Source: a bacterium
Lineage (GTDB): Bacteria; Planctomycetota; UBA1135; GCA-002686595
Reading direction: 5' to 3'
Length of the DNA stretch: 64,000 bases
Assembly: GCA_024226735.1 (NCBI GenBank)
Contig: JAAELL010000602.1
Span: forward strand, 1 to 64,000
Shown: piece by piece, positions 1 to 64,000 of the stretch
Layout of the letters: the number at the start of each line of letters is the position of its first letter
Numbering within the stretch: the first letter of the stretch is position 1
The notes under the pieces: model-generated
The model's database searches: none
Seen by the model: the letters and a program-made list of their open reading frames with translations, nothing else
What the model was told of the DNA's origin: nothing
Made by a program: the position numbers and the translations under genes

Positions 1-135
1 CGCCATGACGACATCCTCCACGCCCGGTCGGCACCTGAAAGCCTCCCCGAATCCACGAATTCGCCTACGTTTCCAGGCGCCAACCGGACGCGGATGCTGT
101 CGCCCTGGCATCCGAAGCACTTCTTCAACGGGCTG

Positions 136-630
136 CTAGAGCCACTGCACGATCTCAATGAGGTTGCCCGCGGGGTCGTTGAACATCACGTAGCGTGAGC
201 TCGGCTTTGGAGAGCCAAACTCCTCGATGCCCCAGGGAAGCTCGACCTTCGCCTCACGTAGGGCCTTCACGGCCTCGTCGAGGTCCGGAACGGACAGAGC
301 GAACATCGGCCATCGGCGCTTCGGATCGTGAGGCGACTCGAGCTTCCCCTCCATGATCGCCACGAAGGTGCCGTCGGTGTCGAGGATGTAGGGCGATGTG
401 CTCGTGCTCTTGCGCTTCAATCCCAAGACGTCGTCGTAGAACTTTGCTGTTGCCTCGATCTTCTCGGCCTCGGCCCAGACCGTCATGACCGCAACTTGGT
501 TCGTCGGCCTGCTTCGCTCGGTCTCTTTCTCATTCGCGTGCGGGTCTTGGCTCGCGTGCGAGAGGTCACAACTTGGCAGTGCCGAGAGCATCGGGGCAGC
601 CAAGGCGAGAATGATGGTTGAGGTCTTCAT
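136..630 (-). CDS. VOC/glyoxalase-fold secreted protein
   Basis: The 164-residue product has a hydrophobic N-terminal leader with a possible lipobox (LPSC, Cys21), so it is probably exported or membrane-anchored. Residues ~47-164 form one vicinal-oxygen-chelate module: a beta-alpha-beta start (VWAEAEKIEATAKFYDDVLG), a middle VPDLDEAVKAL segment and the closing NDPAGNLIEIVQW motif, whose Glu is a usual metal ligand in this superfamily. A GGAG ribosome site lies 8 bases upstream of the ATG. Substrate cannot be told; the superfamily covers glyoxalases, dioxygenases and resistance proteins. An exported VOC protein is less common than a cytoplasmic one. Just upstream on the same strand is a broken luciferase-like gene. 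Confidence 0.8.
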   Translation of the reverse strand: MKTSTIILALAAPMLSALPSCDLSHASQDPHANEKETERSRPTNQVAVMTVWAEAEKIEATAKFYDDVLGLKRKSTSTSPYILDTDGTFVAIMEGKLESPHDPKRRWPMFALSVPDLDEAVKALREAKVELPWGIEEFGSPKPSSRYVMFNDPAGNLIEIVQWL

Positions 631-641
631 GAGTTGTTCTC

Positions 642-842
642 CTACGGAGCAATGGCCGCAAGAAGAACCGCGGGGTTGGGAGCTGTGCCGAGGTTCACGA
701 AGTGGTGCTCAGCGAGCCAGAGCGAAGTGAAGCCGAGGCGGTCAGCCTCAGCCGCGTGCTCCAGAGCGGTCTCGTGCACGGACGCGACGCACTCACCCGT
801 CTCTGGATACTGGTAAAGAAGCCAAAAGAGCGAACGTCTCAT
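642..842 (-). pseudogene. truncated luciferase-like monooxygenase (N-terminal fragment)
   Basis: The 66 residues match only the beginning of luciferase-like flavin-dependent monooxygenases: beta-strand 1, then EAADRLGFTSLWLAEHHF, the typical first helix and AEHH segment, then NPAVLLAAIA. A full enzyme has 300-plus residues; here a TAG follows directly and the next gene's ribosome site begins at once. The start is well supported: a GGGGGAGGAGG ribosome site and an ATG immediately after the TAG of the upstream gene. The fragment is too short for a TIM barrel, so I call it a remnant left by a deletion that placed the VOC gene behind it. Confidence 0.7.
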
Positions 843-1154
843 CTAGGCCTCCTCCCCCGACGCATCTCCCTCTTTCTCAACGAGCCGATGACTGTCGGCG
901 GCGCTCAGGTCGAGTCCATACACCCGCTTGAGATTCTCGATCGCCCGAAGCTGCTCTTCGCCGAACGGTGGGGCCTTCGCTTCGAACGCATGGAGGACGA
1001 TCCCCTCGAGCAGATCGCCGAGCGAGATGTCGAGGTACTCCGCGAAGCCCTTCAGGACCTTCACGATGCGCTTCTCCATGCGAACGCCCGTCTGGACACG
1101 CTCTACACCTGGCTTGCTCGGTACCATGCCGGTATAGTACCTTGGTAACATCAT
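843..1154 (-). CDS. small conserved-looking protein, possibly ribbon-helix-helix-like
   Basis: The product has 103 residues from the first ATG; a start at MVPSKPG (residue 10) or MEKRIVK (residue 26) is possible. The core reads VRMEKRIVKVLKGFAEYLDI followed by SLGDLLEGIVLHAFE: a basic strand-like stretch then two amphipathic helices. This resembles ribbon-helix-helix antitoxin or repressor proteins, but I see no decisive signature. The C-terminus is acidic and probably flexible. It is coupled to the luciferase-like fragment: its TAG directly abuts that ATG. Function unknown. Confidence 0.55.
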   Translation of the reverse strand: MMLPRYYTGMVPSKPGVERVQTGVRMEKRIVKVLKGFAEYLDISLGDLLEGIVLHAFEAKAPPFGEEQLRAIENLKRVYGLDLSAADSHRLVEKEGDASGEEA

Positions 1155-1184
1155 CTCGCCAGGGGCGAGACGTGCAACGAGGGC

Positions 1185-4100
1185 TCACTGCGCCAGCGCC
1201 ACGTTCGGTTCGACCAGCGCCTCGAACCAATCGAGCGCCTCCGCCGGCCCCACGTGTTCGTTCGGCACCACCAGATGCGCCACGCCGCTCTTGATCCGGC
1301 GCAGGTCGAGATCGAGCCCGGCGAACAGCCGCTCGAACCCCACCCGGTCGTGGTACTGGATCAAGTAAGCCCCATCGCGCCACGCGAGGCGCGTCAGCTG
1401 GAACCGGTCGAGCCGCGCCTTCAGCCGAAACTGCCGCAAGAGCGCCTCGGCCTCGGGCGGCACGCGCCCGAAGCGGTCGCGCAGCTCCTCGCCCGCGAGC
1501 CGCGCGTCCTCGTCGTTCTCGATCGTCGCGAGCCGCCGCAACAGTTCGATGCGCGCGTCGGTGTCGGGGATCCACTCCTTGGGCAGGAACGCGCGCAGGC
1601 CGAGCTCGAGCTCGACGCCGGCTTCGGTCTCCTCGAGGCGCGGTGCGTCCTTGTCGAACACCTCGCCGGCCGTGATGCGCTCGACAGTGAGCCGCAACAG
1701 GCGGCAGAACATGTCGTAGCCGACCGCGGCGATGTGGCCCGACTGCTCCGCGCCGAGCACGTTGCCGGCGCCGCGCAGCTCGAGGTCCTTGACGCTGATG
1801 CCGAAGCCGGCGCCGAGATGGTTCATCTCCTCCAAGGCCTTGAGCCGCTCGCGCGCGATCTCGCGCAGGGGCTTGTGGCGCTCGACGAGCATGTAGCAGA
1901 ACGCCTTGTGCGACCCGCGCCCGACCCGACCGCGCAGCTGGTGCAGCTCGGACAGGCCGAAGTGATCGGCGTCGTCGATCAGGATCGTGTTCGCCGTCGG
2001 GATGTCGAGGCCGTTCTCGATGATCGTCGTCGCGACGAGTACGTCCACGTCGCCGCTGGTGAACGTCTCCATCACCTCGGCCAGCTCCTTGGCGCTCATC
2101 TGGCCGTGCCCGATCGCGTACGAGCACGTCGGCACGAGCTCGCGCAGGCGCTGGGCGACCGCCTCGATCGAGGCGACGCGGTTGTGCAGGAAGAATACCT
2201 GTCCGCCGCGGTTCTTCTCGCGCAGGAGCGCCTCGCGGATCAGCTCTTCGTCGTCGGAGTAGCCGAGCACCGTCTCGACCTCCTGGCGTCCCGGCGGCGG
2301 CACCGTCAGCGCCGAGATGTCGCGGATGCCCGACAGCGACATGTGCAGCGTGCGCGGGATCGGCGTCGCCGTCATCGTCAGGATGTCGACGGAGTGGCGC
2401 AGCTTCTTGAAGTGCTCCTTGTGCTGCACGCCGAAGCGCTGTTCCTCGTCGATGACGACGAGGCCGAGGCGCTTGAAGTGGACGTCCTTCGACAGGATGC
2501 GGTGCGTGCCGATCAGGATGTCGACTCCGCCCGACGCCGCTCCCGTCAGCGCCGCGCGCACGTCCTTGGGGGACACGTAGCGGCTGACGACGCGCACCTC
2601 GACCGGGAACTCGGCGAGGCGCTCGGAGAACGTCTCGAAGTGCTGCTTTGCGAGAACCGTCGTGGGGACGAGCACCGCGACCTGCCCGCCGCCGGCGACG
2701 ACACGGAACGCGGCGCGCACCGCGAGCTCGGTCTTGCCGAAGCCGACGTCGCCGCAGATCATGCGGTCCATCGGCCGCGGGCCGCCGACGTCCGCGGCGA
2801 TCTCGCCGTCGACCTGCTCCTGGTCCGGCGTGTCGTCGTAGGGGAACGACTCGACCATGTCGCGCACGAGCGTCGCGTCGCCGTCCCACGGGGTCCGCTC
2901 GTGCAGCGCGCGCTTGGCCTGGATGTCGATCAGATCCGAGGCGAGGTCGAACAGGCCGCGCTGGACCTTCTCCTTGCGCTTGCGGAACGTCGTGCCGCCG
3001 ATGCGGTCGAGCGCGAGCCCCGACGCGCCGTGCCCGATGTAGCGCTGCACCATGTCGATGCGGCTCGCGGGCACGTACAGGCTGACGTCGTCCGCGAAGA
3101 GCAGGTGCAGGTGCTCCTCCTCGCCGCCGGAGCGCTCCATCCGCTCGAGCCCGCGGAACCGCGCGAGCCCGTGCACGGCGTGCACGACCAGGTCGCCGGA
3201 CTTGAGCTCGAAGAACGAGTGGATTGCGCGCACCTTGTGGGTCTCGCGCTTCGCCGCGCGGCGGCGCACGCCCAGGGTGCCGCGCAGCTCGTGGTGGCTG
3301 ACGATGACCAGGTTCCAGGGCGGACAGCGGAAGCCCTTGCTCAGGTTCGCGACGCGCGTCTCGACGACGCCGATGCCCTGCGCGCTCTTGGCGCCGTCCA
3401 GGTGTTCGCGGAAACGTCGCTCTTCGCCTTCGCTCTGGCACAGGACGATCACGCGCTCGCCGCCGATCGCGAGCGACGTCAGCTCGCGCGGCGCGCGCTT
3501 CAAGCCGACCTGCAGAGCTTGGATCGAGCGCGTGTCGAGCGACAGGTCGTCGCCCGGCAGCGACTGCAGGCAGAGCTGCGCGCGCTCTCCCACGATGCGG
3601 TGGTGCGTGCGCAGCGCGCGCTCGTGGCCGGGCGACTGGATGCGTAGCGTCTCGGCCGCCTCCTCGACGCGCAGCGGCTCGATCTGGCAGACGATCGTGC
3701 CGGGCGCGAGCAACTCGTGCACGAGCACGCCCTCCCCCTCGCGGCCGTGATGTCCAATGGCGCCCGCGTCCGAGGCGAGGCAAACCTCGAGCTCGTTCAT
3801 GGACTCGAGGGAACGCTGGTCGGTCGGGTCGAAGGTGCGCACCGACTCGATCTCGTCCTCGAACAGCTCGATGCGCACGGGCACGGCGCTCGCGAACGGG
3901 AACACGTCGAGGATGTCGCCGCGCAGGCTGATCTCGCCCGGCGCCTCGGCGAGCGGGACGCGCTCGTAGCGCGCCTTGACCAATCGTCCGAGCAGCTTCT
4001 CCGCGTCGAGCATCTCGCCGACGCGCAGCGTGAGGAACTCGGCCTCGAGGTCGCGCACCGCGGGGACCGGCTGCAGGAACGCGAGGATCGATCCGACGAG

Positions 4101-4520
4101 TACGCGCGGTCGTTCCTCGGGCGGCGAGGCGAGCTTCTGCGCGACTTGTAGGCGCGCGCGCACCGCGGCCGCGTCGGCGTGGACACCGCCCTTTTGCTGG
4201 GCGCGCGAGCTGTAGCTCTCGCGCGCCGGGAACGCCGTCGCCTCGAGGCCGAACGCGGCGAGGTCGTAGAGGAAGCCCTCCGCCTCGCCCTCGGTCGAGG
4301 TCACGACGATCCAAGGCGTCTCCGCCAGCTTCTTCGTGCTCGCGAGCGCGGCGAGCACGAGCGCTTGCGACGAGCCCCACAGGTTCCCGAACGACAGCGG
4401 CTTGCCCGGGCGCAACGACTTCGCCGCGATCGTGAGCTCGCCGGGCGGCGGTAGCTCCGATGCTTCGACGACGAGGCCGCTCTCGACCTCGTCGCGCGTC
4501 TGTTCGGCGGTCTCGCTCAC
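1185..4520 (-). CDS. mfd: transcription-repair coupling factor Mfd
   Basis: The 1111-residue protein has the full Mfd order: UvrB-like N-terminal module (~30-400), CarD-like RNA polymerase interaction domain (~435-505, starting SGDLVVHAVHGLARF), SF2 translocase with Walker A GDVGFGKTE (~590) and DEEQ box (~690, VVIDEEQRFGVQHKE), second RecA domain, and C-terminal UvrA-masking domain. It removes RNA polymerase stalled at lesions and recruits UvrAB. The usual length is about 1150. The start is GTG at 4518-4520, overlapping the rnc TGA (GTGA), so the two are translationally coupled. The frame stays open far upstream, but that part is out of frame with real rnc. Confidence 0.97.
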   Translation of the reverse strand: MSETAEQTRDEVESGLVVEASELPPPGELTIAAKSLRPGKPLSFGNLWGSSQALVLAALASTKKLAETPWIVVTSTEGEAEGFLYDLAAFGLEATAFPARESYSSRAQQKGGVHADAAAVRARLQVAQKLASPPEERPRVLVGSILAFLQPVPAVRDLEAEFLTLRVGEMLDAEKLLGRLVKARYERVPLAEAPGEISLRGDILDVFPFASAVPVRIELFEDEIESVRTFDPTDQRSLESMNELEVCLASDAGAIGHHGREGEGVLVHELLAPGTIVCQIEPLRVEEAAETLRIQSPGHERALRTHHRIVGERAQLCLQSLPGDDLSLDTRSIQALQVGLKRAPRELTSLAIGGERVIVLCQSEGEERRFREHLDGAKSAQGIGVVETRVANLSKGFRCPPWNLVIVSHHELRGTLGVRRRAAKRETHKVRAIHSFFELKSGDLVVHAVHGLARFRGLERMERSGGEEEHLHLLFADDVSLYVPASRIDMVQRYIGHGASGLALDRIGGTTFRKRKEKVQRGLFDLASDLIDIQAKRALHERTPWDGDATLVRDMVESFPYDDTPDQEQVDGEIAADVGGPRPMDRMICGDVGFGKTELAVRAAFRVVAGGGQVAVLVPTTVLAKQHFETFSERLAEFPVEVRVVSRYVSPKDVRAALTGAASGGVDILIGTHRILSKDVHFKRLGLVVIDEEQRFGVQHKEHFKKLRHSVDILTMTATPIPRTLHMSLSGIRDISALTVPPPGRQEVETVLGYSDDEELIREALLREKNRGGQVFFLHNRVASIEAVAQRLRELVPTCSYAIGHGQMSAKELAEVMETFTSGDVDVLVATTIIENGLDIPTANTILIDDADHFGLSELHQLRGRVGRGSHKAFCYMLVERHKPLREIARERLKALEEMNHLGAGFGISVKDLELRGAGNVLGAEQSGHIAAVGYDMFCRLLRLTVERITAGEVFDKDAPRLEETEAGVELELGLRAFLPKEWIPDTDARIELLRRLATIENDEDARLAGEELRDRFGRVPPEAEALLRQFRLKARLDRFQLTRLAWRDGAYLIQYHDRVGFERLFAGLDLDLRRIKSGVAHLVVPNEHVGPAEALDWFEALVEPNVALAQ

Positions 4521-5176
4521 CGTACGCTTTCCTCTTCGCCGAGAACGAGCAGCGCCTCGTACGCGGCCCAGTGTTCGGCTTCCTTGCGCGTACGGCCCCA
4601 GGCGGAGGGGAAGCGCGTCCCGCCTGCCTCGGCCGCGAGCAGGAACGCGCGGCTGTGCGCGCGGCCGCGGGCGTCGAGCTCGACGTAGCCCGGCGGCACG
4701 CCCCAGCGCTTCTGGCACAGCTCCTGGAACGCCTGTTTCGGCACCGGATCGTGGGTCTTGGCGCGGACGTGGCCGAGCGGCTCGGCGAGCGTCTCGAGCG
4801 CGAACACGCGCGCGGCCTCGAGGCCGCGGTCGAGGTAGATCGCACCGAGCACGGCTTCGTAGAGGTTGGCCATCACCGACCGCGAGAGCGCGCGCTTCTC
4901 GAGCCCGCGCCCGAGCTTGGCGTGCGACTCGAGCCCCAGCTTGCGCGCCGCCTCCGCCAGCGTGCGGCGCGAGACGACCCAGGCCTTCTGCTCGGTCAGC
5001 TCGCCCTCGGGCAGGTCGCTGTGGTGCAGGAACAGATCCTCGGCCACGACGAGGTCCAGGACCGCGTCTCCGAGGAATTCGAGGCGCTCGTTGTTCGCGG
5101 CGTGCCCGGTCGAGGAGTGCGTCAGCGCCAGCTCGAGCAGGTCTGGTTCGGTAAAGTCTTCGGGGTCGAGGTGCAT
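4517..5176 (-). CDS. rnc: ribonuclease III
   Basis: The 219-residue protein has an RNase III domain with the signature NERLEFLGDAVLDLVVAE (~36-53) including the catalytic acidic residues, a second acidic site near NLYEAVLGAIYLD, and a C-terminal double-stranded RNA-binding domain (~150-215, ending KEAEHWAAYEALL). It processes rRNA precursors and other structured RNAs. ATG at 5174-5176 (MHLDPEDFTE) gives the usual family length; in-frame codons further upstream would add about 85 residues without similarity. It overlaps mfd by 4 bases. Confidence 0.95.
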   Translation of the reverse strand: MHLDPEDFTEPDLLELALTHSSTGHAANNERLEFLGDAVLDLVVAEDLFLHHSDLPEGELTEQKAWVVSRRTLAEAARKLGLESHAKLGRGLEKRALSRSVMANLYEAVLGAIYLDRGLEAARVFALETLAEPLGHVRAKTHDPVPKQAFQELCQKRWGVPPGYVELDARGRAHSRAFLLAAEAGGTRFPSAWGRTRKEAEHWAAYEALLVLGEEESVR

Positions 5177-5320
5177 GGCGAGGATGGGCGGCGCGGCGCG
5201 CCAGCCGCACATCCTATCCGCCGCCGCCCGTCCGACGATTCGATCGGCCGGCCGGTTTTCGACGGAATATGCGAAGGATCGGCGGCGTAGCGACGCCCAA
5301 CCCATGAACACGCCCAACCC

Positions 5321-6219
<899 letters not shown>

Positions 6220-6220
<1 letters not shown>

Positions 6221-7605
6221 TGCTGGCCTCCGCTTGGAAGATCGCGTGCAAGGACACGAAGCAGTTCTGGCGCGACCGCACGGCGGTGCTGCTCGCCATC
6301 GCGCTCCCGATCCTGTTGACGACCATCTTCGGCTCCGCGATGGGCAGCATGATGGGGGATGGCGGCGGCGCGCCGAAGAAGGTCAGGCTGTGGGTCGAGG
6401 ACCTCGACCAGAGCCCGGCGAGCCGCGAGTTCGTCGCGTCCCTGCTCGCCGCCGACGGGCTGCGCGTCGAGGAGCACAGCGAGGCGCGCAAGGGTGTGCG
6501 CAACGGCGACGTCGCGGCGGCGCTCGTCGTGCCCGCCGGGTACGCCGACGAGCTCGCCGGCGGTTTGATCCCGAAGGTCCGTCTCTTGCGCGACCCCTCG
6601 CAGTTCGTCGCGCAACAGGTCATCTCCGGCAACCTCCTGCCGCTCCTCGCCGGCGCGGTCCTGCCGAACCTCGGTTCGCAGGTGATGGGGTCGGGGCTGT
6701 CGCAGCTCGGCTTTCCCGACGCCGGCCTCGAGCAGGCGGAGAGCATCATGGGCAAGACCTGGGACGACATGAGCGAGCTCGTCGCCGAGCTCGAGACGGA
6801 CGGTGCCTTCGCGGGCGCGGAACCCGACTCCGCTGAACCCGCCGACCCCGAATCGGACGCGGACGCGCAGGACTCCGAGGGCGGCGGCGGTTTCAACTTC
6901 CTCGAGGACGTCCCCGAGCTGCTCGGCGTCGTCTCCGAGGACGTAGTCGGGAACGACGATCCAGACGACATTCCGCGCTCCGCCGGCGCTTCGCACGCCG
7001 TCTCGGCGATGGCCGTGATGATGCTGATGTTCAGCATCGTCGGCGCCGGCGCCTCCCTATTGGAGGAGAAGGACGGCGGCACTTTGCAAAGGCTGCAGCT
7101 GACGCCCGCGGCCGGCCCTTCGATCCTCGTCGGCAAGCTGCTCACGCTGTCGCAGCTCGGGCTCGTGCAGCTCGTGATCCTGTTCGCGTACGGCGCGTTC
7201 CTGTTCGACGTGCCCGTGCTGCCGCACCTGGGGATGCTGACGCTGATCTCCGTCGGTCTCGTCGTGTCCTCGACCGGGCTCGGCCTCCTCTTCGCGACCG
7301 CGTGCACCTCGCGCAAGCAGATGGAGGGCCTCTCGACGCTCGTCATACTCGTCATGAGCTGCGTCGGCGGCGCCTGGTTCCCGCGCGAGATCACTCCCGA
7401 CTGGTTCCAGACTGTCGGCCGCTTCACGATCACCGCGTACGCGATGGATGCCTACCACGGCGTGCTCTGGTACGGGAAGGATCTCATGCCGAGCGGCGAC
7501 GTAGACGGGATCTGGCTCGAGGTGACGGCGCTCTTCGTGATCGGTATCGTGTTGAATGTCCTGGCGTTCCGCTTCTACGAGCGGCGCTTCGGACGCACGG
7601 CATGA
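6220..7605 (+). CDS. ABC-2 type permease
   Basis: The 461-residue membrane protein has one N-terminal transmembrane helix (~22-42), a large extracytoplasmic segment (~45-260) containing a strongly acidic stretch (~190-230, rich in Asp/Glu/Ser), and five or six C-terminal helices (~262-455). This is the ABC-2 type-3 (NatB/YhiH-like) topology. With the ATPase it should form a homodimeric exporter. Start ATG overlaps the ATPase stop; its own stop overlaps the next small gene. Confidence 0.88.
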
Positions 7606-7772
7606 CCGAGACCGACCACGACGACCACAGACGCGAGAACGACCACCTCGTCGAGCCGATGTACGGCGCGCTCGATCCGGTGGGAGCTCCGTCCAGCCTG
7701 CTGCTGCGCTGCGGGCTCTGGATCCTGGGAATCGTCGTGGGCGTGCTCGTCTGGAAACTCTGGAAGGAGTGA
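7602..7772 (+). CDS. 56-residue single-pass membrane peptide in the ABC operon
   Basis: The reading frame starts at ATG 7602 inside the permease stop (ATGA overlap). It encodes a charged, His/Asp-rich N-terminus (TETDHDDHRRENDHLVEP) and one C-terminal transmembrane helix (LWILGIVVGVLVWKLW). The tight coupling on both sides supports translation. Its role is unknown; a small subunit or regulator of the exporter is an inference from position only. The longer reading frame open from 7302 is a shadow of the permease. Confidence 0.65.
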   Translation: MTETDHDDHRRENDHLVEPMYGALDPVGAPSSLLLRCGLWILGIVVGVLVWKLWKE

Positions 7773-7775
7773 TCG

Positions 7776-8234
7776 ATGTGGAGCCCGACGTTGGTGGCCG
7801 CTCTGACGTTCTCGCTCGCCGGCGCGTCGCCCCGCGTGCAGGAGCCCGCGGCGCTCGATGCCGCGACGCGCCGCGAGGTCGTCGAAGCGACGGCAGGGCT
7901 GATGCGCGATCGCTACGTCTTCAAGGAGCCGGCGCAGGAGCACGCACGCGCTTTGCTCGCGAAGCTCGAGAGCGGGGACTACGACGCGCTGACCGCGCAT
8001 GCCGCGCTCGCGGCGCGCCTGCAGGCCGACCTGCGCGCGGCGACCGATGACAAGCACGTCAGCGTCCGCTGGACGCCGCCCTCCGAGCGCGGCGGGAATC
8101 GCGCTCACTACCAGCGCTTGGCGTGCAGCCAGGCCCGCGAGGGCACGTGTGGAGGCCGGTCCCGGAATCGGGCAGGGGCCTCGGGGTTCTCCCTGATTCG
8201 CCCGCCGGCCGCGCGCGCTAACTTGGTGGAGTGA
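7776..8234 (+). pseudogene. N-terminal fragment of an S41-family (tail-specific) peptidase
   Basis: A signal-peptide-like start (MWSPTLVAALTFSLAGASP) is followed by a helical domain, EVVEATAGLMRDRYVF ... LQADLRAATDDKHVSV, typical of the N-terminal cap of interphotoreceptor-retinoid-binding-protein/S41-like peptidases. After about residue 100 the similarity stops and a Cys/Arg/Ser-rich tail follows until the stop. The PDZ and catalytic Ser-Lys core (~250 residues) is missing. The stop overlaps the GTG of the next gene (GTGA). I read it as a truncated gene whose tail is out-of-context sequence; a short secreted protein is a less likely alternative. Confidence 0.6.
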
Positions 8235-10372
8235 AGAGCGCGAGAGAGCGGCCGGGCGTCTCCCCGGGGTGGCTGGTGGCAGTCGTCCTCGTGGCCGCCT
8301 CGCTCGTGTGGTTCGCAGCGGGCCGCGCGCGACCCACTGTAGAGGACCGGCCCCTCGACGCGCCCGCCGTCGCGATCGACGTGGTCCCGCTCGAGACCTA
8401 CGCATCGGTGCGGGAGAGCGCCGCGGGGGTGAGCTCCGCGCGCCCTGGCAAGCTCGGCAAGCTCGGCAAGCCCGTCGAGGTCGAACCGGATGCAGCGCTT
8501 CCCCGGTCGCGGGGGGCGGCGAACCGCGACCGCGACGATGGACCGCTGGCGCGGTTGAGCGGCCAGTTGCTCGACGATCTCGGCGAGCCGATCGACGCAT
8601 TCTCCGTCGCGTGGACGCGCGGCGCACCCTCGAACCTCGACGCTGCCAGCGTCCTGGACGTCGACGATCCCGAGGGGCGCTTTCGCCTCGACGTTCCGCC
8701 GAGCGGTCTGTGGTTGCGCTTCGAGTCCGCGGGACACGTGGCTTCCGCGCCGGAACGCGTCGGCGGCGGCGGCGGTGAACGGCGCTGGTTCCTGGACCGC
8801 GCGGTCCGCGTCGAGGGTGTCGTCCGCGACACCGCAGGAGCCGTGCCCGCCAACGCATGGGTGATTTGCGCGGCGCGCGAGGCGAATGGCCTGGAGGATG
8901 TCACGCACACGGCGTGCTCGGCGGAAGGAGCGTTCACGCTCCTGGCGCCGGCACGCGGGTTCGTCGTCCGCGCCTTGGCTCCAGGCTTCGCTGCCAGCAC
9001 CGACTACGCGATCCGTGCGCGCCCCGGCGCCGTACTGGTGGATGTCGTCCTCGAGGTGCGCCCCCCCGGGCGGATCGAGGGCGTCGTTCGCGACGATCGC
9101 GGCGTCGCCGTTCCCGACGCCGCGGTGTGGATCGACGCGCACGGCGCGACCCCACGCCGGGCGGGCGACGGATTCGTGATCGAGGATGTGGCCCCAGGCT
9201 CGTACCGCGTCGGCGCCGAGCTCCAAGACGCCGGCGAGGCGGGAGGCGCGTCACGCTCCGTGACCGCGAACGTCGAGGTGCGCGCGGGCGAGACGACCCG
9301 TCTGGTGCTCACCTGCGAGGCGACGCGCCCGATCGAGCTCGTCGGCACCGTGCACGCGACAGGTCGGGTGCCGTCGGGCCGCGTCACGGTGCACCCCGAG
9401 GCCGGTCCGTACGCGCGGCTCGACGTTGCGCTCGAGAACGGCCAGTTCCGGGCGACCGTCGACGGAGCCGGGGAGTACCTCGTGCGCGTGCTGCCCGAGC
9501 GCTCAACGAGCTACCAAGACCGCATCGTCGTGCCCGATCAGCCGACGTTCGAGGTCGACATCACGCTGTCGGACTCCTACCTCTCGGGGCACGTCCTCCA
9601 GCCGTCGGGCGCGCCGGCGACCGGTGTGCGCTTGCGGCTCGAACCGGATCCTCGGCACGGCGATCTGCAGCGTTTCCTGAACGGCGGTTACGCGACGAGC
9701 GATGCCGGTGGCTTCTTCGAGTTCGAGGGCTTGGCCGCGGGCGTCTATCGGTTGACGTACCCGATCGGGGAGCTGCCGGACGGATGGGCGCGCAGCCACG
9801 CGGCCGGCATCGAGCTCGGCTCGGCGGACCGGCGCGAGGGCGTGGTGCTGCGTATCCCGCGGGCGGGGATCGTGCGCGGCCGTGCTCGCGACGAGGACGG
9901 CGCCGCGGTCCACGCGTACGTGCGTGGGTTCGACGCCGAAGGCATGCCGCAGCCGCTCAGATCCGTGGCCGTGGCGACTCGTCCCGAGGACGGGACGTTT
10001 CTGATCGAGGGCGTCCGGCCCGGTCCGCTGCGACTCGTCGTGCGGCGGCGCGACCTCGTCGCGGTGGGCGTCCTGCACGAGCTGTTGCCCGGCGGCGTCG
10101 TGGAGGAGGACCTGACGCTGCACGCGGGGGGCGAGGTCGTCGTCTCCGTGTTCGAGCGCGACGGCCGCCGGGTCGGCGCCGCTCTGCGGCTGATCCACGA
10201 CAGCGGCATCGACTTCGCCAAGTTTGCCCCGCCCAGTGACCAGTACCGCATCCGCGGCGTGCCCGCGGGGACCTACGAGCTGCGGGCGCTCAACCATGGC
10301 GGCGGACACGTCGAGCGCAGCGTGCACGTGCGGGCGGGGGAGAGCACGAACGTTTCGCTCGTGTTCGAATAG
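8231..10372 (+). CDS. membrane-anchored protein with repeated carboxypeptidase-regulatory-like domains
   Basis: The 713-residue protein has a single N-terminal transmembrane helix (~14-31, WLVAVVLVAASLVWFAAG) then a chain of six or more beta-sandwich repeats of the carboxypeptidase-regulatory-like/transthyretin-like type. The recurrent motif is G.V.D..G.PV..A.V...G....T...G.F.....PG.Y.V (for example IEGVVRDDRGVAVPDAAVWI at ~280). It is probably an extracytoplasmic structural or adhesion protein. GTG start at 8231 overlaps the preceding stop. Similar chains are common in planctomycetes. Confidence 0.82.
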   Translation: MKSARERPGVSPGWLVAVVLVAASLVWFAAGRARPTVEDRPLDAPAVAIDVVPLETYASVRESAAGVSSARPGKLGKLGKPVEVEPDAALPRSRGAANRDRDDGPLARLSGQLLDDLGEPIDAFSVAWTRGAPSNLDAASVLDVDDPEGRFRLDVPPSGLWLRFESAGHVASAPERVGGGGGERRWFLDRAVRVEGVVRDTAGAVPANAWVICAAREANGLEDVTHTACSAEGAFTLLAPARGFVVRALAPGFAASTDYAIRARPGAVLVDVVLEVRPPGRIEGVVRDDRGVAVPDAAVWIDAHGATPRRAGDGFVIEDVAPGSYRVGAELQDAGEAGGASRSVTANVEVRAGETTRLVLTCEATRPIELVGTVHATGRVPSGRVTVHPEAGPYARLDVALENGQFRATVDGAGEYLVRVLPERSTSYQDRIVVPDQPTFEVDITLSDSYLSGHVLQPSGAPATGVRLRLEPDPRHGDLQRFLNGGYATSDAGGFFEFEGLAAGVYRLTYPIGELPDGWARSHAAGIELGSADRREGVVLRIPRAGIVRGRARDEDGAAVHAYVRGFDAEGMPQPLRSVAVATRPEDGTFLIEGVRPGPLRLVVRRRDLVAVGVLHELLPGGVVEEDLTLHAGGEVVVSVFERDGRRVGAALRLIHDSGIDFAKFAPPSDQYRIRGVPAGTYELRALNHGGGHVERSVHVRAGESTNVSLVFE

Positions 10373-10442
10373 AGCCAAAACGCGGCTCCGCGCGCACCCG
10401 GGCCCCGGGACGGTGATACTCGGACGCTGGAGGCATGAAGTG

Positions 10443-11249
10443 ATGTTCAAACGTTGTGATCAGGTCCTGGCCGCCGCCGGCCTCGTCGTCGCCGCGGCCT
10501 GCGCCGCCCCGCTCACGCCTCGCGAGTCGGCCACGAGCACCGCTCCGGCACCCGTGCGCGAGCCCGATCCGCCCTACATCTCGCTGAACATCGCGCGCGA
10601 GCTCCACACCGGGTCACCGTCCGTCGACCCACGCCCGGTAGCAAGCGCGCGCCTCGCGTACGCGCCGGCCGCTTTCCAGCAGGCGCGCTCACGACCGCGT
10701 GGCGGACTGGCGGAGCAGGTCCGAACGACGCGCCTCGCCAGGCTGGTGCTCGACGGTCAAGAGAGCGTGCGCGACATGATGCGCTTCTTCTCCGCATCGA
10801 CAGGCATCGACATCCTCGTCGAGCAAGCGGCGGAGGACGCGGCGATCGGCGCGGCGCTCGAGTTCAACGTCAAGCGCGAGCAGTCGATCACGCTCCAGGA
10901 CGCGCTGAACCTGATCGTCGAGCTGTCCGACGACGAGCTCGCCTGGACGGTCCGGGACGGCGTCGTCGTCGTCACCACGCCCGATCGCGCGCGCCGCGCC
11001 CCGCGCACGACGGTGTACGACGTCAGCGACCTGATCCGCGGGATCTCGAACTACCCCGGCCCCGAGATGAACATCGCCCCGAGCGGCGGGATCACCCCGC
11101 CCGACGAGGACCTCGGCGAGCCGATGGCGGTGATCAACGAGGACATGCTGATCTCGTTGATCATGAACAACATCAACCCCGAGAGCTGGGATCGCCCGGG
11201 CAACTCGGTCACGATTCGCGACGGCAAGCTGATCGTGAGTCATGATTAG
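10443..11249 (+). CDS. lipoprotein with secretin/TonB N-terminal-like (STN) domain
   Basis: The 268-residue product has a lipoprotein signal (LVVAAACA, Cys ~20) and, at ~110-185, an STN-like fold: VLDGQESVRDMMRFFSASTG, NIxxx-type strand, ITLQDALNLIVELSDDELAW and VVVVTTPDR. The C-terminal part (PEMNIAPSGG..., SLIMNNINPESWD, SVTIRDGKLIVSH) resembles the segment between STN and secretin core, but no secretin barrel follows. ATG 10443 has GGAGG at 10431-10435; the frame is open further upstream only as a shadow. The stop codon is inside a long hairpin. Confidence 0.72.
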   Translation: MFKRCDQVLAAAGLVVAAACAAPLTPRESATSTAPAPVREPDPPYISLNIARELHTGSPSVDPRPVASARLAYAPAAFQQARSRPRGGLAEQVRTTRLARLVLDGQESVRDMMRFFSASTGIDILVEQAAEDAAIGAALEFNVKREQSITLQDALNLIVELSDDELAWTVRDGVVVVTTPDRARRAPRTTVYDVSDLIRGISNYPGPEMNIAPSGGITPPDEDLGEPMAVINEDMLISLIMNNINPESWDRPGNSVTIRDGKLIVSHD

Positions 11250-11278
11250 CGGGGCTGCGATGCAGCCCCGCTAATCAT
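11242..11278 (+). terminator. perfect 17-bp hairpin containing the TAG stop
   Basis: Arms 11242-11258 and 11262-11278 are perfectly complementary with a 3-base loop (GAT). The stop codon of the STN lipoprotein (11247-11249) lies in the 5' arm. There is no U-tract, as often in very GC-rich terminators. It could terminate transcription or protect the mRNA 3' end. Confidence 0.65.
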
Positions 11279-11299
11279 CGGCGCCGCGTAGCGGCGCCG
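11279..11299. terminator. perfect 9-bp GC hairpin, second of three in tandem
   Basis: Arms 11279-11287 and 11291-11299 (CGGCGCCGC / GCGGCGCCG) pair perfectly with loop GTA. It begins on the base after the preceding hairpin ends. Confidence 0.5.
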
Positions 11300-11313
11300 G
11301 GCTATTCCTGGGT

Positions 11314-11333
11314 TCAACGGCTGACGCCGTTGA
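11314..11333. terminator. perfect 8-bp hairpin, third of three in tandem
   Basis: Arms 11314-11321 (TCAACGGC) and 11326-11333 (GCCGTTGA) flank loop TGAC; the flanking GG/CC extend the stem across a one-base bulge. The three hairpins separate the lipoprotein gene from the convergent gene at 11393. Confidence 0.5.
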
Positions 11334-11392
11334 CCGGGGGGGCGGTAGCGCAAGGGGGGCTAGACGGAATGGGTGGAGCGGCCTTCAGTCCT

Positions 11393-12106
11393 CTAGGTCT
11401 CGACATCTCCTAGCCTCGCCCGGCGCTCGAGCTCTACGAGCGCGGTCACGAGTCGCACGAAGCCGCGGTCGCCTGACTTGCGCCGCTTGAGGACGTCCTC
11501 GAGGTCCGCGTAGCTCGCGGCGTCGATCGAGTTCCCCGACGCGATCCGCCGCAGTCCGCATAACCGCAACAGGATCTCCCGCATGCGGCGCCGCGCGGGG
11601 CGGTCCTCAGGGATCGGCACGTCGGCGTCCGCGACCGCGTGCCAGCGCTGCGCAAGCTCGCTCCCCTCGAGCGCCAGGGTCGCGAGCGCATTGCGCCAGA
11701 GGTCGACGAGTTCGGCGGCGCGCTCGCGGGCGGCCATCTCGGCCAGCGGATCGATAGTGGCTGGCGGCGGCGGGAGGCGGAGCCTGCGCCGGCGGACGGC
11801 ACGGTAGGCCTGCATCGAGCGCCGGTTGGCTGCGCGATCCAGCTCGCGCTCGAACGCCTCGCGGTCTCGGATTCGCCGCTTCATCAGGCCCTCGGTCAGC
11901 TCCGCGCGGACGGCGAGATCTACCTCGTTTCGGACATCCGGGTCGTTCAGTCCGCGCCGGCGGGCATAGTGATTCGTGCGCGCCCGGCAGAAGCCCACGA
12001 GAAGCTCCGGAGCCGGGCTCGCGGGCCAGGCCCGGAGCAGGTCCTCCACAGCGCGCGCCTGCTCGGAATCCGATTCGTGGATCATTGCGGGACCCGAGCG
12101 GAGCAT
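11393..12106 (-). CDS. unknown protein, possibly a divergent sigma-like regulator
   Basis: The 237-residue, Arg-rich, all-helical protein is not recognised. Its segment ~55-110 (RNEVDLAVRAELTEGLMKRR ... FERELDRAANRRSMQAYRAVRRRR) and the later spaced helices (~145-235) loosely recall sigma-70 region 2 followed by a second helical domain. I see no clear -10 or -35 recognition motif. No membrane segment. A second ATG (MIHESDSEQ) eight codons in is an alternative start. It is transcribed divergently from the gene at 12212, leaving about 105 bases for a shared control region. Confidence 0.5.
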   Translation of the reverse strand: MLRSGPAMIHESDSEQARAVEDLLRAWPASPAPELLVGFCRARTNHYARRRGLNDPDVRNEVDLAVRAELTEGLMKRRIRDREAFERELDRAANRRSMQAYRAVRRRRLRLPPPPATIDPLAEMAARERAAELVDLWRNALATLALEGSELAQRWHAVADADVPIPEDRPARRRMREILLRLCGLRRIASGNSIDAASYADLEDVLKRRKSGDRGFVRLVTALVELERRARLGDVET

Positions 12107-12211
12107 CTTACGCCGGCATTCTGAGAATTCTGATCCCTTTTCTGCCCGCGCGCGTGCACTTGTTCATTGGAGGCAGGGTCGGCACGCTCCACCCTCCACC
12201 CTCCGCCCTCA

Positions 12212-13453
12212 ATGAGCGAGTCAGCCGAGACATTCCGAGCCAAGGTCTGGAACGAGGACGAGCAGACGTACCGCTTCGCCGAAGTGGACTCGAACGTGCG
12301 GCGGCTTGTGTCGTTCCATGAGGAGCTGCGCGACGATCTGGTGGGGACGGGCTACATTGTGCAGACCGGGGAGTCTGAGGCCCGACTACTGTTCGCACCG
12401 TTCGGAGAGCTCGCGCAAATCGCCGAGTCCAGAGTCGTGCTCGTCTGCGCCGTGCACCTCAGCGGCGTCACGTACATGCTCCGGCACGCCATCGAGGCGC
12501 GCACGACGCGGACGGGAAAATGGGGGCGCTGCTGGGTCACGGACCCTGAAACGGAGCACGATACGCCTGAGCGGTGGTTGAGGTTCCTGGGGCAAGAGCT
12601 GAAGCAGGCCCGTCAGGGGGCGGTCTTCCGGAATCTCGTGTGTGCGATCATGAGCTTGCCGCTGATGCCGGAACCGGTCGTCTGGGTCCTAGCGGAGAGG
12701 GGGGCTCGACGTGCGCCTCCTGAGCCGGCCTTGGGCCAGCGTGTGCCATTCGACCAGCTGCTCCGGGAGCCCGAGGCGCCCGCGGAAGAGGCAGTCGTGC
12801 TCGATGTGGGGGACGGCGGCGCGGCGCCCACACGAGTCCCTGAGCCGACCTGGGTTGAGCCGCTCCCGGGTCACAACCACGCACTTTCTTGGGACGCGGA
12901 GCAACGGGTCGCTGGTGTGCGGGTTGGGCCGACGGTGTACGAGCTGCGAACCCCCGTCGAGCTCACGCGCAGCGAGGTCGCCGGGCATGTGTGCATCGGC
13001 TGCGCGGCGCTGCCGGTGCTCGAGGTGGCGGGCGAGGATTGGCCCCACGCGCTGCACGCCTGGGCGGGCGCGTTCCACGCAGCGTTCCAGGTGGCGCGCC
13101 GCAAGCACTTCGCGGGCGTGGGGGGAAGCTGGGAGCACTTCGCAGCAGCAGTCGACTTGGAAGCGTACGACGCGCAGCGTACTCAGGTGGAGCGCGAGGT
13201 CGGTGTGGTGGTCGACAGTGGGGCCTCGCACCGCGTGATCGAGTGGCTCGGTCAGAGCGAGCCGGAGCGCGTCGAATTCGGCGATGCGGATCCGGCTTTC
13301 AGCGGGCTCAACGTGGGCGAGTGGTTCGAGGCGAGCGTCGAAAGGCTCGTTGCGAGCTGGGCCCTTATCGGACTGTATTCGCCCCGACTACTGCCCGCCG
13401 AAGACGCCGAAGACGACGAGGCGTTCGAGGAATTCCTCGCGGGAGGGACCTGA
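12212..13453 (+). CDS. unknown 413-residue protein paired with an MBL-fold enzyme
   Basis: No family is recognised. The N-terminal half (~1-170) is mixed alpha/beta, followed by an acidic/proline linker (~180-220) and a C-terminal half rich in Trp and acidic residues, ending AEDAEDDEAFEEFL. No signal peptide or transmembrane helix, so cytoplasmic. ATG 12212 (MSESAETF) is preferred; TTG at 12167 would add 15 residues. Neither has a clear ribosome site. The TGA is one base before the TTG of the MBL gene, so the two are co-translated. Function cannot be named. Confidence 0.6.
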   Translation: MSESAETFRAKVWNEDEQTYRFAEVDSNVRRLVSFHEELRDDLVGTGYIVQTGESEARLLFAPFGELAQIAESRVVLVCAVHLSGVTYMLRHAIEARTTRTGKWGRCWVTDPETEHDTPERWLRFLGQELKQARQGAVFRNLVCAIMSLPLMPEPVVWVLAERGARRAPPEPALGQRVPFDQLLREPEAPAEEAVVLDVGDGGAAPTRVPEPTWVEPLPGHNHALSWDAEQRVAGVRVGPTVYELRTPVELTRSEVAGHVCIGCAALPVLEVAGEDWPHALHAWAGAFHAAFQVARRKHFAGVGGSWEHFAAAVDLEAYDAQRTQVEREVGVVVDSGASHRVIEWLGQSEPERVEFGDADPAFSGLNVGEWFEASVERLVASWALIGLYSPRLLPAEDAEDDEAFEEFLAGGT

Positions 13454-13454
13454 G

Positions 13455-14561
13455 TTGGACGCCGACCCGTCCCTCTTCGTTCTCGACATCGGTCAAGGCG
13501 CCTGCAGCGTCATCCGGGTCGACGACCATCACGCGATCGTGATCGACTGCGGGAGCTCGGCCCAGGAGGCGCGAGACTTGCTCCGTGACCTCGGGGTGGG
13601 GAAGATCGCACTCCTCGTCGTGTCGCACAACGACCGGGACCACGCGGACGGGGCGCCGGGGATCCTGGGCGCGTTCGCCGGCCAGGTGGAAGCGCTGGCC
13701 TTCCTGCAAGACCGGCCGATAGAGGATATCCGGTGGTTGAACAAGGCGAAGCAGGCGTTCCGCGGGCACCCGTGGCCGCGGCGCGTGCGACTCGAGGTCG
13801 ACGAGCAGGCGAACGCCCCGAAGGTGCTCTGGCCCCAGCCGGTCAAGGGCGAGCCCCCGCCCGAGCGCCCGCCCGATCCACGTCTCGAGCTCCTCTATCC
13901 CGAGCTCGGTGACAACATGGATGAACAGAGAGTCGGCGACACGAACGGAACCTCCGCCATCGTTGCGTTCGTCCACGGCAACCGGCGCGTCGTGTTCGGC
14001 GCCGACGCGCCGGTTCGGGCTTGGGACGCCGTCCATGCGCGCTTCGGCCAACAACCCTGCGACGTCCTCGTCACGCCGCACCACGGCGGCCTCTTGCTCG
14101 ACACCGACGACGTGGTGCACGAGCGCTCCGAGCTGGAGCGGGTCTTCCGTGACATCGTGCCCCACGAGCACGCCGTGATCTCGGTAGGCTCGAACAACAC
14201 CTACAGCCATCCGCGCGCGTCCTACGTCGCCGCGCTCAAGGCCTCCGGCTGCCGTGTCTTCTGCACGCAGATCACGCGAACCAAGAACAAGGTTGGGAAC
14301 GTTGACGAGCCCGCGTGCGCCGATCTCGGCTCGTTGACGGCTCCCGGCATCCTGCCGCGCGCCGACTACGGGATCTACCCGGGCAAGGCGGTGCGCCGCG
14401 CCCGCTGGATGTCGCCGGGCTTGGCGTGCATGGGAACGGTTGTCGTCCGGCTGCGCGCCACCGGGGCGAAGGTCGAGCGCGAACACATTCACGCGGCGGC
14501 GGTCGCGGCGCTCGCACCGAACCCGAACGGGTTGCTCCCTTTGTGCCGGCGTGAAGTGTGA
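13455..14561 (+). CDS. metallo-beta-lactamase-fold hydrolase (ComEC-like catalytic domain)
   Basis: The 368-residue product begins LFVLDIGQGACSVIRVDDH, the standard opening of the ComEC/Rec2-type MBL domain, and has the metal motif VVSHNDRDHADG (HxxxDH, ~54-65), later RRVVFGADAP and VTPHHGG (~215), then ISVGSNNTYSHPR, all typical of this subgroup. No membrane segments, so it is a free-standing soluble enzyme, not competence channel ComEC. TTG 13455 is chosen because GGGAGGGA lies 8 bases upstream and the preceding gene ends one base earlier. Stand-alone ComEC-like MBLs often sit in conflict or defence cassettes, which is inference here. Confidence 0.82.
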   Translation: MDADPSLFVLDIGQGACSVIRVDDHHAIVIDCGSSAQEARDLLRDLGVGKIALLVVSHNDRDHADGAPGILGAFAGQVEALAFLQDRPIEDIRWLNKAKQAFRGHPWPRRVRLEVDEQANAPKVLWPQPVKGEPPPERPPDPRLELLYPELGDNMDEQRVGDTNGTSAIVAFVHGNRRVVFGADAPVRAWDAVHARFGQQPCDVLVTPHHGGLLLDTDDVVHERSELERVFRDIVPHEHAVISVGSNNTYSHPRASYVAALKASGCRVFCTQITRTKNKVGNVDEPACADLGSLTAPGILPRADYGIYPGKAVRRARWMSPGLACMGTVVVRLRATGAKVEREHIHAAAVAALAPNPNGLLPLCRREV

Positions 14562-14676
14562 TCGAGACAACTATCGGATAGGGTCGAGACTGGCGCGATG
14601 GCTCGTAGGACGGCTCTTGGCGGTGTTCGGGGGGCCCCTAGAATCTAGCTGAGGTCCGTATCCTTTCAGGCAGGAG

Positions 14677-15657
14677 TCAGTTGCACCCGAGAGGCTGACG
14701 AGGTTGGGATCGGGTTTCGCGACGTAGCACCGTTCCCTTGCCGCCGACGCAGAGTCCTATCTCCGGCACGATTCCCACGAGCTCCGTTCCGCCTGTTTCG
14801 TGCACGACACGCCAGGTGAGGCCTCCGTTGGTCGTGTGGTGCAGATTGCCTTGCATCGTTGTTGCCCAGCCTTCGTTCTCGTTTGCGAACGCGACGTCGT
14901 TGAACTTGCCGCCGCTCGGTCCTGGCAGCGTCGACCATGTTCGGCCTCCGTCGCGGGTGACGAGTAGCGCGCCGCGCGCTGCCAGGACGAAGCCCGTGCG
15001 CGGAGTTGGGAAATGCACGGCGCGCAGCCAGTCGCTCGTGTCGGTCGCGACGCGCGTCCAGGTTGCGCCGGCGTCGAAGGTCGTCAGGAGGGTACCGCTC
15101 GTGCCGACGACGAAGCCGGTGTGCTCGTCGGTGAAGCAGACGTCGCGGTAGGACGCCGCGCGACCGGCCTTGGGCACGTTCGGCGTCAGTGACTCGAAGC
15201 TCCTTCCTCCGTCGCGCGTGCGCAAGAGGACTCCGTCGAGCGCGCTTCCACCCACGACGTAGCCGACGGTCCGGTTCGTGAACCAGGTGCCGGCGAGCCA
15301 GGTCTCGGTCCCCGACTCGCGGCGCTGCCAGCTCGCTCCGCCGTCGTCGGTCGCCAGGAACGTGCCCGCGAACCCGACGGCGTACCCGGTCCGTCGCGTC
15401 GGAAAGTGCACCGCATAGAGGCGTGCGTCGGTTTCGGTCGCGACCGGGCGCCACGTCGCGCCGCCGTCGGTGGTGCGCGCGAGAACATGCGGGTTCGAGT
15501 GCTCGCGGTCGCCGCCGACCGCGACACCATCGCGGGCGTCGGTGAACTCCGCGTCGAGCAGCAGGAACTCGAGCCCGGACGCGGTCGCTGACCAGCTCTG
15601 GGCGGGGGCGGTACAGGCTTGAACGGCGACGATGGCGAGAAGAGCGATGCAGCGCAT
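14677..15657 (-). CDS. secreted Ycf48-like Asp-box beta-propeller
   Basis: The 326-residue protein starts with a signal peptide or lipoprotein signal (IVAVQAC, Cys15). At least six Asp-box motifs follow: TTDGGATWR, TDDGGASWQ, TRDGGRSFE, TFDAGATWT, TRDGGRTWS and TTNGGLTWR, spaced about 45 residues with intervening VHFPT..TGY/F segments. This is a complete propeller of the Ycf48/BNR type. Function outside cells is unknown; in photosynthetic organisms Ycf48 is an assembly factor, which need not apply here. Divergent from the selenoprotein candidate with 57 bases between. Confidence 0.85.
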   Translation of the reverse strand: MRCIALLAIVAVQACTAPAQSWSATASGLEFLLLDAEFTDARDGVAVGGDREHSNPHVLARTTDGGATWRPVATETDARLYAVHFPTRRTGYAVGFAGTFLATDDGGASWQRRESGTETWLAGTWFTNRTVGYVVGGSALDGVLLRTRDGGRSFESLTPNVPKAGRAASYRDVCFTDEHTGFVVGTSGTLLTTFDAGATWTRVATDTSDWLRAVHFPTPRTGFVLAARGALLVTRDGGRTWSTLPGPSGGKFNDVAFANENEGWATTMQGNLHHTTNGGLTWRVVHETGGTELVGIVPEIGLCVGGKGTVLRRETRSQPRQPLGCN

Positions 15658-15714
15658 GCCCGATTCGTACGCGATCGGTCACGTTCGCGCCACGCCCGCG
15701 TAGACTCGGTCGCC

Positions 15715-16779
15715 ATGATCGCACACGCCCTTCCAGCCCTCGCTCTCGCTACGTGCACCGCCACGAGCGCGGTCGACGATACGCCAGCCGACAAAACGCC
15801 CGTCGAGCTGGGGCGTGTCGGATGGACGCGCAACCTCGATGAGGCCGCGCAGGCGAGCGCCAAGGACGGCCGGCCCGTGCTGCTCCTCTTCCAGGAGATC
15901 CCTGGCTGAAGCACGTGCAAGGCCTTCGGGGAAGGCCCACTCAGCTTCCCGCCCCTGGTCGAAGCCGCGGAGACGCTCTTCGTCCCGGTCGTGATCCGCA
16001 ACAACGTCGAAGGCTACGAGCGCGAGGTGCTCGAACGCTTCGAGGAGCCGACCTGGAACAACCCGGTCGTGCGCTTCGTCGACGCGAAGCAGAAGGACCT
16101 GATCCCGCGCAAGGACCGCGTGTGGAAGACCGGGCCGCTGCTCGCGCGCATGGAGGCGGCGCTCGAGGCCGCCGAGCGCCCAGTGCCCGACTGGTTCCGC
16201 GCAGTCGCGCTGGAAGTCGGCACGGGCGACGTCGACGTCGCCGCCTTCGCGATGACGTGATTCTGGGAAGGCGAGGCTCACCTGGGTTCGATCCCGGGCG
16301 TGGTCTCCACGCGGGCAGCGTGGCACGAAGGCAAGGAAGTCGTCGAGGTTCGCTACGACGCCGAGCGACTGGCGTTCGAGGACCTGCTCGATCATGCCGT
16401 GCGCGGCGGCGCGGCGGCGCACGTCTACACGACGACGGACCGGCAGCTCCTCGCGGCGACGACCAAGCTCGGAGCGCGGGCTTCGAAGCTGAAGGGCGAC
16501 CCGCGGCCGTCGAAGGATTCCGACCAGCTCTACTACCTGCGTCGCTCGGCGCTGAACTACGTCCCGCTGACCCCCGTGCAGGCGCGGCGCGTCAACGCGG
16601 CGTTCGGCACGCAGGGTGACGCAGGTCGCTGGCTGTCGCCGCGCCAGCGCGCCTGGCGCGAACGCATCCAGAGCGCACTGGCAAACGATCCGAAGAAGCT
16701 CGCGGGGCTACGGCGGCCCGCGCGCGTCCAAGAGCTCGGCGGCTACGAGCTCGAGCTGGCGAAGAGGCTCGCGCGGTGA
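15715..16779 (+). CDS. candidate double-selenocysteine thioredoxin-like/MsrA fusion
   Basis: Reading through in-frame TGA at 15907-15909 and 16258-16260 gives 354 residues. Residues 1-~19 look like an export signal. Residues ~35-165 are thioredoxin-like: RPVLLLFQEIPG-U65-STC68-KAFG, then FVPVVIRNN and WNNPVVRFVD. Residues ~178-260 are MsrA-like: T-U182-FWEGEAHLG, then GVVSTRAAW and KEVVEVRYD, matching the GCFWxxE active site with U at the catalytic Cys and Glu at +5. The rest (YVPLTPVQARRVNAAFG) is a C-terminal extension. The only Cys residues are C14 (signal) and C68. Both TGAs fall exactly at redox positions and each has a SECIS-like hairpin. Likely role: repair of oxidised methionine with a built-in reductant. 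Neighbouring genes use TGA as a normal stop, so this is not global recoding. Confidence 0.85.
15907..15940 (+). promoter_or_regulatory. bacterial SECIS-like element for Sec65
   Basis: TGA 15907-15909 is followed by a 7-bp stem, GGCCTTC (15921-15927) with GAAGGCC (15931-15937), closed by a GGG apical loop. An outer GTG/CAC pairing (15915-15917 with 15938-15940) is separated by a CAA bulge. The apical loop lies about 18-21 bases after the TGA, within the range for bacterial SECIS, which usually carry a conserved G in the loop. Confidence 0.7.
16258..16300 (+). promoter_or_regulatory. bacterial SECIS-like element for Sec182
   Basis: TGA 16258-16260 is followed by CCTGGG (16281-16286) pairing with CCCGGG (16293-16298; one G-U pair) around a six-base loop TTCGAT containing G. 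The loop begins 26 bases after the TGA. The stem happens to resemble a tRNA T-arm, but no other tRNA arms are present. Confidence 0.6.
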
Positions 16780-16796
16780 TCCTGGTCGGAGGTCCG

Positions 16797-18881
16797 TCAG
16801 GCTACACGCCGAAGCGGTTGCTGCTCGTCGCCTGTCCCGCTCAATCGCGCCTGGCGCGCGCTCGTGTGGATCCCGGTCCACATCACCGCCGCCGTGCCTC
16901 CGAGCAGCAGTCCGACCAGTAGCGCCAGGAGCACCGACGGGCTCGCCGGCGTCCGCGGCGCGCGAGCGGGATCGATCAGGCGCGCGTTCGGGAGCGCACC
17001 TGCGCGCGCGATCGCGGCGTCCTCGCGCTTCGTGCGCAGCTTCGCGACGACGGTGTCGAGCGCTTCGCGTCGGCCGAGCGGATCCTTGAGCAAGCGCTCC
17101 ACCCCCGGCAGCTGGCCGATGCGGGAGCGCAGGGTGTCGAGCTCGCGCAGCAGAGCGTTCTCCTGGTCGCGCACACCATCGACGCGCTTCGCGATCGCTC
17201 GCTCGACGAGCGCCCAGTGGCTCTCGATCGCGGCATCGATGCGCGCCAACTCGTCCTCGGGGTGCGACTCGCGCAGGCTCCGCCAGTCATTGACGATCGC
17301 TTCTTGAGCGGCCAGCTCGGCCTCGAGGCCGAGCTGGCGCGCTCCGAGGTGGGCGACGACGCGCTCGAGGATCGCGGCCATCTCGCGCCGAGCGGCGCGG
17401 ACAGCGTAGTACTCGGACGTGAACGTCGCCTCGAACTCGAGCGCGCGCCGCTCCGTCTTGGCGTAGTCGCCGATGTGGTGCAGCGTGAGCGCGTCGACCG
17501 TGACCGCGCCCTCCTTGGCGTTCTCTTCCCCCAGTCGGCCGAGCACCGAGCGATCGCCCGCCGCGAGTCCGGCGAGGATCAGGTCGAGCCCGATCAGCTT
17601 CGACTCGAGCTGCGCGCGTAGCCGCTCATCATCGGCGAGCTTGATCTGGAGCGTGCTCGTCAACATGCCCGGCCCTTCGCGGGCGACGCGCGTGCGCTCG
17701 TCCTCCAGGACGCCGATGAACTCGAGGTAGCGCCGCGCCACGGGGTCATCGAGGTCGGAACCCAAGCGCGAGACGGAGGCGCGATCGCCCGCGCGCACCA
17801 GCTCGTCGACGTCCTGCAGCGAGCGGCGCAAGCGACTGACCCGCGCCAGATCGGTGCTCGTGGCCGTCTGGCGCTGGTTGAGCTGCGTGAATGCCTTGTC
17901 GATCTCGATCGCGTCGGGGAAGAGCTCCAGGATGCGCGCGATCTCACGATCGATCACCGCGAGCTCGCCTTCGCGGCTGACGAGCTCGCGCTCGACGTAC
18001 TCGATCGCGCGATCGGCGCGTTCGAGCGTCGCTGCGACGTCGAGCTCCATGTACGTGTCGATCACTGAGCGCGCGATCTCGGCCGCCCGAACGGGGTGCG
18101 TGTCCTCGACGCGGACCCGCACGAGCCCCTCGAACCCCGTGCGCGCCGAGGCTTGCACGCGCTGCTGCACACGGACGGCGGCGTCCTCGGTCGTCAAGCG
18201 CTCGACGCTGAAGCTGCGGTCGTCGCGAACGCCGCGTGTCTCGACCCGTACGCGCAGTCCGGCGAAATGCATCGCCCGGCCAGGCTCGTAGGCAAAGATC
18301 TCCGGCTCGTTCTCGGGCCATTCGATGCCCGGCGCGCCCGAGGCGTGCGAGAGGACGCAGCGATCTCCGTCGACGAAGCGCACGCGGATCTGGCGTGCGG
18401 CGTCGGGGCTCATCGGCTCGAGCGCCGCGAAGAGGCGGAAGTCGGCGGACGTGTCGCCGGTGAGACCGCGGAAGAACGTCTTGAGCGGCGCGCGCCCCTC
18501 GTCCTCGACCCACGTCGTCAGTCCCATGCGACGCGCGTACTCGGGGTGGTCCGGGGTCGCGAGCTCGCCGTCTGTCGGCGCTTCGACCAGGCTCGCCGCC
18601 AAGTCGTAGGATGCGAGCACGGTCAGGGCCTCACCGACGTCGGTCGTCCCCGTCGGAATGTCGAGCTCTTCCAGAACCGGGCTCTTCGACAGCTCGTCTC
18701 CGACACGGAGACTCGCGGTCGCGACAAAGGTAGGCGTCTTGGAGAGCGTCAGCGCGACGACGATGCACGTGATCGAGAGCGTGATGACGATCGCGGTGAG
18801 CGGACGGCGAAACATGGAACCGGACGCGCGGCGCAGGCGCTTCCAGTCCTCGGTCAAGTCGTACTCGCGCGGGGCGTGCAT
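16797..18881 (-). CDS. Wzz/GumC-like polysaccharide co-polymerase
   Basis: The 694-residue inner-membrane protein has a transmembrane helix near ~26-46 (LTAIVITLSITCIVVALTL), a Wzz-type periplasmic domain, long coiled-coil helices (~290-610, rich in Glu/Arg/Leu/Ala) and a second transmembrane helix near the C-terminus (PSVLLALLVGLLLGGTAA). This is the PCP-2/GumC layout without the cytoplasmic tyrosine-kinase domain. It should set chain length and bridge to the export channel. Start ATG 18881 (MHAPREYDL) follows five bases after the Wza-like gene's stop. Confidence 0.85.
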   Translation of the reverse strand: MHAPREYDLTEDWKRLRRASGSMFRRPLTAIVITLSITCIVVALTLSKTPTFVATASLRVGDELSKSPVLEELDIPTGTTDVGEALTVLASYDLAASLVEAPTDGELATPDHPEYARRMGLTTWVEDEGRAPLKTFFRGLTGDTSADFRLFAALEPMSPDAARQIRVRFVDGDRCVLSHASGAPGIEWPENEPEIFAYEPGRAMHFAGLRVRVETRGVRDDRSFSVERLTTEDAAVRVQQRVQASARTGFEGLVRVRVEDTHPVRAAEIARSVIDTYMELDVAATLERADRAIEYVERELVSREGELAVIDREIARILELFPDAIEIDKAFTQLNQRQTATSTDLARVSRLRRSLQDVDELVRAGDRASVSRLGSDLDDPVARRYLEFIGVLEDERTRVAREGPGMLTSTLQIKLADDERLRAQLESKLIGLDLILAGLAAGDRSVLGRLGEENAKEGAVTVDALTLHHIGDYAKTERRALEFEATFTSEYYAVRAARREMAAILERVVAHLGARQLGLEAELAAQEAIVNDWRSLRESHPEDELARIDAAIESHWALVERAIAKRVDGVRDQENALLRELDTLRSRIGQLPGVERLLKDPLGRREALDTVVAKLRTKREDAAIARAGALPNARLIDPARAPRTPASPSVLLALLVGLLLGGTAAVMWTGIHTSARQARLSGTGDEQQPLRRVA

Positions 18882-18885
18882 GCTA

Positions 18886-19587
18886 TCAGCGAATGAGCGG
18901 TGTCTCGACGACGTTGCGCGTCGTGAACCCGAGGCCCGAGAGGATCGGCAAGATGTCTTCCTGGAAGTCGTCGACGCCCGTTTGGCGCACGAACACGATG
19001 TCGCCGGGGAGCAGCTGCACCAGTCCGCCCGCATCGGGCGTGCGTGCGTTGAAGAGGTGCACCTCGATGCGGTCGCCGTGGGGTCGGATCAAGAAGACGT
19101 TCTTGCGGTCGGCGCCGCGCACGTAGTGGCCACCGGTCGACAGCGCCTCGAGGGCATTGATCTGACGGTCCATCCGTTTGCGCCCAGGCTCCGAGATGTG
19201 CCCGAGGACGTAGTAGTCGCGCGAGTCGTAGGACACGACGCTCGTCGACACGTGCGGCTCGAGGACGAACTCGCCGTACGCGGCTTCGACCTCCTCGTTG
19301 ATCCGCGAGAGCGACTTGCCGGCTGCGTCGTACTTACCGATCAGCGGCAAGTACAAGAAGCCCTGTGGGTCGACGCGGATGCCGTCCTGCGGCGACGACA
19401 GCTCGGGATGCCCGATGAAGTGGACACGCAGGACGTCATTCGGGCCGATGCCGAGCCAGCTCCAGTCGCGTTCGGTCGTCACGGTCGTCACGTCCGCGTC
19501 CGAAGACGGAGCGGCCGCCGTCATGCAGGACGGCGTACAGGCGCAGAGACAAAGCGCTAGCCAGAGCGCGAGCTTCGGGCGGAACAC
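18886..19587 (-). CDS. Wza-like polysaccharide export lipoprotein
   Basis: The 233-residue lipoprotein (signal with CLCAC and PSC candidates near residues 16-21) carries the polysaccharide biosynthesis/export domain: WLGIGPNDVLRVHFIGHPEL ... IRVDPQGFLYLPLIGKYDAAGKSL ... INEEVEAAYGEFVLEPHVS, followed by an SLBB-like part (YYVLGHISEPG ... ALEALSTGGHY ... LLPGDIVFVRQ). It is shorter than E. coli Wza and lacks an obvious C-terminal amphipathic outer-membrane helix. It forms the export unit with the Wzz-like gene directly downstream. Confidence 0.9.
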   Translation of the reverse strand: MFRPKLALWLALCLCACTPSCMTAAAPSSDADVTTVTTERDWSWLGIGPNDVLRVHFIGHPELSSPQDGIRVDPQGFLYLPLIGKYDAAGKSLSRINEEVEAAYGEFVLEPHVSTSVVSYDSRDYYVLGHISEPGRKRMDRQINALEALSTGGHYVRGADRKNVFLIRPHGDRIEVHLFNARTPDAGGLVQLLPGDIVFVRQTGVDDFQEDILPILSGLGFTTRNVVETPLIR

Positions 19588-19800
19588 GTCGGGGGGACTT
19601 CGTGGTGGGGGGGGACGGATCGGATTGGGGACAACCCTGTGTCCTTATCGGTCTCCGGGCCCCGGCGGCAAAAGGGGAACCAGGTTTCGAAGGCGACCGG
19701 ACGCGCGGGAGCTCGCGCGCGGTGGAATTTCTTTCCGGATCGGGGCTCGATTCGAGAACGGACACCGAGTCGGAGCGCGCGGTGGTCGAAAGAGAAGCGA

Positions 19801-21090
19801 ATGCAGCCGCCGCCCCCCCGCGCCCGTGGCCGCGTCGTCGCGCTCGTCGATCAGGCGCTCGTCAGCGGTGTCAACTTCGCGACCAGCGTCCTGCTCGTGC
19901 GTGCTCTGGGACTGCAGATGTTCGGCACCTACAGCCTCGTCTGGCTGCTCGTGCTCTTCGCGGTCGGCCTTGGCCAAGCGCTCGTGGTGCAGCCGCTCCT
20001 GACGTTCGTCCCCAAGTGTGCGGAGCGCGAACGAGAGAGCTACCTGGCCGCTGCCGCTCGCCTCGAGCTGATCTTCCTCGGCGCCACCGCACTCGGCATG
20101 GGCGCCGCCTACGCCTTCGTCCTCGCGCACTGGGATGCTCCCGAGCTCGCCGGCACGCTGCCGGCGTTCCTGGTCGCGCTCCTCGGCCGTCAGGCGCAGA
20201 GCTTCTCCCGCGGCGTGGCATTCGCGACCGCGCGCCAGGACCGCGCGCTCGTGTGCGACGCGGTGGGGTACGGCGGTCAGCTGCTGCTGCTCGCGGTGCT
20301 CTCGGCCACCGGCCGGCTGGATCTGCGAACTGCGCTCCAGGCGGTCGGCGCCGCATCCGCCGTGGGTGCGGTGACCGGTGCCGTGAGCCTTGCACGCGCT
20401 CGGCTCGAGCCAGGCGAGCTCGCGCGCGCGGCGGGCCGGCACTGGACCTTCGCGCGCTGGCTCGCCGGCATGTCCGTCGTGCAGTGGTTCTCGTCCAACT
20501 TCTTCCTGGTGGCCGCCGCCGGACTCCTCGGATCGGCGGCAGTGGGAGCGATCAAGGCGGCTCAAGCCGTGATCGGCGTCTTGCACGTGCTCTTTCTCGC
20601 AATGGAGAACGTCGTGCCCGTGGTCGCGGCGCGGCTGCTGGTCGAGCGTGGGCGCGGCGCGATGCTCGACTACCTCACGCGCGTCGGAGCGTTCGGTCTC
20701 GGCGCGACCGTCTTGGTCGCCGCGCTCGTCGCGGGTGGCGCGGAGCTCCTGCTCGCACTGGTCTACGGTGCTCCCGCCGGGCCCGAACCCGTGCTGGCCC
20801 TGCGCGGCCTGGCCCTGCTCTACGTGTTCGCCTACGTGATCTCGGTGCTGCACATCGGCTACCGCACGCTCGAGCGGACTCGCACCGTCGCGCTCGTCTA
20901 CGTGGGGTGCACGCTGCTCGCCCTCGCGTTCGCGCGCCCGATCGTGGCGCACTTCGGACTTGCGGGGGCCGTGTTCGGGATGGCGGCGCAGCAGGCCATG
21001 TTGGCCATCTCGTTGGGCTTCGCCTTTACGCGCGCGGAGCATTCGGTGCAGTCGGCGGAGCTGTCCGCGCGTCGTCGAACGGTGGCGTGA
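19801..21090 (+). CDS. Wzx-like polysaccharide flippase (MATE/MVF fold)
   Basis: The 429-residue polytopic protein (about 12 helices) starts VVALVDQALVSGVNFATSVL with the usual Wzx N-terminal segment LLVRALGLQMFGTYSLVWLL. It should flip lipid-linked repeat units across the inner membrane. ATG 19801 is preferred because the upstream extension is charged and non-hydrophobic. It is divergent from the wza/wzz pair, and the 213 bases between (19588-19800) should hold both promoters; I cannot assign -35/-10 boxes with confidence. Confidence 0.85.
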   Translation: MQPPPPRARGRVVALVDQALVSGVNFATSVLLVRALGLQMFGTYSLVWLLVLFAVGLGQALVVQPLLTFVPKCAERERESYLAAAARLELIFLGATALGMGAAYAFVLAHWDAPELAGTLPAFLVALLGRQAQSFSRGVAFATARQDRALVCDAVGYGGQLLLLAVLSATGRLDLRTALQAVGAASAVGAVTGAVSLARARLEPGELARAAGRHWTFARWLAGMSVVQWFSSNFFLVAAAGLLGSAAVGAIKAAQAVIGVLHVLFLAMENVVPVVAARLLVERGRGAMLDYLTRVGAFGLGATVLVAALVAGGAELLLALVYGAPAGPEPVLALRGLALLYVFAYVISVLHIGYRTLERTRTVALVYVGCTLLALAFARPIVAHFGLAGAVFGMAAQQAMLAISLGFAFTRAEHSVQSAELSARRRTVA

Positions 21091-21098
21091 CTGGGAGA

Positions 21099-21371
21099 TC
21101 AGGGCTGCCGGTCCGATTCCCCGATATCCGGAGCGCCCGGCTCCCCGTCCTCCTGGGCGAGCTGCATGCCGACGCAGAACAGTCCGACGCCGCAGGCGGC
21201 GGCCAGAAACACCCAGAAGAGTCCGCCGACGACGTAGGAGACGCGCCCCTCGTCGAACGGAGAGTTGGAGCCGATGAGCCTGCGGACGAAGGCGATCGAG
21301 CCGAGCACCGCGTACACGATGAGCAGTACGGCGAGTCCCTTCAGCGCAAGCGCTTTCGTCCGGTTGGCCAT
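21099..21371 (-). CDS. small two-helix membrane protein
   Basis: The 90-residue product has two transmembrane helices (~9-30, LKGLAVLLIVYAVLGSIAFV; ~46-69, VSYVVGGLFWVFLAAACGVG) and an acidic C-terminal tail. No family recognised. It is convergent with the flippase gene (8-base gap) and precedes the hairpin at 21421. Confidence 0.55.
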   Translation of the reverse strand: MANRTKALALKGLAVLLIVYAVLGSIAFVRRLIGSNSPFDEGRVSYVVGGLFWVFLAAACGVGLFCVGMQLAQEDGEPGAPDIGESDRQP

Positions 21372-21420
21372 CGCAGCAGCCTACACGTGACGAGGCGGCA
21401 CGCTACCGCTCTCCGCCCGC

Positions 21421-21447
21421 CCCCCTGGCGGCTACGCCGCCAGGGGG
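21421..21447. terminator. perfect 12-bp hairpin with stop codon in the loop
   Basis: CCCCCTGGCGGC (21421-21432) pairs with GCCGCCAGGGGG (21436-21447). The TAG stop of the minus-strand methyltransferase (21432-21434) sits at the loop. It is probably the terminator of the 33992-to-21432 minus-strand operon, without a U-tract. Confidence 0.65.
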
Positions 21448-22229
21448 CTCGCCAAGACTCCGACGCTCGACCCCTTGACCTGCCAGAAGCTCGTTTGCGT
21501 CACGACGGGACACATCGGCGCGAAGCCGGTGAAGCGGACGCGCTCGAGGTCGCTCATCAGCTCGACGCTCGACCAGTTGTTCGGATGGTCGGAGTTGTCG
21601 AGCACCATCCAGCCACGTGAGCGCAGCTTGGGGCGCGCCGCCGCTACGCAGTCGCGGCGCCACGTGTGGGCGTTCTTGCAGTCGATCAGCGCGAGGTTGC
21701 GGGTTCCGCTGCCCAGACGCTCGATGCGCTCGATCGCATCCACGCCTTCGCACACGTGCAGATCGAGGCGCGCGGCCGCTTCCGCGCCCAGCTTGTCCGT
21801 CGCGTAGCGCTCGATCTCTCGCGCCCATTCCGGGCTGTGCTCGATCGTAGTCACCTGGGCTCCGCGCTCGAGGAACCACAGCGTCGAGTTGCCCCCGCCG
21901 ACCTCGAGCACGCGCATCCCGGGCTCGAGGATCTCGTCCAGGAACAGGACTGCGTCCAGCACGAGAAACGGTACCGGGTGGGCGAGGATCGGACGGCGGC
22001 GAGACGCGAGGTACGTGCGCAGGATGCGAGGCAGCCGCAGCAAGCTGTGGAGCGAAGGGGCGTTGCCTTCGAAGTCGCGCAATCGGTTGTGGACGGTCTT
22101 GCGGTGCACGCCGTCGGCGTTCTCCCATTCGGCCGTGTAGCGCCCCGTCCAGCGGTCGAGGAGCGGCCGCTCGTAGAACGTGCGAACGTTGTTGAACTGG
22201 GGCGTCGCGGGGCGCATGGGGTCACTCAT
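21432..22229 (-). CDS. SAM-dependent methyltransferase of the polysaccharide locus
   Basis: The 265-residue protein has a Rossmann-type motif I (MRVLEVGGGNSTLWFLERG, ~104-122), motif II-like acidic strand (VTTIEHSPEWA) and an LALIDCKNAHTWRRD motif in place of the usual motif IV. It resembles FkbM/class I methyltransferases found among glycan genes. Its start overlaps the upstream glycosyltransferase by 8 bases, so it is in the same operon. The target (sugar or glycolipid) is unknown. Confidence 0.72.
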   Translation of the reverse strand: MSDPMRPATPQFNNVRTFYERPLLDRWTGRYTAEWENADGVHRKTVHNRLRDFEGNAPSLHSLLRLPRILRTYLASRRRPILAHPVPFLVLDAVLFLDEILEPGMRVLEVGGGNSTLWFLERGAQVTTIEHSPEWAREIERYATDKLGAEAAARLDLHVCEGVDAIERIERLGSGTRNLALIDCKNAHTWRRDCVAAARPKLRSRGWMVLDNSDHPNNWSSVELMSDLERVRFTGFAPMCPVVTQTSFWQVKGSSVGVLASPLAA

Positions 22230-23802
22230 GAACGAGGAATGTCAGTTTGTCCTCATGGCGGAAGACGCGTGTGCAGTGGGCGTCGAACCAGGCGCGCTCG
22301 TGGTCGTTGATCCAGACCCGGCCGACGGAGGGATAGTCGTCGTAGTCGAGCGCGCGCTGGGAGATGACGAACGCGTCGGCTCGCGCTGCCTGAACGATGC
22401 CGGTGAACGAGAGCCCGGCGTTCTTCCAGGGCAAGACCTCGGGGCTGACGAGGGCGCCGACGTCGATGATCGTGTGATCAGACCGGTAACCGTACACACC
22501 GATCTCGCCAACCACGACGCGCCGCGCACGCTGCCGCGAGTCGTCCCGAGCGAGCTCGTTCAGCGCCGTGGCCGCGGCGCCGTACCCGTCGATGTACGAA
22601 GCCAGCAGCGGCGCGCGCTCGCGCGCGACCCACCAGCTCGGAACCGCGAGGGCGAGCGCGCACAGAGCGGGGCCATAGACCTTTTGGAGCGAGTGTCGCG
22701 GTACGAGCCAGCCCGGCAGCGCGGGGCCCGCGGCGACCAGGAACGCGACGGTCGAAGGCACCGCGTACCACGAGGCCTCGGTCGCGCCCTTGCCCACGAT
22801 GTAGAACGCGACGTAGGTGACGTAGAACGCCAGCCACGTGCGCGAGGTCGCGTCTCCGCGCTGCACGTTGCGGACGACGACCCAAACGAGCGCGCACCAG
22901 AGGGCAGCTGTGATCCCCACTCCCGGGGCGCCGGGGAGGTAGTCGACGTACGGGAACAGCGTCAGCCGAGGCAGGGTCCACAGTACCGAGCGCACCGTGA
23001 ACAGCGCCTCGTAGTGGTCGTTGTTCCAGCCGGTCTTCGCGACCATCGACTGCGGCACGACGCTCCCGTAGGTCTCGAGCGCGTAGCCGGTCCAAGCGAG
23101 ACCCGGACCGAGCAGCAGCGCGAGGCTCGCCGGATGGAGGAGCGCGCGCAACGCTTCGCGACCGCCGCGGGCCAGGACGGCCAGGCATACGAGCCAAGGG
23201 GCCAACAGGACCGCTTCGGGGCGGGTGATGAGCGCCAGCCCGTACCACGCCGCGCTGGACCGGAGCCGGCCGCGATGCGCCGCGCCCATCGCCCCGACGA
23301 GGAGCATGACGAACAGCGGCGTCTCCATCCCGAGCAGCTGGTTGTCGACGAGGTTGGGTGCGAACAGGAACGCCGCGACCAGCGGCAGCCGCAGATCGGC
23401 GGACAGCGAACGGAACAGGAGAACGGCGGCGATCGACCAGAAGACGACGTTGCAGGCGACGACCGCCTGCTCGACCCCTGTGCCGAACAGTGCCACCAGC
23501 ACGGCCGTGAACAGGCCGTACGCCGGCGAAGTCAAGCCGAACACGGCCTCGCCGGCGTTGTAGACGAACTCACCGTGTAGCGCGAGGTTGCGCGCGTAGC
23601 GCAGGTGGATGTAGGCGTCGTCGACGAGCACGAAGCCCGTGACCCACGCGGCGAGCGCGAGCTTGAACACCGCGCTCGCGACGACGAGCGCGGCGAGCGC
23701 ACGGAGCTCGATCCGCTCCGTGGCGGGCGATGGGGCACGGACCCCGCCGCGCAAGAGGCGCAGCGGCGTCCGCGGCTCGATCGATTGAGCGGTCGAGGTC
23801 AT
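22222..23802 (-). CDS. polytopic glycosyltransferase (ArnT/PMT-like)
   Basis: The 526-residue protein has about ten transmembrane helices and the catalytic first-loop signature FVLVDDAYIHLRYARNLALHG ending GEAVFGLTSPAYG (~57-90). The Asp-Asp pair binds the phosphate sugar donor in GT-C enzymes that use polyprenyl-phosphate sugars. A soluble C-terminal periplasmic domain (~390-526) follows. It probably adds a sugar to the glycan on the periplasmic side. It overlaps neighbours on both ends (ATGA upstream, 8 bases downstream). Confidence 0.8.
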   Translation of the reverse strand: MTSTAQSIEPRTPLRLLRGGVRAPSPATERIELRALAALVVASAVFKLALAAWVTGFVLVDDAYIHLRYARNLALHGEFVYNAGEAVFGLTSPAYGLFTAVLVALFGTGVEQAVVACNVVFWSIAAVLLFRSLSADLRLPLVAAFLFAPNLVDNQLLGMETPLFVMLLVGAMGAAHRGRLRSSAAWYGLALITRPEAVLLAPWLVCLAVLARGGREALRALLHPASLALLLGPGLAWTGYALETYGSVVPQSMVAKTGWNNDHYEALFTVRSVLWTLPRLTLFPYVDYLPGAPGVGITAALWCALVWVVVRNVQRGDATSRTWLAFYVTYVAFYIVGKGATEASWYAVPSTVAFLVAAGPALPGWLVPRHSLQKVYGPALCALALAVPSWWVARERAPLLASYIDGYGAAATALNELARDDSRQRARRVVVGEIGVYGYRSDHTIIDVGALVSPEVLPWKNAGLSFTGIVQAARADAFVISQRALDYDDYPSVGRVWINDHERAWFDAHCTRVFRHEDKLTFLVHE

Positions 23803-24392
23803 GCCGCGACCGTCGACTCCTCACTCGCGGCCGGCTTCGTGCCCTCGACGGCAAAGCCGGCTTGCACCGCAACCTCCGTGACGTTCTCGAAGCCGACCGC
23901 CTCCAAGAGCTCGGTCATCGAGTCGACCGTCCAGACCGAGCGCTGCGCGGACGGCTCCTCGGTGCAAGGGGCCGTGACGCGCGCGGACGACTTGCATCGC
24001 AGGGCGCGGTAGAGCTCCGAGACGAGCTCCAGGTTGACCGTGTACGACAAGAGTCCCGAGACGTCCGCGAGCAGAACCCCGTCGAAGTGCCCGTCCGGCA
24101 CGTTCCACGGGCGTGTCAGATCGGCGCGCCAGCGGGTCCGTGTCCCACGCGCGCGACTCGCGTCCGCGTGCACCCAACCGGTGATTCGCTGTCCGTCGCA
24201 GGAGATCTCCAGGAACGTCTTGCCGTGCTCGTCAAAGACGATCGGAGGCGCCTTGCGGGGCAGGATGCCCACGAGTCCGGCGCGCACGCGACGCGCGAGC
24301 CCGTTCCGGTCCCCGTCGGCTTCGAGCGCGGCGAAGCGTCGCCTCAGCTCGCGCGCTCGGGCCGACTCGTCGGGCTGGGATCGGGAGTGCAT
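23799..24392 (-). CDS. degenerate methyltransferase-like protein
   Basis: The 197-residue protein lacks the glycine-rich SAM motif I. It keeps the later half of a class I methyltransferase: WNVPDGHFDGVLLADVSGLL, then VSELYRALRCKSSARVTAP, equivalent to the usual FD.V...VLEH and ELxRVLKPGG segments. It may be a reduced or non-catalytic relative. The start is uncertain: ATG 24392 has no ribosome site and lies inside the end of the upstream glycosyltransferase gene (49-base overlap). A shorter version from a later GTG is possible. Confidence 0.5.
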   Translation of the reverse strand: MHSRSQPDESARARELRRRFAALEADGDRNGLARRVRAGLVGILPRKAPPIVFDEHGKTFLEISCDGQRITGWVHADASRARGTRTRWRADLTRPWNVPDGHFDGVLLADVSGLLSYTVNLELVSELYRALRCKSSARVTAPCTEEPSAQRSVWTVDSMTELLEAVGFENVTEVAVQAGFAVEGTKPAASEESTVAA

Positions 24393-26815
24393 GGAAGGGG
24401 CGGACCAGGCTGGGGCGGGCCAGGATGGGCCGTGCCAGGATAGGGAAGGGGATGGCGCGCCGCGGGGAGCGGAGCCTCGCCTTTGTTCGTTTCGACAGGT
24501 CCGGTCTGTGAGCCCAAGCCGTACAGCTCACCTTCGAGCCGTTCTGCGATTCGGTCCCAGGACGAGGCACGCGCGAGGGCTAGAGCGGCCTCGGCGAGCC
24601 CCTCGAGCCCACCTCGTGCCGCCGTGCGTTCGAGGGCCTCGAGCGCGTCCGCGACCCCCGTGGCCGTGGGGACCGCGACCAGTCCAGCGCCGGCAGCGCG
24701 CACCGTTTCCGCGAATCCGGTCCCAGGCGTGACGAGGACGGGGCGCCCGGCGCCGAGTGCCTCGAGGATGGCGATCGGCATCCCCTCGTGCCGGGAACAG
24801 AGCACGATGGCCGCGACGTCCGCAAGGAACGCGCGCTTGTCGTCACCGAAGAGCGGGCCGAGGAAGCGCACGTGCGCTTCGATGCGGAGGCGCTCCGCAC
24901 GCTTTACGAGCTGCTCGCGGTCGGGACCGTCGCCGGCGATCAGGAGCTCGACGCGCGCACCGGCGCGCACGCGTCGGGCGACGCCTTCCAGCAGGAGATC
25001 GAGGCCCTTGGTGTGCTCGCTCAAGCGGCCGAGGAAGCCAACCGTGAGCGGCCCCTGCGGCGCGATCGCTGGGGGCGGCAATGGGTCGACGCGACATCCG
25101 TTCGGCACACAGCACGTGTTTCGCGTCGCGAATTGCTGTTCGACGTCACGCACTTCGCCAGGGGTCAGAGCATGCACGCGGCGGGCCGCACGAACGAGGC
25201 GGCGCTCGAACAGTCGCGCGTAGAGCTGCTTCATCCATCGGCTCTTCCGCAGCGCTCCCGGTGCGTAGGCACCGTGGGGCGTGAAGACGAAGGGGCGCCG
25301 CCCGCGCGCCAGCTCGCGCGCGACGGCGTGCATCTCCGGCAGAAAGCCGCCGTGCAGGTGGAAGACGCAGTCGCGCGGCGCGGCGCGCAGCGCTTCCGTG
25401 AGCGAGCGCGCGACGCGGAAGCGCCCGTGCGTGCGCGGAACGAGCCGCAGCGCGTACGCTCGCTCGGGCGTCGCCCGGTGCGGATTCGGCGTGATGCCCC
25501 AGACCTCGACCCTTCGGCCCGCGCGGGCTTGCGCTTCCGCGACGTGATGGACGACCTGGTTGACGCCGTTCATGCGTGCGGGGTTCGCCTTGCCGAGGGC
25601 AATGTGCACGCGCGCCGGCCCCCTCGTAGGTCCGTGCGTCGCGGGCACGCCGAGCACCTCGCGGTAGGCGCGCTCGACGCCGGCGACGTGCGCCTCGAGG
25701 CCGAACCGCCCGTGCGCGCGGTCGCGGCCCCGGCGGCCCAGCTCGTCGCGCAGGTCGGCGTCGACGATCAGGCGTGCCAACGCGTCCGCGAGAGCGGCGG
25801 GATTGGAGGGCTCGAACACGAGGCCCGTCCGCTCGTGCTCGACGATCTCGATCAAGCCGCCGTGACCCGCCGCGACGACCGGGCGCGCGAACGCCATCGC
25901 CTCGATGGCGACCAACCCGAAGGGTTCGGGCCGCGTCGACGGCACGACGACGATGTCGGCAGCGCGATACAGCTCACCGGGATCGGCGCGGAACGGTACG
26001 CGTCGGAAGTACGTGCCCGCGCGCTCGATCGCCGCGTCGAGCTGCGCCTCGAAGTGTCCCTGCCCGTGCGGTGCGCCGCCGGCGAAGACGAAGTGCGCGC
26101 GCGGATGGGCGGCGTGCAGGGCGCGTGCGGCTTCGACGAGCAGCGCCTGACCTTTCCACGCGTTGATGCGCCCGGGCAGCAGGACGAGTACGCCGTCCGG
26201 ATCGACGCCCAGCTCGCTGCGCACCGCCGCTCGTGCAGCGTGTGCGTGGCGTGCGTCTGTCGCGTGCTCGGGGGCGAGGCCGTTGTGGACGACTGTCGTG
26301 CGTGCGGCGGCGCGTCGGCTGTAGCGCGCGATTGCGTGCGCGCTCGCGTGGGACACGAACACGAGGCGCGCGGCGAGGCGCGGCAGCGTGTGTGCGAACG
26401 CGCGCGCGAGCCAGCGCGGGCGCTCGAGGATCTCGTGCACGTGCCACACGAGCCGTGCACCCGCGGATCGTGCGCCGACCGCGCCGCCGAGCACGACGAG
26501 GGTGTTGACGTGCACGAGCGCCGGCCGGTGGCGCCGGACGAGCGCGCGCGCGAAGGCGATCCCGCGCGCGACGTCGCGCGCCAGAAACACGAGACCGCGC
26601 GGCGAGAGGCTCGCGCGCGCGCCGATGCCGAGCGGACCGACCTCGACCTCGACGCCCGCCGCGCGCAGGCGCTCGACGAGCGGTCCGGGGCACGGCAAGG
26701 CGACGACCGGACGCCATCGGGATCGGTCCAGTCCACCCACGAGCGCGAGTAGCGCCTGGTCGGCGCCGTACAGCTCGGCGGACGGGTGCAGGAAGAGGAC
26801 GGGACGCGCGTTCAC
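24344..26815 (-). CDS. tandem GT4 glycosyltransferase (two GT-B enzymes fused)
   Basis: One open frame of 823 residues contains two complete GT4-type units. Unit 1 (~1-385): PVLFLHPSAELYGADQAL, then ... PGRINAWKGQALLVEA, then VVVPSTRPEPFGLVAIEAMA. Unit 2 (~395-770): IALGKANPARMNGVNQVVHH, then LGRLSEHTKGLDLLLEGV and VLCSRHEGMPIAILEALGAG. Each ends with its own EX7E-like motif, so both may be active. GTG 26815 is supported by GGAGGAG seven bases upstream and GTGA overlap with the acyltransferase gene. The tail (~775-823) is Pro/Gly-rich and repeated, outside the catalytic fold. Likely adds two consecutive sugars. Confidence 0.83.
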   Translation of the reverse strand: MNARPVLFLHPSAELYGADQALLALVGGLDRSRWRPVVALPCPGPLVERLRAAGVEVEVGPLGIGARASLSPRGLVFLARDVARGIAFARALVRRHRPALVHVNTLVVLGGAVGARSAGARLVWHVHEILERPRWLARAFAHTLPRLAARLVFVSHASAHAIARYSRRAAARTTVVHNGLAPEHATDARHAHAARAAVRSELGVDPDGVLVLLPGRINAWKGQALLVEAARALHAAHPRAHFVFAGGAPHGQGHFEAQLDAAIERAGTYFRRVPFRADPGELYRAADIVVVPSTRPEPFGLVAIEAMAFARPVVAAGHGGLIEIVEHERTGLVFEPSNPAALADALARLIVDADLRDELGRRGRDRAHGRFGLEAHVAGVERAYREVLGVPATHGPTRGPARVHIALGKANPARMNGVNQVVHHVAEAQARAGRRVEVWGITPNPHRATPERAYALRLVPRTHGRFRVARSLTEALRAAPRDCVFHLHGGFLPEMHAVARELARGRRPFVFTPHGAYAPGALRKSRWMKQLYARLFERRLVRAARRVHALTPGEVRDVEQQFATRNTCCVPNGCRVDPLPPPAIAPQGPLTVGFLGRLSEHTKGLDLLLEGVARRVRAGARVELLIAGDGPDREQLVKRAERLRIEAHVRFLGPLFGDDKRAFLADVAAIVLCSRHEGMPIAILEALGAGRPVLVTPGTGFAETVRAAGAGLVAVPTATGVADALEALERTAARGGLEGLAEAALALARASSWDRIAERLEGELYGLGSQTGPVETNKGEAPLPAARHPLPYPGTAHPGPPQPGPPLPCTPDPSPTSRPERAS
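24405..24449. repeat. three imperfect 15-bp tandem repeats
   Basis: Units 24405-24419, 24420-24434 and 24435-24449 all begin CCAGG. On the minus strand they encode the Pro/Gly-rich tail of the tandem glycosyltransferase. The array lies just upstream of the next gene's start. Confidence 0.6.
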
Positions 26816-27552
26816 GCGCTCCTCCGAGCTCGAGCCAGAGAGTGCGTAGGTGTCGATGGGCGCTCGCGCAGCACACGCGCCGGAACTCCGCCGACGATGC
26901 TGCGCGGCGCGACGTCGCGCGTGACGACGGCGCCCGCCGCGACGATGGATCCGCGTCCGACGGTGACGCCGGCGAGGATCGTCGCGCCCGCGCCCAGCCA
27001 GCAGTCGTCCTCGATCACGATGCCCGCGCGCTCGACACCCTGGTCCTTGATCGGGCGGGCGACGTCGCCGAAGGCGTGGTTCTCCGCGATCATCACGACG
27101 CGCGGTCCTAGGAGGACGCGCGCCCCGATCGAGACGAAGCCCGACGCGCCGATCCAGCAGTAGGCACCGATCGCGCTGCCCGCGCCGACCGCGAGGCCGT
27201 CGCCGAGATCGTGACCGTAGTAGGAGGAGGGCCGGATCGAGGCGCCGCGTCCGATCGTGACGCCATCGCCGAGCGTGACCCCGCGGTCGGCGAGGCACTG
27301 GACCTCGCTCAGCTCTTCGATCTTGACGCCGCGCCCCACCTTCAAGCGGCCGGGCTCGGAGATGCGCGCACCGCGGCCGACGAACAGGAGCCCTGCGCAC
27401 GAGGCGAGACGCGGACGCAACAGGCAGCCGCGCAGCCACGCGCAGCCTGTGCGCAGAAGGATCGCGAGCGCCTCGCCCTCGCGCAACGCCGGCGGTTCCG
27501 CGTCGCCGCAGAAGCGTGCGACGAGTCTCGCGTGCAGGGTGCGGAAGATCAC
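26812..27552 (-). CDS. hexapeptide-repeat acyltransferase (left-handed beta-helix)
   Basis: The 246-residue protein contains many [LIV]-G-x4 hexapeptides (VTLGDGVTIGRGASI, LAVGAGSAIGAYCWIG, VLLGPRVVMIAENH) and the C-terminal GAGATILAGVTVGRGSIVAA / IVGGVPARVL ending typical of sugar O-acetyltransferases such as WcaF/Maa. The H in MIAENHAF is the usual catalytic His. It probably O-acetylates a repeat-unit sugar using acetyl-CoA. It is coupled on both sides by 4-base overlaps. Confidence 0.85.
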   Translation of the reverse strand: MIFRTLHARLVARFCGDAEPPALREGEALAILLRTGCAWLRGCLLRPRLASCAGLLFVGRGARISEPGRLKVGRGVKIEELSEVQCLADRGVTLGDGVTIGRGASIRPSSYYGHDLGDGLAVGAGSAIGAYCWIGASGFVSIGARVLLGPRVVMIAENHAFGDVARPIKDQGVERAGIVIEDDCWLGAGATILAGVTVGRGSIVAAGAVVTRDVAPRSIVGGVPARVLRERPSTPTHSLARARRSA

Positions 27553-28811
27553 CCAGCACTCCTGAGCGCGTGGTGCGCCGAGAGGCCGTGGTGGTTCGCG
27601 ATCGCCGCCTCGTAGAGCTCATCGAGCTTCTCGCCCTTCGCGGTCCACGTCGCGGCCTCGCCCGCCCACGCGCGCGCGCGCTGCGCGAGCCGTACGCGCT
27701 CCGTCGCGTCGCGTGCCAGCGCGACGAGCGCGCCTGTCAGGGCGGTGGCCGTCGCGTCGAAGCGCGGCTGAACCGGCACCGCGACGCCGCGCCCCTCGCG
27801 CGCCATCTCACCTGGTCCGCCATGGTCGAGGCAAACGAGAGCGCAGCCCGCGTTCATCGCCTCCGGCACGACCATGCCGCCACCCTCGAAGGAGGGGAAC
27901 AGGAATACGTCGGCTGCGCGCATGTGCGCGAGCGTCTCGGTCAGCGGGAGCTGGCCGTGGAGGTGCACCGCGTCCGCGACGCCGAGTGCGCGCGCGCGCG
28001 TGGCGAGCCAACCCGCGCGCGGGCCGGCGCCGACGCAGTCGAACCGTGCATCGGGAACCTCGCGCCGCAGAAGCGCGAAGGCCTCCAGGGCCAACCGCAC
28101 GCCCTTGAGGTCGACGAGCCGCCCCGCGTAGAGCACGCGCAGCGCGCCGTGGTCGCCGCGCCGCTCGTGGGGACAGGGCGCGGCATCGACGCCGCACGCG
28201 AGCATCGGAACGAGCTTGCCGCGGACGCTCGCGGGCGCGCGCGCGCCGAAGATGTCCGAGAGGCTCAAGACGAGGTCCGCGCGGCGCCGCGTCCGAGCGA
28301 GCAGCGGATCGAGCGCCGAGAGCGTCACGCGCACGGCGGCCTTGAGGGGCTCCGCGAGGCGCAGCCGCACGTCGCTCGGCAAGAGAAAGCGGTCAGGCAC
28401 GCGTGGGTGCTGGCCGACCGGGCCCCACACGAACGGCTTGTCGACGGCGGCGAGGCCGCTCTGGATCCAGCTCGACGCGAACGTCAGATGGTGCAGGACG
28501 TCGAAGTCGACGCGCGCGTCGAGCTTGCGGGCGACGCGCGCCAGGCCGAGCTGCCAGAGGTAGAAGTACGGCATCGCGCCGCGTCCGCCGCGCTTCCAGA
28601 ACCGCGCCCACGGCGGCAGGTCGTAGCCGACGACGTGCAGGTCGCGGAGGTCTTCCTCCCGCGCGCGTCGCTCGATCGCCGCGACGTTGTTCTCGCGGGT
28701 AACGAGCCACAGCTCGTGCCGCATCGCGATCTCGCGTGCCCAGCGCCAGCCGATGCCCGGCTCGGAGCCGACGTCGGGCTCGCACGCGTACGCACTGGCC
28801 AGGACCTTCAC
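27549..28811 (-). CDS. GT4 glycosyltransferase
   Basis: The 420-residue enzyme begins VKVLASAYACEPDVGSEPGI, typical of GT4 enzymes of exopolysaccharide loci. It has ADLVLSLSDIF, the donor-domain strand LRVLYAGRLVDLKGVRLALE and an EX7E region DVFLFPSFEGGGMVVPEAMN. GTG 28811 overlaps the upstream ligase stop (GTGA). The first ATG-initiated reading frame upstream is a shadow. Sugar specificity unknown. Confidence 0.85.
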   Translation of the reverse strand: MKVLASAYACEPDVGSEPGIGWRWAREIAMRHELWLVTRENNVAAIERRAREEDLRDLHVVGYDLPPWARFWKRGGRGAMPYFYLWQLGLARVARKLDARVDFDVLHHLTFASSWIQSGLAAVDKPFVWGPVGQHPRVPDRFLLPSDVRLRLAEPLKAAVRVTLSALDPLLARTRRRADLVLSLSDIFGARAPASVRGKLVPMLACGVDAAPCPHERRGDHGALRVLYAGRLVDLKGVRLALEAFALLRREVPDARFDCVGAGPRAGWLATRARALGVADAVHLHGQLPLTETLAHMRAADVFLFPSFEGGGMVVPEAMNAGCALVCLDHGGPGEMAREGRGVAVPVQPRFDATATALTGALVALARDATERVRLAQRARAWAGEAATWTAKGEKLDELYEAAIANHHGLSAHHALRSAG

Positions 28812-30214
28812 GCCGGCGTGCCCCCCGAGAGCAGCGTGAACGGTGGGTGGACCGGGGCTCTCACCTCGAGGCTGCGCGTCGCGCGCAGCGGAGCGAGGGC
28901 GAACACGTAGAGCGTCAAGTGAAAGAACATCACCGGATTGGGATAGCCGCAGACGCCGAACTCGGTGACCCCGACGAGGCCGACGACGGTGGCGAAGGCC
29001 AGCAGCAGGCGCCACGCGTCGCGCTCGGTCACGCTCGCGCGCAGCACGTGGCGCAGCAGAGCGAACCAGGGCAGCGCCACCGCGGCGACCACGAGCACGA
29101 GTCCTGGCACGCCGTTCGACACGAGCGCGAACATGTAGGTGTTGTGCGCGTTGTTCCACTCCCGGCCCGCGTGCGCGAACGTGCCGGTGGGGGAGAGCGA
29201 CAGGTAGCCGGCACCGATCAGCGGCGACCGCGGCACCTGGTCGCGCAGCAGCGCGAGCCAGAGCTCCGTCCTTCCGGTTCCCGTGCGCAGGGCCTCCGCC
29301 GATTCACCGCGTAGGAACCACGACTCGACGTGGGGGGCGCCCGCGACGAGGAGCGCCGCTGCGCCGACGGCTCCGAGCAGGAAGATCGCGCGCCGGCGAC
29401 CCTCGAGCGCATGCAGGGGGAGCCAGAGGACGATCTGACCGATCGTGACGGCGACCATCGCGGTCCGCGAGCGGGCGAGCAGCAGCACGTACGCCGAAAC
29501 GAGCAGCGCGATCGCCGGCAAGAGCCAGGCCGTGATGCGGACGCGGCCGTCGCGGGTGCCGCTCGGGCGGCCGTCGGAGTGTGAGCCAAACAGCTCGCTC
29601 GTAGCCCACAGACAGATGATCGCGGCGGCGAATCCCAGCGAGTTCGCGTTGAGCAACTTGTGGCCGAGGCGTACGAGCCCGTCCGCGCCGACGTGGTACG
29701 CGAGGTCGGGACTGCGCAGCGCGAAGTAGAGCGCCGCGATCAGGACCTGGAGGAGGGCGAGCGCGTGCCAGCGCGCGACGACGCGCGGCGCGTGGAAGCG
29801 CGCGCTCTCCAGATACAGCGCGACGCCGGCTAGAAAGAAGACGAGGAACTCGCCGAGCCGCGCGAGTGCGACCCACGGGACGTGCGCGCGCTGCACCGAT
29901 GCGAGCGCCCACACGAAGAAGCCGATCACCGGCAGGTGCTGAGGGCGAGAGATCCACGCTAGCTCGTCGCGCCTGCGCCACAGGAGCACCAAGAAGCCGG
30001 CCGTCGTCAACACGCGGAAGCTCAGCTTGAACAGCACGTTGCTGGTCGCGACGTGGCCGATGTCGGTCATGCCGCCCTGCGAGGGGTCGAGCGTGAGGAA
30101 CGGAACGAAGCCGACGAAGTAGAGCAAGTACGCGGCGCTGCGCGCCCCCGAGAGGGCGTACGAGAGCATGGATGCGAGCAGCGCTACGAGGACACCTTCA
30201 GACATCGTGATCAC
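28808..30214 (-). CDS. O-antigen ligase/polymerase (Wzy_C family)
   Basis: The 468-residue polytopic protein has about 12 helices and the conserved periplasmic loop with REWNNAHNTYMFALVSNG (~350-370), whose His is essential in WaaL/Wzy-C enzymes. Polymerase versus ligase cannot be decided. GTG 30214 is favoured: GGAGG lies eight bases upstream and it overlaps the preceding stop as GTGA; ATG 30205 is the alternative. Confidence 0.83.
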   Translation of the reverse strand: MITMSEGVLVALLASMLSYALSGARSAAYLLYFVGFVPFLTLDPSQGGMTDIGHVATSNVLFKLSFRVLTTAGFLVLLWRRRDELAWISRPQHLPVIGFFVWALASVQRAHVPWVALARLGEFLVFFLAGVALYLESARFHAPRVVARWHALALLQVLIAALYFALRSPDLAYHVGADGLVRLGHKLLNANSLGFAAAIICLWATSELFGSHSDGRPSGTRDGRVRITAWLLPAIALLVSAYVLLLARSRTAMVAVTIGQIVLWLPLHALEGRRRAIFLLGAVGAAALLVAGAPHVESWFLRGESAEALRTGTGRTELWLALLRDQVPRSPLIGAGYLSLSPTGTFAHAGREWNNAHNTYMFALVSNGVPGLVLVVAAVALPWFALLRHVLRASVTERDAWRLLLAFATVVGLVGVTEFGVCGYPNPVMFFHLTLYVFALAPLRATRSLEVRAPVHPPFTLLSGGTPA

Positions 30215-31701
30215 GCAGCGCGCCTCCGGGTCGCGGGTGCCGAACGACGGAGCTCGTCCGCGAGGAGGCCGGCGAGCTCGGTGCGCGCCGTCCGCAGCCA
30301 CTCGACCTGGGCGAACGGCGGCGTCTCGACGCGGTGGTCCAGCTCCTCGAAGGTCGCATGGATCACGAGGTACAGCGCGGCGTAGATCCGCCAGTCGCAG
30401 GCGACTTCACCGGGAAAGGCACCCGTGGGACGGTCCGCGATTCCGCACGCTTCGGCATGGTCGCGCGCTGGACCGGACAGGAGGCGCTCGAGGTTCATGG
30501 CGATCGTGGCTGCGCTCGCTTGGTGCACGAGCACGCCCGTTTGGACGCAGAAGTGCACAAGGTCGTAGAGCGCCGGCATCCGTCGTTGCATTTGTTCCCA
30601 GTCGTACGCGCGCAGCCCCGTGTCCGTCTCGACCAGGTTCCACGGCGCGAAATCACCGTGCGCGAGCGTGCACGCGAGCGATTGCGCGCCGACGTGCTCG
30701 ACGACTGCGCGCGCCAGGTCCGACAAGGCGAGCGCGCGTGCGCGCCCCGCTTCGTCCGACTGCAAGAGCAGGACGGGGAGGGCACGCTGGGCAAGCGCGA
30801 AAGCGCCGATCGCGGCGATTGGGCACGCATCCTCGGTCGCCGCGCGCAGCGTCTCGAGGAAGGCGAGGTGCCGGCGCGTGATCGAAGCGGGCGCACGGGT
30901 GCCGAACAGGGGCTCGAGGACGACGAAGCGCACGCCGCGGTGCTCGCCGCAGTCGAGGACGCGCGGCGCGATCCGCGCCAGACCCAGCTCCTCGATCTGA
31001 ACGAGGGCTTTCGACTCGCGCTCGACGCGCTCGCGCGCATCGGTCGTCTTCGAGAGCTTCAGAAACGCGACCGTCTCGCCGCCCGAATCGGTGATCTGCG
31101 CGACGATCTTCTGGAAGCGACCGGGCACGCCGCACGCGATCGCGGCCCGCGTCTCCCCCGGACGTACGCAGGCCGGCAGCGTGTACGGGCCCGGATCGAC
31201 GAGCTCGCCGGTCTTGGTCAGCAGCGCGACTTGATCGAAGCACGCGAGCACGCGCCGGCCGACCTTGGGCCAGCGCGCGAGCAGGCTCTTGGCGAAGCGC
31301 CAGCGCGCGCGACCAGCGGGCAGGAGCGTGAGGCCGGCGGTGGTCGCGGCGTGGGGGTCGCATGGAATGAGCACCCAGCTCCCGCCCGTGTTCGGCAGCG
31401 CGTGGAACCTCTCGACGCGAGCGAGCTCGTCCTTGGCGCCGAGCTGAGCGCGGAAGCGACCGATCGCGGAGCGCGTGAACAAGCGTCCGAGCAGGCCGCG
31501 CACAAGTCCGCGGCCGTCGCGGTCGATGACGAGCATCGACTCGCCAGGGCCGAGCGAACGCCACACGCGCCGGCCGCGGACTTGTGCGCCGTGCGCGCGC
31601 GCCGAAACGACGGCGCGGCAGCGCATCGGGCCGCACGCGATCGGATACCAGAGGTCGAACGCGTAGGGCAGCGTCGCTCCGGGGTCGGCTTCGGTGCTCA
31701 T
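30211..31701 (-). CDS. phosphotransferase-fold kinase of the glycan locus
   Basis: The 496-residue protein has a C-terminal aminoglycoside-phosphotransferase/choline-kinase-like domain: AFLKLSKTTDARERVERESK (Lys and acidic helix, ~215), then catalytic loop LAHGDFAPWNLVE (~350, HxDxxxxN) and metal motif YDWE. The first ~190 residues form a separate unrecognised domain. It sits between the polymerase and an NTase-kinase fusion, with 4-base overlaps on both sides. A role in phosphorylating a sugar or lipid carrier is inferred from position, not from sequence. Confidence 0.7.
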   Translation of the reverse strand: MSTEADPGATLPYAFDLWYPIACGPMRCRAVVSARAHGAQVRGRRVWRSLGPGESMLVIDRDGRGLVRGLLGRLFTRSAIGRFRAQLGAKDELARVERFHALPNTGGSWVLIPCDPHAATTAGLTLLPAGRARWRFAKSLLARWPKVGRRVLACFDQVALLTKTGELVDPGPYTLPACVRPGETRAAIACGVPGRFQKIVAQITDSGGETVAFLKLSKTTDARERVERESKALVQIEELGLARIAPRVLDCGEHRGVRFVVLEPLFGTRAPASITRRHLAFLETLRAATEDACPIAAIGAFALAQRALPVLLLQSDEAGRARALALSDLARAVVEHVGAQSLACTLAHGDFAPWNLVETDTGLRAYDWEQMQRRMPALYDLVHFCVQTGVLVHQASAATIAMNLERLLSGPARDHAEACGIADRPTGAFPGEVACDWRIYAALYLVIHATFEELDHRVETPPFAQVEWLRTARTELAGLLADELRRSAPATRRRAA

Positions 31702-33086
31702 GACGGGGGCTCCTCTCGCGGGCTGGGGAAGAGTGCTTCGAGGACGGCGCCGCGCGCCGCCGCGAGGGGCTGGTCGGTCGACACGACGTGGAAGCCGCGC
31801 TCGCGCGCCAGTGCTTCGTATGCGGCGACTTGACGTGCGCTCTCTTCCGGCGCGAGCTCCGGCTTGCGCGCTTGGACGACGTCGGCGGGCGCCGTGCACA
31901 CGATGACGGCGTCGGCACGCGGCACGAGGCGGCTGATGAGGCGCGCCGCGACGGTGCCATGGCGGACGCGAAAACGTTCGGGGTCGACGAGGTAGTCGAG
32001 GAACCAGCGGTCGAACAGCACGAGCGCGTTGCGCCGCCTGCCCGGAAGCACGCGCAGCGCGTAGCCGATCCAGTAGTCGAGCGCGTAGTAGAGCACGCGC
32101 AGGTTCGACACGAGGCGCCCGGAGGGCTGCGCGCGATGGGGGCTCGCGCAGTCGCTCGCGTCGTAGGTCGCGCGGCCGAGGTGTACGATGCGGTCGAGCT
32201 GCGGCAAGAGTCCAGGGCGCAGGTGAAACGTCTTGACGGATGCGCCGCGAAAGGCGGGCTCCAGGCTCGAGCGCACGGCGTCGAGCAGCGTCGACTTGCC
32301 GGATCCGTCGGTGCCCAGGAACACGACGAACATCCCACGCGGCCGTACGAGCGGCGCGACGCGCAGCGCCCAGCCGAAGTGCAGCCACCCGAGTAGGGAG
32401 CGGAGCGGGCGGCGCGCGAAGCAGCGAGCGAGGAGCCTGCGTCGGCAGCTTCCAAGGGGCTGGGTACGAGCAGCTCGGGTCCCGACGAGATCGCGCGCGC
32501 ATTTGGCTCCCACGAGATTCGTCAGGAGCTGGGTGACTTGCACGCGGTCGGCTGTGCGCAGATCGCGCGCGTACTCGGGGCGCGGTGCGGCGCCGGCGAG
32601 CACCGCCGGCAAGAGGTTGAGGACCACGGACGCCGGCCTTGCGAGGACCGGTAGGCCGTGCGCCGCACAGTGCGGGCGCGGCAGGTCGTCGAGCGTCAGG
32701 TACGGAACGCCGAAGCACGCTTCGGCGGTGTGCACGTCCAGTGTCAGGAACGCGTGGCCACCGCTCGCGGCTTGGCGCACGAGGTGGTACTGCCGCAGCG
32801 GTCCGATGCGGTCACGGGCATGGAGGCGAGCTCCCGTTCGCGTGCACGCCGCCCGCAGGCTGGCCTCGAAAGCATCCACCGAGTCCCGACCGAGGAGGAC
32901 GTCGATGTCGGATCCGTCGGGGACTTCGGGGAAGGCGTCCGCCCCGCGCAGGACGGCCCACGGCGTGTCATGAGCCTCGAGCTCCCCCGCCAGCTCGACG
33001 ATCGTCAGAGCGAAAGGGGATGGACTTCCTCGGACGAGGCGCAGGGGATGCGCGCGCGCGCGAGAGGACTCGGGGCGGGCTGACAC
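31698..33086 (-). CDS. nucleotidyltransferase-like/thymidylate-kinase-like fusion
   Basis: The 462-residue protein has two modules. Residues ~28-200 contain a nucleotidyltransferase-superfamily-like start (VLRGADAFPEVPDGSDIDVL) with the DID acidic pair. Residues ~255-450 are a P-loop kinase: Walker A VVFLGTDGSGKSTLL, then LVLFDRWFLDYLVDPERFR, the DRxxxD...DP.R motif of TMK-like kinases, and ADAVIVCTAPADVVQARKPE. It resembles kinases repeatedly seen in planctomycete and cyanobacterial glycan clusters. Substrate unknown; not a housekeeping thymidylate kinase. Confidence 0.68.
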   Translation of the reverse strand: MSARPESSRARAHPLRLVRGSPSPFALTIVELAGELEAHDTPWAVLRGADAFPEVPDGSDIDVLLGRDSVDAFEASLRAACTRTGARLHARDRIGPLRQYHLVRQAASGGHAFLTLDVHTAEACFGVPYLTLDDLPRPHCAAHGLPVLARPASVVLNLLPAVLAGAAPRPEYARDLRTADRVQVTQLLTNLVGAKCARDLVGTRAARTQPLGSCRRRLLARCFARRPLRSLLGWLHFGWALRVAPLVRPRGMFVVFLGTDGSGKSTLLDAVRSSLEPAFRGASVKTFHLRPGLLPQLDRIVHLGRATYDASDCASPHRAQPSGRLVSNLRVLYYALDYWIGYALRVLPGRRRNALVLFDRWFLDYLVDPERFRVRHGTVAARLISRLVPRADAVIVCTAPADVVQARKPELAPEESARQVAAYEALARERGFHVVSTDQPLAAARGAVLEALFPSPREEPPS

Positions 33087-33164
33087 GGTGGGGGGGCCGT
33101 TTGGACGGGGGCTGTGCAGAGATCGTCCGGGTCGTGGCGGGGGCTTGAGGACAGTCCGAGAGCG

Positions 33165-33992
33165 TCAGCAGTCGATGTTCGGGCCCTTCCAGCCGCGCCC
33201 GCGCAGCATCCAGGTCACGGTGCCAGCGATGATGCCCACGTCGGCGGCGAACGAAATCGTGCGCCGGTAGCGCTCGTTGAGCTCGAGCTTGCGCGAGTAG
33301 GCGTGCGCGTTGCGGCCGGTGTAGCCCTGGGTGATCTGCGCGAGGCCGGTGATGCCCGGTCTCAGTACGAGGCGTGTCGCGAAGCCCGGAACGTGATCCC
33401 GGGCCCACTCCTCGACTTCGATCATCTCGGGACGGGGGCCGATGAACGTCATCTCGCCGCGCACGATGTTGACGAATTGCGGCAGTTCGTCGAGGTGCGT
33501 GCTGCGCAGGAAGCGTCCGAGGCGCGTGACTCGCTGAACCTCCTCACCGCTCGACCACGAGCCCATCTGCGTGCCGTGCACCGCGTCCATCGTGCGGAAC
33601 TTGTAGATGTGGAAGATCCTTCCACGCCTGCCGACCCGCGGCTGCTGGAAGAACGCGCGCCGCACGCTGCGGTACTGGACGGTGTTGATCAGCGTGACGA
33701 GCACGGCGAGGACGAACACAGCGGGAAACGAAACGAGCCCCAGCAAGACGTTCACGAGCGGCCGTCCGAAGCGGTAGTAGCGCGTCCGGGGCTCGATCGT
33801 GTCCCACGCGACCTGGCTGGTCAGCCGCCGACACGCCTCGATGCTCGACGGCTCGGCACGGTGGATCCGCAGGTACGCGGTTTCCGTTTCGGGTCGGCCG
33901 AAGGGCAGACTCGCGATACGCAGACGGTCGGCGCTACGGGGGCGGTCCGGTTCGTCGTGCGCACGCTGGGGGGGCAGCGGCTGGGGGGGCAC
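33165..33992 (-). CDS. initiating sugar-phosphate transferase (bacterial sugar transferase)
   Basis: The 275-residue protein has an N-terminal cytoplasmic stretch (~1-75), one membrane helix (~80-105, [20 protein letters not shown]) and the catalytic domain of the WcaJ/PglC family: [50 protein letters not shown] and [14 protein letters not shown]. It loads the first sugar phosphate onto undecaprenyl phosphate. It is the first gene of the minus-strand operon that runs to 21432. Confidence 0.92.
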
Positions 33993-34035
33993 TGAGCCTG
34001 TACGTCGGTACGGGAAAACCCGGTTCTTTAGGGCT

Positions 34036-34395
34036 TTGAGCTGGTCAACAAAAGCCCGGAGTGCCGCGTCTCACAATGCGCCAGCGGAGGGCGCACGCCG
34101 CGCGTCGCCAAGTTCTCTTCGGTCCCGAGAACTCTGGCACTGCCTGGCAGCGTTTGCACTGGCGCTGACGACCATTCCATCCCTACAGGATGGAGGTGGC
34201 GATCAGATCCCGTGGGAACCCGTCCCCGGCTGCGTCAAGAAGATCGAGACGACCGCGTGCACGTCGTGCAACATCACGATGAACGAGACCGAGTGCAAGT
34301 CGGGTCGCGATTGGGAGGACTGTGACAAGCCGACGGTCCCGTGCACCAATGGCGCCATTTGCGATGCGCACTTTGGTACCGGCGCTCAGTGCTGA
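34036..34395 (+). CDS. small Cys-rich exported peptide (unrecognised)
   Basis: From TTG 34036 (119 residues; start uncertain) an N-terminal hydrophobic stretch (ELWHCLAAFALALTTIPSLQ) leads into a ~60-residue tail with eight Cys in pairs (CVKKIETTACTSC, TEC, EDC, VPC, AIC, GAQC). Four disulfides would be possible outside the cytoplasm. No AUG is in frame near the signal segment; the frame is open further upstream as a shadow. Length and Cys spacing differ from anything I recognise. The TGA stop lies in a hairpin. It could also be the N-terminal-truncated end of a larger gene. Confidence 0.45.
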   Translation: MSWSTKARSAASHNAPAEGARRASPSSLRSRELWHCLAAFALALTTIPSLQDGGGDQIPWEPVPGCVKKIETTACTSCNITMNETECKSGRDWEDCDKPTVPCTNGAICDAHFGTGAQC

Positions 34396-34398
34396 GCG
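34383..34398 (+). terminator. small hairpin across the TGA stop
   Basis: CGCTCAG (34383-34389) and CTGAGCG (34392-34398) pair perfectly; the stop of the Cys-rich gene is in the 3' arm. The 2-base loop is too tight, so one pair must open. Confidence 0.4.
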
Positions 34399-34433
34399 AA
34401 CGGGGCGGCTGACGAGTGCGTCGTCCTCGAGCT

Positions 34434-34462
34434 GGGGCGGTCCATGATCAATGGACCGCCCC
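34434..34462. terminator. bidirectional terminator, perfect 12-bp stem
   Basis: GGGGCGGTCCAT (34434-34445) pairs with ATGGACCGCCCC (34451-34462), loop GATCA. It lies between the convergent Cys-rich and dGTPase-like genes and may serve both. No U-tract. Confidence 0.7.
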
Positions 34463-34480
34463 GCAGCCGTTGATGGGGGC

Positions 34481-35689
34481 TCACGACTGCGGCAACTCGT
34501 CCACTAACCGCTCGTACTCCTGCTGCGCGAACCGATCCGTCATCCCCGCCAGGTAGTCACAGATCGCGCGCTCGAGCCCGACCTCCTCGCTCCAGCGCTG
34601 GTACCACGCCGCGAGCTCGTCCGGACGGCGCCGGTACGCGTCGAACAGCCCGGTCAGCACCTGGCGCGCGTACACGAGAAAGCGCTGGAGGTACTCGTGC
34701 CGGTAGAAGCGGCGGTAGAGGAACTGCGAGAGCTCGGCGACGTCGCGCGCGAGCTCCTCCGAGTGGCCGACGAGGGTCGCCTTGGCGCCCTGGACCGTGC
34801 GGGCGTCGAGCACGTCCGCCGCGAGGATGCGCTCCTTCGATGAGCCGACGATGTCCTCGATGCACGCGCCCATCAGCTCGTTCGCGATGCGCTGGACGCG
34901 TAGGTTCGGATCGTCGTCGCGGTCGAGGAAGCCGGGGTAGCGTTCGGCGACGGCGGCCCGGGAGCGGCGCCAGAGGGCGACCTCGCGCTCGAGCTCGTGT
35001 TCGTCGAACATGCCTGCGAGCAGGCCGTCCTCGACGTCGTGCTTGTTGTAGGCGGTCGAGTCGGCGAGGTCGACGACCTGGGCTTCGAGCAAGGGGCGCG
35101 CCGGGCGCGGGGCGAGCTCCTCCGGCCAGTCCTCGCCCTTCTCGTGCTTGAGCAGTGACTCGCGCACCTCGCGCGTCAGGTTGAGGCCGGGGTAGTCGGG
35201 GCTGCGGCGCTCGAGGCGGTCGACGACGCGCAGGACCTGAGCGTTGTGGCGGAAGCCGCCGTGGTCCTTCATCAGCTCGTCGAGCGCCCACTCGCCGCGG
35301 TGTCCGAAGGGCGGGTGCCCGATGTCGTGCGCGAGCGCGACGACCTCGCACAAGGGCTCGTTGAGGCGCAGCGCGTTGCCGATCGTGCGTGCGACCTGGC
35401 AGACCTCGAGGCTGTGCGAGAGACGTGTGCGGTTGTGGTCGCCATCCTGGTTGACGAAGACCTGGGTCTTGTACATCAGGCGCCGGAAGGCCGTGCTGTG
35501 CACGATGCGGTCCCGGTCGCGCTCGAACGGAGTACGCAGGGCGTCAGGGCGCTCGGGGTAACGCCGGCCGACGGAGGCGTCGCTGTGCATCGCCCAGGGA
35601 GCGAGGTCGCGCGTCTCGCGCGCCTCCTTCGCCGAGCGCAGGTTGTCGTCTTGGATTTCGGTCACCACTCCCCCCGGTCGCTCCCCCAT
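34481..35689 (-). CDS. dgt: deoxyguanosinetriphosphate triphosphohydrolase-like HD protein
   Basis: The ~402-residue protein has the HD-domain pattern of dGTPases: FRRLMYKTQVFV and HNRTRLSHSLEVCQVAR (H), then EVVALAHDIGHPPFGHRGE (HD, ~105-125) and later DLADSTAYNKHDVEDG (D). Such enzymes split dGTP or other dNTPs to deoxynucleoside plus triphosphate. Start at ATG 35689 is uncertain; GTG 35668 or 35665 would remove eight residues, and an in-frame ATG at 35785 would overlap the divergent gene. Confidence 0.87.
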   Translation of the reverse strand: MGERPGGVVTEIQDDNLRSAKEARETRDLAPWAMHSDASVGRRYPERPDALRTPFERDRDRIVHSTAFRRLMYKTQVFVNQDGDHNRTRLSHSLEVCQVARTIGNALRLNEPLCEVVALAHDIGHPPFGHRGEWALDELMKDHGGFRHNAQVLRVVDRLERRSPDYPGLNLTREVRESLLKHEKGEDWPEELAPRPARPLLEAQVVDLADSTAYNKHDVEDGLLAGMFDEHELEREVALWRRSRAAVAERYPGFLDRDDDPNLRVQRIANELMGACIEDIVGSSKERILAADVLDARTVQGAKATLVGHSEELARDVAELSQFLYRRFYRHEYLQRFLVYARQVLTGLFDAYRRRPDELAAWYQRWSEEVGLERAICDYLAGMTDRFAQQEYERLVDELPQS

Positions 35690-35737
35690 AGGGGCCCGCG
35701 CCGGACACCGATGGTGGCGGGGCAGGTTCATATTCCC

Positions 35738-35745
35738 TACATAAT
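35738..35745 (+). promoter_or_regulatory. possible -10 element (TACATAAT)
   Basis: This AT-rich octamer stands out in a GC-rich divergent region 27 bases before the methyltransferase ATG. No good -35 is seen, so the assignment is weak. Confidence 0.3.
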
Positions 35746-35771
35746 GGGCCTCGAAACCGGCGAATTCACCC

Positions 35772-36515
35772 ATGAGCCCCGCCACCGAACCCTGGTACGT
35801 CTCCGCCTTCCGGTCGGACTACCGCACCGTCTACCCCCACCGCGACCTCGAGTCGGCGCGGGACGAGGTGCGGGCGCTGGCGCGCGTCGGTCTCCGCGGG
35901 CGGGTCCTGGATCTGTGCTGCGGCTTCGGCCGGCACACGCTCGCGCTTGCCGAAGAGGGCTTCGACGTCTTCGGGCTCGACCTCTCGGCGGACCTCCTGG
36001 AGAGCGCCGCGGAGCTGTCCGGGGCCGAGCGTCTGCGCGGCCGGCTCGTGCGCGCCGATGCGATGCGCGTCCCCTTCGCCGACGCGAGCTTCGACGGCAT
36101 CGTCAACCTCTTCTCTTCGTTCGGGTACTTCGGCGAGGCGGGCGATCTGCGCGTCCTGGATGAGATCGCGCGGCTCGTGCGCTCCGGTGGGCGGGTCGTC
36201 CTGGACCTGATGAACCCCGACCGGATCCGGGCGCGGCTCGTGCCCGAGTCGACGACCGAACGCGACGGGCTCGTGCTCCGCGAACGCCGCTCGCTCGGGG
36301 AGGGGGGCCGGAGGGTCACGAAAGAGGTGACCTTGACGCTTCCGGACGGTGCGACGAAGAGCTGGCGCGAGGACGTCCGCATGTACGCGACTGCCGAGCT
36401 CGAGCCGCTCCTCGCGGCGCGGGGTCTCGCGATCGACGACGTCAGCGGGGCGTTCGAGGCTACGCCCTTCGGCCCGGATGCCGAGCGGCAGGTGATCACC
36501 CTCTCCCGCACCTGA
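35772..36515 (+). CDS. SAM-dependent methyltransferase
   Basis: The 247-residue class I methyltransferase has motif I VLDLCCGFGRHTLALAEEGF (~45), motif II VFGLDLSADLL, the pre-motif FADASFDGIVNLFSSFGYFG and LVRSGGRVVLDLMNP (motif VI region). The GFGRHT form and later half resemble small-molecule methyltransferases of the UbiE/SmtA-like kind. It is upstream of the acyl-CoA dehydrogenase gene with ~70 bases between. Substrate unknown. Confidence 0.85.
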   Translation: MSPATEPWYVSAFRSDYRTVYPHRDLESARDEVRALARVGLRGRVLDLCCGFGRHTLALAEEGFDVFGLDLSADLLESAAELSGAERLRGRLVRADAMRVPFADASFDGIVNLFSSFGYFGEAGDLRVLDEIARLVRSGGRVVLDLMNPDRIRARLVPESTTERDGLVLRERRSLGEGGRRVTKEVTLTLPDGATKSWREDVRMYATAELEPLLAARGLAIDDVSGAFEATPFGPDAERQVITLSRT

Positions 36516-36560
36516 CGAGAAAGTCGGGAAGGCCGCGCGGAGCCGCATCGAGCGGCCGAC

Positions 36561-36566
36561 TATACT
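36561..36566 (+). promoter_or_regulatory. possible -10 box TATACT
   Basis: TATACT lies 23 bases before the ATG of the acyl-CoA dehydrogenase, a near-consensus sigma-70 -10 hexamer in GC-rich surroundings. I see no convincing -35 at the correct distance. Confidence 0.4.
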
Positions 36567-36588
36567 CGCCCCCCGAGGAAAGCACCCC

Positions 36589-37827
36589 ATGACCCAGAAC
36601 ATCGTCTTCAGCGAGAAGGCTCTCGAGTTGCGGGCGAAGGCTCGCGAGATCGCCGACAAGTACGTACGCCCGGCCGCCGCCAAGCACGACAAGGCACAGG
36701 AGTACAACCACGAGGCCGCCAAGGCTGTCGCGGAGGCCGGCCTGTTCCGGACCTTCGTCCCGGAAGAGTACGGGGGCTACGGCGCCGGTGTCCTCGCGCT
36801 CTCGTGCGTGGCCGAAGAGCTTGCGAAGGCCGACTCGGGCTTCGGCGTCGCGTTCGCGGTCAATGCCCTCGGCTCCTTCCCGATCATCCTCGGGGGCACC
36901 GAGGAGCAGAAGAAGGAATGGCTGCCGAAGATCGCCGCGGGCGAGAAGTTCGTCGCGTTCTGCCTGTCGGAGAAATTCGCCGGGTCCGATGCGAGCGGCC
37001 TCTCGGTGAGCGCGACGCTCGAGGGCGACGAGTACGTGATCCGCGGCGAGAAGAAGTGGACGACCAACGGCGGTGTCGCCGACTACTACTCGGTGTTCTG
37101 CGTCACCGACTCGACCTCGAAGTCGCGTCGGATCAGCGCGATCATGGTCGAGAAGGGCACGCCGGGGTTCACGGTCAAGAAGGTCGAGGACAAGATGGGC
37201 ATTCGCTGCGTGCCGGTCGTCGAGACCCACTTCGACGGCGTGCGCGTGCCCAAGTCCAACCTGATCGGCGGTCGCGCGGGAGTGGGCTTCAAGCACGCCA
37301 TGATGACGCTCGACTACGCGCGTCCGGGCGTCGCGGCGCAGGCGGTCGGGGCCTCGCAGGGCGCCCTCGACCTCGCCAACGTCTACGCCAACCGCCGCAA
37401 GCAGTTCGGCGTCCCGATCTCGAACCATCAGATGGTTCAGTACATGCTCGCCAACATGGCGATGAAGACCGAGGCCTCCCGCCAGCTCGTCTACGCCGCC
37501 GCCGCCGCGATCGACGAGGTCGGCCCCAGCCCCGCCAACAGCAAGCGGGCCGCGATGGCCAAGTGCTTCGCGACCGACGTCGCGATGGAGGTCGCCACGG
37601 ATGCCGTGCAGGTCTTTGGGGGCTACGGCTTCATGGAGGACTACCCGATCGCGAAGTTCTTCCGCGACGCGAAGATCCTCTCGATCTACGAGGGCACGAA
37701 CCAGATCCAGCGCATGGTGATCGCGCGACATCTGATCCGCGAAGCCGGCGAGCTCGAACACCTGCAGGAGTTCATTCCGACCGAGGTCCAGGAGAGCTAC
37801 GAGCCGGACAGCGTGCCGCAGGCGTAG
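36589..37827 (+). CDS. acyl-CoA dehydrogenase
   Basis: The 412-residue flavoenzyme has the complete family pattern: FVPEEYGGYGAG, CLSEKFAGSDASGLSVSAT (signature 1), TTNGGVADYYSVFC, PKSNLIGGRAGVGFKHAMMTL, and the C-terminal signature QVFGGYGFMEDYPIAKFFRD with catalytic Glu region SIYEGTNQIQR. It oxidises acyl-CoA thioesters with electrons passed to ETF. Chain length cannot be told. GAGG lies 10 bases before the ATG. No beta-oxidation partners are adjacent. Confidence 0.94.
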   Translation: MTQNIVFSEKALELRAKAREIADKYVRPAAAKHDKAQEYNHEAAKAVAEAGLFRTFVPEEYGGYGAGVLALSCVAEELAKADSGFGVAFAVNALGSFPIILGGTEEQKKEWLPKIAAGEKFVAFCLSEKFAGSDASGLSVSATLEGDEYVIRGEKKWTTNGGVADYYSVFCVTDSTSKSRRISAIMVEKGTPGFTVKKVEDKMGIRCVPVVETHFDGVRVPKSNLIGGRAGVGFKHAMMTLDYARPGVAAQAVGASQGALDLANVYANRRKQFGVPISNHQMVQYMLANMAMKTEASRQLVYAAAAAIDEVGPSPANSKRAAMAKCFATDVAMEVATDAVQVFGGYGFMEDYPIAKFFRDAKILSIYEGTNQIQRMVIARHLIREAGELEHLQEFIPTEVQESYEPDSVPQA

Positions 37828-38324
37828 GAGCCGGGCGTCGAGCTGCCGATGGCGCCACGGCTCGCTCGCTCCGACCCATTCTTCCTGCCCATACCGACAG
37901 TTCCTTATGGGCAAACTCGAACCGATGGGTTGGACTGGGAGAAGAATCGCCCAGAGACCGGCGAACGACCCCAGCTCTTTCGGACTCCTCCGCAGTGGAC
38001 CGCCCGTAACCCCATCTAGCCCAAGGGCTTAGGGCTCGGCTCCGTAGATTACCGGTTCGTCACGGGTCAGACCGGGTCGCCGAGCGAATACCTCCTTGGC
38101 GACGGAGACTCTCACGTCAACGTAAGAGTTTTTCGGAAGCCCGACGAAAGTGAATTCGGCGGGGCTCTGTGCGCGGCTACCTCTCATGCCGGGTGCAGTC
38201 ATCTCCTGCGGATGAAGTCACTCCCCGACACCGGCGTCCCGAGTCCCGCAACGTCTTCGGCCTCATCCGAGGTCCGCTCCCCAGGTAGGGGTGCGGCGGA
38301 AACGACGGGCAGGAAGAGACAGTC
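37828..38324 (+). other. 497-base gene-free region with structured elements
   Basis: No convincing coding frame. It holds an inverted repeat TGCCCATA/TATGGGCA (37886-37893, 37906-37913), inside a longer imperfect pairing (CCGACCCAT with ATGGGTTGG), a possible terminator or operator just after the dehydrogenase gene, and a structured leader at 38034-38133 ahead of the sigma gene. The last ~190 bases before the sigma ATG show nothing further to me. Confidence 0.6.
38034..38133 (+). ncRNA. structured leader with possible pseudoknot and terminator
   Basis: GCTCGGC (38034-38040) can pair with GCCGAGC (38079-38085), and CTCCGT (38040-38045) with ACGGAG (38102-38107). The order a-b-a'-b' is a pseudoknot topology or two competing folds sharing one base. 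Next is ACTCT/AGAGT around ACG..CGT (38108-38129; one mismatch) and then TTTTT (38129-38133): an intrinsic terminator, unusual here for having a U-tract. It may be an attenuator of the sigma gene or the end of a small RNA. Confidence 0.4.
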
Positions 38325-39476
38325 ATGAAACTCATCAACCCCATCAAGGACCTGGACGAGCGCCTCGACGCGCTCGCCGTGGGCCTGGAGGAATTCGAGA
38401 ACCGAGCCAGGGAACTGGCGCGGGAATGGAACGACGGCGCGCTCGACCTCGAGCTCGACGATCCATCCGCGTGGCGCAAGCCGCATGGCGGCCCGACGCG
38501 CCTGATTGGCCCGGCCTCGATCGAAGACCAGCTCCGCGCGGAGATCGACAGCATCCTGCCGATGGACCGCGACGAAGAGTCGCGTCTCGCGCGGCGGATC
38601 GAGTTCGCCCGCTACCGCCTCGAGGACGCCCTGAGGCGAGAGGGCATGACTGTCGAGGATCTCGACGGCCAGGTCAGCTACGACCCGTCGACCTACCGCG
38701 ATCTCGACCTCGTCAGCTGCCAACTGCCCGGCAAGATCTGCCGGCGCTGGGTCGAGCTGCACCACATGCGCACCGAGCTCGTCGAGCGCAACCTCTACCT
38801 CGTTCTGATCAACGTCGAGCGCTACTCGCACCTGTCGTTGCCGCGGCTCGACCTCGTCCAGGAGGGCTCGGCGGCCCTGTTCCGCGCCGTCGATGGCTTC
38901 GATTGGCGCCGTGGCCTCCTGTTCCGCACGTACGCGGTGCACTGGCTCAACCAGGCGTTCCGCAGCTTCCTCTACAACTTCGGGCAGACCGTGCGCGTGC
39001 CGGTCTACCTGCAGAAGGCACAGAAGCACGTCAAGGCAGCGCTCGAGCGCCTCGGCAACCCGAACGCGACCGTCGCAGAGATCGCCGCGGAGGCGGGTCT
39101 CGGTGAGCAGCTCGTCGAGAACTCGCTCGCCGCGATGCGCAGCACGCTGTCGGTCGACGCGCCGCTGCCGGGCGTCGAAGAGGGTGGTGGACTGAGCGAC
39201 ATCCTCGGCGACGAGGCACCCGAAGGCCTCTACTCCACCGACATGGAGGAGGTCTCTCTCGAGGAGGGCCTCGAGGAGGCGATGCAGAGGCTGTCCGAGC
39301 GCGAGCGCTACGTCGTCGAGATGCGCTTCGGCATCGGCAAGGAGCGCGAGCACACGCTGTCCGAGGTCGCCCAGGAGCTCGGCGTGAGCCTCGAGCGCGT
39401 GCGGCAGATCCAGGTCCGCGCGATCTCGAAACTGCGCACTCCGGTCCTGCGCAAGGCGATCGACCCGTTCCTGTAA
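38325..39476 (+). CDS. sigma-70 family RNA polymerase sigma factor (regions 2-4)
   Basis: The 383-residue protein has region 1.2-like segment MDRDEESRLARRIEFARYRL (~73), region 2 (~150-225: ERNLYLVLINVERY, DLVQEGSAALFRAVDGFDWR, FRTYAVHWLNQAFRSFLYNF), region 3 (~230-290, starting VRVPVYLQKAQKHV) and region 4 (~325-383: LSERERYVVEMRFGIGK, HTLSEVAQELGVSLERVRQI, ISKLRTPVL). It is a divergent member of the primary/RpoD-like group, not ECF. Region 2.3 lacks the usual FSTYA aromatic pattern in part. Its long leader suggests post-initiation control. Confidence 0.9.
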   Translation: MKLINPIKDLDERLDALAVGLEEFENRARELAREWNDGALDLELDDPSAWRKPHGGPTRLIGPASIEDQLRAEIDSILPMDRDEESRLARRIEFARYRLEDALRREGMTVEDLDGQVSYDPSTYRDLDLVSCQLPGKICRRWVELHHMRTELVERNLYLVLINVERYSHLSLPRLDLVQEGSAALFRAVDGFDWRRGLLFRTYAVHWLNQAFRSFLYNFGQTVRVPVYLQKAQKHVKAALERLGNPNATVAEIAAEAGLGEQLVENSLAAMRSTLSVDAPLPGVEEGGGLSDILGDEAPEGLYSTDMEEVSLEEGLEEAMQRLSERERYVVEMRFGIGKEREHTLSEVAQELGVSLERVRQIQVRAISKLRTPVLRKAIDPFL

Positions 39477-39485
39477 CGGGTGCGC

Positions 39486-39505
39486 CTCGGGCGCAAGAGC
39501 CCGAG
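39486..39505 (+). terminator. 7-bp hairpin after the sigma gene
   Basis: CTCGGGC (39486-39492) pairs with GCCCGAG (39499-39505), loop GCAAGA. It is the first of two consecutive hairpins after the sigma stop. Confidence 0.45.
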
Positions 39506-39523
39506 CGAAGACGCAAGAAGACT

Positions 39524-39561
39524 CCGGGCCCGGCCGTTCCACGGTCGGGCCCGGTTCGTTT
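39524..39561 (+). terminator. strong 14-bp intrinsic terminator of the sigma gene
   Basis: CCGGGCCCG-G-CCGT (39524-39537) pairs with ACGG-T-CGGGCCCGG (39541-39554; one G-U pair), loop TCC, followed by the T-rich TTCGTTT. Confidence 0.8.
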
Positions 39562-39620
39562 CCGGCCCCCGCCCGGGGTCGAGCCGTTACCCGGGCCCCA
39601 CTTGTGGTTAAATCCAGAGC

Positions 39621-40580
39621 ATGGCGTCCATGCCCAACGCCCCCTGGTCCTCCCTCCAGGATCCTCTCCCGCCCGCGCAGACGGAAGGCCGCACCGAGGC
39701 CCGGCCCGCGCGCGCGCTGGACGACGAGAGTCTGCGGGCGATCTACTACGACCTGCTCGGCCGTCCGCCGTTCCCCGCCGAGCGCGAGCGCTGGATGGAC
39801 GTGGAGCGTCACGATCTGCTCGACGTGCTCCTGGGCTCGGTCCCCTTCTGGACGCACTGGTGGGAGGAGCAGCTCTACTACTTCCTCCTGATCGACAACT
39901 TCAGGCCCGCGAACGACGACGCGCGCGCGGTGCCGGGCAAGCTGGCCGAGAAGCGCCTGTCCGTGCGCGACGCGCTGCGGCGCATCGCGATGACGCCGAC
40001 GTTCGATCTGCGCAACCCCGGCGCGGACACGTTCGTCACCGTCGTGATGGAGCAGTTCGTCGGGATGAGGGTGCAGAAGAGCGCGCGCGAGCTCGAGATC
40101 GGTAAGGGCGCGTACGACGGTCGCGCAGGACGCTTCCTGGGGCAGCCCGCGGCGAGCCAGTCGGACGTCGTGCGCATCGCCGTCGAGCACAAGAACGCGA
40201 CGCGTTACTTCCTGTCCCGCGAGTACGAGCGCTACGTGCGCCGGCACCCCAAGACGAATCAGCCCTTCGTGCGCGGCCTGCTCGTCGATCTGCTAGGCCG
40301 GTTGCCGACGCACGACGAGGTCGAGCCGATGCGCAACGCGCTCGACGGCTTGAGCGACTCGCGGCCGCTGCGTTCCGTGCTCGTTCGCCTCCTGCTCGAC
40401 TCCGGCGACGTACCGGTCCCTGAGAAGAGCTCGATCGCCGACCTCTTCCGTCGCCTCCTCGGCCGTGAGCCCGCCGATGCCGAGCTCGGCGCTTTCGTTC
40501 AAACGTTCCACGACCCCGCCTGCCGATCCACCACGGTTCTGTACGCGCTGCTCTCGAACCCCGAATACCACAACTCCTGA
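39621..40580 (+). CDS. DUF1549-like protein paired with a sulfatase-like gene
   Basis: The 319-residue protein has two repeats of a motif typical of planctomycete DUF1549-type proteins: AIYYDLLGRPPFPAERERWM (~43) and VDLLGRLPTHDEVEPMRNAL (~220), plus a third FRRLLGREPADAELGAFVQT near the end. No signal peptide, so it may be cytoplasmic or exported with its Tat partner. It precedes the Tat protein by 14 bases. The function of such proteins is unknown; they normally pair with DUF1501-type exported proteins. Confidence 0.72.
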   Translation: MASMPNAPWSSLQDPLPPAQTEGRTEARPARALDDESLRAIYYDLLGRPPFPAERERWMDVERHDLLDVLLGSVPFWTHWWEEQLYYFLLIDNFRPANDDARAVPGKLAEKRLSVRDALRRIAMTPTFDLRNPGADTFVTVVMEQFVGMRVQKSARELEIGKGAYDGRAGRFLGQPAASQSDVVRIAVEHKNATRYFLSREYERYVRRHPKTNQPFVRGLLVDLLGRLPTHDEVEPMRNALDGLSDSRPLRSVLVRLLLDSGDVPVPEKSSIADLFRRLLGREPADAELGAFVQTFHDPACRSTTVLYALLSNPEYHNS

Positions 40581-40594
40581 CCGAAGGTCTCACC

Positions 40595-41758
40595 ATGAAC
40601 GTTCACCCCTTCGACCGACGCGGGTTCCTGAAGTCCGCCGCCGCAACCGCGGGCGCCGGCCTCGTTCCCGGACTGTCGCTCGCGAGCCCCTTTGGGCCGC
40701 TGCGGGTCGGACGCAAGACCGAGCGCGTCGTGATGGTGGCGTTCGCCGGCGGGGTACGGACGCGCGAGACGTTCGGGACGCCCGGCAACGTGCCCAACCT
40801 CGAGGTGATGGCGAAGGAGGGTGTGCTGTTCACGCGCATGCGAACCTCCAACCTCGGACACTTCGGCGCGACGATGTCGATGTTCACCGGGATCCCCGAG
40901 GCGCGCGGCATCCGCGAGAATGAGCGCGAGGTCGACCCGACGCTGTTCGAGTACCTGCGCAAGGACCTGAAGTTGGCCTCGAGTGACGTGTGGATCACGA
41001 CCACGGGCGGCGCGCAGCAGACGAACTACTCCCACGGCTTGCACCCCGAGTACGGCCCGCGCTACGGCGCGACGACGATGGACGGCGACGGCATCTTCAA
41101 CCGCGAGTTCAAGTCGGTGATCGAGCGCTACGGGCTGCCCAAGAAGATGACCGATCAGGAGAAGGCGTTGCTCGAGCGGATGCGCGGCGAGCTCGGGGGC
41201 GGCCAGAAGGGCGAGCAGGGGAAGGAGTCCGGCGACGACAACCTGGCCCGCGTCGAGGAGTACATCCTGCAGGAGCTGACCTCCAGCACGACGGGCATGA
41301 CCGGCGCCAACGCGTGTGATGCGAAGGCGCTGCGGCTGGCGCGCAACCTCTTGTCGATCTTCAGGCCGCGCGTCACCGGGGTCGTGCTGCAGAACGCCGA
41401 CATCGCCCACGGCTCCTTCAACGGCTACGTCGAGGTCATCCGCCGCAACGACGCTGCGATCGGGGAGCTGTGGAATGCGGTCAAGTCCGATCCCGACCTC
41501 GCCGAGACGACGGCGTTCTTCGTGATGCCCGAGTTCGGCCGCAACGCGGACCTCAACGCGCGTCGCGGTCTCGATCACGGCGACGGCTCGGACGACCTCA
41601 ACTACGTCTCGTGTGTCGCGTGGGGTCCGGACTTCAAGCGCGGAGCGGTCGTGAAGGACGACCAGCGCGTGATCGACGTGACGCCGACGATCTGTGACCT
41701 CTTCGGCGCGACGCCCAAGTTCGCCAAGGGCAGCAAGCTGCGCCGCCTATTCGCGTAG
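40595..41758 (+). CDS. Tat-exported alkaline-phosphatase/sulfatase-superfamily protein (DUF1501-like)
   Basis: The 387-residue protein opens with a twin-arginine signal, DRRGFLKSAAATAGAGLVPG. The mature part has VVMVAFAGGVRTRETFG, then NLEVMAKEGVLFTRMRTSNL and GHFGATMSMFTGIPEARG, the shape of an alkaline-phosphatase-fold hydrolase. It ends FFVMPEFGRNADLN, then LDHGDGSDDLNYVSCVAWGP, the GR.../H-containing metal-site region. The usual Ser/Thr/Cys nucleophile segment is altered (VAFAGGVRT), so it may not be a hydrolase. Paired with the DUF1549-like gene. Confidence 0.78.
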   Translation: MNVHPFDRRGFLKSAAATAGAGLVPGLSLASPFGPLRVGRKTERVVMVAFAGGVRTRETFGTPGNVPNLEVMAKEGVLFTRMRTSNLGHFGATMSMFTGIPEARGIRENEREVDPTLFEYLRKDLKLASSDVWITTTGGAQQTNYSHGLHPEYGPRYGATTMDGDGIFNREFKSVIERYGLPKKMTDQEKALLERMRGELGGGQKGEQGKESGDDNLARVEEYILQELTSSTTGMTGANACDAKALRLARNLLSIFRPRVTGVVLQNADIAHGSFNGYVEVIRRNDAAIGELWNAVKSDPDLAETTAFFVMPEFGRNADLNARRGLDHGDGSDDLNYVSCVAWGPDFKRGAVVKDDQRVIDVTPTICDLFGATPKFAKGSKLRRLFA

Positions 41759-41776
41759 TTGCCACCGGACACGCAC

Positions 41777-41998
41777 ATGGCACGCCTTCTTGCGCTCCTC
41801 GCGTTCGTGTTCGGGGGCGTCGCTTGGGTCGCGGGGGAACCCGCTCCAGCGGCGCGTTCGCGGGCCGAGATTGAGGCCGGGTCCGAGGGCTGTCTGAAGT
41901 GCCACGAGGGGATCGAGCCGATGCATCCCGAGGCCCAGCTCTCGTGCGTCGATTGCCACGGCGGTGACGCGACCGTGCGCCAGAAGCTAGTGGTGTGA
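41777..41998 (+). pseudogene. truncated cytochrome c-type protein
   Basis: The 73 residues begin with a signal peptide (MARLLALLAFVFGGVAWVAG) and contain two haem motifs, GCLKCH and SCVDCH, at the start of a multihaem cytochrome. Shortly after CHGGDATVRQK the frame ends in TGA. Only two haems are left and both lie within 25 residues, so I read it as the front of a larger gene. TTG 41759 is an alternative start. Confidence 0.6.
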
Positions 41999-42174
41999 TG
42001 CAGACATTCGCAGTCGTATCCGGGCCCGCATGCACGCGCCACGGCGTTGCGGCTCCTGCGACCAATCCCAGTATCACCGTATTGGCAGCGAAGTTGCGTC
42101 GTCGCCGCGCCTTGTGGCACGCACAGGCGAACTCGGGATAAGAGGGTCGTGATTTCGCGGATGACCGCACGACG

Positions 42175-42930
42175 GTGAAGGAGGAGGACGACGATCCTTT
42201 CCTGACGACGCGCGTCGATGCCGACGGCGACCTCGCGCGCCTGCTCGACGGAACGAATCCGTACGATTTCGATCGCTCCGGTGACGGGCGCCTCGACCGG
42301 CGCGAGGTGTCGCGCGCGATGTTCGGCGCGCTCGATCTCGATGGGAGCGAGCGCTTGACTTTGGCCGAGCTCTCGCGCCATCCCGGAGCGCTGTGCCAGC
42401 TGCGCTACGGTGACCTCTCGGCGCTCGAGCAGTTCGGACGGCGCGACATGAACAAGGGCGGCACCGTGAGTCCGCGCGAGTTCAAGATTGCCGACCGGGA
42501 GTTCGAGGTTCTCGGCGCGGACCAGGATGGGCTCGTGCAGCTCGCGGCCCGTGTCGAGGAGTGGCGTATGCGGCGCGGAGACGTCGGACCGCTCGCCGAG
42601 TGGCCGACGCGGCAACCGACCCTCGCGTTGCTCTCGCCGATCGTCACGGTCGATCGCGTCTTCGAGGCGCTCGACAAGAACGGCGACCGCAAGTTCACGA
42701 AGCGCGAGCTGAAGAAACGTTCGGACCTGTTCGTGCAGCTCGACCGCAATGGTGACGATGTCGTCAGGGAGGACGAGGTCGCCTATTGAGTCGCCATCGT
42801 CACGACCAACGGCGTCGAGGTTGCCGTCGATTCCTTCGAGGGGCGCTGGGACGTCGACGGCAGCGGTCGCGTCGAACGCGACGAGCTGCCCGCCACTGCG
42901 TGGATTCCGTTGCAACGGGGCGCGCGTTAG
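42175..42930 (+). pseudogene. EF-hand protein interrupted by an in-frame TGA
   Basis: Five EF-hand-like calcium loops occur in one frame: DRSGDGRLDRRE, LDGSERLTLAE-type, DKNGDRKFTKRE, DRNGDDVVREDE and, after a TGA at 42787-42789, DVDGSGRVERDE. The frame continues in phase to TAG 42928-42930 (~251 codons), so the TGA is an interruption within one gene. The start is also doubtful: GTG 42175 has no ribosome site and the frame is open back to 42142. No signal peptide remains. It looks like a decayed gene next to the truncated cytochrome. Confidence 0.65.
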
Positions 42931-43146
42931 TCGCTACGGCTGGATCGGTTTCGATCCGGTACACGGATTCTCGCTAACCGACGGCAGCCTAGGGTTTCCC
43001 CCGCAGGAAGCGTCAGCTATTGCGAAGTCGACACACGCGAAGCGTACGATCACGCTAATCTGAGGATTCGCGCCATCGCGAACGGGCTCCGGCAGATCCC
43101 GCTTCGCCTGGCCGTCTTCCACGCTCCTCTCCCTGCTCCCACACCC

Positions 43147-44874
43147 ATGCACTGCACCCGAGTGAAGCGCGACCGTCGCTTCCGATCGCTTCTCGTCGCG
43201 CTCTTGGCAGCCTGTTTCGTGTCGTCCTGCGGCGGTGGCGGGGGAGCGTCATCCGGCAGCTCGGAGGGCGCGACTGGACCACTGACCGCGAACTTCAAGT
43301 TCCTGAGCACGTACAGCCCGCTCGACGGTCACCGGACGCGCTTCTGGAAGCGGCACTACACCGATACCGCCGGTGTGCTCGACTTCGACGTGCGCCTGTC
43401 GGGGCGAGCTGCGCGCGGGGGTGAAGAGCTGCACTGGCTGGTGGGCGAGGAGTCGACCGCGGAACGCAACGTGCACTGGACGACGAGTACTCCGCAGTCT
43501 TGGACCCTGGACGAGGGACAGGATTCGGTCTCGATCCGAATCGAGCTCCTCCCGCGCGGCGTCTTCTTCTCGGAGAAGCGGCTGCAGCTCCAGCTCGTCG
43601 CGAGCAACCGCGTCGCGGTCGACCGGGAGCGTGCGACGATCGAGGTTTGGATCCGGCCGACGGCCCCGCCGCCGACGGTCGACATCGTTCCCGGTCACAC
43701 CAACGTGTCCTTGCCCGGTGAGCCCGTGCTCGTCGACTTCCAGCTGAGCGCCGCTTCGGACGAGGACGTCGAGCTGCACTTCGTGGTCGAGGGGCCGCTC
43801 GGCGGGCATTTGTTCCACGCCGGTTCGGGCTCGGTCGTCATCCCCGCTGGGCAGGCGAGCGGTCAAGTCGCCATGAGCTACGACGGTCAGGCCGCGCCCG
43901 AGACGCGCGCGCGCGTCGTGCCTGACTACGAGCGCAACTCCGTCGTGCGGCAGGTCGAGCTCGACGACGGCTCACTGCAGGACATCCACGTCGACGAGAA
44001 CCTGTGGACCTTCTCCGAAGGGCTGTGCATCGGCCTGGAGGACGAGCAGGCGTCGCCGTTTCTGCCGGCCTTCCCGACGAACCTGATCGCGGGTGGCGTG
44101 CTGTCGGATGGCCCGGGCCCGATCGCGCGACTCGTCGCTCAAGCGACCGCGGAGCCGCGGCTCAACCCGTTCACCCAGCGCCCGCTCCTGGCCGTGACGC
44201 CGACCGATGTCGCCGAGGGCTTTCCGTATGTGCGCTCCTCGTTCTACAACGCGTCGTGCAACGGCTCGAGCCAGCTGACGGTCCTCGGCGAGTGGGTGCG
44301 CACCTCGTACTACATCGACCGCTTCCACGGCGTCGACGCCGAGCTCAACACGACGTTCCACCACGTCGGCCTCCGCGTTCGCACCGAGGATCTGAACCAC
44401 GGCGTCGTCTTTCGCAGCGACTCGGCCGGCTTCGACATGGAAGGCAACCCGGTCCCCGTCGTGCACACGCCGGTCGGCGACTTCGGTCTCTGGAAGTCGA
44501 TCGCACCGCATCCGACCGACGCCCAGTGGGGCGTCTTCGAGGACGAGGTCGGGGTCGGGATCTACTTCGTTCACCGACTCGATCCGTCGATCGTGTGGCC
44601 GCGCGGCGAGATCGAGCAGCCCGGCGTCGACCGCGGCAATGCGCTGCACTTCACGACGTGGTGGCTCGCGGGCGACGGCTCGGAGGTGCAGGGCACGCTC
44701 GCCGAGATGCGCGGCCGCGGGACCCTGAGCTACGGCTTCTGGTTCGAGTCGGGGTCCGAGCCACTCAGCGGTCCTCCCGAGCGCGTTTGGCCCAAGTTCG
44801 GCAACTGGTGGGAGCCGCGCGGCAACGCCGCGATGCCGGCCGAGCCGGCCGTGCACACGATCGAGGCACAATAG
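43147..44874 (+). CDS. large exported lipoprotein with Calx-beta-like domain
   Basis: The 575-residue product has a lipoprotein signal (LLAACFVSSCGGGGG, Cys ~28 followed by a Gly linker). Residues ~45-165 contain a Calx-beta-like pattern (WTTSTPQSWTLDEGQDSVSI, then ...RLQLQLVASNRVAVDRERAT) and ~175-260 a second beta-sandwich. The C-terminal ~280 residues (YVRSSFYNASCNGSSQLTVL, HVGLRVRTEDLN, GVGIYFVHRLDPS) are not recognised. Probably an outer-membrane or surface protein. Confidence 0.72.
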   Translation: MHCTRVKRDRRFRSLLVALLAACFVSSCGGGGGASSGSSEGATGPLTANFKFLSTYSPLDGHRTRFWKRHYTDTAGVLDFDVRLSGRAARGGEELHWLVGEESTAERNVHWTTSTPQSWTLDEGQDSVSIRIELLPRGVFFSEKRLQLQLVASNRVAVDRERATIEVWIRPTAPPPTVDIVPGHTNVSLPGEPVLVDFQLSAASDEDVELHFVVEGPLGGHLFHAGSGSVVIPAGQASGQVAMSYDGQAAPETRARVVPDYERNSVVRQVELDDGSLQDIHVDENLWTFSEGLCIGLEDEQASPFLPAFPTNLIAGGVLSDGPGPIARLVAQATAEPRLNPFTQRPLLAVTPTDVAEGFPYVRSSFYNASCNGSSQLTVLGEWVRTSYYIDRFHGVDAELNTTFHHVGLRVRTEDLNHGVVFRSDSAGFDMEGNPVPVVHTPVGDFGLWKSIAPHPTDAQWGVFEDEVGVGIYFVHRLDPSIVWPRGEIEQPGVDRGNALHFTTWWLAGDGSEVQGTLAEMRGRGTLSYGFWFESGSEPLSGPPERVWPKFGNWWEPRGNAAMPAEPAVHTIEAQ

Positions 44875-44938
44875 GAGCGAAACGGGCGTCGGTTCATTCT
44901 CGTGGCCTTGGCATGAAAGGCCCCAGGAGGAACTCCGA

Positions 44939-45067
44939 GTGAAGGCGATCGTGGCAACCTGTGCTCTGCTCGTACTGCTCTTAGCGCCCGAAGCCCTCGC
45001 GGCGGACTGGTACGTCGATCCGGTCCATGGGTCCGACTCCAATCAGCCAGCAACTGATGGTGCCTGA
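44939..45067 (+). pseudogene. 42-residue remnant of a parallel beta-helix (DUF1565-like) protein
   Basis: GTG 44939 has AGGAGG at 44925-44930. The peptide VKAIVATCALLVLLLAPEAL-AADW is a signal peptide, then YVDPVHGSDSNQPATDGA before TGA 45065-45067. YVD..xGSD.N is the usual opening of right-handed beta-helix (DUF1565-type) exported proteins; the rest of the gene is absent. Below the size most gene callers report. Confidence 0.55.
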
Positions 45068-45193
45068 TCCCACTCCGTTCGGAGATCGTTGGCTGCCGCT
45101 CGCCCTGCTCGACCTCGCCGGCGGGTGCGACCTGGACGATCGCCAAGACAGTTACGTTTACGCTGTAGGGATCGGTACGACGCGAACGGCGGC

Positions 45194-46129
45194 TCAGCGC
45201 ACCGCGTTCCACGCTATCGGCGCGTCCATGCTCGAGGTGGTGTACGCATCCGAGAACCGCGGGACCGAGCTCGACCCGGGCGCGCCCGCGTCCGTGCCAC
45301 GCTCGAGCAGATCGCCACGCTCGTTGATGAAGAAGATGCGCCGTCCCGTGCGGCCGTTCTCGACGGGCCATGCGTATGCGCACCAGCGCGCTTTGGCTAG
45401 CTCGGCGTCGATGCTCGAGGCGACGCCAGTGGCGCCTCCCGTGATCGACTCGGCGACACCGTTCGCTTGCGCGTCCGGCAGGAACACCTTGTAGAAGTAG
45501 CCCGAACGCTCGACCGTACCGTGCCCCGCGCTATCGGCGCGCACGACTCCGAACGCCGATGCGAGCATCGCGGGGTTCATCTTGCGGTTGCCGACGACCG
45601 GGCTGGTTGGGCCTAGCTCGCGCAGAGGCGCCGCACCGGCGAGCTCGGCCAAGTAGCCGTACTCGCCCGCGCCGTCCGCGTTGGTGTCGATGAGCACCGC
45701 GGCCTGGCACATCGCCTGGGCCGCGGCGATCGAGCGCAACGTTGCGATCGCGGCGCTCTCGTTGGCGCTCATGCGCGCGTCGAAGAGCTTCTGCGTGAAC
45801 GGATCGGCGTCCGTCGTGGTCTCGGTTGCGGCGGGCTCCGATGCGGTCGGATCGATTGCCGCCGTCTCCTCGGGCACCTCCTCGGTCGGCCGCTCGATCA
45901 GCGCGTCGCGCTCGGCGCGAGTCTGTGCGGCGGCTTCGAACTCCGCCTGCTCGCGCGCCGCACGTTCCCACACGCCTTCACCGCGCTCGGCCGGAGCCGT
46001 CGGGCGCTGGGCGGGCTGGACTTGCGTGGGGACCACCTCCGTCTCGGCCCCGTTCGTTAGAACGACGCCGACCGTCGCAGCGATCGCGGCGCCGGAGACG
46101 ATCAGGAGTGCGTTGCGCTTTGCTGTCAC
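45194..46129 (-). CDS. single-pass membrane protein with pseudopilin-like C-terminal domain
   Basis: The 311-residue protein has one N-terminal membrane helix (~8-25, LLIVSGAAIAATVGVVL), a ~90-residue acidic, low-complexity linker (Glu/Ala/Thr/Pro), then a globular domain: ANESAAIATLRSIAAAQAMC, IDTNADGAGEYGYLAELAGA, SGYFYKVFLPD and a final ARWCAYAWPVENG. This core matches planctomycete pseudopilin-like (DUF1559/H-X9-DG-related) proteins but lacks a type IV prepilin cleavage site. GTG 46129 is the start; the ribosome site GAGGAG is inside a hairpin. Confidence 0.65.
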   Translation of the reverse strand: MTAKRNALLIVSGAAIAATVGVVLTNGAETEVVPTQVQPAQRPTAPAERGEGVWERAAREQAEFEAAAQTRAERDALIERPTEEVPEETAAIDPTASEPAATETTTDADPFTQKLFDARMSANESAAIATLRSIAAAQAMCQAAVLIDTNADGAGEYGYLAELAGAAPLRELGPTSPVVGNRKMNPAMLASAFGVVRADSAGHGTVERSGYFYKVFLPDAQANGVAESITGGATGVASSIDAELAKARWCAYAWPVENGRTGRRIFFINERGDLLERGTDAGAPGSSSVPRFSDAYTTSSMDAPIAWNAVR

Positions 46130-46160
46130 GGGGCTCCTCGGGTTGAACCTGAGGAGCCCC
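46130..46160 (-). promoter_or_regulatory. hairpin sequestering the ribosome site of the 46129 gene
   Basis: GGGGCTCCTC (46130-46139) pairs with GAGGAGCCCC (46151-46160), with further pairing towards the loop. On the minus strand GAGGAG is the Shine-Dalgarno sequence four bases before the GTG. The same hairpin can end the upstream dehydrogenase-like transcript. A second imperfect hairpin (46157-46184) follows. Confidence 0.5.
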
Positions 46161-46197
46161 TTTCGGACGTTTGGCCGAAGGGCCGTAGCAATCCCCT

Positions 46198-49100
46198 TTA
46201 CTCGAACAGAACCGAAACCCCGTCGGTGAAGTTCGAGGTCACCCCGTCGCGGTACCAGCCCTGGAAGTTCCAGGAGTCGCCCGGCTGGATTGCCGTCGTG
46301 CCCGGGTTAGCGGCGATCGGAACCGCCGTGAGGTTGACGTCGATCGAGAACTGGCCCGACGCACCGGAGTTCCGCACCAGCTCGTCGAAACGGCCCAGCA
46401 TGCTGCCGCCGGCGAGACAGAAATTGCCGGAGCTGCTGCCGGGGGTCGGGTCGAAGCCCTGGACGGGGCTGGCGAGGAAGTACCCGAACTCGCCCAGCGG
46501 CATGCTGGCGGCCGTCAGCGTCAGGTCGTTGTCGGTCACATCCGCGCTGCCCGTCGCGGTGATCGACGCGGGGTTTCCGGTCGAGTTCGGCAGGTTGGGC
46601 GAGCAGTAGTTGTTGCCGATCGGCGGCGTGGCGGGCGGGTCCCACTCGACGACGAGCCGCGCGGGTTCCGGCGTGCCGTCGAACGACTCCGCCGTGCGCT
46701 CGCCGGTGCCGGTGACGAGGATCAGGACTCGGTTGCCGCTCTGCCAGCCGGGTCGGTCGACGACCTCTTGCAAGACGCTCCCGAGGTCGGACGTCCGCTG
46801 CAGTATCCCGATCGCCTGCACGTACTGCCACGGGCTCGGGAACCACGGGGCCAAGGCCGTCGTCGTCGGGCGGCTCGAGAGGTCGGAGCTCGACTGGGTG
46901 ATCGGCGGCGCGTCGTCGGACGCCTCCGCCCGGATCGTCAAGAACGTCGGTTCGGTGCCGACCTCGTCCGTGGTGAACTGAACGTGGCCGGAGGTGATGG
47001 TCGCGCCCTGCGGCACGTCGAGTTGGAAGCGCATCCCGACCGTCTGGTCCGAGCCGTCGAAGGTGAACTCGAGGTCGCTGCTCGTGAGGCTCATCACCCC
47101 GCCCGCACTCTCCTCTCCGTCGTTGTCCGAGCTCTGGATCTGCGTCTCGAGGCGCAGGGGCGTGCGGACGTCGATCACGCGCCCCGGCGTGCTCGCGGAG
47201 CTGCCGTCGGTCGCGACGACGAGTGCGCTCAGGACGTACGAGCCCGGAGCCGGCGGAGTCCAGCTGCCCGTGTAGGGCGCGAAGTTCTCCACGCCGGCGA
47301 GCTCGTCGTCGACGTAGAACTCGACCCGTTCCACCGGACCGGACGGCGTTGCCTCCAGTTGGATCTCCTGATTCGGCAGTCCGGTCGTGCCCGCGACCGG
47401 CAGGTCGAGCGAGACCGCGACCGTGCTCGCGCAATCGGGGTAGATCCACGACTCGACGTGCGTCGAAAGACCGCCGTCGTCGGTGACGGTGAGCTCGATG
47501 CGGTACGCGTAGAACTCACCGTCGCACGGGGTGGGGGGGATCACCGCGATCGTCATCGGGTTCGTGTCCGGCGGCTCGGGGTGCGAGTGCACGCTGTGGT
47601 GCAGCGAGACGAGCCACTCGTAGCTGAGCTCGCTCGGACCGTGCTCGGCGTCGCTGACCGTAGCGGCGAGCGGCAGGTTCGTGCTCTGCTGCGTCGAGTA
47701 GGTCGAGCCGTTCACGAAGCTCGTGATCTCGACCATCGGAGGCGTGTTGTTGAGGAACACGTCGTAGGTCGTCGAGTCGCTCCCGCCCGCATCGTCGCTG
47801 ACCGTCAACGTCACGGAGTAGCTCGTCGGGTTGCTGCCGGCCGCGAACGTGTGCAGCGGCGTCGGCTCCGTCGAAGTACCGCCATCGCCGAAGTCCCAGT
47901 CGAACGTCAGGAGCCCGTTCTCGGGATCGGTCGAGCTCGTTCCGTCGAAGCGCACGGTCAGCGGGCCCGCGCCGAACAGCGTGTCGGCTCCGATCTCCGC
48001 GTCGGGGTCGATGTTGACGTTGCCGGCGAAGCGGATGCGGCGCAGCTCGTATTGCTGAAAGGGCACGTAGACCAAGCTGCCGTCGGTCGGATCCTCGGTG
48101 AGGAACACCGGTCGCTGGGGCACGCCGAAGTCGAGGACCTCGGTCGGCTTGTCGTCGGGACCGAAGTCGATCGCACGCATCCAGTTGGTCGTGTAGTCCA
48201 TGTGGAAGTACAGACCGTTGTAGACCGGATCGAAGCCGACGCCGCTGTGCCACACGCCGGCGACGGCACACCGGCCGTCGAACGCTTGGCCGGCGACCGG
48301 GGAGCCCGGGGTCCCCAGGAAGGCGATTGCCGCGTCGTTGCCGGAGAAAACCGGGATGCGCGTGACGTCGCTTCCGTGGCGGTAGTCGAGCTCCGGCCGG
48401 CGGTGCATGAACGTCGGTGTCGAGGCTGGGATCTGCTGCCCGTTGCACGGGTTGGGGAACGATGGCGACTGATCGAGCTGCTCCTGCTTGATCAAGTCCT
48501 GGAAGCGAAAGAACGGCACGCCACAGTTGTTGGCTGGATTGGGCGCGTCCAGATTCTGGGTCAGGGCGTCGTTGTACCCGCCGTTGAGCGTCAGCCCCTC
48601 GAAGATCGGCCAGCCGAAGTTCATGCCGGCCTCGGTCGCGACGTGGATGTCCTCCCACGTGTTCCAGCCGACGTCGCCGATGTAGATCGCTCCCGGCTGT
48701 CCGGCGGCCGGATTCGATTGACCCGTCCCCGGGCGCAACGCGATGCGGAAGGGGTTGCGCAGGCCGAGGCACCAGACCCGTGACCGCGCCGAGCGCGGTT
48801 CGCCCGCATCGTAGAACGGGTTGGAGGGCACGCCGTCGCCCGTCGCCGGGTCGATGCGGATGAGCTTGCCGTTGAGGCTGCCGATCAGCTGCGAGCGGAA
48901 CGCCCCGACGTTCTCGGCGGGGCGGATGATCCCGTTGTTCAGCGCTTGGTTCCAGTACGTGCTGTTGTGGCTGCCCGAGTCGACCGCGGTGTAACTCGCG
49001 CCGTCGCCGCTCGAGGCGATCAGGGTGCCGTCCTCGCCGAAGACGATCGAGCCCGTTCCGTGGGACTCGTGCAGGATCGGGACGCCCGAGTCGATCGTGT

Positions 49101-49593
49101 CGCCGAGCAGAACGAGCCGGCTGCCCGGGACCAGGGTCGTGAAGTTCGTCGCGGCGTCGGCGGTGTAGCGCGTGATACGGCCGATCGTCGCCGCGTAATA
49201 CTGGTTGGTGCCGGGGTCGTAATTGCCCGTGCCGGCGAACAGTAGATGGTGCCGGTCGACGACGTAATAGAGGTAGATGTGGCCGTTGACAAGGAAGTCC
49301 GGATCGAGCGCGATCGACAGCAGCCCGAAGTCGCGCCAGTTGCCGACCTCGTCCTCGATGTCGATCAGCGGACCCGGGAGGCGCACGCCGTTCTCGACGA
49401 TGTGGACGTGACCCCTCTGTTCCGCGACGTACATGCGCCCGTTCGCGTCGAACACGCCGCCGACGACGTTGTCCCATCCACCGAGGATGAGCTCGTCGAC
49501 GTAGTCGGGGGGCAGGCTTTGTGCGGCGAGGGGTGGTGCCAGGAGGGTGGCTGTGGCAAGCAGAGTGACGCTACCGATCGAATTCATGCTCAT
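46198..49593 (-). CDS. secreted glucose/sorbosone-dehydrogenase-like protein with PKD and Ig-type domains
   Basis: The 1131-residue protein has a signal peptide (~1-25), a PQQ-dependent sugar-dehydrogenase-like propeller (~30-500: VVGGVFDANGRMYVAEQRGH, FGLLSIALDPDFLVNGHIYL, VWCLGLRNPFRIALRPGTG, YIGDVGWNTWEDIHVATEAG), a PKD domain (~535-615, with FDWDFGDGGTSTEPTPLHTF) and an Ig-like domain (~720-790, VERVEFYVDDELAGV). The C-terminal ~130 residues (NNYCSPNLPNSTG ... GSSSGNFCLAGGSMLGRF ... SWNFQGWYRD) form a domain of the type that recurs on secreted planctomycete proteins. No cofactor genes nearby, so activity is unproven. Confidence 0.85.
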   Translation of the reverse strand: MSMNSIGSVTLLATATLLAPPLAAQSLPPDYVDELILGGWDNVVGGVFDANGRMYVAEQRGHVHIVENGVRLPGPLIDIEDEVGNWRDFGLLSIALDPDFLVNGHIYLYYVVDRHHLLFAGTGNYDPGTNQYYAATIGRITRYTADAATNFTTLVPGSRLVLLGDTIDSGVPILHESHGTGSIVFGEDGTLIASSGDGASYTAVDSGSHNSTYWNQALNNGIIRPAENVGAFRSQLIGSLNGKLIRIDPATGDGVPSNPFYDAGEPRSARSRVWCLGLRNPFRIALRPGTGQSNPAAGQPGAIYIGDVGWNTWEDIHVATEAGMNFGWPIFEGLTLNGGYNDALTQNLDAPNPANNCGVPFFRFQDLIKQEQLDQSPSFPNPCNGQQIPASTPTFMHRRPELDYRHGSDVTRIPVFSGNDAAIAFLGTPGSPVAGQAFDGRCAVAGVWHSGVGFDPVYNGLYFHMDYTTNWMRAIDFGPDDKPTEVLDFGVPQRPVFLTEDPTDGSLVYVPFQQYELRRIRFAGNVNIDPDAEIGADTLFGAGPLTVRFDGTSSTDPENGLLTFDWDFGDGGTSTEPTPLHTFAAGSNPTSYSVTLTVSDDAGGSDSTTYDVFLNNTPPMVEITSFVNGSTYSTQQSTNLPLAATVSDAEHGPSELSYEWLVSLHHSVHSHPEPPDTNPMTIAVIPPTPCDGEFYAYRIELTVTDDGGLSTHVESWIYPDCASTVAVSLDLPVAGTTGLPNQEIQLEATPSGPVERVEFYVDDELAGVENFAPYTGSWTPPAPGSYVLSALVVATDGSSASTPGRVIDVRTPLRLETQIQSSDNDGEESAGGVMSLTSSDLEFTFDGSDQTVGMRFQLDVPQGATITSGHVQFTTDEVGTEPTFLTIRAEASDDAPPITQSSSDLSSRPTTTALAPWFPSPWQYVQAIGILQRTSDLGSVLQEVVDRPGWQSGNRVLILVTGTGERTAESFDGTPEPARLVVEWDPPATPPIGNNYCSPNLPNSTGNPASITATGSADVTDNDLTLTAASMPLGEFGYFLASPVQGFDPTPGSSSGNFCLAGGSMLGRFDELVRNSGASGQFSIDVNLTAVPIAANPGTTAIQPGDSWNFQGWYRDGVTSNFTDGVSVLFE

Positions 49594-49711
49594 GCGGCTC
49601 CAACGATTCTCACGCCGATTTGGCGCGCCTTTGCGATTCGCCCTCCAGGCTACACGATTCTCGTCGCAGGAGCGGGGTCGCCAGCGGTCCCCGCTCCCGC
49701 CGTTTCCAATG

Positions 49712-51073
49712 TCATTTTCCGATCACGACGGTTCCTCCCGTTGCCTTGAGCGTGAGTGGCTTGTCGAGCGGGGCGAACGTCTCGTCGTACGAGCCGCTGG
49801 CGATCGAGACGATGCCACCGCTCGTAACGAGAGCGGCACCTTGTGAGACAGTACGTACAGGAGCGGATGCGGATCCGTTGCCTCCGGGGGGGGCGTTCGC
49901 GTCGACGTATACGATGACGAGCGGCGTCGCCGTGAACCGTCCGGTCTGCGTGATCGGGCCGTTCATGACGATGACTGCCGGGTTGCTCATCCCCGTGTAG
50001 CTTCCTGAGCCCGATCCGGTCCAGCCGGAGAACGAGAAGCCCGGCAGTGGTGTCGCCGAGATCGAGACCTGAGTGCCCGCCGCGTAGCTTCCGTTCGGCG
50101 GGTTCACGTTTCCCCCAGTCTCGGCCGTCATCGTGAGCGAGTAGACCGGCGTCGAACCGGGGACGTGAATCACGGCGTGCAGCGGCGCATTGGTGCCGGA
50201 AGTCCGGGACGACCAGGAGACCCCACCGCTGCTCGAGCGCAGGATCGTGCCCGTGCTCCCGACGGCCCAGCCGACGCTGGCGTTCCTGAATACCACGTCG
50301 GCGAGGGACGCACCTCCGTCGTACGTGTCCGTCCAGGACGCGCCGGCGTCGGTGGTTCGGTACATCTCGTGATCACCGCTGATCCAGCCCCTCGAACCAT
50401 CGACGAAGTGGATTCCCGTCAGGTTGAACGAGGTCGGAAGAGGGTCGGAAGACCACGTCGCTCCGCCGTTGCTCGAACGCAACAGGCCTCCGGTGTTCCC
50501 GACCGCGAGTCCAGCGTTGCCCTCGAAGTGGACCTGGTTCAGCACCTGACCGAAGTACTGGGCGGACCAGCTCGCCCCGCCGTTCGAGGTCTTGAGGATC
50601 ACGTTCGTCCCGACGACCCAGCCGGTACTGGCGTTGGCGAAGAAGACGTCTCGTAGCGTGAAGTTGGTCCCCGACACTAGTGTGCTCCAGGTGCCACCAC
50701 CGTCGGTCGTCCTCAGGATCGTGCCCGTGGTCCCGACCGCCCAGCCACGCGTAGCGCTGACGAAAGCGACAGCGTGCAGGACGTATCCGGTGGAGAGGAC
50801 TTGGCTCCAGTTTGCGCCTCCGTCCGTCGTCTTCAGGGCCGTTCCCGAACCAACGATGTAGCCCGTCTCCTGGGTAGGAAAGTCGACGTCGTTGAGCGCC
50901 TGACTCGTGAAGGGTGGGATCGCTGTCCAGGTAAGCCCGTCGTCGACGCTGTTGAGGATCGTCCCGGTTCCGCCGACGGCCCAGATGGCGTCTGTCTGGC
51001 GCGCCTGTGCGGGGTTCGCCGAACTGACCAGCACCGCGAGCAGGAGAGCGCCGGGTCTCGAGAGTCTTCGCAT
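49712..51073 (-). CDS. secreted Asp-box propeller with InlB-like and C-terminal beta-helix modules
   Basis: The 453-residue protein has a signal peptide, seven Asp-box repeats (TTDGGANWS, TTDGGGTWS, TSNGGASWS, SSNGGATWS, TTDAGASWT and relatives) in a Ycf48-like propeller (~28-300), a divergent InlB B-repeat-like domain (~315-385, TAETGGNVNPPNGSYAAGTQ then FSFSGWTGSGSG) and a C-terminal module (~388-453) starting YVDANAPPGGNGSASAPVRT and ending TGGTVVIGK. ATG 51073 is chosen for its GGAGGAG site; an earlier ATG at 51127 lacks one. Same-strand neighbour 17 bases downstream of the FG-GAP gene. Confidence 0.8.
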   Translation of the reverse strand: MRRLSRPGALLLAVLVSSANPAQARQTDAIWAVGGTGTILNSVDDGLTWTAIPPFTSQALNDVDFPTQETGYIVGSGTALKTTDGGANWSQVLSTGYVLHAVAFVSATRGWAVGTTGTILRTTDGGGTWSTLVSGTNFTLRDVFFANASTGWVVGTNVILKTSNGGASWSAQYFGQVLNQVHFEGNAGLAVGNTGGLLRSSNGGATWSSDPLPTSFNLTGIHFVDGSRGWISGDHEMYRTTDAGASWTDTYDGGASLADVVFRNASVGWAVGSTGTILRSSSGGVSWSSRTSGTNAPLHAVIHVPGSTPVYSLTMTAETGGNVNPPNGSYAAGTQVSISATPLPGFSFSGWTGSGSGSYTGMSNPAVIVMNGPITQTGRFTATPLVIVYVDANAPPGGNGSASAPVRTVSQGAALVTSGGIVSIASGSYDETFAPLDKPLTLKATGGTVVIGK

Positions 51074-51089
51074 CGTGCCTCTCCTCCTT

Positions 51090-52667
51090 CTACTGCAGGT
51101 TAACGACGATGCGAACGAGACCTTCATCGCTCGTGAGCTCCGAGAGAGCCTTGCCGATCACTGCGCCGAAGGCGCGGTCGCGATCGGTGGCTTTCATCGC
51201 GTGCCCCGGCGTCGCGGACGAGGTCAACAGATCGCCAGGTGCGATGGGCCCGTTCGCCGTCGTGCACCGAACGAAGACCTGGCCAACCATCGCGATCGGA
51301 GTGTCGCCCTCGACTTGGCCGGGTTGGGACAGCTCGAGCCCCGGGTGAATCCCTCCCGCGCCCGAGACGACGCCCACGACGCGCGCGTCGTAGGGCTCGG
51401 CCGCCGGAGAGACCCGACCGTCGGAGTCGACCACCACGACGACTCCCGGTTCGCATTGCGCTCCGGCCGCGACGAAGGGCTCGACGACGTCCGCGCCGCC
51501 GCGAATCTCGAGCGTGCGTGTCGACACATCGCCGTCGATGTTCAGGTCGACGGTGTCAGGCCCGGCTCCGCGGATCCTCACTACGCCGGTTCCTGTCGTG
51601 CCGGTCTCCCGCGAGACGATCTCGAGCGCGCTCACTCCGGACGAGTCCGGATACCAGCCCCGAATGAGCCATTTGTTGACCGCGCCTGCCGTCTGAATGC
51701 CAACGGAGGGCACCGATCCGCTCGAGTAGACGTTCACGTCGACGAAGCCTCCCGACGCGCTCGAGTGGAAGTCGCCGTTGACCTCCAGATTCGCATCGGG
51801 GTTCGTCGTACCGATCCCCACATTGCCCGTTGCCGCCTCGACGTTGAGGTCGGTGCTCATCGGGTACAGCCTGCCGAGCGAGGGATTGCTCGACGCGGCG
51901 ATGCAGCTGCCGGGCGACGCCTGGTCCGCGAGGTTCGCGACGCACGTGATCAGCGGCTGCGAAGTCGATCCGGGTACGTTCGCCGAGCCCCACACCGTCC
52001 CGGTTCCTCCTCTGAGGATCGAGGTCGAGCGCGCATCGACGAGCGTTGGCTGGGCGGTGCCGTTGGATGTTGCACCGAGGAGGCCGCCGTTCGGGAGTTG
52101 CGCCGCCGGGGAGCCGGCGACGACCTCGTCGAACGCGGCACCCTCTCGGTTGCGTAGGACGTGATAGCCGTCCGTTGCTTCGATCTCCAGGTCGACGAAC
52201 CCGTCGTGGTCGAAGTCGACCAGCCGGAGGGAGCGCGCGCCGCGGATCCCCTCGAAAGCAGGCAGGCCGTGTTCAAACACCTGCTGGGGAGTCCCGCGCC
52301 AGAGCGCGAGTCCGGTGCGCTCGGAGCCCACGAGAAGGTCCTGAATGCCGTCGCGGTCGTAGTCGACCCATGCGCCGAAGGACTGCGGTCCGGCTTCTTC
52401 GAGCCCACTCGAGGTCGTGCGGTCCTCGAACGAACCGTCTCCCGCGTTCCGCAGCAGTCGGCTTTGGCCGGAGGGTTCGACGAGGAACAGATCGACCAAT
52501 CCGTCTCCGTCGTAGTCGGCCCAGGCCGACCTCGAGGGTGCCGGTGTGACGCGATCGTCCGCCGGCGGCGGGACAACCTTCGGGCCCTCTTCGGATTCGA
52601 CCTGGCTCCAAGCTGCCGTCATCGCGGCGCCGAGCAGAACGGTTGCGTACATGAGCCTCATGTTCAT
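51090..52667 (-). CDS. secreted FG-GAP protein with tail-fibre-like C-terminal half
   Basis: The 525-residue protein has a signal peptide (~1-22), three FG-GAP/VCBS-type repeats (WADYDGDGLVDLFLVEPSG, WVDYDRDGIQDLLVGSERTG, LVDFDHDGFVDLEIEATDGY), then a phage-tail-fibre-like segment NVGIGTTNPDANLEVNGDF (~275). The C-terminal ~120 residues (VVGVVSGAGGIHPGLELS, IAMVGQVFVRCTTANGPIAP, GDLLTSSATPGHAMKATD, FGAVIGKAL) are of the kind attached to tail-fibre-like proteins. The end LVRIVVNLQ is clean. It may be a surface adhesin. Transcribed just ahead of the propeller gene. Confidence 0.75.
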   Translation of the reverse strand: MNMRLMYATVLLGAAMTAAWSQVESEEGPKVVPPPADDRVTPAPSRSAWADYDGDGLVDLFLVEPSGQSRLLRNAGDGSFEDRTTSSGLEEAGPQSFGAWVDYDRDGIQDLLVGSERTGLALWRGTPQQVFEHGLPAFEGIRGARSLRLVDFDHDGFVDLEIEATDGYHVLRNREGAAFDEVVAGSPAAQLPNGGLLGATSNGTAQPTLVDARSTSILRGGTGTVWGSANVPGSTSQPLITCVANLADQASPGSCIAASSNPSLGRLYPMSTDLNVEAATGNVGIGTTNPDANLEVNGDFHSSASGGFVDVNVYSSGSVPSVGIQTAGAVNKWLIRGWYPDSSGVSALEIVSRETGTTGTGVVRIRGAGPDTVDLNIDGDVSTRTLEIRGGADVVEPFVAAGAQCEPGVVVVVDSDGRVSPAAEPYDARVVGVVSGAGGIHPGLELSQPGQVEGDTPIAMVGQVFVRCTTANGPIAPGDLLTSSATPGHAMKATDRDRAFGAVIGKALSELTSDEGLVRIVVNLQ

Positions 52668-52854
52668 TGCCTTTCGTGTTCAGGGGGGCGGGTCAGCACA
52701 CGGAGGAGCGCAAGGGCTCTTGGGCCACGCGACCAAAAGCCAGACTTTTTTGCGGCGTCGAGCAGAGGAGCAAAAAGCGCCAGATTCATCCGAGACGTCC
52801 GTCTGTTCTGCGCTCCTGGTCGTGCAGTGAACCCCGTACCGGATCAAAGGAAGC

Positions 52855-53979
52855 GTGATGAAGAATGGACTGCCCGTCGTGCAAGTGCTCGCCGCCTGTT
52901 GCCTCATCGCTTGCTCGGACTCGAGGGACAGCGCTATCGGGGAACCCCAAGACTCAGGCTCCGCTGCGGAGCACGCACACGGGTGCTCCATGTCGCCGTC
53001 ACCGGCCGAGGTCGAGCTCACCCGCTGGCTCGTCCAGCGCGGCGCCTACGAGGTCGATGGACACTTCGACCACTTCCTGGAAGTCGACGTCGCCTTTCAC
53101 ATCGTGCGGCGCACGAACGGGTCCGGAGGTCTCGACGCCGGTGCGCTCGATGGCGACCTGGCGGACCTCAACGATGCCTTCGAGTCCACGGGGATTCGCT
53201 TCGAGCGGGGCACGTCGGTGCGCTACATCGACTCCGACGCGTTCTACTTCGAGATCGACACGCAGGCGGAGATCGATGCCCTGCGCTCGACGAGCCCCGT
53301 TGCGGGCATGATCAACGTGTACTTCACGCCCAATCTGGCGAACGAGAACTACTCGCTGTGCGGGATCTCGTCGTTCACGTTCTCAGCCGTTCAGGGGATC
53401 GTGATGAATAACTCCTGCTCGTCCTCGTTCGGCAACCACGCGACCCTGGTCCACGAGTTCGGCCACTACTTCGACCTCTTCCACACGCATGAGACCGCGT
53501 TCGGAGTCGAGTGTCCGGATGGCTCGAACTGCGGCCAGGCGGGAGACCTCGTGTGCAGTACGCCGGCGGATCCGAACCTCTCGGGACAGGTGTCCCAGTG
53601 TCAGTACACCGGCAACGCGACTGCGTGCGGTTTTCCATACGAACCGCAGCCGTCCAACTACATGTCCTACGCGCCCATTAGCTGCCGGGTGCGCTTTCGG
53701 GGCGGCCAGCGAACGCGCATGCTCGCCACGCTCATCCAACTTCGTCCTGGGCTCATCGGCAGCCCGGGACTTCAGGTGACGTGGGTCGACTTCGCGGCTT
53801 CGGGGGCTCAGACGGGCTCGTTCGCGAACCCGTACCGGACGCTCGCGGCGGGGATCGCTGCCACGGGAGCCGGGGGGAGGGTCGTGGTCAAGGGCCCCGC
53901 GACAACGACGTACGCGCCAACGATCCTGGCCGAGGTCACGCTGGATGCGTTTCGCGGTGAGGTGGTGATCGGAGACTGA
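52855..53979 (+). CDS. secreted M43-type (pappalysin-like) zinc metalloprotease
   Basis: The ~374-residue product has a lipoprotein-type signal (VLAACCLIAC). The catalytic domain (~75-295) has the metzincin zinc motif TLVHEFGHYFDLFHTHE (HExxHxxxxxH) and a Met-turn SNYMSYA, with Cys pairs (CGFP, CGISS) as in pappalysin/cytophagalysin relatives. Residues ~305-374 form a separate module starting WVDFAASGAQTGSFANPYRT and ending EVVIGD, similar to the C-terminus of the 49712 protein. Start is GTG 52855 or ATG 52858, with AAGGAAG just upstream. Confidence 0.83.
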   Translation: MMKNGLPVVQVLAACCLIACSDSRDSAIGEPQDSGSAAEHAHGCSMSPSPAEVELTRWLVQRGAYEVDGHFDHFLEVDVAFHIVRRTNGSGGLDAGALDGDLADLNDAFESTGIRFERGTSVRYIDSDAFYFEIDTQAEIDALRSTSPVAGMINVYFTPNLANENYSLCGISSFTFSAVQGIVMNNSCSSSFGNHATLVHEFGHYFDLFHTHETAFGVECPDGSNCGQAGDLVCSTPADPNLSGQVSQCQYTGNATACGFPYEPQPSNYMSYAPISCRVRFRGGQRTRMLATLIQLRPGLIGSPGLQVTWVDFAASGAQTGSFANPYRTLAAGIAATGAGGRVVVKGPATTTYAPTILAEVTLDAFRGEVVIGD

Positions 53980-54000
53980 GGAGGCCCGTGCTCGCTCCGC

Positions 54001-57000
54001 CTATTTCTCGTCTGCTCGCTCGCGGAGGAGGGCCTCCATCGACTGCTCGAGATCGCTGAGACGGGCTCGCACAGGCGGGTCCATCTCCCACTCGGTCGCC
54101 CGGAGCTTCTCGAGCATCGTCTTCATTCGGCCGCACTTCTTGTCGGCGTTCGGATCGCCTTCCGCGACGGCCACGCGCACCATCTCAACGGCGTCTCGTA
54201 GCTCGGTCAGGGCGCGCTCGTGTTCGCGCGCGTGCAACAGACTGTGCACCTGGGAGAAGCGCACCCAGACGCTCTTCGGCGCGAGCCCGCGGGCTGCATC
54301 GAGAGCTGGCAGTGCACCAGCGGAGTTCCCCGCGCTTTGACGCGTCAGGCCGGTCCTCAGGTGCCAGATCGGGTCGACGGGATGGAGCTCGCTCAGAAAC
54401 ACGAAGTGCTCCTCCGCTTGGGCCCACTCCTCGAATTCGAGGTGGATGTTCGCGAGGTTGGCTCTGCGCTGAACGTCGGTCGGTTCGAGCTCGAGCGTGC
54501 GCTCGTAGAAGGGGATCGCCTCGCGCATGCGGCCCGTGGAGTGCAGGAGGAGGGCGAGGTTCCGGTGGCCGTCCACGCCGTCGGGGTCGAGCTCGATGGC
54601 TCGGCGGTAGCGTTGTTCTTCTTCCTGCGGACGTCCCAGCTTGTGGAGGCAGACGCCCGCATTCGATTGGATCGATGCGCTCTCTTTCCCGAGCTCGATC
54701 GCGCGGTCGAAGGCCGCGAGTGCGGGTGCGTAGCGCTTGGCGAGAAGGAGGAGCTGGCCCCTCTTGTTGTGGACCTTGACGTAGTCGGGGTTGTCGCGTT
54801 CTACGCGGTCGAACTCAGCGAGGCCTTCGTCGTGGCGACCGAGTTTGCCGAGCACGGTGGCACGGTTCGAGCGAGCCACTGAGTTCGAAGCCTGGATGCT
54901 GAGCGCCATGTCAAAAGACTCGATTGCTTCTCCCAATCGGCCCGACTGCATGTGGGCCCAACCGACGTTCGTCCATGCCCCCGAAGCGCTACTCGTTCGG
55001 AATCGAACATTCTCGAGGGCTCGTCGGGCGTGGTTCTCCGCCTCCTCAGTTCGGCCAAGTCTTGCTTCGGCTGTAGCCAAACCGTTCCACGCATCAGTCC
55101 AATCGCCCACCCGCGACAGGCAAGCCGTGAAGTGTAGCGCTGCCTCAGCTGGGTCGTGTTCCGCGAATTCTGGATTGCCGTAGTAGTGAGCCAAGCTGAA
55201 GCGCGCGACGAGTAGAGTCGGGTCTAGTTCAATTGCACTGCGGAAATGCCTCCCTGCGCTCTCCTCTCCATCCACCATTGTTCGGACGGCTCCGAGCCAC
55301 GCGAGATGATTGGCAGACCTCGACATTTCGTTTTCGATATCATTGAGCCAGTCCCATGACGATGAGTAATTCTGGACGAAGAGTCGCCACGCCTTACCCA
55401 TCTGCCGGTCTGGAACGAGGGGTAAGCAGTCTTGGACCAGCCGCATCAAGGCCACGCCTCCCGGCTGCTCTGCTCCGATCTTCGACCAGCGTGCCAGTTG
55501 ATCCGAAGATGCCCATTCCGGCGCCTGGCTGTCCAGCGAGACCACCGCTCCCATGAAGCCCCAGGCTTTGAGAGTGAAGAGCAGGCCACTAAGCCCATCC
55601 CAAAGAGCTTGGCCGGATCCGGGCTGTCTCGCGTAAACAGCGTTGATCCGGCGAGCGACTTCATCCGATTCGATAGAGCCGTCGAGCGGAATGTCGTAGT
55701 CGGCGTAAATGGTTAACTTGGCCTCGATAAGGCTGAGCGATTGTTGAGCGAGGGCGCTTGCGCTTGGTTGAGGTCTGCCGGCAAGGAGGCTCTCCATGTC
55801 GAGGATCTCACTCCCCCTTTGCCTCCACGCTGTCTCGATACCATGAGTCCGGAAGACGTTGTCAAAGAGTTCTGGAAGCTGTTGTTCTCTGAATGTTCTA
55901 GAAAGGAGGTCGTTCTCAATCTTGGCCGATAGGATCCAGACCCCACCCACCGCTAGCATCAGAGCAATAGCGGTTCCGCCGACCACCGCCAGGCGATTCC
56001 GTCGTGCGAACTTGCGTAGCCGATAGAGCGAGCTCGGCGGTCCGGCCATCACGGCCTCGTTCGCGAGGAACCGCTCGAAGTCGTCGGCGAGGTCGGATGC
56101 GCTGCCGTAGCGCTCGTCCGGACTGCGCCGCAGCGCCTTGTCGAGGACCCATCCAAGCTCGGCGCTCGCGCCGCGCTCGAGGCTCGTGAGCTTGGCGGGG
56201 CGTGCCGTGAGGACCGCGTGGGCGACGTCCCCGAGGGGCCACTCGCCGACCGGGCGATCCTTCAAATGCTGGAAGGGGTGCTGGCCACTCAAGAGCTCGT
56301 ATGCGAGCACGCCCAGCGAGTAGACATCCGAGCGCACGCCGACCGCGCCCAGCTCGTCGGAGAACTGCTCGGGACTCATGTACATCGGAGTACCGATCAC
56401 GAAACCCGGTGCCGTTTCGATGCCCCGCGCGGTATCGGGACCGACCTGTCGGGCGACGCCGAAGTCGATCACCTTGATCTTTCCGTCGCTTCCGACCAGG
56501 ACGTTGCCGGGCTTCAGGTCGCGATGAATGATCAGCTGCTCGTGTCCAGCCGCCACCGCCCGGCAGGTCTCGATGAGCAGCCGGATGCGGCGGCGCGCGT
56601 CGAGCTGCTCGTCCGCGGCGTATTGCGTCAGGCTCCTGCCGCCCGTGACGTACTCCATCGCGAAGAAGGGGATTTGCCGTTCGGCGAGGCCCCAGCGTTC
56701 GACGTGGACGCCGGCTTCGTACACGCGTGCGATGCCCGGATGGTGCAGCTGCCCGAGCAACTGCGACTCGTATCGAAAACGCTGGATCGCGGACTCGGAC
56801 TGGAGTCCCTCGTTCATCACCTTCAGCGCGACGAGTCGCTTGGGATCCTCTTGTTCCGCCTCGAAGACCTCACCCATCCCGCCCTTTCCGACACGGCGCG
56901 TGATGACGTAGGAGCCGATGCGTTCTGGGAGGGGCGAGCTCACGGACTGCGACGCGGCTCCGACAGCTTCGCGAATGTGCAGCTCCGGCAACGTGGCCTC

Positions 57001-57165
57001 TGCGTCGCATCTCGCCAGCAGCTGCTCGACGCGCGCGCGACCATCGGGGTCGCGGGAGTCGAGGTCCTGGAGGAACCGCTTGCGATCCTCCTTCGGCAGG
57101 GCGTGGCTCGCCTCGAACCAGGCGAGGATCTGACGCTCTCGCGTCGCGTCGAAGGCCTCAGGCAC
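54001..57165 (-). CDS. Ser/Thr protein kinase with transmembrane helix and TPR repeats
   Basis: The 1054-residue protein has a kinase domain (~85-370): P-loop VGKGGMGEVFEAEQ, invariant Lys in LVALKVMNE, catalytic loop IIHRDLKPGNVLVG (~213), DFG in VIDFGVARQ and activation-segment GTPMYMSPEQF. One membrane helix follows (~395-418, LAVVGGTAIALMLAVGGVWIL) and then about ten TPR-type repeats (~640-1000). The first ~70 residues resemble the conserved N-terminal region of planctomycete kinases. It overlaps the ECF sigma gene by 8 bases. The middle (about 55000-55950) has clearly lower GC and rarer codons than the rest. Confidence 0.9.
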   Translation of the reverse strand: MPEAFDATRERQILAWFEASHALPKEDRKRFLQDLDSRDPDGRARVEQLLARCDAEATLPELHIREAVGAASQSVSSPLPERIGSYVITRRVGKGGMGEVFEAEQEDPKRLVALKVMNEGLQSESAIQRFRYESQLLGQLHHPGIARVYEAGVHVERWGLAERQIPFFAMEYVTGGRSLTQYAADEQLDARRRIRLLIETCRAVAAGHEQLIIHRDLKPGNVLVGSDGKIKVIDFGVARQVGPDTARGIETAPGFVIGTPMYMSPEQFSDELGAVGVRSDVYSLGVLAYELLSGQHPFQHLKDRPVGEWPLGDVAHAVLTARPAKLTSLERGASAELGWVLDKALRRSPDERYGSASDLADDFERFLANEAVMAGPPSSLYRLRKFARRNRLAVVGGTAIALMLAVGGVWILSAKIENDLLSRTFREQQLPELFDNVFRTHGIETAWRQRGSEILDMESLLAGRPQPSASALAQQSLSLIEAKLTIYADYDIPLDGSIESDEVARRINAVYARQPGSGQALWDGLSGLLFTLKAWGFMGAVVSLDSQAPEWASSDQLARWSKIGAEQPGGVALMRLVQDCLPLVPDRQMGKAWRLFVQNYSSSWDWLNDIENEMSRSANHLAWLGAVRTMVDGEESAGRHFRSAIELDPTLLVARFSLAHYYGNPEFAEHDPAEAALHFTACLSRVGDWTDAWNGLATAEARLGRTEEAENHARRALENVRFRTSSASGAWTNVGWAHMQSGRLGEAIESFDMALSIQASNSVARSNRATVLGKLGRHDEGLAEFDRVERDNPDYVKVHNKRGQLLLLAKRYAPALAAFDRAIELGKESASIQSNAGVCLHKLGRPQEEEQRYRRAIELDPDGVDGHRNLALLLHSTGRMREAIPFYERTLELEPTDVQRRANLANIHLEFEEWAQAEEHFVFLSELHPVDPIWHLRTGLTRQSAGNSAGALPALDAARGLAPKSVWVRFSQVHSLLHAREHERALTELRDAVEMVRVAVAEGDPNADKKCGRMKTMLEKLRATEWEMDPPVRARLSDLEQSMEALLRERADEK

Positions 57166-57724
57166 GGAGACGTTCTCCCATCCAAGCGCGCGCCAGCGTC
57201 CGCGCGCGCTCCGCGTCGCGGGTCCCGATCTCCAGGACCTCGGCGATCTCGGCGTTCGACAGGCCGCTGACGAAGCTCATCTCGAACACGTCGGCCTTGA
57301 TCGAGTCGAGAGAACGCAGCTCGTCCAGGGCGCCGTAGAGTGAGACAGCATCCGGGGACACGTTCTTGGCCTCGGGGTCGTCCAGTGCGTCGAACGCGAC
57401 GCGTTGGAGTGCCCCGCCCCTCTTCTCGGAGCTTCGCCGCCGAGCGTAGTCGACGAGGATGCGCCGCATCACGCCGGCAACCAGGCTGTAGAACTGCCGG
57501 CGGTTCTCGAAGCCGTACGTCTTCATCGCACGCAGCCGGAGGTAGAACTCGCTGACGAGCGCGCTCGGCTGGAGCGTGTGATCGGCCCGCTCTCTGTCCA
57601 TGTGCCGGCGGGCGATGTCACGCAACGCTTCGTGCACGGCTGTCGCGAGGTCCGATTCCGCTCCGGGATCGCCCGCGCACATCCGGTTCAACAACAGCGT
57701 GATCGGTTCTTCGGCTTCTGTCAT
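57158..57724 (-). CDS. ECF-family sigma factor coupled to the kinase
   Basis: The 188-residue protein has the ECF (Sigma70_ECF, PF07638-like) pattern: ARRHMDRERADHTLQPSALV, FYLRLRAMKTYGFENRRQFY, SLVAGVMRRILVDYARRRSS (region 2) and a region 4 with MSFVSGLSNAEIAEVLEIG. It starts at ATG 57724 (MTEAEEPITLL); the frame is open further upstream without similarity. The 8-base overlap with the kinase means the two are made together. Planctomycetes often pair this sigma class with large kinases. Confidence 0.9.
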   Translation of the reverse strand: MTEAEEPITLLLNRMCAGDPGAESDLATAVHEALRDIARRHMDRERADHTLQPSALVSEFYLRLRAMKTYGFENRRQFYSLVAGVMRRILVDYARRRSSEKRGGALQRVAFDALDDPEAKNVSPDAVSLYGALDELRSLDSIKADVFEMSFVSGLSNAEIAEVLEIGTRDAERARTLARAWMGERLRA

Positions 57725-57883
57725 GAGTCGCGGTCGGAGTCCGAGTTGGAGGGCGAGCGAGGCTCCTCGACGATTGTAGAGCGTCATTCGGGGATCGCCT
57801 GTCCCAGGGAGGTCGCTCCCCTGTGGCCGTGTCAGGGGCCAATTTGGTACCCTCCCGGGCTGATCAGGCCGGTCTCAAACCCC

Positions 57884-58792
57884 ATGTCCGCCCCTCTCAC
57901 CGACCCCGCACGCGGCCCCAAGCCGCCCTGGTTGAAGGTCCCGCTCCCGGGGGGGGAGGGTTACACGCGCCTGAAGAGTCTCGCCCACGAGCTGGACCTG
58001 CACACCGTGTGTGAAGAGGCGCGCTGCCCGAACATCGGCGAATGCTGGAAAGGGGATCACGCGACGATGACGCTGATGGTCCTCGGCGACGAGTGCACGC
58101 GGCGCTGCCGGTTCTGCGCGGTCAAGACCGTCATGCAGGCGGCTCCGCCCGACTCCGACGAGCCCGAGAACGTCGGCCGGGCCGTCGGACGCATGGAGCT
58201 CGACTACGTCGTGGTCACCAGCGTCGATCGCGACGACCTTCCCGACGGCGGTTCGGAGCACTACGCCGCTTGCGTGCGCTCGATCCGGCGCCACGCGCCG
58301 AGCACGATCGTCGAGACCTTGATCCCGGACTACAACGGCGCGGATCTCGCACGCCTGATGGAGGCGCGCCCCGACGTGCTCGCGCACAACGTCGAGGTCG
58401 TCTCGCGGCTGCAGCGCAAGATCCGCGATCCGCGCTGCTCGTTCGAGCGCTCGCTCGACACGCTGCGTGAGGCCAAGGAGCTCGCCGCGGACACGTTCAC
58501 GAAGTCCTCGATCATGGTCGGTCTCGGCGAGAGCGAGGACGAGCTGGTCGAGTCGATGCGCGAGCTGCGCGGGGTCGGCGTCGACTTCCTGACGCTCGGC
58601 CAGTACCTGCGCCCCACGACCAACCACGCGCCCGTGCGCGAGTACCTCAGCCCCGAACGCTTTCACGAGCTCGAGCTCGAGGGACGCGCGATGGGATTCG
58701 CGTACGTCGCTTCGGGTCCGCTCGTGCGGTCGAGCTACAAGGCGGGGGAGTTCTTCGCCGCCAAACTCGTTCGGACCCGCCGCGCCCAGTAG
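57884..58792 (+). CDS. lipA: lipoyl synthase
   Basis: The 302-residue radical-SAM protein has the first cluster motif CEEARCPNIGECW (C-x4-C-x5-C, ~43-55), the radical-SAM CTRRCRFCAV (CxxxCxxC, ~70) and a C-terminal RSSYKAGEFF (RSSY motif). It inserts sulfur into octanoyl groups on lipoyl domains, and such domains occur in the E2 encoded 2.3 kb downstream. ATG 57884; upstream in-frame sequence belongs to the shadow of the sigma region. Confidence 0.96.
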   Translation: MSAPLTDPARGPKPPWLKVPLPGGEGYTRLKSLAHELDLHTVCEEARCPNIGECWKGDHATMTLMVLGDECTRRCRFCAVKTVMQAAPPDSDEPENVGRAVGRMELDYVVVTSVDRDDLPDGGSEHYAACVRSIRRHAPSTIVETLIPDYNGADLARLMEARPDVLAHNVEVVSRLQRKIRDPRCSFERSLDTLREAKELAADTFTKSSIMVGLGESEDELVESMRELRGVGVDFLTLGQYLRPTTNHAPVREYLSPERFHELELEGRAMGFAYVASGPLVRSSYKAGEFFAAKLVRTRRAQ

Positions 58793-58844
58793 ATTCCGCC
58801 AGAAGATCGCCCAAAAGATCCATCGCGTACACCCAGACAGCTTC

Positions 58845-59963
58845 ATGGACACCACCGAACTTCTGAAGGTCATCGAGCCCGACGGTGCGACGCCCGGCTT
58901 CGACACCGACCTGTCGGACGCCGAGCTCGTTCACTGCTACCGCACGATGCTCGCGGTTCGTGCGTTCGACGACGTTTGCATGAAGCTCCAGCGCGCCGGG
59001 CGGATCGGCTTCTCGATTCCGAACAAGGGTATCGAGGCGACGCAGGTCGGTGCGGCGAGCGCGATCGACAAGACCGACTTCTTGTTCCCGAGCTATCGCG
59101 ACTTCGGCATGGCGCTATACCACCGCGTACCGCCGGTCGAGATGATGCACAACATGTTCGGCAATGAGCTGGACAGCGCCCACGGCCGGCAGATGCCGGT
59201 GCACTTCAGCTTCGTCGACCCGATTCGCCTCTACTCGATCTCGTCGCCGATCGGCACGCACATTCCGCACGCCGTCGGTGCGGCGCACGCGTTCCGGTTG
59301 AAGGGCGAGGATCGCGTGTGCCTCGTCAGCTTCGGCGACGGCGGGACGTCGAGTCTCGGCTTCCATTCCGGGCTGAACTTCGCGGGCGTCTGGAAGGCTC
59401 CGGTCGTCTTCCTGTGCCAAAACAACGGTTGGGCGATCTCGTGTCCGAGCGAGGAGCAGACCGCGTCCGAGGGCTACGCGATCAAGGCGAAGGCCTACGG
59501 CATGCCGGGCATCGTCGTCGACGGCAACGATCTACTCGCCGTGCGGCAGGCGACCTCCGATGCCGTCGCGCGCGCGCGGCGCGGCGAAGGGCCGACCCTG
59601 ATCGAGGCGCGGACCTTCCGCATGGGTGGTCACTCGACTTCCGATGATCCGACGCGCTACGTCCCGGCCGAGTTGCTCGAGGAGTGGGGCCGCAAGGATC
59701 CCGTGACGCGCTTCCAGCGCTACCTCGAGAAGGAGGGCATCTGGACGGCCAAGCTAGAGGAGCAGCTCACGGCCGAGGTCTCCGCCGAGATCAACGCCGC
59801 CGCCAAGGTCGCCGAGGGCACCGGCCAGCCCGGCCTCGAGACGATCTTCAGCGACGTGTACGCGGACCTCCCGACCCACCTGCGCAAGCAGGGCGAGTTC
59901 CTCTTCGACCTCACCGCGCGCCGCGGGGATGCGGCCGCCGGCGACGGGGCATTCCCTCTTTAG
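58845..59963 (+). CDS. pdhA: 2-oxoacid (pyruvate/branched-chain) dehydrogenase E1 alpha
   Basis: The 372-residue protein has the TPP-binding segment SFGDGGTSSLGFHSGLNFAG and QNNGWAIS (GDG...NN), the loop RTFRMGGHSTSDDPTRY with the phosphorylation-type Ser, and the opening LVHCYRTMLAVRAFDDVCM. E1 alpha and beta form the decarboxylase component. Pyruvate versus branched-chain substrate cannot be told. It follows lipA by 52 bases and begins an operon to the window end. C-terminus RRGDAAAGDGAFPL is almost identical to the second E1 alpha. Confidence 0.93.
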   Translation: MDTTELLKVIEPDGATPGFDTDLSDAELVHCYRTMLAVRAFDDVCMKLQRAGRIGFSIPNKGIEATQVGAASAIDKTDFLFPSYRDFGMALYHRVPPVEMMHNMFGNELDSAHGRQMPVHFSFVDPIRLYSISSPIGTHIPHAVGAAHAFRLKGEDRVCLVSFGDGGTSSLGFHSGLNFAGVWKAPVVFLCQNNGWAISCPSEEQTASEGYAIKAKAYGMPGIVVDGNDLLAVRQATSDAVARARRGEGPTLIEARTFRMGGHSTSDDPTRYVPAELLEEWGRKDPVTRFQRYLEKEGIWTAKLEEQLTAEVSAEINAAAKVAEGTGQPGLETIFSDVYADLPTHLRKQGEFLFDLTARRGDAAAGDGAFPL

Positions 59964-60021
59964 GCCCGTCGACGACGTCACACCGCGACCCCTCCGACGA
60001 AACCTCCGAAGCCTCGAATCC

Positions 60022-60996
60022 ATGCCCACCCTGACTCTCCTCCAAGCGGTCAACGACGGCCTCAAGTCCGTCATGCGCACAGACCCCGACGTGCTCGTGT
60101 TCGGCGAGGACGTGGGGCTCAAGGGTGGCGTCTTCCTGGCGACGGAAGGACTGACGAACGAGTTCGGCAAGGAGCGCTGCTTCGACACGCCGTTGTCCGA
60201 GGACGGCATCATCGGCACCGCGATCGGCATGGCGATGAACGGCCTCAGGCCCGTCGCCGAGATCCAGTTCCAGGACTTCATCTTCCCGGCGTTTGATCAG
60301 ATCGTCTCGGAGGCGGCCAAGCTGCGCTACCGCTCGGGCGGCCAGTACACGGCTCCGATGGTGATCCGCACGCCCTACGGCGGCGGGATCCGAGGCGGCC
60401 TCTACCACAGCCAGTCGGGCGAAGCCTACTTCGCGCACACCGCCGGGCTGAAGGTCGTCATTCCCTCGACGCCGCACGACGCCAAGGGTCTGTTGATCGC
60501 TTCGATTCAGGATCCCGACCCCGTGCTGTTCATGGAGCCGAAGGCTCTCTATCGCTCGGTCAAGGGCGAAGTTCCCGAGGACGTGTACACCGTCGATCTG
60601 TCGACCCTGCGCCGCGTGCGCGAGGGCAAGGACGTCACGATCTTCTGCTACGGCGCGATGGTGCCGGTCGTCGAGAAGGCGGCCACGCAGGCCGCCGCCA
60701 AGGGCATCGAGTGCACCGTCGTCGATCTGCGCACGCTGCTGCCGCTCGACGAAGACGGCGTTCTGGAGGCGGCCAAGAGCACCGGTCGCGTCGTCGTCGT
60801 GCACGAGGCGCCGCGCTTCTGCGGCTACGGCGCCGAGATCAGCGCGCTCATCGCCGAGCGCTGCATCGAGTACATGGAGGCGCCGGTCAAGCGCGTCACC
60901 GGTTTCGACACACCATTCCCCAACACCCTCGAACACCACTATCTGCCCGACGACCGTCGGGTGCTCGACGCCATCGAGCAGACGTTCGAGTTCTAA
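60022..60996 (+). CDS. pdhB: 2-oxoacid dehydrogenase E1 beta
   Basis: The 324-residue protein has the transketolase central fold: LQAVNDGLKSVMRTDPDVLV, FGEDVGLKGGVF, DTPLSEDGIIGTAIGMAMNG, then EIQFQDFIFPAFDQIVSEAA and MVIRTPYGGGIRGGLYHSQS, and the C-terminal transketolase domain (CTVVDLRTLLPLDEDGVLEA). ATG 60022 is the natural start; a frame open from 59929 overlaps E1 alpha only as a shadow. Confidence 0.95.
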   Translation: MPTLTLLQAVNDGLKSVMRTDPDVLVFGEDVGLKGGVFLATEGLTNEFGKERCFDTPLSEDGIIGTAIGMAMNGLRPVAEIQFQDFIFPAFDQIVSEAAKLRYRSGGQYTAPMVIRTPYGGGIRGGLYHSQSGEAYFAHTAGLKVVIPSTPHDAKGLLIASIQDPDPVLFMEPKALYRSVKGEVPEDVYTVDLSTLRRVREGKDVTIFCYGAMVPVVEKAATQAAAKGIECTVVDLRTLLPLDEDGVLEAAKSTGRVVVVHEAPRFCGYGAEISALIAERCIEYMEAPVKRVTGFDTPFPNTLEHHYLPDDRRVLDAIEQTFEF

Positions 60997-61060
60997 GATT
61001 CTAAGATATCGACACCACTCCGGAGCACCGACACGGCGGTGCCGGGCCCAGCTGCAAAAC

Positions 61061-62626
61061 ATGATCGAGTTCAAACTGCCCGACATTGGCGAAGGCATCG
61101 CCGAAGGCGAGATCGTCCAGTGGAAGGTCGAGACCGGCGAGACGGTGGAAGAGCACCAGCCGATCGTCGAGGTGATGACCGACAAGGCGACCGTCGAGGT
61201 CCCCGCGCCCGCGGCCGGCCGGATCACGAAGATCCTCGCCGCCGAGGGGGACACCATCCCGGTCGGCGACGTGATCTTCCACCTCGACGAAGGTGGTGGA
61301 GCGGTGGCCCCGAGCGCCCCGGCCGCGCCGGCACGCGTACCGACGCCTGCTGCGACGCCCGCTGCCACACCCGTAGGGGCAGCCGGTGGTGCCGTGATCG
61401 AGTTCAAGCTGCCCGACATCGGTGAGGGCATCGCCGAGGGCGAGATCGTGCAGTGGAAGGTCGCGGCCGGCGCGAGCGTCGAGGAGCACCAGCCGATCGT
61501 CGAGGTGATGACCGACAAGGCGACGGTCGAGGTCCCCGCCCCGGCGGCCGGCACGATCGTCCAGATCCTCGCCGCGGAAGGCGAGACGGTGCCCGTGGGC
61601 ACCGTCATTTTCCACCTGCAGACCGGCGCCGCGGTGCCCGTGGCCGCGCCAGCGGCGGCACCGGTCGCCGTCGCCGCGGCTGCGGCCTCAGCCCCGTCGA
61701 CGAACGGGCACTCCTCGGCCAAGGTGCTCGCCGTGCCCAGTGCCCGTCGCGTCGCGCGCGAGCTCGGCATCGACCTCGGCCGCGTTCCGGGTTCGGGTCG
61801 CAACGGCGTGATCCGCCGCGCCGACGTCGAGTCGTTCGCGAGCTCCGTGCCGGCCGCTGCCGTCGCGGCACCGGCCGCGCCGACGGCCCCGGTCGTGGCG
61901 GCACCGATCCCGCCCGCCGGCGAGGACATCCGCCGTCCGTTCCGCGGCGTGCGCCGCAAGATCGCCGACGCGATGGTGCGTTCGAAGACGACGGCGATGC
62001 ACTTCACCGTCGTCGAGGAAGTCGACGTCACCGACCTGGTCGCCGTCCGCGCGAAGGCGAAGGCGATCGGGAAGGAGAGCGGCGTCAACGTGACCTACAT
62101 GCCCTTCATCATGAAGGCCGTTGCGAGCGCGCTGGCGAAGTTCCGGTCGCTGAACGGGCATCTCGACGAGGGTACACAGGAGATCGTCAACCCCGCCGCG
62201 ATCCACCTCGGCATCGCTACCGACACGCCGAACGGCCTGATCGTCCCCGTCGTTCCGAACGTGCAGGCGAAGGGCCTGTTGCAGCTCACCACCGAGCTCG
62301 CCGACCTCGCGGCGCGTACGCGCGAGGGGCGGGTCAAGCCCGAGGAGCTGCGCGGCAGCACGTTCACGATCACGAACGCGGGCAACATCGGCGGCACGCT
62401 GGCGACGCCGATCATCAACTTCCCCGACATCGCGATCCTCGGCGTGCACCGCATCGTCAAGCGCCCCGGCGTCGTCGAGACTCCGGACGGCGACCAGATC
62501 GCCGTGCGTCAGTACATGAACTTCTCGTGCAGCGTCGATCACCGGCTCGCGGATGGCGCCGACGCGGCGCGCATGCTGGCCTACCTGCGCACCCTGCTCG
62601 AGAACCCCGGCCTCATCGCGCTCTAG
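61061..62626 (+). CDS. pdhC: dihydrolipoamide acyltransferase E2 with two lipoyl domains
   Basis: The 521-residue protein contains two nearly identical lipoyl domains (~1-80 and ~110-190), each with lipoylated Lys in EVMTDKATVEVPAPAAG, joined by Ala/Pro-rich linkers; a peripheral-subunit-binding domain (~223-262, PSARRVARELGIDLGRVPGS); and the catalytic domain (~290-521) with RPFRGVRRKIADAMV and active-site CSVDHRLADGADAARM (DHRxxDG). It accepts the acyl group from E1 and passes it to CoA. Confidence 0.96.
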   Translation: MIEFKLPDIGEGIAEGEIVQWKVETGETVEEHQPIVEVMTDKATVEVPAPAAGRITKILAAEGDTIPVGDVIFHLDEGGGAVAPSAPAAPARVPTPAATPAATPVGAAGGAVIEFKLPDIGEGIAEGEIVQWKVAAGASVEEHQPIVEVMTDKATVEVPAPAAGTIVQILAAEGETVPVGTVIFHLQTGAAVPVAAPAAAPVAVAAAAASAPSTNGHSSAKVLAVPSARRVARELGIDLGRVPGSGRNGVIRRADVESFASSVPAAAVAAPAAPTAPVVAAPIPPAGEDIRRPFRGVRRKIADAMVRSKTTAMHFTVVEEVDVTDLVAVRAKAKAIGKESGVNVTYMPFIMKAVASALAKFRSLNGHLDEGTQEIVNPAAIHLGIATDTPNGLIVPVVPNVQAKGLLQLTTELADLAARTREGRVKPEELRGSTFTITNAGNIGGTLATPIINFPDIAILGVHRIVKRPGVVETPDGDQIAVRQYMNFSCSVDHRLADGADAARMLAYLRTLLENPGLIAL

Positions 62627-62635
62627 CGGTGTGAG

Positions 62636-63757
62636 TTGGAATCTCCCTTGACTGCGTCCCTTCAGATCCTGGCCCAGGACGGCAAGCCCGTTCGCTCGGT
62701 GCCCGAGCTGGCACCCGAGCGGATGGTCGAGCTGTTCGAGCACATGCTGCACGTGCGCTGTGTCGATCAGCGCATGCTCAAGCTCCAGCGTGCCGGGCGC
62801 ATCGGCTTCGTGGGAACGGCCAAGGGGCTCGAGGCGTCGATCATCGGCTCGGCCGCCGTTCTCGATCACCGCGACTGGCTCTGGTCCGGGCTGCGCGAGG
62901 GCGGCGCCGCGGTGATGCGCGGTCTGCCGCTCGCCGAGTACGTGGCGCAGATGTACTGCAACTCGAACGACACCGCGAAGGGGAGGCAGATGTGCAACCA
63001 CTTCCAGCACAAGGGTTCCAACTACCCGAGCTGGTCGTCGGTGATCGGCACGCAGATTCCGCACGGTGTCGGTGCCGCGTTCGCGACGAAGCGCCGCGGT
63101 GAGGACGCGGTACACGGTATCTACTTCGGCGACGGTGCGACGAGCTCGAACGGCTTCCACAGCGGCATGAACTTCGCTGCCGTTTGGAAGGTGCCCGCAG
63201 TGTTCGTATGCGTGGACAACGGCTGGGCGATCTCGGTCTCGTCCTCCGCGCAGACCTGCGCAGAGTCGTACGCGGACAAGGCGGTGGCGTACGGCATGCC
63301 GGGCGTGTCAGTCGACGGCAACGACGTGCTCGCTTGCTACGAGGCGACGCGCTCCGCTGCCGAGCGCGCACGCGCGGGCGATGGACCGACGCTGGTCGTC
63401 TTGAAGACGTACCGCATGTTGGGCCACTCGAGCTCGGACGACCCGACGCGCTACCGCGACGACGAGGAAGTCGAGAGCTGGGCAAAGCGCGATCCGATCC
63501 TGCGCCTCGAGCGCTACCTGACCGATCGTGGCGTCCTGCAGAAGGGGGCGCGCGAGGCCACGGAGAAGCGGCTCTACGCCGAGATCGACGCGGTCGTTCA
63601 CGAACAGGAGGCTGCCCCGCGGATGGCGCTGCGCACCCTCGTCGAGGACGTCTACGCCGAGACGCCGCGCCACCTGCGCGAGCAGTACAACGCGTTCCAC
63701 GCCGTGGTCGAGCGCCGCGGCGAAGCAGAGCCGGGCGACGGGGCGTTCCCGCTCTGA
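62636..63757 (+). CDS. second E1 alpha paralogue
   Basis: The 373-residue protein matches the first E1 alpha over its length: TPP segment YFGDGATSSNGFHSGMNFAA then CVDNGWAIS (GDG...DN), KTYRMLGHSSSDDPTRY loop, and identical GDGAFPL ending. It diverges in the substrate-loop region (GSNYPSWSSVIG, with CNHFQHK) and in the activation segment SGLREGGAAVMRGLPLAEY. TTG 62636 is chosen; TTG 62648 is possible. A second E1 beta is not adjacent, so it could share E1 beta or have one downstream of the window. Confidence 0.88.
   Translation: MESPLTASLQILAQDGKPVRSVPELAPERMVELFEHMLHVRCVDQRMLKLQRAGRIGFVGTAKGLEASIIGSAAVLDHRDWLWSGLREGGAAVMRGLPLAEYVAQMYCNSNDTAKGRQMCNHFQHKGSNYPSWSSVIGTQIPHGVGAAFATKRRGEDAVHGIYFGDGATSSNGFHSGMNFAAVWKVPAVFVCVDNGWAISVSSSAQTCAESYADKAVAYGMPGVSVDGNDVLACYEATRSAAERARAGDGPTLVVLKTYRMLGHSSSDDPTRYRDDEEVESWAKRDPILRLERYLTDRGVLQKGAREATEKRLYAEIDAVVHEQEAAPRMALRTLVEDVYAETPRHLREQYNAFHAVVERRGEAEPGDGAFPL

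Positions 63758-64000
<243 letters not shown>

Follow-up and report, generated by a model that had tools for sequence, protein, structure and literature searches.

Gene, frame and family

The window is the whole stretch of 64,000 nucleotides that was analysed, from contig JAAELL010000602.1 of a planctomycete draft genome. The gene considered here lies on its forward strand, and its features are collected in Table 1. When TGA is read as selenocysteine (Sec, U), the frame contains no TAA or TAG and gives a protein of 354 residues. Two in-frame TGA codons are located in the motifs IPGUSTC (site 1) and MTUFWEGE (site 2), spaced by 117 codons. This translation agrees with the first-pass annotation, which had read a single gene with two Sec codons in PGUSTC and TUFWxxE at the same spacing. 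The minus-strand flanks were read by eye as a YCF48-like beta-propeller protein (14677-15657) and a Wzz-type chain-length protein (16797-19034). Across the neighbourhoods of 20 loci, nothing is conserved besides this gene and the frames antisense to it.

Table 1. Positions in the window of the selenoprotein gene, its two sites, candidate hairpins and protein regions
Feature	Position	Strand	Evidence
Whole selenoprotein gene	15715..16779	+	354 codons and terminal TGA; translation, NF041383 match (390.6 bits), homologues
N-terminal export signal (putative), residues 1-27 (MIAHALPALALATCTATSA..)	15715..15795	+	Hydrophobic N-termini and some lipobox-like motifs in homologues; unstructured in model
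Thioredoxin-like domain, residues 37-124, with P-G-Sec65-S-T-Cys68	15823..16086	+	Pfam Thioredoxin_7 PF13899; Foldseek
TGA codon 65, putative Sec (site 1)	15907..15909	+	Sec or Cys at this codon in each of the 59 homologues with both sites intact
Candidate SECIS hairpin, site 1	15921..15937	+	GGCCTTC-GGG-GAAGGCC, perfect 7 bp; loop starts at nt 22 from UGA
MsrA-like domain and C-terminal helical region, residues 174-354	16234..16776	+	Pfam PMSR, profile, Foldseek
TGA codon 182, putative Sec (site 2), in M-T-U-F-W-E-G-E	16258..16260	+	Sec or Cys aligned in all 59 homologues
Candidate SECIS hairpin, site 2	16272..16290	+	CGAG(g)CTC-ACCT-GGGTTCG, bulged; loop nt 23-26, the family register
Glu208, equivalent of catalytic Glu55 of C. 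oremlandii MsrA	16336..16338	+	Invariant in family alignment; aligns to MsrA Glu

An open frame is weak evidence by itself, because a six-frame translation gives long ORFs everywhere on both strands of this G+C-rich DNA. The possibility of chance was therefore tested via homology. The window protein exceeds the cut-off of the NCBIfam model NF041383 (390.6 against 275 bits), matching with residues 31-314 to model positions 1-286 of 287. A single profile thus crosses both TGA codons and includes the MsrA-like region. Together with the exclusive exchange of Sec and Cys described below, this rules out a chance reading frame.

The family NF041383 (OS_HP5), named VPGUxxT thioredoxin-like (seleno)protein type 2, is described in a 2026 review with the motif VPGU and one Sec (PMC13188914). 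OS_HP5 is also named, with no motif given, in a 2022 list (PMC9312934). The window protein has IPGU, and nearly all members carry Val or Ile before Pro-Gly. The Thr at position +3 of the family name is not found in it; this position is Cys68 in the window protein, and Cys in 61 of the 63 sequences at that column. Membership is defined here by the curated model and not by the name, because the Thr of the name does not fit these members. The first-pass annotation had named a VPGUxxT family as related. The gene is itself a member of that family, which usually has the same MsrA-like domain. Neither PGUxxC nor its joining to an MsrA-type domain is thus a peculiarity of this gene: the +3 Cys occurs in nearly all members and the fusion is usual. 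The best reading of the gene is a variant of a known selenoprotein family with a second Sec.

Selenocysteine at the two sites

Profile scans placed the family above its cut-off in 32 genomes of a phylum sample of 392 and in 36 of the 154 genomes of the class, the genome of the window being counted in both. A protein-query search of contigs gave two partial relatives, both from Planctomycetota MAGs. The sequence is that of a draft MAG, and its relatives are drawn from a sample of one phylum. Fifty-nine sequences, including that of the window, are intact at both sites, and every residue found at positions 65 and 182 is Sec or Cys. Naming site 1 before site 2, 30 sequences are UU, 12 are UC, 17 are CC and none is CU. 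The Sec codon is always TGA and the Cys codon always TGC or TGT. The UU sequences, with the window's among them, come from many genera and have TGA at the same two codons. Conserved protein continues 3' of both TGAs, and in comparison with the nearest relatives codon position 3 changes more than positions 1 and 2 in all three segments of the gene. Global recoding of UGA, already discounted in the first reading, is ruled out: neighbouring genes end in TGA, and the relatives have Cys at these sites rather than Trp or Gly.

Some relatives depart from this pattern. In the paralogue L082 (G431:C33) both redox sites are gone together (VPGSASD, VPDLVQGE) while the rest of the protein is kept, and it is possibly a pseudo-enzyme. 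In L064 and L095 site 1 is altered and site 2 has only Cys. L085 retains the Sec of site 1 but no longer has the core of the MsrA-like domain, and L087 and L088 join a Sec thioredoxin-like domain to a different, helical-looking C-terminal region. A shorter exported relative (L089-L094, several genera; for example GENPGUQGC..FASGPLRDPR) has a PGUxxC site without the MsrA-like domain.

The genome of the window is a draft assembly of 9.0 Mb in 612 contigs, 88.8% complete. The Sec machinery whose presence was to be checked was found in it in all parts searched: tRNA-Sec (74.6 bits), selA (489), selB (364) and selD (330), each above its cut-off. The genes for selA, selD and tRNA-Sec share one contig, C32. 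The selD gene (L020, G000:C32:5076-6023) adjoins selA and has one in-frame TGA; its product is probably a selenoprotein itself. Among the 32 carriers of the phylum scan selA was matched in 29, in 28 of them above the cut-off. It is present in seven of the eight CC genomes of that scan, so lost machinery does not explain the CC state or the ordering of states.

Three further MsrAs are encoded in the genome, one of them with Sec and with a precursor resembling that of a lipoprotein. This second selenoprotein (L118, G000:C435:5615-6019, minus strand) is an MsrA with the motif LGUFWG and both the PTY and HDPC..QYR loops. It has a lipoprotein-like signal, and its helical C-terminus resembles that of the window protein.

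Hairpins following each UGA were searched for under strict rules (loop of 3-6 nt, G in the first two positions, loop start about 19-37 nt from the UGA) and scored by z-values against synonymous-codon randomisation. These values separate Sec from Cys forms at site 1 (p 8.6e-5) and at site 2 (p 3.5e-8). The z-score of the whole-region fold has a Sec effect at site 2 only, while the register-specific test has it at both sites. At site 2 the pairing of the family hairpin (nt 16-22 with 27-33) reaches 89.4% in the Sec forms. It drops to 39.7% in the Cys forms, and to 25-57% if the register is slid; cells with compensatory changes on both sides number 15, against 5.0 in shuffles. At site 1 many members have a hairpin at nt 25-30 with 34-39, which is 82.6% paired and has 16 compensatory cells against 5.5, both values coming from 24 sequences picked for that register, a choice that favours it. 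The close relatives of the window use another register at site 1, and the hairpin register of the window recurs in the close UU relatives L057, L061, L062, L063 and L065. RNAalifold gave no structure on the pooled site-1 sequences, the result to be expected of a mixture of two hairpin registers. The Rfam search of the window gave no match. At site 2 the hairpin of the window has the divergent loop ACCT, against AGTT in the family, and its z-score of -0.15 is not statistically distinct. The SECIS of site 2 is thus the weakest link in the case for this particular gene. For the family, the sequences indicate SECIS-like hairpins after the UGAs that go with the Sec state and are missing where the residue is Cys.

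The proposal of a double Sec in a thioredoxin-like/MsrA-type fusion therefore finds agreement in the Sec machinery, the exchange of Sec for Cys only and the Sec-linked hairpins. Decoding of both internal UGAs as Sec is highly probable across the family, and nearly as probable for the gene of the window itself.

The states at site 1 and site 2 are associated in a Fisher test that ignores the kinship of the sequences (p 3.8e-7). On a maximum-likelihood tree of 58 sequences there are 12 state changes in total, and in a Pagel-type test on these sequences the dependent model is better than the independent one (LR 14.5, 4 d.f., p 0.006). The fitted gain of Sec at site 2 is 0.25 per unit branch if site 1 is Sec, and falls to the lower bound of 0.001 if it is Cys. 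Independent pairs on the tree are too few for a comparison with power. Thus the gain of Sec at site 2 appears to be essentially confined to lineages with Sec at site 1 (p about 0.006, from 58 sequences with few independent switches). That the second Sec occurs only alongside the first suggests that a selenium electron relay of two steps is built into the protein.

Protein structure and proposed relay

The protein begins with a putative export signal, read by eye and pattern. The N-termini of the family are hydrophobic and several have a lipobox-like Cys, so the protein probably works in the envelope. An AlphaFold model based on an alignment of 58 sequences shows two domains with high confidence, with a pLDDT of 93.0 and a pTM of 0.87 for the whole protein; the second domain, modelled by itself, has 97.3 and 0.89. 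The first domain matches Thioredoxin_7 with 27.6 bits against a cut-off of 27, with the UxxC site present. Its Foldseek matches are AGR2/3 and proteins of the thioredoxin fold such as DsbH and DsbD-gamma.

The second domain is related to MsrA. The Pfam PMSR match is short, covering only the 32 residues 176-207 (23.8 bits, cut-off 23.7), and a profile match to the MsrA of C. oremlandii has an E-value of 2.6e-10. Among PDB structures, Foldseek places the C. oremlandii selenoprotein MsrA first (4u66; E 5.1e-07, TM 0.64/0.58). The 207 aligned columns include the C-terminal helical domain of that protein; other MsrAs follow, the MsrA domain of PilB being the next. Sec182-Phe183-Trp184 and Glu208 align to Cys16-Phe-Trp and Glu55 of the C. 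oremlandii enzyme. In the latter Glu55 is catalytic, while Tyr47, Gln89, Tyr90 and His137 build the pocket for methionine sulfoxide (PMC4333827). In an alignment with the MsrAs of the same genome, the loops with Tyr47 and with Gln89/Tyr90 are deleted from the window protein and the position of His137 (HQ motif) is changed. The deletion of the two substrate-pocket loops extends to all aligned members of the family, and the MsrA model TIGR00401 gives only 17.5 bits against a cut-off of 108.1. The first description of the domain as MsrA-type thus stands for the fold, the Sec-Phe-Trp and the Glu, but not for the two active-site loops or the score of the full MsrA model. The domain is derived from MsrA and is best called MsrA-like, true MsrA activity being only a possibility.

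These arrangements allow us to propose that the gene product is an exported selenoprotein whose two Sec residues act as a Sec-to-Sec redox relay in cis, a reading to which we give a probability of about 0.6. In the proposed mechanism Sec182 of the MsrA-like domain would attack a substrate in its oxidised state, for which a sulfoxide or some other oxidised sulfur centre is the most likely choice. With the assistance of the invariant Glu208, Sec182 would become a selenenic acid. The Sec65-x-x-Cys68 site would then reduce Sec182 and be left with a selenenyl-sulfide between Sec65 and Cys68, from which a DsbD/CcdA-like membrane reductase could recharge the thioredoxin-like site. A possible resolving Cys, Cys233, is found in 48 of the 59 relatives; the residue in the window protein is Ala. 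The loss of the two MsrA loops might open the site of Sec182 to the partner domain, which would suit a reductant in the same chain. Sec at site 2 would be profitable only once site 1 is Sec, as the faster reaction of Sec182 would require a reductant that is faster too. With the equivalents of Tyr47, Gln89, Tyr90 and His137 missing, the substrate may be a different one, and even the chemistry need not be that of an Msr. Methionine sulfoxide is a possible substrate, although we would not favour it. It is equally tentative to see in the single-chain relay, with its fixed order of Sec (reductant, then catalytic) and its MsrA scaffold stripped of loops, a new envelope oxidoreductase for a substrate other than methionine sulfoxide.

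Other explanations of the same data compete with the relay. Both Sec residues could be real and the two domains independent, with the thioredoxin-like one reducing envelope proteins in general and the MsrA-like one acting as a scavenger or redox sensor, fused for co-localisation only. Such independence would fit the thioredoxin-like part occurring without the MsrA-like part or with other C-termini (L085-L088), and also the absence of any conserved neighbouring gene from which a pathway could be read. However, the ordered use of Sec on the tree and the joint loss of both redox sites in L082 speak against it, as does the restriction to Cys at site 2 in the two sequences with a changed site 1 (L064, L095). 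Separate domains are rather unlikely. A genuine envelope methionine-S-sulfoxide reductase, composed of a trimmed MsrA and a built-in reductant as in the Trx-MsrA part of Neisseria PilB, is a further candidate. The retained Sec/Cys-Phe-Trp and catalytic Glu are consistent with it, as are top structural matches that are all MsrAs, led by the C. oremlandii enzyme and the PilB domain. The family-wide deletion of the pocket loops and the low TIGR00401 score speak against this candidate, and so does the presence in the genome of three MsrAs besides this one, among them the lipoprotein-like Sec-MsrA L118. We consider it improbable.

An artefact has also to be considered, either through assembly errors or a pseudogene, or because UGA is a plain stop that leaves a product of 64 residues. 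The fragmented and incomplete draft assembly and the weak site-2 SECIS of the window would be in line with this. However, errors would have to recur at the same two codons in 30 sequences of many genera, with only Sec or Cys in the intact ones. The conservation of protein past both TGAs, the codon-position signal and the presence of the Sec machinery are also contrary to it. An artefact is thus very improbable for this gene, and for the family the comparative sequence data already refute it.

The family bears on two open questions: why selenium replaces sulfur at given sites, and whether selenoenzymes need selenium reductants. Natural UU, UC and CC versions occur in one family, many of them in Sec-competent genomes, and CU is missing. 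The idea of a tandem selenocysteine can therefore be tested in one chain. In addition, a family catalogued with one Sec often has two, and annotation pipelines that stop at the second TGA would truncate such proteins.

Comparison with known systems

The window protein resembles NF041383 as catalogued in score, in length, in the PGU Sec and in a model that extends across the MsrA-like region. It differs in having a second Sec, in the MsrA-like domain, where the catalogued family has one Sec and VPGU, and in Cys instead of Thr at +3. In the parts consulted of a survey of selenoprotein fusions in the global ocean (PMC2398784), a double-Sec fusion of Trx and MsrA does not appear; the second Sec may have been noticed earlier elsewhere. 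The other Sec-MsrA of the same genome (L118) shares the GUFW motif, a lipoprotein-like signal and a similar YYLRR and helical C-terminus with the window protein, and matches the second half of NF041383 with 39 bits. However, it retains the PTY and HDP..QYR loops of a true MsrA and has no thioredoxin-like domain.

PilB of Neisseria is an envelope protein consisting of a thioredoxin-like domain, MsrA and MsrB in this order. As in the window protein, an N-terminal thioredoxin-like domain precedes the MsrA domain, which is itself among the Foldseek matches. PilB differs in having no Sec, a complete MsrA, an added MsrB and a thioredoxin-like domain of another family.

A functional precedent is offered by C. 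oremlandii, for whose Sec-MsrA a selenoprotein glutaredoxin was reportedly described by Kim in 2011. The activity of this Sec-MsrA exceeds that of the Cys form about 20 times, and glutaredoxin, unlike Trx, reduces the enzyme (PMC4479559). The pair has in common with the window protein the Sec-Phe-Trp, the catalytic Glu, the C-terminal helices and a reductant other than ordinary Trx (PMC4479559, PMC4333827). The partners in C. oremlandii are separate proteins, whereas those of the window are fused, exported and without the loops of Tyr47 and Gln89/Tyr90. By this analogy, the family of the window looks like a covalent, exported version of the pair of Sec-MsrA and its reductant.

What the first reader, a model, noticed from the sequence alone, without database searches (positions are those of the whole stretch)
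15907..16300. Two different SECIS-like hairpins in one gene
Each TGA is followed at about 20 and 26 bases by a 6-7-bp stem with a G-containing small loop. The first adds an outer GTG/CAC pair across a bulge. Having two independent elements in one message is rare and tests how one mRNA loads SelB twice.
Basis: partly seen in the sequence, partly recalled or inferred. Interest (0 to 1): 0.7.

Follow-up and report, generated by a model that had tools for sequence, protein, structure and literature searches.

The report
Double-selenocysteine protein, two different SECIS hairpins
A planctomycete gene for a two-domain redox protein (thioredoxin-like plus methionine-sulfoxide-reductase-like) very probably reads two internal stop codons as selenocysteine; the first has a textbook RNA signal, while the second has an unusual, rebuilt hairpin in place of the signal its relatives carry.

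Summary
The gene (15715-16779, +) has in-frame TGAs at 15907 and 16258 and belongs to NCBIfam NF041383, 'VPGUxxT family thioredoxin-like (seleno)protein, type 2' (390 bits, cut-off 275). Both TGAs sit at Sec/Cys positions of the family: 28 genes are Sec/Sec, 11 Sec/Cys, 14 Cys/Cys, none Cys/Sec. The genome has SelA, SelB, SelD and tRNA-Sec.

In 26 of 29 genes with Sec at site 2 (0 of 28 with Cys), SECIS2 is a covarying 7-bp hairpin with an NGUU loop at +19.

On this sequence alone neither hairpin beats codon-shuffled controls; the relatives carry the case. Double-Sec bacterial proteins are already known. The less expected part is that SECIS2 was remodelled while its UGA was kept.

The parts
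15715..16779 (+). Gene for a two-domain double-Sec protein of family NF041383, 354 aa plus TGA stop
15826..16087 (+). Thioredoxin-like domain (Thioredoxin_7, residues 37-124), with UxxC motif U65-S-T-C68
15907..15909 (+). TGA for Sec65; Sec or Cys in all relatives but one (Gly in L057)
15921..15937 (+). SECIS1 hairpin, 7 bp, loop GGG
   Evidence: meets the bSECIS rules quoted
15915..15940 (+). SECIS1 with the outer GTG/CAC pair across a CAA bulge; outer pair not conserved
16228..16776 (+). MsrA-like domain and C-terminus (residues 172-354); structural match to Sec-MsrA covers residues about 172-320
16258..16260 (+). TGA for Sec182 at the MsrA catalytic position; Sec or Cys in all relatives
16281..16298 (+).
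16273..16307 (+). Extended, lineage-specific candidate SECIS2, shared in outline with sister L056
   Evidence: p 0.11 here and 0.05 in L056 against codon shuffles
16273..16290 (+). Place of the family's ancestral SECIS2 (+12 to +29, NGUU loop); here GAGGCUC-ACCU-GGGUUCG, loop lost
16777..16779 (+). Terminal TGA, read as stop; no SECIS-like hairpin downstream

Best explanation
The gene encodes a two-domain thiol/selenol oxidoreductase: a thioredoxin-like domain (DsbD-C/DsbH type) whose attacking residue is Sec65 (UxxC with Cys68), fused to a shortened MsrA-like domain whose catalytic residue is Sec182. Both UGAs are decoded by the genome's SelB with tRNA-Sec. UGA65 is read through SECIS1, a standard bacterial SECIS. 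UGA182 is read through a lineage-specific SECIS2 that replaced the family's NGUU-loop hairpin: the same 5' strand GAGGC now pairs further downstream, which moves the apical loop from +19 to +26. Likely chemistry: Sec182 reduces an oxidised substrate (methionine sulfoxide or similar) and is regenerated by Sec65/Cys68, since this protein lacks the Cys that most relatives keep in the MsrA-like domain. Shown by comparison: family, Sec/Cys pairing, SECIS1, the ancestral SECIS2 and its loss here. Inferred: that the divergent hairpin works, export (hydrophobic N-terminus), substrate and chemistry.
For: NF041383 at 390 bits; Sec/Cys pairing at both columns, 28 UU, 11 UC, 14 CC; SelA, SelB, SelD, tRNA-Sec in the genome, SelB over cut-off in 52 of 54 genomes with the gene. 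SECIS1: 7 of 7 pairs held in 7 sequences, one compensatory pair; rule-abiding hairpin with G[G/U] loop in 32 of 40 TGA genes against 1 of 14 Cys genes. Family SECIS2: 26 of 29 TGA genes against 0 of 28 Cys genes, covariation score 0.322 against 0.179 shuffled, 0 of 500, none in Cys homologues. Window and L056 share the replacement hairpin and are sisters at 99/93. MsrA and thioredoxin folds. Invariant Sec/Cys, Trp, Glu. Missing Cys.
Against: SECIS2 of the window has no G in the first two loop positions unless the closing G-C opens, fails the published G rule in its minimum-energy form, is not significant against codon shuffles, and its codons are not unusually conserved between the two sister genes (6 of 14 against 72 of 149 elsewhere). 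No expression or protein data.
Confidence: 0.7

Rival explanations
1. Sec65 is inserted normally, but SECIS2 has decayed in this lineage: UGA182 is read poorly, so the main product is the thioredoxin-like domain alone, with little full-length enzyme.
For: Loss of the NGUU loop in the window and L056; weak single-sequence support for the replacement hairpin; little synonymous conservation there.
Against: The UGA, the frame and the MsrA-like domain are kept in both sister genes at 57% protein identity, with no drift to Cys or another codon; both genes independently allow an extended fold of about -18 kcal/mol with one double-sided change.
Confidence: 0.22
2. Sec at UGA182 does not need its own element here: the hairpin is a by-product of coding sequence, and SelB delivered by SECIS1, or another downstream element not recognised, serves the second UGA.
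For: Hairpin 2 falls outside the usual loop rule and is expected often by chance.
Against: Relatives keep a dedicated, covarying SECIS2; UGA182 lies about 350 nt after SECIS1, far beyond the 16-37 nt spacing of bacterial elements; a UGA stop in the same message must stay a stop.
Confidence: 0.06
3. Pseudogene or assembly error: the TGAs are ordinary stops and the hairpins chance.
For: Each hairpin alone is not significant against codon shuffles.
Against: 27 other genes from other genomes have TGA at the same two columns, aligned with Cys elsewhere, in genomes with the Sec machinery.
Confidence: 0.02

Closest known systems
NCBIfam NF041383, VPGUxxT family thioredoxin-like (seleno)protein, type 2 (hypothetical protein OS_HP5)
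   Same: Full-length match over the curated cut-off; same VPGU/IPGU motif and UxxC
   Different: Listed with one Sec in the 2026 review (PMC13188914, Table 1); this member has two, as do 28 of 58 relatives read here
Sec-containing MsrA (Clostridium oremlandii, PDB 4lwj-4lwm, 4u66; Sec16)
   Same: Same fold for residues about 172-320 (Z 16.6), Sec at the same catalytic position followed by FW
   Different: Motif MTUFWEG not GUFWG; shortened domain without the standard resolving Cys; fused behind a Sec-thioredoxin-like domain
Bacterial SECIS (consensus bSECIS model; E. coli fdhF type)
   Same: SECIS1 meets all published rules; the family SECIS2 has the G-U loop at +19
PilB-type Trx-MsrA-MsrB fusions of Neisseria
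   Same: MsrA-type domain in a fusion (PilB MsrA matched at Z about 12); thioredoxin-like partner domain by general knowledge
   Different: No MsrB here, Sec at both active sites, different thioredoxin subfamily; resemblance in arrangement only
Other bacterial double-Sec families (e.g. NF041115 UxxU, NF045648 MbdU, NF041536)
   Same: Two Sec in one protein
   Different: Unrelated domains; listed in PMC13188914

Membership tests
NF041383 (VPGUxxT thioredoxin-like selenoprotein, type 2) | Full-length profile match over the curated cut-off | tested here: met
   390.6 bits against 275, profile 1-286 of 287
NF041383 (VPGUxxT thioredoxin-like selenoprotein, type 2) | Sec or Cys in the (V/I)PG(U/C) motif | tested here: met
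   IPGUSTC, aligned with VPGC/VPGU
MsrA (PF01625) | MsrA fold | tested here: met
   Z 16.6 to C. oremlandii MsrA, 146 residues aligned at 3.0 A; profile hit to MsrA chains E 2.9e-11
MsrA (PF01625) | Catalytic Cys/Sec, Trp and Glu | tested here: met
   Invariant Sec/Cys182, Trp184, Glu208; equivalence to the MsrA residues is from general knowledge
MsrA (PF01625) | Full-length MsrA domain match | tested here: not met
   Only profile positions 2-33 of 153 matched, 23.8 bits against 23.7; 17.6 bits against 108 for TIGR00401. So MsrA-like, not filed as MsrA
MsrA (PF01625) | Methionine sulfoxide reductase activity | not testable with these tools
   Needs purified protein
Bacterial SECIS (SECIS1) | Loop 3-9 nt, stem 4-16 bp, G in first two loop positions, 16-37 nt from UGA, at most -7.5 kcal/mol | tested here: met
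   GGG loop, 7 bp, 18 nt, -10.0 kcal/mol
Bacterial SECIS (SECIS1) | Conserved or covarying stem in relatives | tested here: met
   All 7 pairs in 7 sequences, one compensatory pair
Bacterial SECIS (SECIS2) | Stem, spacing and energy rules | tested here: met
   6-bp stem, 26 nt, -9.6 kcal/mol; -18.3 extended
Bacterial SECIS (SECIS2) | G in the first two loop positions | tested here: inconclusive
   UUCGAU fails; opening the closing G-C gives GUUCGAUC, which passes but then the energy is -6.1, above -7.5
Bacterial SECIS (SECIS2) | Covariation in relatives | tested here: inconclusive
   Only L056 shares it; one double-sided change, register shift
Bacterial SECIS (either) | SelB binding and readthrough | not testable with these tools
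   Needs binding or reporter assay
Sec-decoding organism | SelA, SelB, SelD and tRNA-Sec in the genome | tested here: met

The most novel reading that the evidence does not exclude
In the lineage of this genome and its sister, the second SECIS was rebuilt with the UGA kept: the ancestral NGUU-loop hairpin at +19 was replaced by a longer hairpin whose loop at +26 lacks the G(G/U) top seen in SECIS1, SelD and the Sec-MsrA of the same genome, so one SelB reads two structurally different elements in one message.
Probability: 0.4. Interest if true: 0.6.

Novelty: new variant of a known kind. Interest (0 to 1): 0.42.

Why it matters
A catalogued selenoprotein family listed with one Sec turns out to be commonly double-Sec in this phylum, with Sec at the active-site positions of two fused domains. 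The Sec/Sec, Sec/Cys and Cys/Cys states, together with a covarying ancestral SECIS2, give a natural series for how a second Sec and its RNA element are gained, lost or rebuilt. The window's gene tests what SelB needs in the apical loop, with SECIS1, the genome's own Sec-MsrA (GGUU loop at +19) and the terminal UGA stop as built-in controls.

Tried and rejected
Single-sequence significance of the hairpins: not reached. Rfam at a relaxed threshold: no SECIS match, two poor hits on the other strand. The outer GTG/CAC pair of SECIS1 as a conserved element: rejected. A +19 NGUU hairpin in the window's SECIS2: rejected, the loop is ACCU. More members of the window/L056 lineage: none found among the 81 genomes of the family or the 154 of the order and class; the genome-contig scan gave two partial planctomycete relatives. 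Literature on a double-Sec VPGUxxT protein: only the 2026 review names the family. A second SelB in the own genome: only one hit over the cut-off; weaker hits were not examined further.

Full report
WHAT IS THERE. The finding lies in a 354-codon plus-strand gene, 15715-16779, that is open if TGA is read as selenocysteine: TGA at 15907-15909 (residue 65) and 16258-16260 (residue 182); the gene ends in a third TGA, 16777-16779.

FAMILY. The protein matches NCBIfam NF041383, 'VPGUxxT family thioredoxin-like (seleno)protein, type 2', over the whole profile (390.6 bits, cut-off 275), with Pfam Thioredoxin_7 and the first part of PMSR/MsrA. An AlphaFold model from 53 family members has mean pLDDT 96.6 (model residue = protein residue minus 23). 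Model residues 149-297 match the natural Sec-MsrA of Clostridium oremlandii (Z 16.6, 3.0 A over 146 residues) and residues 11-132 match thioredoxin-like domains such as 3f9u, DsbH and DsbD-C (Z 12-15). A profile search of solved structures also finds MsrA (best E 2.9e-11). The Sec182/Cys position, Trp184 and Glu208 are invariant; by general knowledge of MsrA these correspond to its catalytic Cys, Trp and Glu. The window protein lacks a Cys in the MsrA-like domain that 48 of 57 relatives keep, which is why I propose that the UxxC of the thioredoxin-like domain resolves Sec182; that step is inference.

BOTH TGAs ARE SEC. Among 53 genes with Sec or Cys readable at both sites, 28 have TGA at both, 11 at the first only, 14 at neither and none at the second only (one further gene has Gly at site 1, four are partial). 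The genome has SelA, SelB, SelD (with its own TGA) and tRNA-Sec; SelB passes its cut-off in 52 of 54 genomes with the gene. The phylum, Planctomycetota, is inferred from L050, a titled contig that shares its sequence with L063, from a genome of the window's family.

SECIS1. It satisfies the rules of the published bSECIS model (PMC13188914). In the window and six close relatives all seven stem pairs hold in every sequence, with one compensatory pair (G-C to A-U in three); the outer GTG/CAC pair fails in five of seven at two of its three positions. More distant double-Sec relatives use a hairpin further downstream (loop GUN at about +27), itself covarying. At site 1, 32 of 40 TGA genes but 1 of 14 Cys genes have a rule-abiding hairpin with a G[G/U] loop.

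SECIS2 IN THE FAMILY. It is a 7-bp hairpin at +12 to +29 with an NGUU loop at +19. At least 5 of 7 pairs plus the NGU loop are found in 26 of 29 TGA genes and 0 of 28 Cys genes (Fisher p 3e-13, which ignores relatedness). Covariation: 95.7% of cells paired, 4 pairs with double changes, score 0.322 against a shuffled mean of 0.179, reached in 0 of 500 shuffles; in Cys homologues 39.3% paired and no signal (A1 left out the window, L056 and a few relatives with a bulged stem, and A4 four gap-prone Cys rows). The same 12-nt spacer, stem and GGUU loop stand in the genome's own separate Sec-MsrA (L010/L091), and its SelD has a GUU loop.

THE WINDOW'S SECIS2 IS DIVERGENT. Here the +19 site reads GAGGCUC-ACCU-GGGUUCG, without GUU. 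L056, the sister gene (99/93 support; 57% protein identity), shows the same loss. Both can instead form an extended hairpin that uses the same 5' strand GAGGC and a 3' strand GUCUC further on, with the loop at +26: UUCGAU here, AUCUGUA in L056; -18.3 and -18.4 kcal/mol, with a U-G to G-C double change in the lower stem and a register shift in the 3' arm. The four nearest relatives outside this pair (L054, L055, L058, L075) keep the NGUU loop, so the simplest history is replacement in the common ancestor of the two. Against codon shuffles the extended fold has p 0.11 (window) and 0.05 (L056), and codon identity between the two genes is not raised there (6 of 14, against 72 of 149 elsewhere and 11 of 14 after Sec65). 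Its function is therefore plausible, not established; decay of SECIS2 is the main rival.

CONTROLS. Codon-shuffle tests on the window alone are not significant: GC-rich sequence makes such stems easily. Over the family, mean z is lower for TGA than for Cys genes at both sites (p 0.002 and 0.006). The terminal TGA has no rule-abiding hairpin. Rfam finds no SECIS here.

KNOWN OR NEW. Bacterial proteins with two or three Sec are known: the 2026 review counts 119 families or subfamilies, most with one Sec and a small subset with 2-3, and lists NF041383 with one. The double-Sec state of this family was not found described in the papers searched; NCBI's own annotation of individual members was not checked. 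I rate it a new variant of a known kind.

Noticed in passing
L010/L091 (G000:C435:5606-6019): The same genome encodes a separate Sec-MsrA (ALGUFWG) with hairpin GACUCCC-GGUU-CGGGAGUC at +19, the layout the window's gene has lost.
   Followed up: partly
G000:C32:2183-7610 (L013, L069, L068): tRNA-Sec, SelD (itself with a TGA, GUU-loop hairpin) and SelA lie within about 5.5 kb on one contig; SelB is on another.
   Followed up: partly
Family alignment: Sec at site 2 is never seen without Sec at site 1 (28 Sec/Sec, 11 Sec/Cys, 14 Cys/Cys, 0 Cys/Sec), suggesting an order of gain or loss.
   Followed up: no
Family alignment, site 1: SECIS1 sits at three different spacings (loop at about +18, +22 and +27) in different relatives: SECIS position turns over within one family.
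   Followed up: partly
L057, site 1: One family member has GGC (Gly) at the Sec65 position with Cys68 kept (IHGGAVC), in a genome that has SelB.
   Followed up: no
14677-15657 (-); 16797-19587 (-): Neighbours: a YCF48/BNR-repeat protein upstream; downstream a protein with a sub-threshold GNVR match and a polysaccharide export (Poly_export/SLBB) gene. The selenoprotein gene stands alone on its strand between them.
   Followed up: no
13284-14561 (+): Metallo-beta-lactamase superfamily protein.
   Followed up: no

What the first reader, a model, noticed from the sequence alone, without database searches (positions are those of the whole stretch)
15715..16779. MsrA-type active site with no cysteine to resolve it: an internal reductant?
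The MsrA part contains no Cys at all. The only thiol/selenol pair elsewhere in the mature protein is U65/C68. The fused UxxC domain could reduce the oxidised Sec182, making a self-contained methionine sulfoxide repair enzyme outside the cytoplasm.
Basis: inference. Interest (0 to 1): 0.68.

Follow-up and report, generated by a model that had tools for sequence, protein, structure and literature searches.

The report
Two-selenocysteine thioredoxin–MsrA-like fusion protein
A planctomycete gene encodes an apparently exported protein with a selenium-based thioredoxin-like half fused to a selenium-based half resembling a methionine-repair enzyme; most relatives carry a helper cysteine that this copy has lost, which fits, but does not prove, that the first half recharges the second.

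Summary
Reading both in-frame TGAs as Sec gives a 354-residue protein with U65-S-T-C68 and U182 and no Cys after C68. The genome carries SelA, SelB and tRNA-Sec, and the frame is conserved across both TGAs. The protein belongs to a named family, NF041383 (VPGUxxT thioredoxin-like selenoprotein, type 2). A 2026 review lists it as hypothetical protein OS_HP5 with one Sec. Its second half is an MsrA-fold domain closest to the Clostridium oremlandii Sec-MsrA, with the catalytic Glu kept (59 of 59) but the substrate loop, pocket tyrosines and His replaced.

All ten rows without C233 keep U65xxC68; two rows that lost residue 65 kept C182 and C233. U182 never occurs without U65 (30 of 30). These patterns fit UxxC as reductant of the MsrA-like centre, through C233 in most relatives and directly here. 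Samples are small, geometry could not be computed, activity and substrate are untested. Partly supported; new variant of a known kind.

The parts
15715..16779 (+). Whole gene, 354 codons plus TGA stop, two in-frame TGA codons; member of NF041383
   Evidence: start codon supported by the sister L015 (its ATG is at the same place in the N-terminal stretch)
15715..15774 (+). N-terminal hydrophobic stretch (residues 1-20), probable export signal or lipoprotein signal; no basic residue (K or R) before it in this copy
   Evidence: maximum mean hydropathy 1.87 here; above 1.6 in 57 of 59 rows
15823..16086 (+). Thioredoxin-like half (residues 37-124, Pfam Thioredoxin_7)
   Evidence: 27.6 bits, gathering score 27
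15907..15918 (+). U65-S-T-C68 redox motif (TGA AGC ACG TGC)
   Evidence: U or C at 65 in 58 of 59 rows, C68 in 59 of 59
15910..15950 (+). Candidate SECIS hairpin for U65
   Evidence: -18.1 kcal/mol, z -1.96 for the 44-nt piece; z -0.48 for 61 nt; TGA rows fold better than Cys rows
16228..16686 (+). MsrA-like half with C-terminal helical part (residues 172-324)
   Evidence: model 172..324 against CoMsrA 4lwj 6..210, Z 14.1, rmsd 5.6, 149 aligned
16258..16260 (+). U182, position of the MsrA catalytic Cys/Sec (T-U-F-W)
   Evidence: W184 in 59 of 59 rows
16273..16290 (+). Candidate SECIS stem-loop for U182 (5 of 7 pairs here; 7 of 7 in 19 of 29 TGA rows)
16336..16338 (+). E208, aligned with the catalytic Glu55 of CoMsrA
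   Evidence: E in 59 of 59 rows
16411..16413 (+). A233 (GCG): site where 49 of 59 rows have the candidate resolving Cys

Best explanation
It is an apparently exported two-domain selenoprotein oxidoreductase. The N-terminal thioredoxin-like half (U65xxC68) takes electrons from an envelope reductant, which I did not identify. The C-terminal half is derived from a C. oremlandii-type Sec-MsrA; its selenol U182, helped by E208, reduces an oxidised substrate (a sulfoxide or a related oxidised sulfur group) and becomes oxidised. In most relatives C233 forms a bond with residue 182, which the UxxC half then reduces. In this protein and a few others C233 is gone, and U65 must attack oxidised U182 directly, giving a diselenide that C68 resolves. 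Shown: the two-Sec reading frame, the two domains, the conserved C68, E208 and W184, the usual presence of C233 and its loss here. Inferred: the electron flow, that it happens within one chain, the C233 role, the substrate, and export of this copy.
For: Family and domains. MsrA fold with the helical part of CoMsrA; profile match to stand-alone MsrA of relatives, hhalign E 1.1e-20 over 147 columns. E208 and W184 in 59 of 59 rows. C68 in 59 of 59, C233 in 49 of 59; C233 falls on the active-site Tyr of MsrA ('QYRS') in 5 of 6 MAFFT runs and in both hhalign runs. U182 only with U65: 30 of 30; single-Sec rows are 12 U65/C182 against 0 C65/U182. On the tree, none of the 9 changes at site 65 falls on branches with U182 at both ends, which hold 40% of the length (chance about 0.01). 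All 10 rows without C233 keep U65xxC68, whereas two rows that lost residue 65 (L016, L071) keep C182 and C233. One paralogue, L065, has lost residues 65, 68, 182 and 233 together and has E208 changed to D. Precedents: Clostridium Sec-MsrA without any Cys is regenerated by a glutaredoxin that is itself UxxC (U13/C16) (PMC4479559, parts 1-3 of 4 read; PMC4333827, part 1 of 4 read), and PilB carries a thioredoxin-like domain fused to Msr domains (PMC6210582, passages).
Against: CoMsrA is not reducible by thioredoxin, only by glutaredoxin (PMC4479559), so a thioredoxin-like domain might not serve a Cys-less Sec centre. In PilB the N-terminal domain reduces MsrB within the chain but MsrA only between chains (PMC6210582), so fusion does not prove an internal relay. 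The U182-with-U65 pattern is partly explained by genomes that lost Sec altogether, which changes both sites. Independent-pair tests were not significant (3 and 9 pairs), and the absence of C233 loss on non-U65 branches has a chance of 0.18. The MsrA substrate loop, the pocket tyrosines and the His are replaced, so sulfoxide reduction itself is doubtful. L016 and L071 show that the MsrA-like half can persist without residue 65. No structure of the domain pair was obtained. Type 1 relatives (L133, L134) keep UxxC without a recognisable MsrA half, so the thioredoxin half must also have other partners.
Confidence: 0.5

Rival explanations
1. The two halves work between molecules: U182 (or its bond with C233 in relatives) is recharged by another envelope thioredoxin- or glutaredoxin-like protein or by a low-molecular-weight thiol, while the UxxC half is a general reductase that merely shares the polypeptide.
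For: PilB MsrA is reduced between molecules (PMC6210582, passages); CoMsrA uses a separate Grx (PMC4479559); type 1 relatives have the UxxC half without an MsrA half; L016 and L071 lost residue 65 but kept C182 and C233.
Against: All 10 rows without C233 keep U65xxC68 and U182 never occurs without U65 (30 of 30).
Confidence: 0.27
2. The MsrA-like half is no longer a sulfoxide reductase. Without the substrate loop and pocket tyrosines it is a selenol redox site for another substrate, for example sulfenic acids, peroxides or disulfides of envelope proteins. (This concerns the substrate and can be true together with either view of the electron flow.)
For: Site 203 is W, F, S or H instead of Tyr, site 270 D or E (57 of 59) instead of His, the substrate loop present in the four stand-alone MsrAs is absent, and the active-site Tyr is Cys in 49 of 59; NCBIfam msrA equivalog score 17.6 against a cut-off of 108.1. 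The genome also has a stand-alone Sec-MsrA and two Cys-MsrA (L101-L103).
Against: The catalytic Glu and the U/C-[FY]-W signature are kept in 59 of 59 rows.
Confidence: 0.4
3. In this copy the loss of C233 marks a decaying gene: TGA182 is poorly decoded or read as a stop and mainly the thioredoxin-like half (residues 1-181) is made.
For: The window's stem after TGA182 has 5 of 7 pairs and a z near 0; a redox-dead paralogue exists elsewhere (L065).
Against: Five other rows of its clade that also carry TGA182 have a similarly weak stem (L010, L015, L017, L037, L038: 4 to 6 of 7 pairs), so weakness is not special to it; the frame after TGA182 is open and conserved, with W184, E208 and Q289 intact.
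Confidence: 0.1

Closest known systems
NF041383 / VPGUxxT family thioredoxin-like (seleno)protein type 2 (OS_HP5)
   Same: Full-length match, 390.6 bits against a cut-off of 275; the profile already spans both halves.
   Different: A 2026 review table lists it as a hypothetical protein with motif VPGU and 'No. of Sec' 1 (PMC13188914, passages); in the passages found, no MsrA relation, second Sec or resolving Cys is mentioned for it. In the rows gathered here 30 of 59 have two Sec, and the motif is VPG[U/C]xxC.
Clostridium oremlandii Sec-MsrA (CoMsrA) with its Sec-glutaredoxin (UxxC)
   Same: Sec in the catalytic place, no Cys in the MsrA part of this copy, C-terminal helical part, catalytic Glu, and a UxxC protein as reductant in the Clostridium pair.
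   Different: There the two are separate proteins and the donor is a glutaredoxin (U13/C16); here a Thioredoxin_7-type UxxC domain is fused and export is predicted. The substrate loop and pocket tyrosines differ, and most relatives have C233.
Neisseria PilB (thioredoxin-like N-terminal domain fused to MsrA and MsrB)
   Same: Thioredoxin-like domain fused N-terminal to an Msr domain, exported.
   Different: No MsrB; Sec in place of Cys at both centres; MsrA half of the CoMsrA kind; a different thioredoxin-like family (Thioredoxin_7 rather than TlpA-like).

Membership tests
NF041383 (Trx_VPGUxxT_two) | Score above the curated cut-off of 275 bits | tested here: met
   390.6 bits, residues 31-314 against profile 1-286 of 287
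NF041383 (Trx_VPGUxxT_two) | PG-U/C motif in a thioredoxin-like half | tested here: met
   IPGUSTC at residues 62-68; Thioredoxin_7 27.6 bits, gathering 27
MsrA (PF01625 / TIGR00401) | Pfam gathering score | tested here: met
   23.8 against 23.7, residues 176-207 only: marginal; the sister L002 (same contig as L015) scores 15.7, below it
MsrA (PF01625 / TIGR00401) | NCBIfam msrA equivalog cut-off | tested here: not met
   17.6 against 108.1 bits
MsrA (PF01625 / TIGR00401) | MsrA fold | tested here: met
   Best structural match CoMsrA 4lwj, Z 14.1, rmsd 5.6, 149 aligned; 5fa9 Z 12.9, rmsd 1.7, 97 aligned; Foldseek E 7.2e-6. MsrA part of the model pLDDT about 60-90
MsrA (PF01625 / TIGR00401) | Catalytic Cys/Sec-[FY]-W and catalytic Glu | tested here: met
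   U/C182, [FY]183, W184 and E208 in 59 of 59 rows
MsrA (PF01625 / TIGR00401) | Substrate-pocket tyrosines, substrate loop and YHQ histidine | tested here: not met
   Site 203 W/F/S/H for Tyr; site 233 Cys in 49 of 59 for Tyr; site 270 D/E in 57 of 59 for His; the loop present in four stand-alone MsrAs is missing
MsrA (PF01625 / TIGR00401) | Reduces methionine-S-sulfoxide | not testable with these tools
   needs an enzyme assay
1-Cys CoMsrA-type Sec-MsrA | Sec at the catalytic place and no Cys in the MsrA domain | tested here: met
   this copy and 4 more of 59 rows (L021, L022, L024, L029) have no Cys besides site 182 there; L024 has Cys, not Sec, at 182
1-Cys CoMsrA-type Sec-MsrA | C-terminal helical domain | tested here: met
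   alignment with 4lwj runs to model residue 324 / chain residue 210; stand-alone Sec-MsrA profile aligned through this part
PilB-type thioredoxin-Msr fusion | Thioredoxin-like half recharges the Msr half | not testable with these tools
   only distribution evidence

The most novel reading that the evidence does not exclude
A single exported polypeptide that runs a Sec-to-Sec relay: after the loss of the resolving cysteine, U65 of the thioredoxin half directly attacks oxidised U182 and forms an intramolecular diselenide resolved by C68. This would be the fused counterpart of the separate Sec-glutaredoxin and Sec-MsrA of Clostridium, and relatives with C233 would preserve a three-step relay.
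Probability: 0.33. Interest if true: 0.72.

Novelty: new variant of a known kind. Interest (0 to 1): 0.55.

Why it matters
It gives a function hypothesis to a selenoprotein family listed as a hypothetical protein with one Sec, and adds a second Sec in an MsrA-like half. The relatives are a natural mutant series (U/U, U/C, C/C, with and without C233, and one with every centre lost) that makes the question how a Sec site without a resolving Cys is recharged directly testable in one polypeptide.

Tried and rejected
Geometry: AlphaFold was run on the window protein with the three relatives the tool admits (collected). Mean pLDDT was 58.6, with most of the thioredoxin half under 50 and no coordinates given, so U65-U182 distance was not judged. 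A viral-contig scan for more admissible sequences found no relative (32 stretches matched a pattern).

Gene neighbourhood: ORFs within 4 kb of the gene in 8 loci (56 ORFs, picked by length alone) gave no blastp match between loci at E 1e-5; no conserved partner gene was found, so the donor remains unknown. The ORF picking is crude.

First mapping of position 233: the single-sequence alignment to CoMsrA pairs 'VYTTTDRQ' with 'VYETTNRQ', which would put 233 about ten residues before the active-site Tyr. Larger alignments and profile alignment place it on that Tyr (5 of 6 MAFFT runs, both hhalign modes; one small-set run placed it at 'HDP'), and the model's strand 236-239 and helix 242-255 fit the second mapping.

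Statistics: independent-pair sign tests on the tree were not significant; Fisher tests (182U with 65U p 2e-7; 65U with loss of 233 p 0.049) ignore relatedness and are not relied on. SECIS comparison between TGA and Cys rows is likewise not corrected for relatedness; one TGA182 row (L021, which contains unreadable bases) was left out at site 182, hence 29 rather than 30.

Rows dropped before counting: of 77 loci with a family match, L034, L065, L079, L080, L082 and L083 were left out of the alignment (71 rows), and L070, L071 (divergent) and L072, L073 (type 1) plus 8 partial rows out of the 59-row set. L065 was examined later and is the redox-dead paralogue. L078 and L081 were fetched but gave no match at the script's threshold.

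Literature: searches for VPGUxT, VPGUxxT and NF041383, OS_HP5 and combinations gave no description of the MsrA-like half in their listings or in the passages opened; the original 2007 report of OS_HP5 and the 2011 Sec-glutaredoxin paper are not held, so absence from print is not claimed.

Full report
What is there. window:15715-16779:+ is one gene with two in-frame TGA codons. Read with TGA as Sec it gives 354 residues with U65-S-T-C68 and U182; the next TGA (16777) is taken as the stop. Besides C14 in the N-terminal hydrophobic stretch and C68 there is no Cys. The genome (8.99 Mb, 612 contigs) has SelB, SelA and tRNA-Sec above the family cut-offs and a single match to this protein. Two of the three relatives found by protein search in named genomes carry Planctomycetota record titles.

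Family. The protein matches NCBIfam NF041383, 'VPGUxxT family thioredoxin-like (seleno)protein, type 2', at 390.6 bits (cut-off 275) over residues 31-314, and type 1 (NF041382) only over the first half. Pfam sees Thioredoxin_7 at 37-124 and, marginally, PMSR at 176-207. A 2026 review lists NF041383 as hypothetical protein OS_HP5 with one Sec (PMC13188914, passages). So the family is known; the second Sec and the MsrA relation are not mentioned in the passages seen.

Relatives. Genome searches found members over the cut-off in 27 of 101 near relatives, 36 of 154 genomes of the class and 32 of 392 of the phylum; these sets overlap. From the fetched loci, 71 rows were aligned and 59 full-length two-domain rows kept, the window among them (dropped rows are listed under Tried and rejected). 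In these 59: site 65 is U in 42, C in 16, G in 1; site 68 is C in 59; site 182 is U in 30, C in 29; site 233 is C in 49. The family motif is thus VPG[U/C]xxC in these rows, despite the family name.

Sec decoding. TGA rows fold better than Cys rows just downstream of both sites (mean z -0.72 against 0.23 at site 65, -1.10 against 0.09 at site 182; not corrected for relatedness). At site 182 a 7-bp stem with its loop at a fixed distance is complete in 19 of 29 TGA rows; the best of 29 Cys rows has 5 of 7 pairs. The window has 5 of 7, and the other TGA182 rows of its clade 4 to 6. For the window alone the hairpin evidence at 182 is weak; the case rests on family, frame and machinery.

The second half. 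The single-sequence search hits the C. oremlandii Sec-MsrA best. The model (mean pLDDT 58.6, MsrA part about 60-90) matches CoMsrA 4lwj first (Foldseek E 7.2e-6; Z 14.1, rmsd 5.6, 149 residues, model 172..324 against 6..210), so the match includes the helical C-terminal part that CoMsrA needs for activity (PMC4333827, part 1 of 4 read). Profile alignment with four stand-alone MsrAs (L101-L103 from the own genome, L104 from G091) gives E 1.1e-20 over 147 columns. U/C182, [FY]183, W184 and E208 (Glu55 of CoMsrA) are kept in 59 of 59 rows, but the substrate loop is missing, the Tyr at 203 is W or F in 56 of 59, and the 'YHQ' His is D or E in 57 of 59. It is MsrA-derived; whether it is still a sulfoxide reductase is open, and the msrA equivalog cut-off is clearly failed (17.6 against 108.1).

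The missing cysteine. Position 233 aligns with the MsrA active-site Tyr ('QYRS', Tyr90 of CoMsrA on its L2 loop) in 5 of 6 MAFFT runs and both profile alignments. A Cys there would lie at the active site, which makes it a good candidate for the resolving Cys (inference; no coordinates). It is Cys in 49 of 59 rows, including the window's sister L015 (support 98/93), and Ala in the window. Ten rows lack it; five have no Cys at all in the MsrA-like half apart from site 182 (L001, the window's own row, and L021, L022, L024, L029).

Do the two centres work together? For: U182 occurs only with U65 (30 of 30), and among rows with one Sec it is always at 65 (12 against 0). None of 9 changes at 65 falls on the 40% of tree length with U182 at both ends (chance about 0.01). 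All ten rows without C233 keep U65xxC68, while L016 and L071, which lost residue 65, keep C182 and C233. The paralogue L065 lost residues 65, 68, 182 and 233 together. Against or neutral: genomes without Sec change both sites at once; independent-pair tests are not significant; loss of 233 only on U65 branches has a chance of 0.18; type 1 proteins L133 and L134 keep UxxC without a recognisable MsrA half.

Mechanism. Precedents come from the held literature. CoMsrA, with one Sec and no Cys, is regenerated not by thioredoxin but by glutaredoxin, and the Clostridium Grx1 used is itself U13/C16 (PMC4479559, parts 1-3 of 4 read). In PilB a thioredoxin-like domain is fused to Msr domains, reduces MsrB within the chain and MsrA between chains, and is recharged by nDsbD (PMC6210582, passages). 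The best reading here is a fused version of the Clostridium pair: donor to U65xxC68, to C233 where present, to residue 182, to substrate; in the window copy U65 to U182 directly. I give 0.5 to the fused halves working together in this way and 0.33 to the direct Sec-Sec relay in one chain.

Location. 57 of 59 rows have a hydrophobic N-terminal stretch (mean hydropathy above 1.6), and 11 of 59 match a loose lipobox pattern, the window not among them. Export is likely for the family and plausible for this copy, whose stretch lacks a preceding Lys or Arg. No conserved neighbour was found in 8 loci, so the electron donor is unknown.

Novelty. The family is known; what is new here is the MsrA identity of its second half, the frequent second Sec, the conserved candidate resolving Cys and its loss in this copy. 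New variant of a known kind.

Noticed in passing
L101 (G000:C435:5000-6900), L104 (G091:C23): Stand-alone Sec-MsrA (GUFWG) with an N-terminal hydrophobic stretch and a Cys in the loop after HDP/HNP ('HDPC', 'HNPC'); the own genome thus has a separate Sec-MsrA besides two Cys-MsrA (L102, L103).
   Followed up: partly
L065 (G037:C33:2000-5300): Full-length family paralogue with residues 65, 68, 182 and 233 all lost (no Cys or Sec) and E208 changed to D; the same genome keeps a normal Cys copy (L023).
   Followed up: partly
L133, L134 (G376:C83, G336:C21): Type 1 VPGUxxT proteins (NF041382): UxxC half with a C-terminal half without Cys in the matched stretch (same genes as L073 and L072) and, for L133, no good Pfam match.
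   Followed up: partly
window 14677-15657, strand -: Divergent neighbour ORF with repeated 'TTDGGATW'-like motifs and an N-terminal hydrophobic stretch ending in Cys, resembling BNR/Ycf48-type repeat proteins (resemblance recalled, not searched).
   Followed up: no
window 13284-14561, strand +: ORF with 'HNDRDHADG', resembling a metallo-beta-lactamase-fold (ComEC-like) hydrolase (resemblance recalled, not searched).
   Followed up: no
window 16797-21090: ORFs on both strands resembling polysaccharide chain-length, export and flippase proteins lie next to the gene (resemblance recalled, not searched).
   Followed up: no
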